35,223 bases of DNA from Spirochaetia bacterium (lineage in GTDB: Bacteria > Spirochaetota > Spirochaetia > CADAEX01): assembly GCA_017535435.1 (NCBI GenBank), contig JAFXTY010000051.1, positions 1 to 35,223 on the forward strand, read 5' to 3'. Numbering within the stretch: the first letter of the stretch is position 1; each line of letters begins with the position of its first letter. Made by a program: the position numbers and the translations under genes. Of this stretch, positions 1-35,223 are shown one piece after another. Below the pieces are notes generated by a model. The model worked only from the letters and a program-made list of their open reading frames with translations, was not told the origin of the DNA and searched no databases.

Positions 1-341
1 AGTCAGACTTCATCTTTGCAATTGTAGGCGAGGAGCTGGGGTTTATAGGTGTTTTCATCATCATAATTCTTTTTGCTTTCCTTGCTTTCAAAGGTTATTA
101 CATCGCTTGGAATGCCACCGACAAATACAAGTCTTATGTGGCATTTGGACTCACCACCAGTATCTTCTTCCAGATGCTGGTGAACACTGCTGTTGTTGCA
201 GAGCTTATCCCCACTACAGGAATCACAATGCCTTTCTTCTCCCAGGGTGGAACCTCCATGCTGGTGACCATGATAATGTGCGGTTTCCTACTGAATGTGT
301 CGAGGGGTGCCGATAGAGGAGATTACTATGAGCAGTATTGA
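1..341 (+). CDS. ftsW: FtsW, lipid II polymerase/division SEDS protein (3' part only)
   Basis: The reading frame is open from base 3 and ends with TGA at 339-341, giving the last 112 residues of a SEDS-family membrane protein. The visible piece begins with SDFIFAIVGEELGFIG, the family hallmark near the last helices, and continues with AELIPTTGITMPFFSQGGTS, the conserved C-terminal loop. FtsW polymerises septal peptidoglycan with its partner class B PBP. FtsW rather than RodA is favoured because ftsQ, ftsA and ftsZ follow directly. The 5' part lies outside the window. The stop overlaps the ftsQ start by 14 bases, so the two are likely translationally coupled. Confidence 0.93.
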   Translation, partial: SDFIFAIVGEELGFIGVFIIIILFAFLAFKGYYIAWNATDKYKSYVAFGLTTSIFFQMLVNTAVVAELIPTTGITMPFFSQGGTSMLVTMIMCGFLLNVSRGADRGDYYEQY

Positions 342-1149
342 TATTTATCCTGGTTATTCCTTCCAGGATAGACATAGAAGCAGAACAGTAAACAAAAAAT
401 TCCTCCTTTTTGTTTTTCTCTTCATCCTTGGTCTTGCGTCCATGGAAGCAATCTTCATGCTTCTGATCTCACCGAACCTCAAGATTGACAAGGTCCAGGT
501 GGAATCCCCTGCTTCCGTGGCGCTTTCTTCTATGGAGATCATCGAGCTGGCCGGGATAACCGGCGGTGAAAGCTATTTTGCCGTAGATGCCGCCGAGGTG
601 GAGAGACGGCTTTTAGAGAACAATCTTATTCAGGGCGTGACTGTGGAAAAGCATTTTCCGTCGGAAATAAAAATAGTTGTGGAGGGACGGGAGCCGTTTG
701 CAATTGCATTCATAGATGTGGATGGCTTCACTGTTCCTGTGACACTGGACAGGGAAGGGGTTATCTTCGAGATGGGAGAGGGGGTCACCGATTATGATCT
801 TCCTGTCATTTCAGGCCTTACATTCCAGAACCTTAAGCTGGGGACAAAGCTTCCGGGCATGTTCATCCCATACCTTTCCAGGCTTTCTGCGGTCAAGCAG
901 TCTTCTGACACACTCTTCGAGCAGATATCAGAGATAAAATTCGTGGAAAAGACAGAGGGCTCCTTTGATGTTGTTATCTATCCTGCGAACAGCAGTATAC
1001 GCATACGGACCAGTTCTGATATTGACGACAGCCTGCTTCAGCAGATGTTCACTGTCCTGGATGTGATGGAAGAGAATGGAATTGATAAGCAGACCGATGA
1101 GCTTGATTTCAGAGGTGGCAAGATTGTTTATAAGGTCAAGGAGGGCTGA
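328..1149 (+). CDS. ftsQ: FtsQ/DivIB-type cell division protein
   Basis: This 273-residue protein has a short basic N-terminus, one membrane helix at about residues 23-44, and an extracytoplasmic POTRA-like region (KIDKVQVESP onward, about 53-125) followed by a beta-rich DivIB/FtsQ domain. It is the bitopic scaffold that links FtsB/FtsL and the septal synthase to the divisome. The ATG at 328 is preferred over the upstream in-frame GTG-type start at 295 because AGAGGAG lies 7 bases before it. It overlaps the end of ftsW and its own stop (TGATG) overlaps ftsA. Sequence conservation in FtsQ is low, so the call rests on topology, size and position between ftsW and ftsA. Confidence 0.88.
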   Translation: MSSIDIYPGYSFQDRHRSRTVNKKFLLFVFLFILGLASMEAIFMLLISPNLKIDKVQVESPASVALSSMEIIELAGITGGESYFAVDAAEVERRLLENNLIQGVTVEKHFPSEIKIVVEGREPFAIAFIDVDGFTVPVTLDREGVIFEMGEGVTDYDLPVISGLTFQNLKLGTKLPGMFIPYLSRLSAVKQSSDTLFEQISEIKFVEKTEGSFDVVIYPANSSIRIRTSSDIDDSLLQQMFTVLDVMEENGIDKQTDELDFRGGKIVYKVKEG

Positions 1150-2495
1150 TGATGGATTCTAATGATATCGTAGTAGGGCTTGATATCGGTACAGCAAATG
1201 TGACAGCAGTCATAGGGGAATATGACACTGACCGCGGTGGAGAGCCTGTGCTCAAGGTGGTGGGCTATGGAGATGTCCCATCCGAAGGAATCCGTAACGG
1301 CATCATTATAAACAAGGAGGCTGCAAGCGGCTGCATTGTCCAGGCTGTGGAGGATGCTGTGAACATGTCCAGCCGGGATGTGGAAGAGGTTGTGTGCGGC
1401 ATTAGCGGCGAGCATGTCAAGGGAATGAATTCCATCGGAGTAGTCAGGGTAGACAGCCGCAGAAGGGGCGAGAAGCCTGAGATCACCGAGCAGAGCAAGC
1501 AGGAGGCCATGAGGTCTGCCGGCGCTATCCCCGAGGTTCCTGACCGGGAGACATTCTTTGTCATGCCTATCGAATATAAAGTCAACAATCAGGGCGGAAT
1601 AAAGAATCCGATCCATATGTATGGCAACCGGCTTGAGGTTCAGGCCCACATTATAACAGCATCCACATCGGCCATGAGAAATCTCAAGAACTGTATTGAC
1701 CGCTCTGAATACGGAATACAGAACATGATTCCTATAACCCTTGCAGACTGCAAATCCGTACTGATTCCGGAAGAGGAGAAAGCAGGAGTGATGATCATAG
1801 ATATCGGCGGCGGTACCACCGAGGTGGGAGTGCAGATGAACGGTGCCACCTATTTCACCGGCGTTGTTCCTATCGGTGGAAAATATGTCACCGGCGATAT
1901 TGCGGCTGTGCTCAAGCTTTCAATGGATATTGCAGAGAAAATCAAGGTTAACCGGGGCGCCTGCCATGAATCCCTGGTGGATGCCAAGGAGACCATAGAG
2001 ATGCCTGTAACCTCCGGATCATTCGGGGATCGGAACATATCGCGCCTTACAGTATGCGAGATTGCGAAGGCCAGGATGTGGGAGATCTTCTCCAAGGTCA
2101 AGAGGGCTGTGGAGGATGCCAAGGCTATGCAGTATGTGAACAGCGGCATTGTCCTTACCGGCGGCGGAGCCCTTCTTCCAGGTGCCAGCGAGGTGGCCGA
2201 GGAAGTGTTCAAGATTCCGGTGCGCATTGGAAATCCTGTGGGCTTTACCGTGGATATAGAGAAAGATGGAAAGAAAATTGACGGCGAGATTTTTGCAAAT
2301 CCAAGATTCGCCGGCGCCATCGGCCTGGCTCAGCTGGGTCTTGATATGAAGATAAGGGGCCAGATGGCCAAGAAGAGGCCCGATATGGGAATGAGTTCCC
2401 CCGATGACATGCCTGCTGATGTGGGCGATGGTTTATTCAAGAAAATGGGGAAATGGGCCTGGAATAAAACCAAGAACTTTGTGAAGGATTTTTAG
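1149..2495 (+). CDS. ftsA: FtsA, actin-like division protein
   Basis: FtsA is the actin-like ATPase that tethers FtsZ to the membrane. The protein (448 residues) shows phosphate-1 (VVGLDIGTANVTAVIGE, about 8-24), phosphate-2 (IIDIGGGTTEVGV) and adenosine (IVLTGGGALLPGASE) motifs, with a 1C-domain region between. The C-terminus, FKKMGKWAWNKTKNFVKDF, is an amphipathic membrane-targeting helix. Two adjacent ATGs are possible: 1149 (overlapping the ftsQ stop by one base) and 1152. The AGGAGG at 1139-1144 is better spaced for 1152. ftsZ follows after 19 bases. Confidence 0.97.
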   Translation: MMDSNDIVVGLDIGTANVTAVIGEYDTDRGGEPVLKVVGYGDVPSEGIRNGIIINKEAASGCIVQAVEDAVNMSSRDVEEVVCGISGEHVKGMNSIGVVRVDSRRRGEKPEITEQSKQEAMRSAGAIPEVPDRETFFVMPIEYKVNNQGGIKNPIHMYGNRLEVQAHIITASTSAMRNLKNCIDRSEYGIQNMIPITLADCKSVLIPEEEKAGVMIIDIGGGTTEVGVQMNGATYFTGVVPIGGKYVTGDIAAVLKLSMDIAEKIKVNRGACHESLVDAKETIEMPVTSGSFGDRNISRLTVCEIAKARMWEIFSKVKRAVEDAKAMQYVNSGIVLTGGGALLPGASEVAEEVFKIPVRIGNPVGFTVDIEKDGKKIDGEIFANPRFAGAIGLAQLGLDMKIRGQMAKKRPDMGMSSPDDMPADVGDGLFKKMGKWAWNKTKNFVKDF

Positions 2496-2514
2496 GATAT
2501 AGGGGGAGGGGAGA

Positions 2515-3723
2515 ATGGAATTAACAATTATTGATGACAAGGAAAAAAGAGGTCCGGTAGAAAGCGCGGTAATCAAGGTTATCGGCGTCGGCGGCGCAGG
2601 CTGCAATGCAGTGAACCGCATTATCGAAGACTATAACCGGCAGGATGTCATATTCATCGCTGCCAACACCGACCTGCAGGCTCTCAAGCGGAGCCAGGCC
2701 GAGACTCACCTGCCCCTGGGCCGGGAGACCACCCATGGTCTGGGTGCCGGCGGCAATCCAAAGGTAGGCGAGGATGCTGCCAACGAGCAGAAGGAAGATA
2801 TCAAGCAGTTCATAGAAGGATCCGACATGGTGTTCATCACTGCCGGAATGGGCGGTGGAACCGGAACCGGAGGTGCTCCTGTAATTGCCAAGATTGCCAA
2901 GGACATGGGCAAGCTTACAATCGCTGTGGTGACCACTCCCTTCGACGGCGAGGGACCCCGGCGTATGGAGAATGCCCTTATGGGAATCGAGAAGCTTAAG
3001 GAGAACGTGGATGCCCTTATTGTGGTTCCGAACCAGAAGCTTCTGGAGTTCGCCCATGTTGAGAAGACAGTCTCCATGCTGGAGGGCTTCAGGATTGCCG
3101 ACGGCGTGCTGCGGGATGCGATCCTGGGCATTGCAAACCTTATAACAATACCTGGGGAGATAAACCTTGACTTTGCCGACATAAACACAATCATGAGGGG
3201 CAAGGGCGAGGCCTTCATAGGAATAGGCGAGGGCAAGGGAGAGACCATGGCAGAGGATGCCATAACCAATGCCCTGTGCAACAAGATCCAGGATAACACC
3301 GATATCACCGGTGCCACAGGCATCATCATAAATATAACCAGCGGCCCTGACTTCTCCATGACAGACCTGGAGAAGATACTTACCCTTGTCCGATCCAATG
3401 CGGATGAGAATGTAAACCTTATCTACGGCCAGCGGGTTGATGAGTCCATGAAGGAGAGAGTCTCTGTGACCATAATCGCCACAGGTTTCCCGTCGAACCA
3501 GAAAACCATGGGAACCCAGTACTCAAAGCCTAAGGTGAATAATCCGAATGTGGTGAGTCCGAGAGAATGGGATGCCATGCAGAAAGGTGGGATGAGCGGA
3601 AATGCAGCTCCAAGACCGGAAACCAGGGTGCAGAGCGAAGGCAATGGAGACTGGGGCAATATTGAGCAGCCGGCAATCTACCGGCTCCGGGGCAGGGTGC
3701 CTGGAATAAGGACAGAAAAGTGA
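2515..3723 (+). CDS. ftsZ: FtsZ, tubulin-like division GTPase
   Basis: This protein of 402 residues forms the cytokinetic Z ring. It has the N-terminal nucleotide loop (VIGVGGAGCNAVNR, about 22-35), the tubulin signature GGGTGTG (about 113-119) and the T7 synergy loop NLDFADINTIM that completes the active site of the next subunit. A glycine- and asparagine-rich linker follows, then a recognisable C-terminal peptide (NIEQPAIYRLRGR) for FtsA binding. A strong purine-rich site (GGGGGAGGGGAG) precedes the ATG at 2515. The C-terminal peptide is followed by about ten extra residues. The stop overlaps the next gene. Confidence 0.98.
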   Translation: MELTIIDDKEKRGPVESAVIKVIGVGGAGCNAVNRIIEDYNRQDVIFIAANTDLQALKRSQAETHLPLGRETTHGLGAGGNPKVGEDAANEQKEDIKQFIEGSDMVFITAGMGGGTGTGGAPVIAKIAKDMGKLTIAVVTTPFDGEGPRRMENALMGIEKLKENVDALIVVPNQKLLEFAHVEKTVSMLEGFRIADGVLRDAILGIANLITIPGEINLDFADINTIMRGKGEAFIGIGEGKGETMAEDAITNALCNKIQDNTDITGATGIIINITSGPDFSMTDLEKILTLVRSNADENVNLIYGQRVDESMKERVSVTIIATGFPSNQKTMGTQYSKPKVNNPNVVSPREWDAMQKGGMSGNAAPRPETRVQSEGNGDWGNIEQPAIYRLRGRVPGIRTEK

Positions 3724-4610
3724 TGGATTTAAAGCGGCTTTCCGACAGCTATGTAGACTATATTATCAGTGAACTCAACCTTTCCCAGGCCACAGTTCTG
3801 ATTTACGGCAGAGAGATAAGCATGTTCATCTCCTACCTGGGGGACCAGAAGATTGCTCCATCTTCGATATCCACATCTGACATAGAGGATTACATCGCAA
3901 GCCGTACCAGGGAAGGGCATCTCACATCCCGTACAGTATCCCGCATAATGAGCAGCCTCCGTTCCTTCTTCAAGTTCCTTCAGCTGGAGGATGTGCGGAA
4001 GGACAATCCGGTTGCAGTGCTGGATATGCCCAAAAGCAGCCATGTGCTGCCCAAGGTTTTCAGCAATGCCGAGGTGGATTCCTTCTTCGACAGCATTGCC
4101 CTGGGCAAGCCTGCGGGAATAAGGGACAGAGCCCTGTTCGAGGTCATCTATTCCTGCGGACTGCGTATCTCCGAGGTATCGGATCTCAAGTGCTCCGACA
4201 TCTACCCCGAGGAGGGTGTGGTACGGGTGTTCGGAAAGGGAAGCAAGGAGCGCATAGTTCCTCTGGGAGAGGTCTCACTCTACTGGATAAAGAAATATAT
4301 GGAGGAGGGAAGGAAGAGCCTTCTTAAGGAAAAGCAGTCAGAATATCTGTTCATCAATTGTTTCGGCCACAAGATAGGCCGCAAGGGAATCTGGAAGAAG
4401 TTCAAGGAGATATCCAAGAATGCAGATATCGAGGGAAAGGTGCACACACTGCGCCACTCCTTTGCAACCCATATGCTCAGGAACGGGGCAGACCTCCGTT
4501 CTGTCCAGGAGATGCTGGGGCATGCCGATATTTCCACAACCCAGATTTATACCCACCTGGACCGCAGCGACCTGCGGCGGATTTATGACAGGAGTCATCC
4601 GGCAGTCTGA
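3720..4610 (+). CDS. XerC/XerD-family tyrosine recombinase (first copy)
   Basis: A 296-residue site-specific recombinase with an N-terminal SAM-like core-binding domain (about 8-92) and a C-terminal catalytic domain. The catalytic set is complete: R149 (CGLRISE), K173 (FGKGSK), H242 and R245 (HTLRHSFATH), H268 (LGHADIS) and nucleophile Y277 (TQIYTHL). Such enzymes resolve chromosome dimers at dif. The start may be GTG 3720 or ATG 3723, both overlapping the ftsZ stop; AAGGA at 3708-3712 suits either. A second family member lies at 7712. Which is XerC and which XerD cannot be settled by eye; an FtsZ-adjacent position is consistent with coupling to division. Confidence 0.93.
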   Translation: MMDLKRLSDSYVDYIISELNLSQATVLIYGREISMFISYLGDQKIAPSSISTSDIEDYIASRTREGHLTSRTVSRIMSSLRSFFKFLQLEDVRKDNPVAVLDMPKSSHVLPKVFSNAEVDSFFDSIALGKPAGIRDRALFEVIYSCGLRISEVSDLKCSDIYPEEGVVRVFGKGSKERIVPLGEVSLYWIKKYMEEGRKSLLKEKQSEYLFINCFGHKIGRKGIWKKFKEISKNADIEGKVHTLRHSFATHMLRNGADLRSVQEMLGHADISTTQIYTHLDRSDLRRIYDRSHPAV

Positions 4611-4627
4611 GGTAAGAAAGGAAAGAT

Positions 4628-5617
4628 ATGGATAATAAAGATTATCTTGCATTTGTTTTCAAACATTTGAAAGGTCTCGATATGAAGGAAAAGATTTCCT
4701 TGCTTGCTCTTTTGGAAGCGAGAGTAGGCAAAGAGATATCCATATCTGGAGTCAGGAAATGTATTTCGGGACTATTTGCCAGAAATCTCAAGGCTCTTGA
4801 TGCCGCATTCAAGGCGGCCGACCGGGAGATAAAGGCGGTGGAGAAAAGCAGCGTAAATTTCATCTCCATATTCAGTCCCCTTTATCCGCCCCTGCTGAAA
4901 GAGATTTATGATCCTCCGTTTATTCTCTTCTACAGGGGTATTCTTCCAGAAAACTATGAAAGGACTGTAGGCGTCGTGGGGACCAGATACCCCAGCGTCG
5001 CTGCCCTTTCGGCCGCCTTTGACATTGGCTTCGGTTTCGGTGTCAACGGCGTGCGGGTGGTCTCTGGTCTGGCGCTGGGCATAGACCGCCATGCCCACAT
5101 CGGGAACATGGCCGCCGAAATGCCTGCCATAGCGGTGCTGGGCAACGGCATTGACGAGATCTATCCATATGCCAACCGGAAGCTGGCATACCAGATGCTC
5201 TCTGACGGCGGAGTTATTTTCAGCGAGTTAGGCCCAGGAGTGAAACCGGCAAAATTCACATTCCCCCAGCGGAACAGGATAATAAGCGGCCTTTCAGCTG
5301 CAGTGGTGGTGGTTCAGGCTCCTAAGCGTTCAGGCGCCCTTATAACTGCCGACTTCGCTGCCGAGCAGGGAAGGGAGCTGTATGTGCATGACGCAGGTCT
5401 GCCCTTCCCTCAGGGTGCAGGAGGTCTTGCTCTGGTGGAGCAGGGGGCCAAGAGTGTATCGGGTCCTGTGGATGTCATGATGGACCTGGGATGGGACGTG
5501 GAGTTTCCTGTGTACAAGACAGACAGCCTTAAGGAGGCGGAGCAGCATCAGCTTCTCTCCTGGGAGTTGGATGACAAGGCTGTGAACAACAGCGGTATAT
5601 ATTATTTCAAAAGGTAG
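4628..5617 (+). CDS. dprA: DprA/Smf DNA-processing protein
   Basis: DprA binds incoming single-stranded DNA and loads RecA during natural transformation. The 329-residue protein has a helical N-terminal part (about 1-75) and a Rossmann-fold DprA core with VGVVGTRYPS, VVSGLALGIDRHAH, FPQRNRIISGLS and RSGALITADFAAEQGRE. The C-terminal winged-helix DML1-like domain appears missing or very short (the protein ends soon after the core). A purine-rich AAGAAAGGAAAG precedes the ATG. It sits between a recombinase and topA, a neighbourhood common in spirochaetes and other bacteria. comEC is also in this window (31500), but DprA is widespread in bacteria without proven competence. Confidence 0.94.
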   Translation: MDNKDYLAFVFKHLKGLDMKEKISLLALLEARVGKEISISGVRKCISGLFARNLKALDAAFKAADREIKAVEKSSVNFISIFSPLYPPLLKEIYDPPFILFYRGILPENYERTVGVVGTRYPSVAALSAAFDIGFGFGVNGVRVVSGLALGIDRHAHIGNMAAEMPAIAVLGNGIDEIYPYANRKLAYQMLSDGGVIFSELGPGVKPAKFTFPQRNRIISGLSAAVVVVQAPKRSGALITADFAAEQGRELYVHDAGLPFPQGAGGLALVEQGAKSVSGPVDVMMDLGWDVEFPVYKTDSLKEAEQHQLLSWELDDKAVNNSGIYYFKR

Positions 5618-5629
5618 AAGGAGCGGAAT

Positions 5630-7711
5630 ATGACAAAGAAATCAACACTGCTTATAGTAGAGTCTCCTGCAAAGGCAAAAACAATCGAGCATTATTTAGG
5701 TAAAGGATATTCTGTGGAAGCATCGGTGGGACATCTTATAGACCTACCTAAATCCAGGATAGCAATAGATGTGGATAATAACTTCGAGCCGGAATATATT
5801 ACAGTCCGGGGCAAGGCCTCCATTCTCAAGGAGCTTGAGAAAAAAGCTGCAAAGGCAGACGAAGTGCTGCTGGCTTCTGATAATGACCGGGAGGGAGAGG
5901 CCATCTCCTACCATCTGAAGACTGCTCTTGAGGCCAAGAAGATTCCTGCAAAAATCGAAAGAATAATCTTCAACGAGATCACTCCGGGTGCTATAAAGGC
6001 GGCTGTCAATGCTCCCCGGGACATAGACATGGGCAAGGTCAACGCCCAGAAAGCCCGCCGGGTGCTGGACCGCATTGTAGGCTACAACCTTTCACCTATA
6101 CTGTGGAAGAAGGTTAAGAACGGTCTTTCCGCAGGGCGTGTCCAGTCGGTTGCACTCCGGCTTATCTGCGACCGCGAGGCCGAAGTGGAGGCATTCAAGG
6201 CCGAGGAGTACTGGAGCCTGGATGTGGAGCTGAAGAAAGGGAAAGGAGGCTTCCTGGCCCAGCTGGTTCCTCAGTCGGAAGAGAAGATCACATTCCATAC
6301 CAAGGCCGAGGTTGATGCCTTTATGGCAGCCCTTGCCGGGAAAAAATATATTGTGTCTGATGTGAAGACAGTGGATAAAATCCTCAACCCACGGGCACCT
6401 TACACCACATCAAAGCTTCAGCAGGATGCGGCTATAAGGCTGGGATTCACATCAAAGAAGACAATGCAGCTTGCCCAGCAGCTGTACGAAGGTATATCCC
6501 TGGGGACAAACCGTGTCGGCCTCATCACCTACATGAGAACCGACTCCACCCGTATCTCCAACCAGGCTCTGGCAGATGTGCGGGATTACATAGGCAAGAA
6601 CTTCCCCCAGGCACTGCCTGAGCATTTCAACAACTACAGCATGGGAAAGCGGGCACAGGATGCTCACGAGGCAATCCGTCCTACATACGTCAAATATACT
6701 CCGGATTCTGTCAAGCAGTATCTTACATCGGATCAGCATAAGCTTTACAGCATCATCTGGGAGCGGTTCGTATCCTCGCAGATGAAGGACAGCGTCCTGG
6801 AAGTGACCACAGTGGATATAAGCTGTGGCGGAAAGCCTTTCAGGACCATTGCATCTGTTGTCAAGGAGAAGGGGTTCCAGGCAGTGCTTAAGCTGCTGGC
6901 AATCAAGGAGAAGTCAGTTCATCTGCCAGCCCTTGCTGCCGGGGACGTGCTTGAATACTCCAAGTATGAGACAGAGCAGCACTTTACCCAGGGCCCGTCC
7001 AGATATACCGATGCCAGCATCGTAAAGGTGATGGAGGAGAAGGGTATCGGCCGTCCTTCCACCTATGCACCTATAATCACACTCCTTATAGAGCGCTACT
7101 ATGTGGCACGGAAGAACAAGCAGCTTATCCCCACACAGCTGGGCAGAATGATAAATGAAATCCTTCTGGAGAAGTTCCCCGAGATCCTTGATGTGAACTT
7201 CACTGCCGAGATGGAGCAGAAGCTGGATGATGTGGAGGAATCCAAGGACAACTGGAGCCAGATGATAGGGGAGTTCTACAAGCCTTTCAAGGCACAGGTG
7301 GACCATGTCATGGCAACCCTTGAGTCCAAGCGTGGAAGCATGGACGAGCTTACTGAATATAAATGCGACAAGTGCGGCAGACCTATGGTCAAGAAGCTGG
7401 GCCGTTTCGGCCACTTCCTGGCATGTTCAGGTTTCCCGGAGTGCAAGAACACCCAGTCCATCCCGTTCTGCAAATGTCCGCGCCCAGGCTGCGACGGCCA
7501 GATTGTGGCAAGGAAAAAGCATGGCGGCAAGGGAAGGGAATTCTATGGCTGCACCAACTATCCGAAGTGCGATTTCATAAGTGCATATAAGCCTACCAAG
7601 AAGATCTGCCCGGACTGCGGATACTTCATGGTGGAGCGGTACGAGAAGTCCAGGGGCAGTTTCTACTCCTGCAGCAACACTGAATGCAAGAATTATGTGA
7701 AGGAAGAGTAA
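5630..7711 (+). CDS. topA: DNA topoisomerase I (type IA)
   Basis: TopA relaxes negative supercoils by a single-strand passage mechanism. Its 693 residues show the TOPRIM domain (LLIVESPAKAKTIEHYLG and LLASDNDREGEAISYHL with the acidic triad), the gate domains, and the catalytic tyrosine at about Y301 in GLITYMRTDSTRIS. At the C-terminus three four-cysteine zinc ribbons can be seen, starting CDKCGRPM, CPRPGCDG and CPDCGYFM. An AGGAG lies 7 bases before the ATG. The gene ends with TAA directly abutting the TTG start of the next recombinase, so the two are co-translated. Confidence 0.98.
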   Translation: MTKKSTLLIVESPAKAKTIEHYLGKGYSVEASVGHLIDLPKSRIAIDVDNNFEPEYITVRGKASILKELEKKAAKADEVLLASDNDREGEAISYHLKTALEAKKIPAKIERIIFNEITPGAIKAAVNAPRDIDMGKVNAQKARRVLDRIVGYNLSPILWKKVKNGLSAGRVQSVALRLICDREAEVEAFKAEEYWSLDVELKKGKGGFLAQLVPQSEEKITFHTKAEVDAFMAALAGKKYIVSDVKTVDKILNPRAPYTTSKLQQDAAIRLGFTSKKTMQLAQQLYEGISLGTNRVGLITYMRTDSTRISNQALADVRDYIGKNFPQALPEHFNNYSMGKRAQDAHEAIRPTYVKYTPDSVKQYLTSDQHKLYSIIWERFVSSQMKDSVLEVTTVDISCGGKPFRTIASVVKEKGFQAVLKLLAIKEKSVHLPALAAGDVLEYSKYETEQHFTQGPSRYTDASIVKVMEEKGIGRPSTYAPIITLLIERYYVARKNKQLIPTQLGRMINEILLEKFPEILDVNFTAEMEQKLDDVEESKDNWSQMIGEFYKPFKAQVDHVMATLESKRGSMDELTEYKCDKCGRPMVKKLGRFGHFLACSGFPECKNTQSIPFCKCPRPGCDGQIVARKKHGGKGREFYGCTNYPKCDFISAYKPTKKICPDCGYFMVERYEKSRGSFYSCSNTECKNYVKEE

Positions 7712-8632
7712 TTGGAAAAGTATATCTCCTACCTTGAGAACATCCGGCATCTCTCTCCTGCTACTGTGAAGGCCTATAAAGGCGACATAGCGGAGTTCAT
7801 TTCCTTCATGGAGGAGTCGGGCTGTTCTGTGGGAAGCCCTGACAGAAACAGCGGCAGGAGATATGTGGCCCATCTTTCCAAGAAAGGGTTTGATGCAAGG
7901 AGCATAAACCGGAAGATTTCGGCCCTACGCAAATTCTATGACTATAAGATAAGGGAGAAGGAGACAGACTTCAATCCATTCGATTTTGTGAAATCCCAGC
8001 GGGTGGACAGGAAGCTCCCTCTCTATATGACAACTGGCGAGCTTGAGCAGGTTGACAATATGGCCAAGGAGAAGGAGTCTTCCAATCCTATGCTTGGAGC
8101 CAGGGACGAGGCTCTGTTCAGCTTCCTGTATGCATCGGGATGCCGTATTTCCGAGGCTCTCTCCATAAAGGTGAGAGACCTGGATTTCACTTCGGGCCAG
8201 GTGCTCATAACTGGAAAAGGAAACAAGCAGCGGTTTGTGTTCTTCGGAAAACCTGTTGCGGAAATCCTTCAGGCATATCTGCCGTTACGGCAGCAGGTGG
8301 TGACAAAGGAGGGGACAGATACAGAGTCCCTTTTCATAGACTACAAGGGAAATGCCCTTACAGCCCGGGGAGCCACCTGGATTTTAAAACAGTACAAGAT
8401 GAATGCACATATCGACAAGAATGTGACATTGCATACATTCAGGCACACCTTTGCCACCCATGTTTTGGAGGGGGGTGCCGACATCCGGGCCGTGCAGGAG
8501 CTTTTAGGCCATGCAGGGCTTTCCACGACCCAGATCTACACCCATGTGGGAATAGGGCGTCTCAAGGATATCCACAGGACAACCCATCCTCATGGAAGGC
8601 TGGAGCAGAAAGGAGCAGAGAATGGAGTTTAG
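7712..8632 (+). CDS. XerC/XerD-family tyrosine recombinase (second copy)
   Basis: A 306-residue tyrosine recombinase with a SAM-like domain (about 1-87) and complete catalytic residues: R145 (SGCRISEAL), K169 (TGKGNK), H241 and R244 ([10 protein letters not shown]), H267 (LGHAGLS) and Y276 (TQIYTHV). The likely start is TTG at 7712, directly after the topA stop, with AAGGAAG upstream; no ATG fits the N-terminal helix. It overlaps hslV by 11 bases. A topA-xer-hslVU order resembles the codV-clpQ-clpY cluster of Bacillus and supports a XerC-type role. Together with the copy at 3720 it could form the XerCD heterotetramer acting at dif. Confidence 0.93.
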
Positions 8633-9155
8633 AGGGACAACTATCCTTGCAGTGAAAAAAGACGGCAAGGTTGCAATGGCCGGCGACGGCCAGGTTACAC
8701 TGGATAAGACTGTAATGAAGGGACACGCACGGAAGGTGCGGAAAATATATGACGGCAAGATCCTGGTGGGCTTTGCAGGTGCCACCGCCGATGCCTTCAC
8801 ACTGTTTGAGAAGTTCGAGGGCAAGCTTAAGGAGTTCGGCGGAGACATGACCCGGGCCGCAGTGGAGCTGGCCAAGGAATGGAGAACCGACAGGGCGCTG
8901 CGCCGTCTGGAAGCTATGCTTCTGGCTGCCGATGCGACCAAGATTCTCCTTATCTCCGGCACAGGGGACGTGGTGGAGCCCGACGAGGAAGCCCTTGCCA
9001 TCGGAAGCGGCGGCAACTACGCCTATGCGGCAGCCCTGGCCTTCATGCGGTCCGCCTCCGGCATGACCGCGGCCCAGATCGCAGAGGAATCGCTTAAGAT
9101 TGCATCCCAGATCTGCATCTACACCAACAGCAATATTATTGTGGAGGAACTCTGA
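8622..9155 (+). CDS. hslV: HslV (ClpQ) peptidase subunit
   Basis: HslV is the proteasome-like threonine peptidase of the HslUV protease. The protein (177 residues) starts MEFRG followed by TTILAV. The five-residue leader should be removed so that T6 becomes the N-terminal nucleophile. [21 protein letters not shown], read in two parts, holds the conserved GDGQ turn and the active-site lysine region. The ATG at 8622, with AAAGGAG seven bases upstream, is chosen over an upstream in-frame ATG at 8592 because the longer form would bury the threonine. Its stop overlaps the hslU ATG by one base. Confidence 0.97.
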
Positions 9156-10513
9156 TGCTTGATTTCGATAAACTTACTCCGAAGCAGATTGTGGAAGAGC
9201 TGGATAAGTATATAATCGGCCAGGACAAGGCCAAGCGGACTGTGGCCATGGCACTGCGGAACCGGGTGCGGCGGAAGATGCTGCCTGAGTCCCTGCGTGA
9301 AGAGGTCATTCCTAAGAACATAATCATGATCGGTTCCACCGGGGTGGGAAAAACAGAAATCGCCCGCCGCCTCTCCAAGCTTTCAGGTGCCCCATTTGTA
9401 AAGGTTGAGGCGACAAAATATACCGAGGTAGGCTATGTGGGCAGGGATGTGGAATCCATTATCCGGGACCTTATGTCTGTGGCTGTGAACATGGTTAAGA
9501 CCGAGATGCGGAGCACTGTCATGGAGGATGCGAAGGTAAGAGTCGAGGAACAGCTTCTCGACCTGCTGCTGCCCCACACAGTTCATCAGAACCAGCCTAA
9601 GCAGGAAGGGGAAGATGTGAAGCTGCTTCCGCCGGAGGAGCCCATAAGGGAAAAGTTCAGGAACAAGCTTAGAAACGGGGAGCTTGAGGAGCACCAGGTG
9701 GAGATAGATGTGACCAGGCCGGGCTTCCAGCCTATGGAGATTTTCGCAGGCACAGGCCTTGAGGATATGGGCATCAACTTCGGCAGCATAACCGGTGTCA
9801 TGGGTGGCAAGAAGAAAAAACGCCGCACCACTGTAAAGCATGCCCGGGAGATTCTCCTTGAGGAAGAGATCGACAAGCTTATCGACAGCGACAAGGTGGC
9901 AGAGATTGCAAAGACACGGACCCAGGAGATGGGCATAGTTTTCATAGACGAGATCGACAAGGTGGCAGGAAGGCAGAACACCAGCGGCGCAGATGTGTCC
10001 CGGGAGGGTGTTCAGCGGGATATCCTGCCTATAGTGGAAGGGTGCAAGGTGAACACCAAATATGGAATGGTGGACACAACCCATATCCTGTTCATAGCGG
10101 CAGGGGCATTCCATATGAGCAAGCCTTCGGACCTTATCCCTGAGCTCCAGGGACGGTTCCCGCTGAGGGTGGAGCTTGAGCCGCTTCAGGCCGCAGAGTT
10201 CGAGAAGATTCTGACCCAGCCTCAGAACGCCCTTATCAAGCAGTATAAGGCCCTTATGGAGACAGAGGATGTGAAGCTTGAGTTCACAGATGATGCTGTT
10301 AAGAGGATTGCATATATAGCCCAGGAGCTTAATGCAGGAAGCGAGAACATCGGGGCAAGACGGCTGCATACAATCATGGAGCTGCTTCTGGAGGAGGTCT
10401 CCTTTGCGGCACCGGAACTGAAAGGGCAGACAATAACAGTTACGCCCCAATATGTGGACGAAAGGCTCCACGGCGTATTAGGGGATCAGGATCTGGCAAG
10501 ATATATCTTGTAG
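9155..10513 (+). CDS. hslU: HslU (ClpY) AAA+ unfoldase
   Basis: HslU unfolds substrates and threads them into HslV. Within 452 residues are the Walker A motif GSTGVGKT (about 60-67), the GYVGRDVE pore-loop region (about 91-98), the inserted I domain (about 110-240), Walker B IVFIDEID (about 260-268) and the C-terminal tail ending LARYIL, which docks into HslV. GGAGG stands eight bases before the ATG, inside hslV. In motile spirochaetes, as I remember them, flgB follows hslVU; here fliF starts only 33 bases after the hslU stop. Confidence 0.98.
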   Translation: MLDFDKLTPKQIVEELDKYIIGQDKAKRTVAMALRNRVRRKMLPESLREEVIPKNIIMIGSTGVGKTEIARRLSKLSGAPFVKVEATKYTEVGYVGRDVESIIRDLMSVAVNMVKTEMRSTVMEDAKVRVEEQLLDLLLPHTVHQNQPKQEGEDVKLLPPEEPIREKFRNKLRNGELEEHQVEIDVTRPGFQPMEIFAGTGLEDMGINFGSITGVMGGKKKKRRTTVKHAREILLEEEIDKLIDSDKVAEIAKTRTQEMGIVFIDEIDKVAGRQNTSGADVSREGVQRDILPIVEGCKVNTKYGMVDTTHILFIAAGAFHMSKPSDLIPELQGRFPLRVELEPLQAAEFEKILTQPQNALIKQYKALMETEDVKLEFTDDAVKRIAYIAQELNAGSENIGARRLHTIMELLLEEVSFAAPELKGQTITVTPQYVDERLHGVLGDQDLARYIL

Positions 10514-10545
10514 AGATATAAGTTCTTTTAAATCAGGGAGGGGTT

Positions 10546-11490
10546 ATGAAAGGACAGATAAAGGAGTTTTTAAGCAGCATAGGACAATTCTGGAAAAAGC
10601 TAAGGCAGGCGCAGAAGGTCTCAATTATTCTAATATTGGCAATTGCCTTTGCCCTTATTGTCTTTGTCAGCTCGGCTGGCTCCACATCTTTCATGACTCC
10701 GCTGTTCACAGCGCGGATATCAGACACAGCACTGCTCAACACCATATCACTCCGGCTGGATCAGGAGGGAGTTTCCCACAAAATTTCCGACGGCATGATC
10801 TATCTCCAGGGGAAGGGCGATGCCCAGAGGATGATTGCTCTTCTTATGCGTGAGGACCTGGTTCCGAAGAATGCTTCCCCCTGGGATGTGTTCAAGATGG
10901 ACCGGTGGACCACCACCGACTTTGAGCGGAACGTGAACCTGCGGCGGGCAATCAGTGTAAGCCTTGAGCAGCATATCGAATCCCTGGCAGATGTGGACAG
11001 GGCCAGGATCACTCTTGTCATGCCCGAGAAATCCCTTTTCACCGAGGATCAGAAAGAGGTGTCTGCCTCCATCATCATCACACCTCATCCAGGTTCTGAC
11101 ATTGTATCAAATCCGAAGAAAATCCAGGGAATCATAAAGCTGGTGAAGTTCGCAGTGGAAGGACTTGAGGACAAGAACATCACAATCAGCGACACAGCTG
11201 GAAACGTGCTCTCCGACTTCGCAGGAATGGCATCCTCCCCAGTCACTCCCGCGGTTAAGCCTATGACACAGGCTCCGGCTCAGCAGGATATTTTCGACAG
11301 GCTTCCTGTAAGCCGCAACATAGCATACGCAGCTGCAGTCTCCCTGGCAGTGCTGCTTTTCGCAGTTGTATGCATCCTGATTTTTGGAAAGAAGAAGAAA
11401 GAGGCTATACTTGAGGATGCCCGGAACATGGCATCCCAGAACCCGGAAGAGGTTGCCCGCCTTGTGAAGACCTGGTTGTCGGAGGACTGA
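10546..11490 (+). CDS. fliF: Shortened FliF: MS-ring protein lacking the RBM3/beta-collar domain
   Basis: FliF normally forms the flagellar MS ring and has about 550 residues; this one has 314. In order I see a cytoplasmic N-terminus, TM1 (about 25-43), RBM1 (about 52-105), RBM2 (about 118-222, with DRARITLVMPEKSLF and GIIKLVKFAVEGL), a proline-rich linker (about 229-247), TM2 (about 259-281) and the FliG-binding tail (NPEEVARLVKTWLSED). The roughly 200 residues that should lie between RBM2 and TM2, meaning RBM3 and the beta-collar, are absent. The join is in frame, with no stop or repeat scar. The two-RBM form recalls the injectisome inner-ring protein SctJ, but without a lipobox. GGGAGGGG precedes the ATG. 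Family identity is secure; function is uncertain. Confidence 0.9.
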   Translation: MKGQIKEFLSSIGQFWKKLRQAQKVSIILILAIAFALIVFVSSAGSTSFMTPLFTARISDTALLNTISLRLDQEGVSHKISDGMIYLQGKGDAQRMIALLMREDLVPKNASPWDVFKMDRWTTTDFERNVNLRRAISVSLEQHIESLADVDRARITLVMPEKSLFTEDQKEVSASIIITPHPGSDIVSNPKKIQGIIKLVKFAVEGLEDKNITISDTAGNVLSDFAGMASSPVTPAVKPMTQAPAQQDIFDRLPVSRNIAYAAAVSLAVLLFAVVCILIFGKKKKEAILEDARNMASQNPEEVARLVKTWLSED

Positions 11491-11491
11491 T

Positions 11492-12472
11492 ATGGCTCGA
11501 CTGAAGAAAGCTGCAGTTATAAAAAAGCTTTCAGGTAAAGAAAAAGCCGCAATTTTCCTCATGGCCCTCGGGTGCGACAGCTCGGCTATTGTGTTCAATC
11601 ACCTTAATTCCCAGGATGTGGAGATACTCTCTTACCAGATAGCCTCCACAGAGAAGGTGGATTCGAATACTCTCTCCCAGGTGCTCTATGAGTTCAGGGA
11701 ACTGGCCACAGCCCGCAACTATATTGCCACCGGCGGCGTGGAGTATGCCAAGAAGCTGCTCTCCAAGGCCTTCGGCGAGAAAAGGGCCGATGAGATCATC
11801 CAGAAGATATCCATATTCCTCCATAAGAAGCCCTTTGAGTTTGTCAAGCGTGTCCAGAGTGACCGTCTTGTATCCTTCCTCAAATTTGAGCAGCCCCAGA
11901 CTATTGCCCTGGTTCTTGCATATCTTGAGCCCGGGACAGCATCCCGCATCCTTTCGGCCCTGCCCAGGAGCATACAGTCGGATGTGGCACGGCGAATTGC
12001 AGTCATGGACCGGACATCTCCCGAGATGCTGCATAATGTGGAGAAGGTGCTGGAGAAGAAGCTGGCCCTCTTTGACCTGTCAGGCTACAAGGAGGCTGGC
12101 GGCATAGAGAGCATGATGAATATCCTCAACCGGATGGACAAGAAGACCGGAGCAGACATCCTCTCCGAAATCCGCCGGAGCAATACAAAGCTTTCAGAGG
12201 AGCTCACCTCCCAGCTTCTTGTGTTTGATGATGTAGTCAAGATAGATGATGAGGTCCTGTGCGCTGTCCTTGCAGGTGTCTCATCGGATGACATAGCAAA
12301 AGCATTGAGGACAGCAAGCTTCGAGGCCCGGGAAAAAATATTGGCAAACCTTTCTCCGGAACTCTCCAAGCTCCTTTCCCAGCCCGATTCCAAGCCCATC
12401 AGGCTTAAGGAGATAGAGGAATCCCAGAGCCAGATACTGGCTGCCATAAGAAAAGCAGGAGGCCCTAAATGA
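11492..12472 (+). CDS. fliG: FliG-like protein with degenerate torque helix
   Basis: FliG is the C-ring protein that joins FliF to FliM and turns stator force into rotation. The 326 residues cover the N-terminal FliF-binding, middle and C-terminal armadillo-like domains, including AGGIESMMNILNRMD (hinge) and LLVFDDVVKIDD. Against remembered E. coli FliG, the torque-helix residues R281, D288 and D289 align with E290, Q297 and P298, with a two-residue deletion after them; K264 and R297 are kept as R273 and R304. The FliM-binding EHPQ is EQPQ (133-136). The start follows the fliF stop by one base, with GGAGGA upstream. It likely binds this FliF but is poorly suited to drive a motor. Confidence 0.93.
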   Translation: MARLKKAAVIKKLSGKEKAAIFLMALGCDSSAIVFNHLNSQDVEILSYQIASTEKVDSNTLSQVLYEFRELATARNYIATGGVEYAKKLLSKAFGEKRADEIIQKISIFLHKKPFEFVKRVQSDRLVSFLKFEQPQTIALVLAYLEPGTASRILSALPRSIQSDVARRIAVMDRTSPEMLHNVEKVLEKKLALFDLSGYKEAGGIESMMNILNRMDKKTGADILSEIRRSNTKLSEELTSQLLVFDDVVKIDDEVLCAVLAGVSSDDIAKALRTASFEAREKILANLSPELSKLLSQPDSKPIRLKEIEESQSQILAAIRKAGGPK

Positions 12473-13128
12473 CAGATGTATTCAAAGCCATAGATGTGGA
12501 AGAGCTGGAAAAAGCTTCCCGCATAGATATCCAGGCAGAGAGCCGCAACCTTATGGCACAGCTGGAGAAGGCCAGCACCGATGCCGCAAAAATCCGCCAG
12601 GAGGCAAAGTCCGAGGCCGAGAAGATCAGAGCACAGGCCTATGAAGAGGCAAGGAAAGAGGGCTTTACAAAAGGGGAGAAGGAAGGCTTCGAGAAGGGGC
12701 TTGATCAGGTTGACAAGCTCATAAGCCAGCTGGAGATGATAACCCGTGATGTAGATGAATGCAGGCGCAATATACTTGAGAATGCCAAGCACGATATTGT
12801 GGACCTGGCGGTGGGGATAGCCGAGAAGGTGGTGAAGACCACATGCGCAAAGCAGCGTGACATTGCATTGCGGAATGCAGAGTATGCCCTGGGGCTTCTC
12901 AAGGAGAAGAGCCCCGTGGTGATCCGGGTGAACCTGGCTGATATGGATATAGCCCGGGAATACCGCTCCATGCTTCTTAATATGTTTGACAAGGTGGAAT
13001 CTATAAAGATTGCCGAGGATCCTGCCGTGGAGCAGGGTGGCTGTATCGTGGAGAGCGACACCTGCGGTGTGGACGCCAATATCCCGACCCAGCTTTCCTC
13101 TATCAGGAGCAGCCTGCATGAAGAGTGA
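12469..13128 (+). CDS. fliH: Short FliH-like ATPase regulator/stator
   Basis: FliH dimers hold the FliI ATPase at the export gate and C ring. This copy has 219 residues: a long charged coiled coil (about 20-95, with EGFTKGEKEGFEKGLDQ, the FliH glycine-repeat region) and a C-terminal FliI-binding domain ending with EQGGCIVES, as in FliH and SctL proteins. Spirochaetal FliH proteins are, from memory, nearer 300 residues, so the N-terminus appears cut back. The protein contains no tryptophan, whereas the N-terminal tryptophans of Salmonella FliH contact FliN and FlhA. Its ATG overlaps the fliG stop (ATGA). Confidence 0.85.
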   Translation: MTDVFKAIDVEELEKASRIDIQAESRNLMAQLEKASTDAAKIRQEAKSEAEKIRAQAYEEARKEGFTKGEKEGFEKGLDQVDKLISQLEMITRDVDECRRNILENAKHDIVDLAVGIAEKVVKTTCAKQRDIALRNAEYALGLLKEKSPVVIRVNLADMDIAREYRSMLLNMFDKVESIKIAEDPAVEQGGCIVESDTCGVDANIPTQLSSIRSSLHEE

Positions 13129-14434
13129 CCTTGAGCGTTTTAAAAAGATAATAGAGAGTGCCCAGCCCTGCCGCTACACAGGCATGGTGACCAAGGTAAC
13201 AGGCTTTATGATCGAGAGCGTGGGACCCCAGGCCATGGTAGGGGAGCTGTGCCAGATATTTCTGCCCAAGAAAGAGGAGCCGGTGCAGGCCGAGGTTGTT
13301 GCCATAGACGGCTCCAAAGTACGGCTTATAACCTATGGCAGCGCTGTGGGAATCCAGATGGGGTGCCAGGTGGTGGCCACAGGACGGAGCCTGGGAATAC
13401 CTATGACCAATTCCCTTCTGGGGCGTGTCATAGACAGCATGGGGAATCCATTGGACGGCAAGGGGCCTATAGGCTTCGGAAAGAAGCGTTCCGTATTCGG
13501 TATACCTCCTGATATTTTGAACAGACAGATGGTGCAGGAGCCGGTGGAGACCGGAGTCCGCTCCATAGACTCACTTCTGACTGTTGGCCTTGGTCAGCGG
13601 CTTGGGATTTTCTCTCCCGCAGGAACAGGAAAGACCACACTGTTGGGTATGATTGCACGGAACACCCAGGCAGATATAAATGTAATTGCGCTGGTAGGCG
13701 AGCGGGGCCGGGAAGTGGGCGAGTTCATAAGAAATGATTTAGGCGAGGAGAAACTTGCAAAATCTGTAGTTGTTGTCTCAACCTCTGACATATCCCCTGT
13801 ATGCCGTGTTCGGGGTGCATATACTGCGGTGACAGTTGCAGAGCATTTCCGGGACCAGGGGAAGAATGTCATGCTTTTCTTCGACTCCCTTTCCCGTTTT
13901 GCCAGGGCCCAGAGCGAGATCGGTCTCTCCATAGGCGAGGTTCCTGCCACAAGGGGATATCCGCCATCGGTGTTCACCGAGATGCCTAAGCTCCTTGAGC
14001 GGTGCGCCAATTCACAGAAGGGAACCCTTACAGGCTTCTTCACCGTGCTGGTGGAGGGGGATGACAGGGATGAGCCTATATCGGACAGTGCCGAGGGCTT
14101 CCTGGACGGTCATATCATTCTTTCCCGCAAGCTTTCGGAGGCAGGACATTATCCGGCAGTGGATGTGCTCCAGTCTGTATCCAGAAGCGCTGTGCGTGTT
14201 GCTCCGGCCCCTCTTCTGAAAGCTGCCGAGGTTATACGGAACCAGATGGCTGTATACCGGGATGCAGAGGACCTTATAAATGTGGGTGCCTACAACAGGG
14301 GAACCAACAGGGCTATAGACACAGCGATAGACAAGCACGATGCCATAGACCAGTTCCTTATCCAGGATCTGAAGGAGAAGGCCACCTTCCAGGAGAGCAT
14401 GGATAAGGCCATGTCGATAGCAGGGGTACGATGA
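13118..14434 (+). CDS. fliI: FliI, flagellar-type export ATPase
   Basis: FliI is the F1-beta-like hexameric ATPase of the flagellar export apparatus. The 438-residue protein has an N-terminal beta-barrel (about 18-95), Walker A SPAGTGKT (about 166-173), the catalytic loop GERGREVGEF and Walker B region VMLFFDSLSRFA, then a helical C-terminal domain of normal length. I choose ATG 13118, which overlaps fliH by 11 bases and has AGGAG eight bases upstream; the frame is open further upstream only as fliH overlap. Unlike its neighbours this gene looks complete, so the ATPase activity is probably preserved. An injectisome SctN is an alternative, but the FliF/FliG context argues for a flagellar origin. 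Confidence 0.96.
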   Translation: MKSDLERFKKIIESAQPCRYTGMVTKVTGFMIESVGPQAMVGELCQIFLPKKEEPVQAEVVAIDGSKVRLITYGSAVGIQMGCQVVATGRSLGIPMTNSLLGRVIDSMGNPLDGKGPIGFGKKRSVFGIPPDILNRQMVQEPVETGVRSIDSLLTVGLGQRLGIFSPAGTGKTTLLGMIARNTQADINVIALVGERGREVGEFIRNDLGEEKLAKSVVVVSTSDISPVCRVRGAYTAVTVAEHFRDQGKNVMLFFDSLSRFARAQSEIGLSIGEVPATRGYPPSVFTEMPKLLERCANSQKGTLTGFFTVLVEGDDRDEPISDSAEGFLDGHIILSRKLSEAGHYPAVDVLQSVSRSAVRVAPAPLLKAAEVIRNQMAVYRDAEDLINVGAYNRGTNRAIDTAIDKHDAIDQFLIQDLKEKATFQESMDKAMSIAGVR

Positions 14435-14784
14435 GAAAAGAGTTCCGGCTGGAGAAACTCCTTGAGATCCGCATCATGGATGAGCGCTTCGCCGCCGCAA
14501 AGCTTTCTGATATCGATGCCAGGCTGAACCGTGTTCAGGACGAGCTTGACCAGATAAGGAAAAAACAGACACAGCTTTATGCCTCTTTTGTGGACTCTAT
14601 CCAGACCCCGGGAAGCCTGGCACCGTTGCAGGCACAGCTGACAGCACTCAAGGAAGAGGCCCTGGATCTTGAAAAAAATCTTGAAAATCTAAAAAAAGAG
14701 AAAGCGGAGGCCAATGCCGTCTATGCTGATGCTCTGAAAAAACGGAAAATTCTTGAGAATTTGAAAGAGAAAACCCTTATCTGA
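14431..14784 (+). CDS. fliJ: Short FliJ-like coiled-coil protein
   Basis: FliJ is the gamma-subunit-like coiled coil that inserts in the FliI ring and touches FlhA. This 117-residue protein is almost entirely alpha-helical with two heptad-rich stretches (about 5-60 and 66-115), starting FRLEKLLEIRIMDE and ending RKILENLKEKTLI. Typical FliJ proteins have about 140-150 residues, so the C-terminal 30 or so appear missing. The call rests on the fold pattern, the N-terminal FxLexLLeiR-type motif and the position directly after fliI (overlap ATGA). It is the last gene of the run; no hairpin terminator is visible after it. Confidence 0.82.
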   Translation: MRKEFRLEKLLEIRIMDERFAAAKLSDIDARLNRVQDELDQIRKKQTQLYASFVDSIQTPGSLAPLQAQLTALKEEALDLEKNLENLKKEKAEANAVYADALKKRKILENLKEKTLI

Positions 14785-14805
14785 ATCAAAAAATGGTAAA
14801 TTTTA

Positions 14806-14835
14806 TTGACATGTATCCTCTAAAAAGCGTATAAT
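14806..14835 (+). promoter_or_regulatory. Sigma70-type promoter of ilvBN
   Basis: TTGACA (14806-14811) and TATAAT (14830-14835) are both perfect consensus hexamers separated by 18 bases. Transcription would start near 14842, giving a leader of about 36 bases with AAGAGGA (14867-14873) before the ilvB ATG. The 93-base gap between fliJ and ilvB holds nothing else that I recognise: no leader peptide, T-box or attenuator. Confidence 0.85.
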
Positions 14836-14877
14836 TAGCTAAATTTTAGTAAATTTTCAACTTTTCAAGAGGATTAT

Positions 14878-16572
14878 ATGGAAGCTGGCTACAAAAAAGG
14901 TGCAGAAATTCTCATAAATAAACTTCACAAAGAGGGAGTTGAATACATTTTCGGTTATCCGGGGGCAAGTGCCATCGATATCTTCGACGCACTCCTGGAA
15001 TCGCCGATAAAGTTCCTGCTGGCCCGGCACGAGCAGGGGGCTGTTCATATGGCAGACGGCTATGCCCGTGCCACCGGGAAGCCCGGCGTAGTGCTGGTCA
15101 CATCCGGCCCGGGTGCCACAAACACTGTCTCCGGCATATTCACTGCCAAGATGGACTCTGTGCCCATGGTGGTGATCTGCGGCCAGCAGTCGGTGGCCAA
15201 CCTGGGTACCGATGCCTTCCAGGAGGTTGATGTATCAGGTATCACCTTCCCGATTGTAAAGCATTCATATCTTATAAAGAAGGCGACCGACATCCCCCGG
15301 ATTGTGAAGGAGGCCTTCATAATCGCCCGCACCGGCCGTCCGGGACCAGTCCTTATCGACATACCCAAGAATGTGGCCGAGTTCCCCATTCCTGTGAACA
15401 CCCCGGACGACTGCGACCTGCCTGGCTACAAGCTGGACGGGGAGCCCAACCTGGGCAAGGTCATGGCTGCCGCCGACTACCTGGTGGATGCAAAGCGGCC
15501 GGTGCTGCTGGTAGGCCACGGCGCCCTTATATCGGGCGCCTGTGAGGCGGTGCGCACCTTTGCCGAGAAGATGCAGATTCCGGTGGTGAGCACACTCCTG
15601 GGCAAAGGTGTGTTCCCAGAGACGCATCCGCTGTCTCTGGGCATGGCAGGCATGCATGGCACCGCCTATGCCAACAAGGCTCTGGAGGAGTGCGACCTGG
15701 TTATGTCTGTCGGATCCCGGTGGGACGACCGTATCGCCGGCACCCCCGCCACCTTCTGCTCCAGTGCAGTCAAGATCCATATCGATGTTGACCCTTCCGA
15801 GATAAACAAGACTATCAAGGTGGATGTAGGGATTGTAGGGGAGGCCAAGCGGGTTATGGAGATTCTTTGCGGCCTCTGTGCCAAGGGTGATACCGAAGCC
15901 TGGTGCAAGCGCATAAAGAAGCTTAAGAAGGACTATCCGCTTAAATACCGCAAGGGTACCAAAGTAAAGGTGCCCCATGTGGTGGAAGAGCTCTTCAAGC
16001 TCACCAAGGGCAAGGCCATTGTGGCCACCGATGTAGGCCAGCACCAGATGTGGGCCGCCCAGTACTACAAGACCGATTACCCGAACCAGTGGCTCTCCTC
16101 CGGGGGTGCCGGCACTATGGGCTTCGGCTTCCCGGCTGCCATCGGGGCGCAGATCGGTTGTCCCGACCGGGTGGTTGCTGCTATTGTAGGGGACGGCGGT
16201 TTCCAGATGACCATGGAGGAGCTGGCTGTAATTGCAGTTAACAAGCTGCCGGTGAAGATATTCATCATGAACAACCACTTCCTGGGTATGGTGCGGCAGT
16301 GGCAGAACATATTCTACGGTAACCGCCTCTCCTGCGTGGAGATGGTGGGGAACCCCAACTTTGTCCAGCTGGCCAAGAGCTACGGAATCAAGGGCTATTC
16401 CATCCGCCGTTCTGCCGATGTCAAGCGCATCATGAAATCGGCAATGGCTTACAAGGGGCCGGTTGTGGTGAATGTGGAGGTGGACAAGGAGGCCAATGTC
16501 TATCCGATGGTTCCGGCAGGCAAGCCCCTCAGCGGAATGATCCTTGAGCAGGAGAAGCGAAATGAAAAGTAA
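14878..16572 (+). CDS. ilvB: Acetolactate synthase, large catalytic subunit
   Basis: This thiamine-diphosphate enzyme joins two pyruvates (or pyruvate and 2-oxobutyrate) in the first common step of branched-chain amino acid synthesis. Across 564 residues it has the N-terminal pyrimidine-binding domain with catalytic glutamate at about E52 ([19 protein letters not shown]), a central FAD-binding-fold domain, and the C-terminal PP domain with [12 protein letters not shown] (from about 438) ending in the metal-binding NN of IMNN. AAGAGGA precedes the ATG. It overlaps ilvN by 11 bases. The regulatory subunit next door supports an anabolic enzyme rather than a catabolic AlsS. No other ilv or leu genes lie in the window. 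Confidence 0.96.
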
Positions 16573-17071
16573 CAATAGAAAACATGTGATAAGCCTTTTA
16601 GTAAGCAACAAGCCTGGTGTGCTTATCAGGGTCTCCCTGGTGTTCGCCCGGCGGGGTTACAACATCGACAGCCTGGTTGTATCGGAAGAGACAGACCCCC
16701 GCTTCTCCCGTATGACAATCACAGCCACAGGAGACAAGGCGATACTGGATCTTATCATAGAGCAGCTCAACAAACTGGTGGATGTGATATCGGCCAAGGA
16801 TTACACAGATGTAGACACAATAGAGAGGGAACTCTCAATCCTCAAGATAGACTGTGTCCCGGAAAAGCGTGCTGATATCTTCCCTCTGGTGGAGGTGTTC
16901 AAGGGAAAGATTGTGGATATCGGAGCCGAGACCATCACCTTCGAGGTGTCAGGCCCCAGCGAGCGTATGGAGGCGGTGAAGACTACCTTTGCTCCCTATG
17001 GAATAAGAGAGAGTGTCCGCACCGGAAAGGTCCTTATGATCCGGGGCGACGAGACTACCACCGGCTTCTGA
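16562..17071 (+). CDS. ilvN: Acetolactate synthase, small regulatory subunit
   Basis: The 169-residue protein has an N-terminal ACT domain ([20 protein letters not shown], about 8-27, then [14 protein letters not shown]) that binds valine for feedback control, and a C-terminal ALS_ss_C domain. It activates IlvB and makes it valine-sensitive. ATG 16562, inside the end of ilvB with AGGAG upstream, is preferred over the in-frame ATG 16544, which has no site and adds six unlike residues. Its stop is only three bases from the convergent stop of the helicase gene, leaving no room for a separate terminator. Confidence 0.96.
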
Positions 17072-17074
17072 TTC

Positions 17075-18907
17075 TTATTTTTTCTTCCGGCTTTTCCGCT
17101 CTGGCTTCTTACCCCAGTCCTGCTTCTTGCTCCGGTCGAACTTCTTATCCCGTCCCTTGCGCGGGCCTGTGGGCTTGTCCTGATGTGCCAGAGTTATAGT
17201 TGGCAGCTCCGGGTTCTTCCGCGATTTCTCGACTGCATCAAGGCCTGCCTTCTCAGGCACTGTGGCAAAGGAGAAGTTGCCTTTTATAGATACATCATCA
17301 ATCAGGCTTCCCTTGATCTTCAGAAGCTGTGCCAGGAACTTAACCAGCTCCCGCGGGCCTATGTTGTCGTCCTTTCCCCAGCCTATGTGGAGACGCACGG
17401 TTCCAGGCTTGACCTCAGGCTTGAATCCTTCTGCTTTCCGGTTCCTGCCTTTTGGCTGCCAGTCATCCTGCTCGAAGTCCTTGCCTTTCCGCTTTCTGTC
17501 CCAGGGATTGTCCCGGTCCCGCTTGCGCTTGGGCTCCTCAATCTGCTCTATATCCCGGTAGCGTTCTGTGTCGAATATATCGCCATAGGCGCTGGCCAGC
17601 AGTGCTTTTACAGTGTTTCCTGCACCCATGGTGGCAATAAGTTTGTCTGCAAAGGCTGCGATTATATCTTTCTCCTTCTGGTTTCCGCCCGGTGCTCTGT
17701 ACTCCTGGTCCTTGGTCTCCAGAGTCTTCTCAAGACGTTGGCACCGCACAGCCAGGATAGACATTATCTCGGGCACCTTCACCACTTTTATGGAGCTTCC
17801 CAGCACATTCTCGGACTTGCGGTTATACTCCCTTATTTTATAGCGGATGGTGGGGCGTATGAAGCTGATGGCTGTTCCCTTCTCCCCGGCCCGGCCTGTC
17901 CGTCCTATTCGGTGTATGTAGCTGTCAAAGTTGTGGGGCAGTTCCCAGTTGATTACATGGGTAAGACGCTCCACATCTATACCCCGGGCTGCAACATCTG
18001 TGGCTATAAGTATGGTTGTAAGCTTGTTCTTGAACCGGCGCAGTGTCCGCTCCCGGGCCTCCTGGGACAGGTTTCCGTGGAGTGCCTCCGCAGGGTAGCC
18101 GTCCTCCATAAGGCGCCGTGCCACCTCGTCTGCCTCTATCTTTGTAGGGCAGAATACAAGGCCGTGGAAATTCTCGGTGGAGTCCACAATGCGCTTAAGT
18201 GCCTCAAGCCGGTCATCAGCCTTAAGAAGAATAGCCTCCTGGTTCACAAGAATCTCTTCCTGCTCCGGCACATCCTCTGCAATTATCTCGGTCTTTCCCA
18301 GCTGCTCGTCCACAATCTTCATGATGGGGGCGGGGAGTGTGGCAGAGAAGAGAGCCACCTTCTTATCGGGGTTTGCGGCGTCGATTATCTTCTTCACATC
18401 ATCGATGAAACCCATATCCAGCATCTCGTCAGCCTCATCAAGAATCAGATACTTGATCTCGGAAAGGTCAAGGCTGCCACGGTCTATATGGTCCTGTACT
18501 CTTCCAGGTGTTCCAACTACAATCTCGGTTCCTTTCTCTAAATTGCGGAGCTGAAGTCCGATAGAGGCGCCGCCGTAGACTGCTGTGATGCGTGGATAGC
18601 GGTTTGTGGTCAGTGACCTTATCTCGTTTGATATCTGTAGGGCCAGCTCCCGCGTGGGGGCCAGTATAAGGGCCTGGGGCTTGTCAGCGGGCTCGGTGAG
18701 CTTGTTCACCAATGGCAGGCCGAATGCTGCTGTCTTGCCTGTTCCTGTCCGTGCCTTCACCGCAATGTTTGTATCCTCTGCCAGAAGCCTGGGCAGAATC
18801 ATCTCCTGAACCGGTGAGGGGTGGAGGAATCCTTTTTTCTCTATTGCCTTCAGAACTGCCTCGGAAAGAGGGTAGTCTGAAAAAAGTGTCTCTGTAGTAT
18901 GTTCCAT
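17075..18907 (-). CDS. deaD: DEAD-box ATP-dependent RNA helicase with DbpA-type RNA-binding domain (CsdA/DeaD-like)
   Basis: The protein (610 residues) likely remodels structured RNA in ribosome assembly or mRNA decay, especially in the cold. It has the Q motif (PSPVQ, Q34), Walker A ARTGTGKT (52-59), PTRELA, TPGR, DEAD (157-160), SAT and the HRIGRTGR helicase motif. After RecA2 come a helical linker, a charged stretch (about 470-510), a DbpA RRM-like domain (about 520-580, starting GTVRLHIGWGKDD) and a very basic tail rich in K and R. This architecture matches CsdA/DeaD more than RhlE or plain DbpA. The gene stands alone, opposite to ilvBN, with its own promoter at 18994-19022. Confidence 0.93.
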   Translation of the reverse strand: MEHTTETLFSDYPLSEAVLKAIEKKGFLHPSPVQEMILPRLLAEDTNIAVKARTGTGKTAAFGLPLVNKLTEPADKPQALILAPTRELALQISNEIRSLTTNRYPRITAVYGGASIGLQLRNLEKGTEIVVGTPGRVQDHIDRGSLDLSEIKYLILDEADEMLDMGFIDDVKKIIDAANPDKKVALFSATLPAPIMKIVDEQLGKTEIIAEDVPEQEEILVNQEAILLKADDRLEALKRIVDSTENFHGLVFCPTKIEADEVARRLMEDGYPAEALHGNLSQEARERTLRRFKNKLTTILIATDVAARGIDVERLTHVINWELPHNFDSYIHRIGRTGRAGEKGTAISFIRPTIRYKIREYNRKSENVLGSSIKVVKVPEIMSILAVRCQRLEKTLETKDQEYRAPGGNQKEKDIIAAFADKLIATMGAGNTVKALLASAYGDIFDTERYRDIEQIEEPKRKRDRDNPWDRKRKGKDFEQDDWQPKGRNRKAEGFKPEVKPGTVRLHIGWGKDDNIGPRELVKFLAQLLKIKGSLIDDVSIKGNFSFATVPEKAGLDAVEKSRKNPELPTITLAHQDKPTGPRKGRDKKFDRSKKQDWGKKPERKSRKKK

Positions 18908-18993
18908 CGGCTACAGAATATCAGTAAAAGGAATAAATATCTATCAGTTGATTGTTAAATTTCTGATTAATGTGCTGCTGGTGTTTATAAGCA

Positions 18994-19022
18994 ATTATAA
19001 AGTTTTTAAACTTTTTCCTCAA
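18994..19022 (-). promoter_or_regulatory. Promoter of the DEAD-box helicase gene, with spacer palindrome
   Basis: Read on the minus strand, TTGAGG (19022-19017) and TATAAT (18999-18994) are spaced by 17 bases, giving a start near 18987 and a leader of about 80 bases. The spacer is mostly filled by a perfect palindrome, AAAGTTT-TT-AAACTTT (18999-19014). This is a plausible operator position for a repressor, though AT-rich palindromes arise easily. The rest of the 179-base gap up to 19086 shows no gene. Confidence 0.6.
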
Positions 19023-19086
19023 AACATCAATCAAAATGAACTTTTTCGCAGTTATAGAAAGTAAACAGATTTGGAGGAGGAACTGT

Positions 19087-19353
19087 ATGTCTGAGATAAG
19101 CGAATTTTTAGGGATCACCATTTTTATGAATTTTGAAAGCCAGGATCAGCCTAATTTCCAAGCCCTGTATAACGGGCGGCATGGGCTTTTTTCCATTTCT
19201 AAACTGAACTATTCACAGGGCAATCTTCCGCCGAAAATTGTGGGGCTTGTCATTGACTGGGCGGCACTGCACAGGAAGGAGCTGATGGCCAGCTGGGAGT
19301 ACATAAGAGAAGCTGGAACGGGTCATAAGATATCGCCACTGGTCTCAGGTTAG
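19087..19353 (+). CDS. DUF4160 domain protein
   Basis: This small protein of 88 residues begins MSEISEFLGITIFMNFES and contains LPPKIVGLVIDWAALHRKELMASW, read as the conserved second half of the DUF4160 family. Function is not established; the family is often encoded beside a DUF2442 protein, and toxin-antitoxin behaviour has been proposed for such pairs. GGAGGAGG seven bases before ATG 19087 sets the start. An upstream in-frame ATG at 19036 lacks a site. It lies just before mazEF in a small island between housekeeping genes, which suggests acquisition as an accessory cassette. Confidence 0.8.
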   Translation: MSEISEFLGITIFMNFESQDQPNFQALYNGRHGLFSISKLNYSQGNLPPKIVGLVIDWAALHRKELMASWEYIREAGTGHKISPLVSG

Positions 19354-19371
19354 TTGAGATGGGAGGAAGTC

Positions 19372-19452
19372 ATGGAAGTATCTGTAGTAAATAAAAAGCT
19401 TGCAATCTTTACTGATTTTAATTATAATTACAATGTAATTACAGGAGGAAAG
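19372..19452 (+). other. Short in-frame ORF piece ahead of mazE, possible DUF2442 remnant
   Basis: A GGGAGGA site (19361-19367) and ATG (19372) open a frame of 27 codons, beginning MEVSVVNKKLAIFTDFNY, that runs in frame into mazE. The start resembles the opening strands of DUF2442 proteins, the usual partners of DUF4160, but the rest of that domain is missing. It may be a truncated DUF2442 gene joined to mazE, or a 5' extension of MazE. The mazE promoter lies inside it, so it is probably not part of normal MazE. The family resemblance is weak. Confidence 0.3.
19400..19441 (+). promoter_or_regulatory. mazEF promoter with overlapping 17-bp palindrome
   Basis: TTGCAA (19400-19405), a 17-base spacer and a perfect TATAAT (19423-19428) form a promoter with a start near 19435. 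The perfect inverted repeat TAATTAC-AAT-GTAATTA (19425-19441) covers the -10 end and the start site, and AGGAGG (19443-19448) follows at once. MazE-type antitoxins and MazEF complexes repress their own operons by binding palindromes at the promoter, so this is a strong operator candidate. Confidence 0.7.
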
Positions 19453-19698
19453 ATGCTGGTATCTGTCATTCGTATTGGAAATTCAAAGGGAATCCGTTTC
19501 CCCAAAGTTGTTCTGGAACGATTAGGCATAAAAGATAAAGTTGACATGGAGGTCACAGATAAGGGTATTCTTCTTTCTCCTGTGGCTGAAATCCCCCGGC
19601 AGGGCTGGGCAGAAGCTTTCTGCAGAATGCATGAGAGCAATGAGGACATATTGGAAGATGTTTCAACAGATGGGGAGGATTTCGAATGGGAATGGTGA
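19453..19698 (+). CDS. mazE: MazE-like antitoxin (SpoVT/AbrB fold)
   Basis: The 81-residue protein starts MLVSVIRIGNSKGIRFPKVV, the swapped-hairpin AbrB/MazE DNA-binding fold, and ends in an acidic tail (EDILEDVSTDGEDFEWEW) of the kind that occupies the MazF active site. ATG 19453 has AGGAGG five bases upstream and its own promoter. The frame is open further upstream to 19354, but the added residues do not belong to the domain. It overlaps mazF by 13 bases, the usual coupling of antitoxin and toxin. Confidence 0.9.
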   Translation: MLVSVIRIGNSKGIRFPKVVLERLGIKDKVDMEVTDKGILLSPVAEIPRQGWAEAFCRMHESNEDILEDVSTDGEDFEWEW

Positions 19699-20015
19699 TT
19701 CGGCAATATGAGGTTTACTTGATAAACCTGGATCCTGCAATAGGGCATGAGATACAGAAGACCCGGCCTTGCCTGGTTATCTCTCCGGATGAGATGAACA
19801 ATAATATCCGCACAGTAATCATTGCGCCTATGACTACTAAGTCCCATGCATATCCAACCCGCATTCCTGTCCGTTTCGATAAGAAGTCAGGCTGGATTGT
19901 AGTGGATCAGATACGGACTGTGGACAAGGCAAGGCTTGTGAAGAATCTTGGAAAAATTTCAAATAAAGAAATTGCAGCTGTTAAGGATATCCTCAGGCAG
20001 ATGCTGGTGGATTAA
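19686..20015 (+). CDS. mazF: MazF/PemK-type mRNA interferase toxin
   Basis: MazF cleaves single-stranded RNA at short sequences and halts translation when not held by MazE. The protein (109 residues) has the SH3-like barrel start QYEVYLINLDPAIGHEIQKTRP with conserved R27, and IIAPMTTK with the catalytic threonine region T50/T51. GGGGAGGA lies six bases before ATG 19686; a second ATG at 19692 is possible. All conserved residues are present, so it looks active. Its stop overlaps the convergent phosphoesterase gene by four bases. Confidence 0.94.
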   Translation: MGMVIRQYEVYLINLDPAIGHEIQKTRPCLVISPDEMNNNIRTVIIAPMTTKSHAYPTRIPVRFDKKSGWIVVDQIRTVDKARLVKNLGKISNKEIAAVKDILRQMLVD

Positions 20016-20962
20016 ATCATCTCTTTAATGAGGGGCAGGACCTGCTTCCGGGACCAGTCGGTGTTCTTCTGGTTGTAGACCTGGATGCCATCCATGACAG
20101 TCTTGGGCTCAAGCTGTGCCCCCTTGCTGTTGAGGTAGGCGAGGGTGGTGATGTTCCAGTCGCAGTCTGGCAGCAGCGCCAGCTCCTTGTGCAGGGTATC
20201 GCCCTCGTAGTAGGCCGACATGATCGCCAAGTGAGCCAGCTGGCGGCTCCGGAGGAACACCTGGGCTTCTTCCATAAGGTGGCCGGAAATGCTCTCCAGA
20301 GCTCCGTAGATTGCGCAGAAGCCGCACTTGACCCCTTGGACGGCAACTTTCTTGTAGTCCTTCCGCAAAAGCTCCTGTGGAGTGAATACGCTGAGATCGC
20401 TCTTGAGGTGCCACAGCTTGTTGTACAAGGCCTGGAGGTCGCATCCGGCCACCGCCGCCAGCTGTCCTGCCACCTCCCGGTCCAGTGGTGTGGTGGGGTG
20501 CCTTGAGGCCAGACACCGTGTGTCTATAAGTATGGCACCCAGCAGCAGCTTGGCCAGGGGAGGCGGCAGGCTGGTACCACGCTCCAGAAGCAGCTTCCCC
20601 ACCAGGCTGGCGCAGCTTCCGGTTGCCGCAATGGTCTTATGCACCGGCAGAGGGAACTCATCCTTGTGGTGGTCTATTATCTCTGTCACTTTCGTTGCAA
20701 GGTCTGCAGACTCAGGGCTCATCACATTATGGTCCACCAGCACAATCTGGTCAGCCTCTGCCGGGTCCATCTCCCCTGAAAAAGCTATGGAGTCCAGCGA
20801 TATGTCGCATTCTTCAAGGAGCCACTGGGCTTCCCGCCGCAGATGCAGTTCTTCTCTTGGTATAGGAACAAATGGTGTAGCATCGCATGATACACCGTAT
20901 ACGATGCAGCATGCAATGGAGTCCAGGTCTGCAGCCTGGTTGCACATGACAAGGCGCTTCAC
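20012..20962 (-). CDS. DHH/DHHA2 phosphoesterase (PPX1/prune-like exopolyphosphatase or Mn-dependent pyrophosphatase)
   Basis: A 316-residue metal-dependent phosphoesterase with motif I CNQAADLDSIACCI, motif II LVDHN, motif III IIDHH and motif IV GSCASLV, then a DHHA2 C-terminal domain ending DWSRKQVLPLI. It should hydrolyse inorganic polyphosphate or pyrophosphate. The N-terminal motif (NxAADLDS) is closer to the yeast PPX1/prune type than to the HxNPDTD of class II pyrophosphatases, so exopolyphosphatase is slightly favoured. The start is GTG at 20962-20960, overlapping the upstream CpXC stop by four bases; GGAG lies just ahead. It is the last gene of the rpsB-rseP run. Confidence 0.88.
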   Translation of the reverse strand: MKRLVMCNQAADLDSIACCIVYGVSCDATPFVPIPREELHLRREAQWLLEECDISLDSIAFSGEMDPAEADQIVLVDHNVMSPESADLATKVTEIIDHHKDEFPLPVHKTIAATGSCASLVGKLLLERGTSLPPPLAKLLLGAILIDTRCLASRHPTTPLDREVAGQLAAVAGCDLQALYNKLWHLKSDLSVFTPQELLRKDYKKVAVQGVKCGFCAIYGALESISGHLMEEAQVFLRSRQLAHLAIMSAYYEGDTLHKELALLPDCDWNITTLAYLNSKGAQLEPKTVMDGIQVYNQKNTDWSRKQVLPLIKEMI

Positions 20963-21606
20963 TTTTTCTCCGGTTCTGTAATTTCCTCATAAACTCTGGA
21001 AATACGCAGCAGGGAAATGTAAGGAGGGGAGAGGAACAGGCAGAAGGGCTCCGAGTTCTTGTATGCCAGGGTCTTTACCTTGCACACCTCGTAGAAGCTC
21101 TTTGGAATGGTAAGCTTTGCAGCCTCGTTCTCCTTGAGTCCCAGCACTTGATACACCAGGTTGCCCTCTTTGTCGGTGCACTCAAAAAAGGCCCGTATCT
21201 CGTTCTCAGGCTTCTGGTCTGCCTCTATCTTGGAGACCATATAATACTTGATGACCTCGATGACCCTGTCGTCAAAGCCTTCATTTATAATCTTGAGTTT
21301 CTCGGCCAGCTCGGGGAACCCGATGACAATGCGGCCATCCTTCTTGAAGCAGTACTTGGAGGTGCCCCGCAGGAAGTCGTCCCGCATCCGCTCAGGCAAA
21401 AACTGGATATCTATCTTCTTTCCCTCGTGCTTTACAGCAAAGGGGAACTCGGGGTGCAGAACCTTGCCGCACTTGGGGCACTTTACCTCCATGAAGCTTC
21501 CGGCCATTATCTGGTTGGCAGCCTCAGGGTCCTGTGATAAGTCCACAACCTCGTCATATTCAAAATCCACCGGCGCATAGCAGGTGCAGGGAACTTTTAC
21601 CTTCAT
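20959..21606 (-). CDS. CpXC domain protein
   Basis: The 215-residue protein begins MKVKVPCTCYAPVDFEYDE and has VKCPKCGKVLHPEFPF. These are the paired C-x-C and C-x-x-C elements of the CpXC domain, probably a zinc-binding ribbon. The remaining 150 residues are a soluble alpha/beta region without a motif I recognise. The function of the family is unknown; it is often found in spirochaetes. The gene sits six bases after rseP and overlaps the phosphoesterase gene, so it belongs to the same transcript. Confidence 0.8.
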   Translation of the reverse strand: MKVKVPCTCYAPVDFEYDEVVDLSQDPEAANQIMAGSFMEVKCPKCGKVLHPEFPFAVKHEGKKIDIQFLPERMRDDFLRGTSKYCFKKDGRIVIGFPELAEKLKIINEGFDDRVIEVIKYYMVSKIEADQKPENEIRAFFECTDKEGNLVYQVLGLKENEAAKLTIPKSFYEVCKVKTLAYKNSEPFCLFLSPPYISLLRISRVYEEITEPEKK

Positions 21607-21612
21607 ATTTCC

Positions 21613-22953
21613 TCACTTCTTTATCAGGAAGATAACATCGTTGAACAGTGTGAATATCATAAGCGTTATCAGGAATGCAAAGCCTATAACCTGGTAGCGC
21701 ACCGCAATCTTGGGCTGGAATTTCTTTCCCCGTATCATCTCTATGAAACAGAAGAATATCTGTCCGCCGTCCAGGGCCGGGATAGGGAGCAGGTTCATGA
21801 AGAACAGCGCAATGTTGATAAGAGCAACAAAGTTGAGGAAGGTGGCAAGCCCTTCGCTTATTCCCTCGGCAAAGCCCTGTTTTGTGATCTCTCCCAGCAT
21901 ATAAGTTATCCTGATAGGACCCGATACTGCCTGGTTGAGATTAACTCCTGCAAAGAGCAGCTTAAGGCTCCTCACAGTAAGGCTCAGTGTCTTGAAGGAT
22001 TCTGTGACTCCCTTATGGACAGCCTGGAACATATTGAGAGGCTTGCTCTTATAGGTGTGCATCTGGAATGACAGGCCTGGATCCACCAGTCCCGCATCGT
22101 TGTAATCCAGCACCATGTTAAGCCTCTGTTCCTTCCCGTCCCTCAGGACAGTGAGCACCAGCTTGCCAGGCTTGCTCCACAGCACTTTCACAAAGTCCAT
22201 GTACTGCACTACTTTGTCGCCGTTGGCGCTAAGTATGGTGTCTCCGCTTTTAAGCCCTGCGATGAAGGCCGAGGAGCCTTCTTTGACATTTCCCACCACA
22301 GGGTCGATCCAGGGGTAGATTCCCACCTGTCCTGCACCAGTGGATTTATCCAGCTTAGGAGTGATGGTCAGCTTCAGGGTCTGGCCCTCCCGGTCCACAG
22401 TCAGCTCCAGCGGTTCCTGGGCTTTGGTTGCAATAGCTTCCCGCAGGTCTTGGAAATGCTCTATATTCTTTCCGTCTGCGGCAACGATATAGTCTCCAGT
22501 CTTAAGGCCGGCCTGGTCTGCGGCAAAGGGGCCTGCCTCCGCTGCATATTCCGAAGCCAGAACAATCCGGTTGGGCGGGCAAGTTGTTGTGATTCCCCCC
22601 ATCCATACTATGGAGAAGCAGACAATGGCGAACACCAGGTTCATGAAAGGGCCTGCAAAGTAGATTATAGCCTTCTTCCATGCAGGGGCTGCACCCAATG
22701 AGTCGGAGTTGTCCTCGTATACAGTGTCGTCGTCGAGGATCTCCTCTCCCTTCATCTTGCAGTAGCCGCCCATAGGCAGCAGGGAGATGCAGTATTCGGT
22801 GTCCCCTTTCGTGAATGAGAATATTTTTTTGCCCCAGCCGATGGAGAAAGCCAGAACCTTTACTCCCAGCAGCTTGGCAGCCATGAAATGCCCGGACTCG
22901 TGGAAGAACACCACAAGGCTGAGGCCGAAAATTCCAATTATTATGCTAAACAT
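21613..22953 (-). CDS. rseP: RseP-type site-2 intramembrane metalloprotease
   Basis: RseP cuts membrane-embedded substrates such as anti-sigma factors and leftover signal peptides. The 446 residues show the zinc motif HESGH (H18-H22) in the first helix, two periplasmic PDZ domains (about 120-205 and 206-290, the second with SAFIAGLKSGDTILSANG) and the second active-site motif PALDGGQ with D395 in the third helix, then a final helix. Its ATG lies 13 bases inside the end of cdsA. In many bacteria dxr separates cdsA from rseP; here it does not. Confidence 0.95.
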   Translation of the reverse strand: MFSIIIGIFGLSLVVFFHESGHFMAAKLLGVKVLAFSIGWGKKIFSFTKGDTEYCISLLPMGGYCKMKGEEILDDDTVYEDNSDSLGAAPAWKKAIIYFAGPFMNLVFAIVCFSIVWMGGITTTCPPNRIVLASEYAAEAGPFAADQAGLKTGDYIVAADGKNIEHFQDLREAIATKAQEPLELTVDREGQTLKLTITPKLDKSTGAGQVGIYPWIDPVVGNVKEGSSAFIAGLKSGDTILSANGDKVVQYMDFVKVLWSKPGKLVLTVLRDGKEQRLNMVLDYNDAGLVDPGLSFQMHTYKSKPLNMFQAVHKGVTESFKTLSLTVRSLKLLFAGVNLNQAVSGPIRITYMLGEITKQGFAEGISEGLATFLNFVALINIALFFMNLLPIPALDGGQIFFCFIEMIRGKKFQPKIAVRYQVIGFAFLITLMIFTLFNDVIFLIKK

Positions 22954-23786
22954 AGGTATATAATAAGATAATAATAAATCGGCGCAGAGAAAATAAGGGA
23001 ATCGATATTATCCATGATTCCTCCGCGACCAGGGATGTAGTTGCCTGAATCTTTGATATGGGATGATCGTTTCATGGCCGATTCTATCAGGTCGCCGGCC
23101 GGTGCCACTATGCCGATGATACAGCTTATGATTATGGCTTTGAATAATGAGCCGCCGAATATAGGGGCTCCCATATAATAGATCACCACTGCACCCACTA
23201 TAGAGAATATGAAGCCGCCGATAAAGCCGGCAAGGCTCTTCTTGGGGCTTACAGGAAAAATATTCCTGGTTGATTTCCCGAACAGCATGCCGAACACATA
23301 GGCAAAAATATCATTGCAGAACACCATGACCAGGAAACCCACCAGTGTCCATGTCGGATGGGGCAGGGTGGTAAGCTTGGTGGCATAGGCGAAGAAGAAG
23401 CCTGGGTAAAATACCAGGATCATCAGGGCCTGTATATTTCTATTTATATGCTCAAACTGATTCTCCCGGGCAAGAATCTGATGTGCGAAGATTATGAAGA
23501 TGAGAATTCCCGAAGCTATGGAAAGAGTTCCGCCTGCCGCGATCTGGGCACATTCCAGATAGTTTACTATTGAAATAATCAGAGGAATGAGCAGCACCAT
23601 GATATTCTCGTCTATATCCTGATCTGCTGTAAGAATGTGCCACATCTCCTTGGAGCCTACAATCATGAGGGCAGTGCTGATTATGTGGGCCACAATGTGG
23701 TGGGCGAATGTAAGCAGGAACAGACTTGCAAACAGGACAGGGATAACAGTGAAGATAAGAAGTACTCTTTTTGTAAGATTGTTCAT
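22941..23786 (-). CDS. cdsA: Phosphatidate cytidylyltransferase (CDP-diglyceride synthase)
   Basis: CdsA makes CDP-diacylglycerol for phospholipid synthesis. The 281-residue membrane protein has about seven helices and the family signature near the C-terminus: GDLIESAMKRSSHIKDSG followed by NYIPGRGGIMDNIDS. Relative to the usual PGHGGxxDRxD, histidine is arginine and the second arginine is asparagine, while the metal-binding aspartates are kept. I suspect this is a lineage variant rather than inactivation. It overlaps uppS by four bases and rseP by 13. Confidence 0.93.
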   Translation of the reverse strand: MNNLTKRVLLIFTVIPVLFASLFLLTFAHHIVAHIISTALMIVGSKEMWHILTADQDIDENIMVLLIPLIISIVNYLECAQIAAGGTLSIASGILIFIIFAHQILARENQFEHINRNIQALMILVFYPGFFFAYATKLTTLPHPTWTLVGFLVMVFCNDIFAYVFGMLFGKSTRNIFPVSPKKSLAGFIGGFIFSIVGAVVIYYMGAPIFGGSLFKAIIISCIIGIVAPAGDLIESAMKRSSHIKDSGNYIPGRGGIMDNIDSLIFSAPIYYYLIIYLCLA

Positions 23787-24463
23787 TTTGTCTCTGTCAC
23801 CCCTCCGTAGCGCCGGTTCCTGGAGGTAAAGGCATCGATGGCTTCCTTAAGGTCTTCGGCCTGCCAGTCGGGCCAGTACTTTCTGCTGAAGTACAGCTCG
23901 CTGTAGGCACTTTCCCAGAGCAGGAAGTTGCTCAATCTAAGCTCTCCTCCGGTTCTTATTATAAGGTCAGGATCCGGGATGTCGGGGTGGTCCATGGCGG
24001 CGGAGAGCGTCTCTTCTGTTATCTCGCTCTCTCCCTTTTCCTGGAGCCGTTTCACAGCCCTGACTATCTCGTCCCTGCCTCCGTAGTTGATAACGAGGTT
24101 TGCGGTCATGCCAGGAAGATCCTTGGTCAGTTCCTCCATGTCCACAATCTCTTTCTGAACTGCCTTCGGCAGCCTTCCCAGGAAGCCTGTGTGCACAAGC
24201 TTTATGCTGTTTTCCCTTAAGAAGGAAAGCTGCTCCCGGAGGTGCTTGATCAGCAGCTGCATAAGGAAATTCACTTCGGTCTCGGACCGTTTCCAGTTCT
24301 CGGTGGAGAAGGTGTAGAGGGATAGGTAGTCGACTCCCATTTCGCTGGCTGCCTTTACTATGCGCTTGGCTGCCTGCAGTCCCTCCTGATGACCAAAGGT
24401 GCGGGGCTTACCCCGCTCCTTTGCCCAACGGCCGTTGCCGTCCATGATAATTCCAATATGCAT
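23783..24463 (-). CDS. uppS: Isoprenyl transferase (undecaprenyl diphosphate synthase)
   Basis: UppS extends farnesyl diphosphate with isopentenyl diphosphate in cis to make the C55 carrier for cell wall synthesis. Its 226 residues start MHIGIIMDGNGRWAKERG, with catalytic D8, then FSTENWKRS, and LIIRTGGELRLSNFLLW with the conserved RTGGExRxSNFL box, ending RNRRYGG. The TGA of frr overlaps its ATG by one base. It needs an isoprenoid precursor pathway that is not encoded in this window. Confidence 0.96.
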   Translation of the reverse strand: MHIGIIMDGNGRWAKERGKPRTFGHQEGLQAAKRIVKAASEMGVDYLSLYTFSTENWKRSETEVNFLMQLLIKHLREQLSFLRENSIKLVHTGFLGRLPKAVQKEIVDMEELTKDLPGMTANLVINYGGRDEIVRAVKRLQEKGESEITEETLSAAMDHPDIPDPDLIIRTGGELRLSNFLLWESAYSELYFSRKYWPDWQAEDLKEAIDAFTSRNRRYGGVTETK

Positions 24464-25017
24464 CAGATTTCCATTATCTCTTTTTCTTTTGCTTCTGCAA
24501 TCTTGTTGATCTCGCCGATATACTTGTCGGTCATCTTCTGGACTGCATCTGCACCAGATTTTTCCTGATCCTCGCTGATGTCGCCGGCCTTCTGCTTTTT
24601 CTTAAGCTCGTCATTGGCCTCCCGGCGTATGTTCCGGATTGCCACACGGCTGTTCTCTGCGATGGACTTTGCCTGCTTGGCAAGCTCTTTTCTCCGCTGC
24701 TCTGTCAGTGGCGGGATATTCAGTCTTATAACCTTGCCGTCATTGTTCGGGTTGAGGGAAAGGTCAGACTGGAGAATTGCCTTCTCGATATCCTTCATGA
24801 TGCTCTTGTCCCAAGGCTGGATAACAACAAGCCGTGCCTCGGGGATAGAGATTGTTGCCACCTGGTTCAGCGGGGTAGGCTTGCCGAAGTAGCTGACGCT
24901 TATCTTGTCGAAAAGGGAAGCAGAAGCACGTCCTGTCCTGATTGCACCCAGCTCTTCGCCTAAGGCTGCAACAGACTTTTTCATCTTATCTTCTGTTTTA
25001 GCTTTTACTGTTTCCAT
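24463..25017 (-). CDS. frr: Ribosome recycling factor
   Basis: With EF-G, RRF splits post-termination ribosomes. The protein (184 residues) has the two-domain pattern: helix I with IRTGRASASLFDKI, the beta domain starting TPLNQVATISIPEARLVVIQPWDK, and LNIPPLTEQRRKELAK leading to the long C-terminal helices. Length and ends match the family. It lies 14 bases after tsf and is coupled to uppS. pyrH, which commonly sits between tsf and frr in other bacteria, is absent here, as I recall for treponemes too. Confidence 0.97.
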   Translation of the reverse strand: METVKAKTEDKMKKSVAALGEELGAIRTGRASASLFDKISVSYFGKPTPLNQVATISIPEARLVVIQPWDKSIMKDIEKAILQSDLSLNPNNDGKVIRLNIPPLTEQRRKELAKQAKSIAENSRVAIRNIRREANDELKKKQKAGDISEDQEKSGADAVQKMTDKYIGEINKIAEAKEKEIMEI

Positions 25018-25031
25018 AGCGTACTCTTACT

Positions 25032-25886
25032 TCAGGCATTATCGCCAAGTTTGTAATAAACATATTCAGCAATCTCAAGCTTTCCGCCTGCTGCCTTAGC
25101 TGTCTCTGCCAGAACCTGGGAAACCTTCTTCTTGTCATCCTTTACGAATGCCTGGTCCAGGAAGCAGATCTCTGCAAAGTGCTTGTTCAGCTTGCCCTTG
25201 AGGATACCAGCTTTCACCTGGTCCGGTTTTGCTGCTACCTTTGGATCCTGATCCATCTGAGCCTGGAAAATCTCGGTCTGTTCCTTGATATAAGCCTCAG
25301 AAATCTTGTCCGGTGAAAGTGCAACTGGTGCGAATGCTGCAACGTGGAGAGCGCAGTCGAATGCGAATGCCTTTACAGCCTCGTTGTCGAACAGAGCCTT
25401 GTTGTCAGCCTTGAACTTAACGATGACACCGATGTTTCCTACACCGTGAACATACTGTGCAGCATATTCGTTGTCTGCGATCTCAAGAACCTTGAAGCGC
25501 GGGAGAGTCATGTTCTCCTTGATCACTCCGATAGCCTCGGTAACCAGTGTGGTAAGGCCAGGTGTAACCTCTTTTGCTCCTGTTGCGATGATCTCGTCTG
25601 TCAGCTTGTCGCCGAGAGCGATGAACTTCTCGTTTCTGGACACAAAGTCTGTCTCGCAGTTGAGCTCCAGGATGACAGCCTTGTTTCCCTTGATCTTTGT
25701 GAAGATCTTTCCTTCCTTGGTAGCTCTTGCGCTGCGCTTTGCAGCTGCTGCCAGGCCTTTCTCCTTAAGGATTTTGATAGCCTGTTCGATATTGCCTTCT
25801 GCCTCGATGAGAGCTTTCTTGCAGTCGCCCATTCCGGCGCCTGTCTTCTCTCTCAGATTCTTAACATCAATAGGTTTAATTTCCAT
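25032..25886 (-). CDS. tsf: Elongation factor Ts
   Basis: EF-Ts is the nucleotide exchange factor for EF-Tu. The 284 residues begin with the N-terminal domain VKNLREKTGAGMGDCKKAL, followed by the core signature ELNCETDFVSRNEKF and two homologous core subdomains. The C-terminal FLDQAFVKDDKKKVSQVL matches the end of family members. It follows rpsB by 11 bases, the near-universal rpsB-tsf pair, and is probably read from the rpsB promoter. Confidence 0.98.
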   Translation of the reverse strand: MEIKPIDVKNLREKTGAGMGDCKKALIEAEGNIEQAIKILKEKGLAAAAKRSARATKEGKIFTKIKGNKAVILELNCETDFVSRNEKFIALGDKLTDEIIATGAKEVTPGLTTLVTEAIGVIKENMTLPRFKVLEIADNEYAAQYVHGVGNIGVIVKFKADNKALFDNEAVKAFAFDCALHVAAFAPVALSPDKISEAYIKEQTEIFQAQMDQDPKVAAKPDQVKAGILKGKLNKHFAEICFLDQAFVKDDKKKVSQVLAETAKAAGGKLEIAEYVYYKLGDNA

Positions 25887-25897
25887 AAATGTACTCC

Positions 25898-26812
25898 TTA
25901 TTTGTCCTCGAACTTGTCCTCGTCGATTCCGAACTTGTTCTCTTCCTCTTCCGGCTTGTCCTCTGCCTTCTCTTCTGGAACATAGTTGGAGTAATCTTCG
26001 TCGGTGAACTTGCCGCTCTTCTTCTCGCCCATCACTTCTTCCATGGTAGGCTCTTCCTCTTCCTTCTCTGCAGCGCCCTCAGCCACAGGTGCCTCTTCGC
26101 CCTCGATGTTCTCGATTACCTGGAGACCGATCTCGTTGTCTGCCTCTACTACTGCGTTTGCAATGATAGATGTGAACAGTGTGATAGCTCTGATTGCATC
26201 ATCGTTGCCTGGGATAGGGAAGTCGATTCCCTCAGGGTTGCAGTTTGTATCTACGATAGCTACGATAGGAATGTGGCACTTCCGTGCTTCTGCTACTGCG
26301 ATAGCCTCTTTCTTTGTGTCGATGATGAAGATTACTCCTGGGAGATCCTTCATCTCCTTGATACCTGCCAGGTTCTTGTCCAGCTTTGCCTTCTCCTTCT
26401 GAAGAAGAGCAACCTCTTTCTTGGTCAGGCTCTCGAATGTGCCGTCAATCTCCATCTTCTCAATTTTCTTGAGCCTGTTGATTGATTTCTTGATTGTTGC
26501 GAAGTTGGTGAGCATACCACCGAGCCAGCGGTTGTTGACGTAATACATATTACATCTTGTGGCTTCTTTCTCGACTGCCATCTGTGCCTGTTTCTTGGTT
26601 CCGATGAAAAGGACAGACTTGCCGTCTTTTACTGTTGATCTGATGAACTCATACGCATCCTTGATGGCTGTGATGGTCTTCTGAAGATCGATGATGTGAA
26701 TTCCGTTGCGCTCTGCGAAGATGAACTTCTTCATCCGAGGGTCCCAACGTTTTGTCTGATGTCCGAAATGTACACCAGATTCCAGCAGATTTTTCATTGT
26801 TACTACTGCCAT
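25898..26812 (-). CDS. rpsB: Ribosomal protein S2 with long acidic C-terminal extension
   Basis: S2 binds the 30S head-body junction near bS1. Residues 1-230 are a normal S2: [32 protein letters not shown], and [20 protein letters not shown] with NDDAIRAI. From about 233 to 304 there is an extra tail rich in glutamate, aspartate and lysine, with no hydrophobic core, so the protein is about 60 residues longer than usual. AGGAGG lies six bases before the ATG. Its promoter is inside the end of maf and its leader contains three small hairpins. Confidence 0.97.
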
Positions 26813-26906
26813 TTTTCCTCCTAAATTGCGGTACTTTTACCGCTCCATCTCTTTTTCTCGTACTGTCTATGACAGCCGGAAGATTAATTTGCAGGATACC
26901 CTGCAA
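26813..26906 (-). promoter_or_regulatory. Structured 5' leader of rpsB (candidate r-protein autoregulatory element)
   Basis: On the minus strand three perfect inverted repeats follow each other. They are TTGCAGG-GTAT-CCTGCAA (26906-26889, right at the expected transcript start), CTGTC-ATA-GACAG (26875-26863) and GCGGTA-AAAG-TACCGC (26843-26828), the last ending a few bases before the AGGAGG of rpsB. None is followed by a U run, so they are not intrinsic terminators. S2 is known to repress its own operon through the rpsB leader in gammaproteobacteria. A similar role here is inference. Confidence 0.5.
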
Positions 26907-27465
26907 CGTGCATTATATTAAATAATTTAGATAATGGCAACCCTATAATATTGCTGAAAGAACCCTCGATCCTCTCAACCAGGCCGCCACCCTTGTGCTG
27001 TATCCGGTAGGCACCTGCAGCTCCCTGCCATTCACCGGTGGCCAGGTAATCTTCTATATCCTTATCTGTAAGGGTCTTGAAGTGGACCTTCGACACATCG
27101 CTGTCAGAGTAGAGGCAGCCGGTGGTGCGGTCCAGGAATGCCACCCCTGATATGACATAGTGCTCTTTGCCGGAGAGGGCCTCCAGGAAAGCTTTGGCTT
27201 CGGCTCTGTCGGCCGGTTTGCCTATGGGTTTGCTCTGGAACACCACCAGGGTGTCGGCCGCTATTATCCACTTCTCAGGCCTCTCAGGGTGCTGGGCGTG
27301 GCAGGCCATAGCCTTCTTCTCGGCAAGAGTCTGTATTTCCTTCTCAGGGTTCTCCCAGGGAATATTCTCATCTATATCAGCAGGGAGGGGGAATAAGGAG
27401 AAACCTTCATTCTCCAGAAGCTCGCGCCTGCCCTTGGACTGGGAGGCCAGGATAACAGCATCCAT
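26884..27465 (-). CDS. maf: Maf-family nucleoside triphosphate pyrophosphatase
   Basis: Maf enzymes hydrolyse non-canonical or excess dTTP/UTP-type nucleotides. The 193 residues show the start VILASQSKGRRELLENEGF (with SKGR where many have SPRR), AADTLVVFQSKPIGKP, the SGV strand, and the long signature GAYRIQHKGGGLVERIEGSF followed by NIIGLPL. The spacing fits the YhdE/dTTPase type, though subfamily assignment by eye is weak. It overlaps uvrB by one base and contains the rpsB promoter in its 3' end. Confidence 0.93.
   Translation of the reverse strand: MDAVILASQSKGRRELLENEGFSLFPLPADIDENIPWENPEKEIQTLAEKKAMACHAQHPERPEKWIIAADTLVVFQSKPIGKPADRAEAKAFLEALSGKEHYVISGVAFLDRTTGCLYSDSDVSKVHFKTLTDKDIEDYLATGEWQGAAGAYRIQHKGGGLVERIEGSFSNIIGLPLSKLFNIMHVAGYPAN
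26912..26940 (-). promoter_or_regulatory. Sigma70-type promoter of the rpsB operon
   Basis: On the minus strand TTGCCA (26940-26935), a 17-base spacer and a perfect TATAAT (26917-26912) lie in the last codons of maf. The start is expected near 26905, giving a leader of about 93 bases before the rpsB ATG. Placement ahead of rpsB-tsf fits a strong growth-related promoter. Confidence 0.75.
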
Positions 27466-29453
27466 CAGCCCATCTCCTTAAGCCGCTCTATCTCGTCCCT
27501 GAGCACTGCGGCCTCCTCGAACTCCAGGTTCTTGGCATGCTCCAGCATCTCCTTCTCCAGGGCCTTGATAAGCTTCTTCCGCTCCTTGGGCTCCACAATG
27601 TTGAAGCTGTCCCGCATAACCTGGACATTCACTTCCTCGGCTTTCTTCTTCTCCTCCTGCACCCGCACCAGGATGTCCTGGACGCTCTTCTTTATAGTGG
27701 TGGGAGTTATGCCGTGCTCTGTGTTGTATGCCTGCTGGATGGCCCGGCGGCGCTGGGTCTCGGCTATGGCCTCTGCCATGGCGTCGGTGGTCTTGTCTGC
27801 GTACATGATGACTTTGCCGTTCACATTCCGGGCAGCCCGTCCTATGGTCTGAATCAATGAGGTGGCAGAGCGGAGGAATCCTATCTTGTCAGCATCCATT
27901 ATGGCTATAAGGGAGACCTCCGGGATATCAAGGCCCTCCCGCAGCAGGTTGATTCCCACCAGCACGTCGCACTTGCCGGTGCGCAGCTCCTTGATTATCT
28001 CGACACGCTCGAAAGTCTCGATCTCGGAGTGCATGTAGCGCACCTTCAGGTCAAGGGAGCTTAAGTAGTCGGTAAGATCCTCTGCCATCTTCTTGGTAAG
28101 AGTGGTTATGAGCACCCGGTCCCCGGCCTTGATCCTCTCTTTTATCTCCTTATAGAGGTCTTCTATCTGGTTCTTTGTTGGACGCACCACAATCTCAGGA
28201 TCCAGAAGACCGGTAGGGCGGATTATCTGCTCCACCACATTCTCTGCCTTCTGGTACTCCTCGGGGCCCGGTGTTGCCGATACATAGATGACCTTGTCCT
28301 GCAGCGACTCAAACTCGTTGTATTTGAGAGGTCGGTTGTCCATGGCCGACTTGAGCCGGAACCCATGGTCGTACAGGGTCTGTTTCCGGGAGTGGTCTCC
28401 CTCGTACATTGCCCGCACCTGGGAGAGAGTCACATGGGACTCATCCACAAACAGAAGGAAGTCATTCTTGGGGAAGTAGTCTATGAGGCAGAATGGCCGC
28501 TCTCCCTCTTTCCGTCCGGTAAGATGGCGGGAGTAGTTCTCTATGCCGCTGCAATAGCCCATCTCCTCCATCATCTCTATATCGTATTCGGTGCGGCTCT
28601 TGATACGCTGGGCCTCCAGCACCTTGTTGGCTGTCATAAGCTCAGCATAACGCTCCTCCATCTCTTCCCTTATGCTGTCCATGGCGCTCTTGAGCTCATC
28701 AGGCGGCACCACAAAGTGCTTGGCAGGGTAGACAGTTATGAACTCATAGTCCCCTGTGTCAGCCCTGGTTATGGGGTCGAACTCTGTTATCTTCGAGATC
28801 TCATCCCATTCGAACTCTATCCGGTAGGCCATCTTGGAGTAGGCCGGGAAAATCTCTATGGAGTCCCCGTGGATACGGAAGTTTCCCCGTTCCCCCACAG
28901 CATCGTTCCGCTCGTACTGCATATCCACCAGCTGCCTTGCCATAAGGGATATGCTGCGCTGCTCACCCACTTTCAGCACAAGACGCATCTCGCTGTAGGT
29001 GGTGGGGTCCCCCAGACCGTAGATGCAGGAGACGGTGGAGACAATGATTACATCGGAACGCTCCAGAAGGGCGGAAGTGGCGGCCAGCCGGAGCCGCTCG
29101 ATCTCGTCGTTTATGCTTGCATCTTTCTCTATATATAAGTCTTTGGAAGGGACGTATGCCTCAGGCTGGTAATAGTCATAATAGGAGATAAAGTATTCAA
29201 CTGCGTTGTCGGGGAAAAAGTCCTTGAACTCCCGGTACAGCTGTGCCGCCAGGGTCTTGTTGTGGGAGAGGACCAGGGTAGGCTTGCCCACCTTCTCGAT
29301 GATCTTGGCCATGGTGAAAGTCTTGCCCGATCCGGTGACACCCTTGAGAATCTGTTTCCTATATCCTTTCTTTATCCCCTGGGACAGCTCTTCGATGGCC
29401 TTTATCTGGTCGCCGGCAGGCTGGTAGGGGGCAACTGCTTTGAATTCGCCCAT
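27465..29453 (-). CDS. uvrB: UvrB, excinuclease ABC subunit B
   Basis: UvrB verifies DNA damage and carries UvrC to the lesion. The 662-residue protein has Walker A GVTGSGKT (38-45), the beta-hairpin [12 protein letters not shown] that inserts between strands, DESHVTLSQ, the RecA2 motifs ending QTIGRAARN, and a C-terminal UVR helix pair ([20 protein letters not shown]). The ATG at 29453-29451 is fixed by alignment of [13 protein letters not shown] with the family start. No Shine-Dalgarno sequence precedes it; a TATTAT box sits six bases upstream instead. Confidence 0.98.
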
Positions 29454-29459
29454 AGTCTG

Positions 29460-29465
29460 ATAATA
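29460..29465 (-). promoter_or_regulatory. Possible -10 box of uvrB, suggesting a leaderless transcript
   Basis: On the minus strand TATTAT (29465-29460) ends six bases before the uvrB ATG, so transcription would begin at or next to the start codon. No purine-rich ribosome site is present in the 20 bases upstream, and the only GGGA lies 21 bases away. The -35 region is poor (TTGTTG at 17 bases), which keeps confidence low. Confidence 0.35.
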
Positions 29466-29504
29466 CTACAATCCCAAGGCTGCAACAAGGCTGTTAAATA
29501 ATAC

Positions 29505-29533
29505 TTGCATAAAGTGGAAAATAGGCTTATAAA
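29505..29533 (+). promoter_or_regulatory. Promoter of the lipase-like lipoprotein gene
   Basis: TTGCAT (29505-29510) and TATAAA (29528-29533) are spaced by 17 bases. They are followed by a 16-base AT palindrome, AAAAAATATATTTTTT (29532-29547), and a GGGGGA ribosome site before ATG 29557. The transcript would start near 29540, inside the palindrome. Confidence 0.6.
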
Positions 29534-29556
29534 AAAATATATTTTTTGGGGGAACT

Positions 29557-31062
29557 ATGAAAAGAAATATTATCGTAGGCATTGTTGCCTCATTCTTGCT
29601 GATATGTCTTATAGCCTGCAGCATTTTTGAAAGCGGTCACAGCGATACTGTGCAAACATATATCTCTACTAAAGTCAAAGGCGAGGAAATACGTATTCCT
29701 GTCAGGATAAATACTGTTGCTAACGCCGCCGACAATAATTCTTTTGTCGATTCTACAATCTTTGACAATGACCTTGCTCTGATAAGCCTTGTAATGGCAT
29801 CTAAGACTGGTTCAGAGAAGAAAATCAGAAAATTTTTCTCTGAGATGGAACTTGACAATATAGTATGCAGTGCTAATTATGATAAAGGCACTGCCGATTC
29901 CATCTCTTTCTGCATGGGCCATTATAGTGTTGAGGGATATGATTTAATTGCGGTGGCTGTCAGAGGCATTGATTATGATGTTGAATGGGCCAGCAATTTC
30001 AAGATAGGCACAAGCGGAGACCACCAGGGATTCACCGAGGCAGCCACCCAGGTTTATGATGGACTCACCTCTTATATAAACTCAAAATACAAGAGTTCAT
30101 ATGACAGCGGAAAGATCCTTCTGCTTATGACCGGGTATTCCCGGGGGGCGGCGGTGACCGATGTGCTTTCATACCTTGTGCTGGCTGACCCGGTCAAGAA
30201 GCTGAATATACCCCTGAAGCAGGTGGCAGCCTATACATTCGGCACCCCCAGGGGGCTTTGTGCAGAACATGCAATAGCATTCCCCAATGTATTCAACATC
30301 TATAATTCTGCTGATGTTGTTACATATATTGCTCCTGAGATATACGGAATGTACCGGTGCGGAAAGGATATCAATATATACGATCCCCAAAACTCAGATT
30401 ACACCAGAAGGAGTACAAAAGAGGAAAAAAAGAAGAATATAAACGAAACAGTATGGTATGAGTCGAGAGTAGATAAGCTGGCAAAAGATAATAAAAAGGA
30501 TATTCCTAAGTTCAAACTGGAAACTTTCAACTATAGGAAAGGAGAAACTCCCGGTGAAAGTAAAATACCGTATGGAACGTGTGAAAAATCTGCAATAGAA
30601 TGGCTTTTGAACCTGATCCTGACAGATGGCGGGATAGCAGATCCTTATAAGGGTTACAGCTTCAAGACCAGGGAAAAGTTTGCAACTACCATCCAGCCTT
30701 ATTTTTCTTATTTCATCCAGTATTTTTTAGGTTATCCAGAAATTATGGAAGATGTAGGAGATAAGTTTAAGAAAGAACCGATTCTAACTCCAGCGAGGTG
30801 GTTCTTGGAAAGCGATGGAATATATAAAGATATGAAAGAAATAATGGATAAATATCATATCGCTTATGATGATTCTGAACTCAAGAGGGCCTGCACTGCA
30901 CTTTATGAGATGGTTGATTTCAGCAATGGTGACGGATGTCTGTTCAATACAATCTTAGAATTGATTCCTTCGGCTGTAGCAGGCAACAAAGACTTAAGCC
31001 GGATGGTTTATCTCCATATGCCCGATATGGCCCTGATCATGCTGTGGGATTACCTTAAATAA
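29557..31062 (+). CDS. Lipase class 3-like alpha/beta hydrolase, predicted lipoprotein
   Basis: The 501-residue protein starts with a lipoprotein signal: KR, a hydrophobic stretch (5-20) and the lipobox LIAC with C21 as the acylated residue. A nucleophile-elbow motif GYSRG places the serine at S195; D253 (NSADVV) and H487 (YLHMPD) are the likely triad partners by comparison with class 3 lipases. It probably hydrolyses lipids or other esters at the cell surface or in the periplasm; the substrate is unknown. The region 281-345 is charged and low in hydrophobics. The gene is visibly AT-richer than its neighbours and is followed by a fragment of a paralogue. Confidence 0.8.
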   Translation: MKRNIIVGIVASFLLICLIACSIFESGHSDTVQTYISTKVKGEEIRIPVRINTVANAADNNSFVDSTIFDNDLALISLVMASKTGSEKKIRKFFSEMELDNIVCSANYDKGTADSISFCMGHYSVEGYDLIAVAVRGIDYDVEWASNFKIGTSGDHQGFTEAATQVYDGLTSYINSKYKSSYDSGKILLLMTGYSRGAAVTDVLSYLVLADPVKKLNIPLKQVAAYTFGTPRGLCAEHAIAFPNVFNIYNSADVVTYIAPEIYGMYRCGKDINIYDPQNSDYTRRSTKEEKKKNINETVWYESRVDKLAKDNKKDIPKFKLETFNYRKGETPGESKIPYGTCEKSAIEWLLNLILTDGGIADPYKGYSFKTREKFATTIQPYFSYFIQYFLGYPEIMEDVGDKFKKEPILTPARWFLESDGIYKDMKEIMDKYHIAYDDSELKRACTALYEMVDFSNGDGCLFNTILELIPSAVAGNKDLSRMVYLHMPDMALIMLWDYLK

Positions 31063-31439
31063 CTACTGTTCAGCCTTATCTTTCTTATGCTATAGAGCTT
31101 GTATTGGGTAACAGCGTCCTGATGGAAGAAATTGCAGATAAATTTAAAAATGATGCGATAATGACAGCTGCCAAATGGTTCACCCATGAAGATGGAATAT
31201 ATGATGATGTCAAGGAAATCCTTGTTAGGAATCATATTCCTTATGATGATACAGCGCTCCGAAATTCCTGCACAGGCCTCTTCGAGATGGCAGACTATCA
31301 GACAGCTTAGGGCTGTCTGACGAATGTAATCCTAAAGCTGATTCCTATGGCAATGGGAGACAACAAGGACTTGGCCCGGCTTGTTTCCATGCACCAGATG
31401 GATGTAGCCTTTAATCTGCTGTTGGATTACGTAGATTAA
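31062..31439 (+). pseudogene. 3' fragment of a second lipase-like gene, interrupted by TAG
   Basis: From 31062 the frame TTVQPYLSYAIELVLGN aligns without any gap to residues 377-501 of the lipase at 29557. It ends MHQMDVAFNLLLDYVD with TAA at 31437-31439, exactly 125 codons. One in-frame TAG at 31308-31310 replaces the codon aligned to an aspartate (GDGCL). There is no in-frame ATG with a ribosome site and no signal peptide or nucleophile region. Roughly half the residues match, so this is an old paralogue whose 5' part was deleted, not a recent copy. The first bases lie directly behind the lipase stop. It fills the gap to comEC. Confidence 0.85.
31298..31320 (+). repeat. Perfect hairpin around the TAG codon
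   Basis: TCAGACAGC and GCTGTCTGA form nine perfect base pairs around the five-base loop TTAGG, which contains the TAG of the lipase-paralogue fragment. No run of T follows, so it is not a typical intrinsic terminator. The intact lipase gene lacks this inverted repeat at the aligned place. Confidence 0.7.
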
Positions 31440-31499
31440 TTTTTTACTTTTTTTCTAAAATCCCCAAGCAAAATTAAAAATTTTTGCGTATATAGGGGT

Positions 31500-32843
31500 A
31501 TGACAGTATATCAAAAGGTATGGATTTATAAATTTAAGCATGCTCTTCCAGTTGTGGTGATCCTGGCGGATATAATACCGCTGTACTTCTTCCCAAAGGC
31601 CATAACCCTGCCCGCACTGGCAGCCCTCACCGCAGCTCTGTTCTGCCTCAACCGCCGTTTTCTGCGCATACACCAGCTGCCGGTGTTCCTGCTCTGGGGT
31701 GCGCTGGCCGCAGGTGTCATTGCATTGCGCTGGGTGCCCGACCCCGGGCTGCCGCCCCAGAGCCTTTCCAGGGTCACCGCCCTGGAGGGGGTGCTGACAT
31801 CCGATGCCCGCCGCACTGCCCGGGGCAGTTATATCTACCAGCTTAGGCTTGAGAAGGTGGAGATGCATAACATAGAGCAGACCATGGGGCGGACTGTGAC
31901 TGTGTTTGCAGACGGAGGGAAAGGCTTCTGGGGCGACTCTGTCAGGTTCGAGAAGGTCAAGCTGGGCAAGGATGGGCAAAGCTTTTCTGCCAGGAAGATG
32001 GTGCATCTTGGAAACTGCTGCAGACTGCTTGCCCTTCGCAGAAGCATGGTGCAGGCCTTTACTGCCAAGATCCAGCTGGTCTATGGGCAGAAAAGCTTCC
32101 TGGCAGAGGCGCTTCTGACAGGCAGCCGTGACAACTTGGATCCGATGCTCAAGGAGCAGTTCAGGAGGGCAGGGGTATCCCATGTGCTGGCATTATCTGG
32201 TATGCATCTGGGGATAATAGCTCTCTTTGTTTTCTTCATAGTGAGCCGTTTCGCAGGTCCCAGGCTCTCCATTCTGACTGTCAACCTTGTCAATATACTC
32301 TATCTCATTATTGCAGGCATCTCTCCGTCACTGCTGCGTGCAGTGATCATGTTCGCCCTGGTCTCTCTGGGCAGGCTTATGGGAGCCAAGGTCAGCCTTA
32401 TGCGGGTGCTGGTCTTCGCATTCTCCCTCTCCCTCATGGTTTTCCCGGAATACTTCTTCTCCATCTCCTTCCAGCTCTCATTCCTGGCTTTAGCCGGGAT
32501 CATCCTGTTCACCATACCTGTCGCTACCTCCCTCGAGAGAGTCATGCCCGGATTCCTTGCCGCCGGTATTGCCTGCTCGATTGCCGCAGTCATCATGACA
32601 TCCCCTGTCACTTTCTATAACTTCGGAGTGGTGTATCCTGCCGGAATCATCACTTCCATGGTGATATCTCCGGTGGTGACCCTTTACATGTGCCTTGGTC
32701 TTGCCTGTGTGCTGGTGCCATCTCCGCTGCTCATGGCCATAGGATTGCTCCAGCAGAATTTATTTGCACTCTTTTATCTCCTGTTTCAAACCATAGTGCA
32801 TTGGGCCGCCTTTTTACCTGGTATAACTATCCCGGTGCCTTGA
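31500..32843 (+). CDS. comEC: ComEC/Rec2-family DNA channel, without metallo-beta-lactamase domain
   Basis: ComEC carries single-stranded DNA across the inner membrane in natural transformation. The 447-residue protein has two to three N-terminal helices, a DUF4131/OB-like extracytoplasmic region (about 80-180) and the competence domain from about 200, with FRRAGVSHVLALSGMHLGI as signature and many membrane helices. It stops after that domain, so the C-terminal nuclease-like metallo-beta-lactamase domain found in longer ComEC is absent. The ATG lacks a properly spaced ribosome site (GGGG ends one base away), and TATATA lies just before it. dprA is in the same window; function in uptake is not shown. 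Confidence 0.88.
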   Translation: MTVYQKVWIYKFKHALPVVVILADIIPLYFFPKAITLPALAALTAALFCLNRRFLRIHQLPVFLLWGALAAGVIALRWVPDPGLPPQSLSRVTALEGVLTSDARRTARGSYIYQLRLEKVEMHNIEQTMGRTVTVFADGGKGFWGDSVRFEKVKLGKDGQSFSARKMVHLGNCCRLLALRRSMVQAFTAKIQLVYGQKSFLAEALLTGSRDNLDPMLKEQFRRAGVSHVLALSGMHLGIIALFVFFIVSRFAGPRLSILTVNLVNILYLIIAGISPSLLRAVIMFALVSLGRLMGAKVSLMRVLVFAFSLSLMVFPEYFFSISFQLSFLALAGIILFTIPVATSLERVMPGFLAAGIACSIAAVIMTSPVTFYNFGVVYPAGIITSMVISPVVTLYMCLGLACVLVPSPLLMAIGLLQQNLFALFYLLFQTIVHWAAFLPGITIPVP

Positions 32844-32848
32844 TTACC

Positions 32849-32870
32849 AATAATAAAAAAGTTTATTATT
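32849..32870 (+). repeat. AT-rich perfect palindrome between comEC and rsmA
   Basis: AATAATAAA and TTTATTATT are perfect nine-base arms around AAAG, starting five bases after the comEC stop and ending 16 bases before the rsmA ATG. It has no GC pairs in the stem, so it is a poor terminator. It could be a protein-binding site or a leader hairpin for rsmA. Confidence 0.5.
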
Positions 32871-32886
32871 AAATGAAAGGAAAACG

Positions 32887-33720
32887 ATGAACTACGATTC
32901 CCAGAAAGAGATAATCAACGTACTCACAGAGCGGGGACTCCGCCCCACCAAGAAGTTCGGGCAGAACTTCATGATATCCAGGGCTGCCCGGGAGAAGGTG
33001 CTTTCCTATGTGAATATCAAGGAAGGAGATTCCGTCTGGGAGATAGGGGGAGGCCTTGGTTCCATGACTTCCATGGCTTTGGAAAAGGTGGGGCAGAGCG
33101 GTCACCTGACTGTGTTTGAGATAGACCGGGGCTACATTGATTTCCTTACAGAGCAGTTCGGTTCTCATCCTGGTTTCAAGATTGTGGCCGGGGATATGGT
33201 CAAGACCTGGAAGGGGGTGGCTGATGAGAAGGGCAAGCCTGATGTGATTTTCGGAAACCTTCCATATAACAGTGCGTCTGCAATGATCACCCAGCTTATT
33301 GAGGGTGATTGCCTTGCACCTCGCATGGTGTTCACTGTCCAGAAGGAGATGGGACTCCGCATAACTGCAAAGCCAGGCTCTGCCGATTATTCATCCTTCT
33401 CGGTGTTCTGTCAGCTTGCCTGCGATGTGGTCTATCAGGGGGACCTTAAGAGCGGCTCCTTCTATCCGGTGCCTGATGTGGTGTCAGGTATTGTCACCTT
33501 TATTCCGAAGCCAGGCTTCCGTGATTGCGCCACTCCCCAGGTGCTCAAGGCAATCCGGGATATGTTCGCTTCCCGCCGGAAGACCCTCTTGAACAATCTT
33601 CGTCCCTACGGCATAGAGAAGGTGCAGTCTGCCTGCCAGACCCTTGGCATCGACGCCAGCACCCGTGCCGAAACCCTGCTTCCAGCCCAGCTGGCCCAGC
33701 TGGCCCAGCTCCTCATGTGA
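32887..33720 (+). CDS. rsmA: 16S rRNA adenine dimethyltransferase (RsmA/KsgA)
   Basis: RsmA dimethylates two adjacent adenines in helix 45 of 16S rRNA during 30S maturation. The 277 residues show the start RPTKKFGQNFMIS, the SAM-binding loop WEIGGGLGSMT, the acidic ends of later strands (VFEID, VAGDM), the catalytic NLPYN and QKEMGLRI, and a helical C-terminal domain. The protein ends with a short AQLAQLAQL repeat. AAAGGAAAA precedes the ATG. It is flanked by comEC and cysS, with no sign of a shared operon on the cysS side. Confidence 0.96.
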   Translation: MNYDSQKEIINVLTERGLRPTKKFGQNFMISRAAREKVLSYVNIKEGDSVWEIGGGLGSMTSMALEKVGQSGHLTVFEIDRGYIDFLTEQFGSHPGFKIVAGDMVKTWKGVADEKGKPDVIFGNLPYNSASAMITQLIEGDCLAPRMVFTVQKEMGLRITAKPGSADYSSFSVFCQLACDVVYQGDLKSGSFYPVPDVVSGIVTFIPKPGFRDCATPQVLKAIRDMFASRRKTLLNNLRPYGIEKVQSACQTLGIDASTRAETLLPAQLAQLAQLLM

Positions 33721-33805
33721 AACGAGCAGGTATGCCTTATTGCCTGGGTGTAGGGTTTACTTTTTTGCTGATTTTTTTTATTCTATATAAATAAGGGAGT
33801 GCATT

Positions 33806-35223
33806 ATGGGATTACGACTTTTCAACACCATGGGACGCCAGATTCAGGACTTTGTCCCTATACGGCCGGGCAAGGTAGGCTTCTACGGCTGCGGCCCCAC
33901 AGTCTACAACTATGCTCATATCGGAAACCTGCGCACCTATGTGTTCGAGGACTTCCTCAAGCGCACCCTCACATACCTTGGCTACAAGGTGAAGCATGTT
34001 ATGAACATCACCGATGTAGGCCATCTGACCTCCGATGCCGACGAAGGCGAGGACAAGATGGAGAAGAGTGCCAAGGCCACTGGCAAGAGCGTCTATGAGA
34101 TTGCCGACTTCTACACCAAGGCATTCTTCAACGACACCGACCGGCTCAACATAATCCGCCCTACAATAGCCTGCAAGGCCACCGACCACATCAAGGAGAT
34201 GATAGATCTGGTCAAGACCCTGGAGGAGAGGGGCTATACATACGAATCCGGCGGCAACATCTATTTCTCCATAGACAAGTTCCCCGACTATGGCAAGCTG
34301 GCCCTCCTGGACAGGCAGAGCCTCCAGGCCGGAGCCCGCATAGAGGTGGACGGCAACAAGCGCAATCCTCACGACTTTGTACTCTGGTTCACCAAGTCCA
34401 AGTTCGAGAACCATGCCATGATCTGGGACTCCCCCTGGGGAAAAGGCTACCCTGGCTGGCACCTGGAGTGCAGCGCCATGAGCATGAAGTACCTGGGCAA
34501 GCACTTCGATATCCACTGCGGCGGAATCGACCATATCCCTATACATCACACCAACGAGATAGCCCAGTCCGAGGCTGCCACCGGCGAGAAATGGGTCAAC
34601 TACTGGCTCCATGCCGAGTTCCTTGTGCTCAATAAATCCAAGATGTCAAAGAGCGCCGGCAACTTCCTTACTCTGGACCGGCTGGTGGAGCAGGGCTACG
34701 ACCCACTGGACTACCGCTACTTCTGTCTGGGCGGCCATTACCGCAGCCAGCTCCAGTTCAGCTTCGAGTCCCTGGACGGGGCAAAGAAGGCAAGGGCAAA
34801 CCTGAACAAGGCTGTCCGGGAGCTCATGGACAAGACCAAACCGGCAGACAAGGCTTCTCTTTCCGAAGCAGCCAAGAAATATATAGAAATATTCACTGCA
34901 GATATATCTGATGACCTGAACAGCCCGCGGGCTCTGGCTCGGATCTGGACTCTCCTTAAGGATGAGTCTCTCTCCGATGCCGAGAAGCTTGCTCTGATTC
35001 TGGACTTCGACCAGGTTCTGGGACTTAAGCTGGACTCTGTTCCTGCGCTCCCTTCCCGGGATGAGGCCCCTGCAGAGATTCCAGCAGAGGTGCAGGCTCT
35101 GATAGATCAGCGCAACCAGGCGCGCAAGGCCAAGGATTTTGCCACAGCAGACCAGTGCAGGGACAAGATCAAGGAACTTGGATACGAGATCAAGGATACC
35201 CCGCAGGGTACAACCTGCAGAAA
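33806..35223 (+). CDS. cysS: Cysteinyl-tRNA synthetase (3' end missing at window edge)
   Basis: This class I synthetase attaches cysteine to tRNA-Cys. The 472 codons visible show the zinc cysteine C29 followed by [12 protein letters not shown] (HIGN at 38-41), [21 protein letters not shown] with further zinc ligands, and KMSKS (279-283). The DALR anticodon-binding region and a C-terminal helical part ([20 protein letters not shown]) follow. The frame is open to the last base, so only the final residues are missing. AAGGGAG lies six bases before ATG 33806. TATAAA at 33786-33791 may be its -10 box, but no good -35 is visible. The 85-base gap from rsmA is otherwise T-rich without a clear hairpin. 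Confidence 0.97.

Follow-up and report, generated by a model that had tools for sequence, protein, structure and literature searches.

A putative rod-less, flagellum-derived type III machine conserved in a genus of gut spirochaetes

The known non-flagellar type III secretion systems (NF-T3SSs) are inferred to derive from the flagellum and to have the secretin-less system of the Myxococcales (Myxo) as their earliest branch (Abby and Rocha, PMC3459982). The Myxo system has been proposed to serve in translocation or as a periplasmic structure (Abby and Rocha 2012, PMC3459982), and the question of partial flagellar motors has been raised more generally (PMC12199754). No published case in rumen spirochaetes was found in the open-access literature, nor does any paper retrieved report the combination of parts described here. 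The genes presented below appear to encode a rod-less, flagellum-derived type III machine that is conserved in a genus of gut spirochaetes. The window, by which we mean the whole 35,223-nucleotide stretch analysed, is contig C77 of a Spirochaetia metagenome-assembled genome (MAG) of 1.70 Mb that is 99% complete in 82 contigs, and it carries the following features.

8592 to 10513, plus strand: HslV and HslU, the ancestral neighbours of fliF
10546 to 11490, plus strand: FliF, 314 aa, made up of TM1, RBM1, RBM2, a short variable Pro-rich linker (aa 229-256), TM2 and the FliG-binding tail
11492 to 12472, plus strand: FliG, 326 aa, with conserved N and M domains, a changed torque helix and a shorter C-terminal end
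12469 to 13128, plus strand: FliH, 219 aa (307 in the sister genus), with the N-terminal half shortened
13118 to 14434, plus strand: FliI export ATPase, 438 aa, with intact nucleotide-binding and catalytic motifs
14431 to 14784, plus strand: FliJ, 117 aa, the central stalk or export chaperone

The original prediction held that the five flagellar genes are open, lie +1, -4, -11 and -4 bases apart from fliF to fliJ and have good ribosome-binding sites; all of this was reproduced, with a site before each of the five. Profile searches identify FliF (TIGR00206, 8.8e-57), FliG (TIGR00207, 6.6e-86), FliH (PF02108, 6.4e-20), FliI (TIGR01026, 4.4e-169) and FliJ (TIGR02473, 1.1e-11, slightly under the model cut-off). 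Genome-wide there is one YscJ/FliF protein, which is FliF itself, and one FliG_C protein. The gap between hslU and fliF is 32 bases in the window, and the sister genus has flgB, flgC and fliE in between. Elsewhere in the window, two XerC/XerD-like recombinase genes less than 5 kb apart (3720-4610, by Pfam match, and 7712-8632, similar by eye) sit within the ftsZ-topA-hslVU stretch, and a DUF4160 protein is followed by a MazE-like/PemK-like toxin-antitoxin pair (19036-20015).

The five genes had been read as a ring-ATPase system standing by itself, and this part of the prediction fell. The same genome encodes FliO, FliP, FliQ, FliR, FlhB, FlhA, a FliM-FliN fusion, FlhF and FliA, and a ring-ATPase without a gate is rejected by FlhA and this second operon. 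FlhA is encoded on contig C59, adjoining a protein with two SpoA domains. The order on C59 (L050, minus strand) is the end of ftsK, orf121 (a protein with FliG_M only), orf295, a FliK C-domain (118 aa), the FliM-FliN fusion (328 aa), FliO, FliP, FliQ, FliR, FlhB (248 aa), FlhA, FlhF and FliA. All five components of the type III gate, FliPQR with FlhB and FlhA, are present and conserved, and FliP prefers the flagellar model (276 vs 161 bits). The FliHIJ ATPase complex is complete in six species. A second full flagellar set in the genome, which the prediction had named as contrary evidence, was not found; the genes outside the window are the complementary half of the machine. Between them lies orf295 (L050:11400-12287, minus strand), a weakly sigma-70-like and faster-evolving protein (dN/dS 0.16) that is found in the six core species only and is perhaps a regulator.

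The close relatives by FliF are Spirochaetia MAGs, mostly from the ruminant forestomach (buffalo, yak and goat), with an outlier, G001, from horse faeces. Our sample of the genus comprises seven species (G000-G006), all MAGs with completeness of 92-99%, and G007, which stands for the sister genus of this family, has the full flagellar gene set. The five-gene set, whose presence in relatives had also been put forward as a check, was found in six species, and both loci are kept in the same gene order in these six; in G006, fliI runs off the contig edge and its end lies on another contig.

The absence of the swimming parts rests on profile searches that found positive targets for rod/hook, flagellin, MotB, FliE and CheW in flagellated relatives. 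Within the genus, Flg_bb_rod (rod and hook), flagellin and MotB (MotB_plug) were each found in none of seven species, and FliE and CheW in none of the six searched. Flg_bb_rod and FliE are present in flagellated relatives, and G007, G011 and G014 have four flagellin copies each. That these parts are present and were overlooked is scarcely credible: the window's genome is in 82 contigs and every congener is a MAG, but rod, flagellin and MotB are missing from all seven genomes at 92-99% completeness and FliE from all six, the same searches succeed in flagellated relatives, and the sequence itself shows the truncation of FliF and FliG and the 32-base gap between hslU and fliF. The profile of the outer-membrane secretin (PF00263) gave matches in control genomes only and in none of the six genus members searched. 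SctD, SctI and SctF were not seen within the two clusters, and the searches returned no substrate, chaperone or outer-membrane exit for the machine.

The proteins that remain are reduced in a patterned way. FliF has 314 residues vs 569-597 in flagellated relatives, and by alignment the difference is a single internal loss that removes RBM3 and the beta-collar together with most of the cytoplasmic linker and spares TM2 and the FliG-binding tail. Homology with flagellated spirochaetes covers residues 1 to about 228 and picks up again in the tail, and a 28-residue linker stands in place of RBM3 and the beta-collar. Invariance across six species is 96% in RBM2, 88% in the tail and 46% in the linker. 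In Foldseek comparisons, RBM1/RBM2 resemble the MS-ring FliF of Salmonella and, to a lesser degree, EscJ, PrgK and the ring of Shigella; the AlphaFold model behind this is of modest quality (pLDDT 63) and useful for RBM1/RBM2 and the helices only. The stator-facing torque helix of FliG has changed from NMSKRAAxLLKEEMEYM to NLSPELSKLLSQPDS--, a two-residue deletion, and invariance across the six species is 94% in FliG_M and 72% in FliG_C. The FliM-FliN fusion has lost the N-terminal LSQNEID (LSQxEID) motif, retains the GGDG motif and has a FliN-type SpoA domain fused on. FlhB ends directly after its linker helix (GDPVVKDLLRR) in six species, so that the NPTH domain, and with it the whole cytoplasmic domain, is missing. 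FliI retains PAGTGKTT, GERGREV and the FFDSLSRFARAQ block, and FlhA is full length. The VQKN that FlhA carries for PGKQ was considered as a sign of new function and rejected, as VQKQ is already present in flagellated G007.

In the E. coli and Salmonella proteins, the altered motifs serve in torque, CheY binding and substrate switching. The losses fit the missing partners, RBM3 and the collar matching the absent rod, the FliG torque helix the absent stator and the FliM LSQxEID motif the absent CheY, and loss of the FlhB C-domain or NPTH fits a hook-to-filament switch that is gone. The retained parts (RBM2, the FliF tail, FliG_M, the FliM GGDG, the FliI motifs and FlhA) match the export core and C-ring. 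One correction applies to the claim that four of the five genes are shortened or altered where missing partners bind: FliI is unaltered, with its motifs intact. In both sublineages of the genus the FliK C-domain forms a small protein of its own (L050:10758-11114, minus strand; L055:13076-13399), and it persists although the ruler and hook are gone and its FlhB target is gone or altered.

Both loci are under purifying selection. The five genes had been said to be free of stops and frameshifts, and none occurs in any of the six species, where the median Nei-Gojobori dN/dS of the five lies at 0.07-0.15. Seventeen flagellar-type genes in all are open in the six (dS about 0.5-1.0, dN/dS 0.06-0.18). 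FliP (0.058), FliI (0.068), FlhA (0.074), FliF (0.074), FliG (0.081), FliQ, FliA, FlhF, FliH and FliR fall at 0.058-0.091, and FliO, FliMN, FliJ, orf295, FlhB, orf121 and FliK_C at 0.146-0.182; neighbouring housekeeping genes give 0.036-0.068 (HslU 0.036, IlvB 0.049). Decay is rejected by these ratios and the conserved reading frames, and the original view of a maintained, rod-less set repurposed in a probably non-motile spirochaete holds. A functionless relic that decays slowly would agree with the shortened proteins, with the further reduction in G001 and with flagellar remnants known from elsewhere (PMC12199754), but we consider it very improbable given 17 open genes in six species at such dN/dS values. 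The class as a whole also speaks against a relic. FliF is missing in 10 of its 60 genomes, nine of them from four families and one a relative that is 58% complete, and FlhA is missing in both tested genomes without FliF. Judging from these families, outright flagellar loss is the usual end and the genus the exception.

The seventh species, G001, offers an intermediate. Its FliF (470 aa) keeps much of RBM3 (PF08345 match) and lacks the beta-collar insert, its FliG is shortened to 221 aa with all three domains present, and its FlhB reads TGKDG where NPTH is expected. G001 retains a FliK_C remnant, FliO, FliP, FliQ, FliR, FlhA, FlhF and FliA; neither FliI nor a SpoA protein was found in it. Broken genes in relatives, named in the prediction as contrary evidence, are therefore seen in part: G001 is without FliI and has a shrunken FliG, but it keeps FliF and the gate. 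In a tree of FliF (RBM1-RBM2; reduced set without G022, whose branch length of 10 probably reflects a wrong frame), the genus forms one clade (98/94) with G001 sister to the other six, and flagellated G007 comes next with weaker support. The tree indicates that FliF descends vertically, and acquisition of an injectisome by horizontal transfer is rejected by flagellar synteny, model scores and the same tree. On this tree, the ancestor of the genus was probably already without axial parts. Two sublineages probably shed different components later, with the gate, FliF, FliG, FlhF, FliA and FliK_C common to both.

At the head of the gate operon stands ftsK, and the FliG_M-only protein starts after a 1-base gap, as in G002 (L051:4805-7493; L057, L059, L061, L063). 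Five species have a sigma-28-type site, TAAA-N15/16-GCCGATA, directly ahead of ftsK and the gate operon; contig C59 of the window's genome ends inside ftsK, and in G001 no ftsK adjoins the gate. Genome-wide, the pattern occurs at 8 sites vs 1 for a reversed control pattern. Three further sites are conserved between species (L113, L114 and L115; orthologous L116-L122). They precede glmS, the gene of a Germane-domain protein and that of a 152-aa protein which has a Sec-type signal and is small and outer-membrane-like. The conserved sites make continued activity of FliA likely, with a partial tie to envelope genes, and suggest that FliA may now serve them.

Our preferred reading, held with moderate confidence, is that the window encodes half of a type III export machine that derives from the flagellum, has no rod and would open into the periplasm. 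Two-domain FliF would form an inner-membrane ring through RBM1/RBM2 that encircles the FliPQR-FlhB-FlhA gate, its tail would hold FliG, and FliG_M would hold the FliM-FliN fusion. The reduced C-ring, no longer rotating, may then serve as a loading platform for FliHIJ. Driven by ATP and the proton-motive force, proteins would dock, probably on FlhA, and pass through FliPQR to the periplasm, the site of native spirochaete flagella, with the gate operon under the control of the sigma-28 factor FliA. Several points weigh against this reading: the loss of the FlhB C-domain in six species, the failure to find a substrate, a chaperone, an outer-membrane exit or, in the six genus members searched, a secretin, the lack of FliI and SpoA in G001, and the fact that all the genomes are MAGs. 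In Salmonella, by the account in one report (PMC3640470), deleting a short loop of the FlhB C-domain abolishes secretion, and on that account export here would either be independent of the domain or not take place. The loss is thus an argument that any export would be unconventional, and with the NPTH domain missing we class the machine as a derivative that would work like the export apparatus rather than as one of its standard members.

The same core could build an inner-membrane structure in place of free secretion, either the base of a CORE-dependent nanotube or a "hat-like" fT3SS-related complex. A widespread hat-shaped inner-membrane structure is linked to fT3SS genes, and members of the family have been reported to take part in forming nanotubes (PMC9380563); the gate and FlhF are the part common to both sublineages, and loss of FlhB_C fits a role without substrate switching. 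However, the hat is known only in species with a complete fT3SS, and FliHIJ and the FliM-FliN C-ring, kept in six species, point to the loading of exported proteins, so that we judge this alternative unlikely. Quite unlikely, too, is a non-secreting scaffold in which FliF, FliG and the C-ring are placed by FlhF, with a role in polarity, division or signalling and a link to ftsK and sigma-28. The position of ftsK at the head of the gate operon and the sigma-28 sites before glmS, the Germane-domain gene and the small outer-membrane-like (envelope) gene would suit it, but the strongest constraint falls on gate and ATPase (FliP, FliQ, FliI and FlhA), which a scaffold does not need, and ftsK is not beside the gate in G001.

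One of the closest known systems is the flagellar export apparatus of the sister genus G007, with which the putative export machine shares the ancestor-type operons hslVU-(flgBC fliE)-fliFGHIJ and fliM/N-fliOPQR-flhBAF-fliA and best matches to flagellar models. Unlike G007, the genus is without rod, hook, filament, stator and separate FliM and FliN, and FliF, FliG, FliH and FlhB are reduced. These losses bring it near the injectisome (SctJ, SctQ, SctN, SctRSTUV), which also has no rod, hook or filament: FliF is RBM1-RBM2 plus a TM, as in SctJ, and the FliM-FliN fusion has two SpoA domains, as in SctQ. The SctJ-type architecture (no RBM3) has been reached by truncation, however, as the sequence is that of FliF (TIGR00206 193 bits vs SctJ 38). 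The machine differs from injectisomes in its spirochaete flagellar descent, in keeping FliG, FliO, FlhF and FliA, in lacking the FlhB/SctU autocleavage domain and in having no secretin in six genus members. Judging by flagellar synteny, model scores and a FliF-only tree that sets it beside flagellated G007, it would fall outside the NF-T3SS clade. Like the Myxo system (PMC3459982), it is secretin-less, vertically inherited and conserved; unlike that system, which lies inside the single NF-T3SS clade, it appears to be a separate derivation with FliG. Whether a flagellum was here, in the Spirochaetota, converted independently and for a second time into a non-flagellar type III system, with convergence on SctJ-like and SctQ-like forms and no FlhB switching, is in our view evenly balanced. 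Its intermediates would be the sister genus with a full flagellum, G001 with a FliF without the beta-collar, and the six species with a FliF without RBM3. If true, the derivation would be separate and younger, and the steps of conversion could be read straight from living intermediates. Buchnera basal bodies have likewise lost flagellin and Mot and retained the export gate in a host-associated lineage (PMC8109811), but they keep the rod and a partial hook, whereas the genus has no rod and its FliF no rod-holding domain. Chlamydiae carry FliF, FliI and FlhA homologues in a lineage without flagella; by the account in PMC2830194, they have at least three such orthologues together with a true NF-T3SS, whereas the genus described here has a nearly complete export core.
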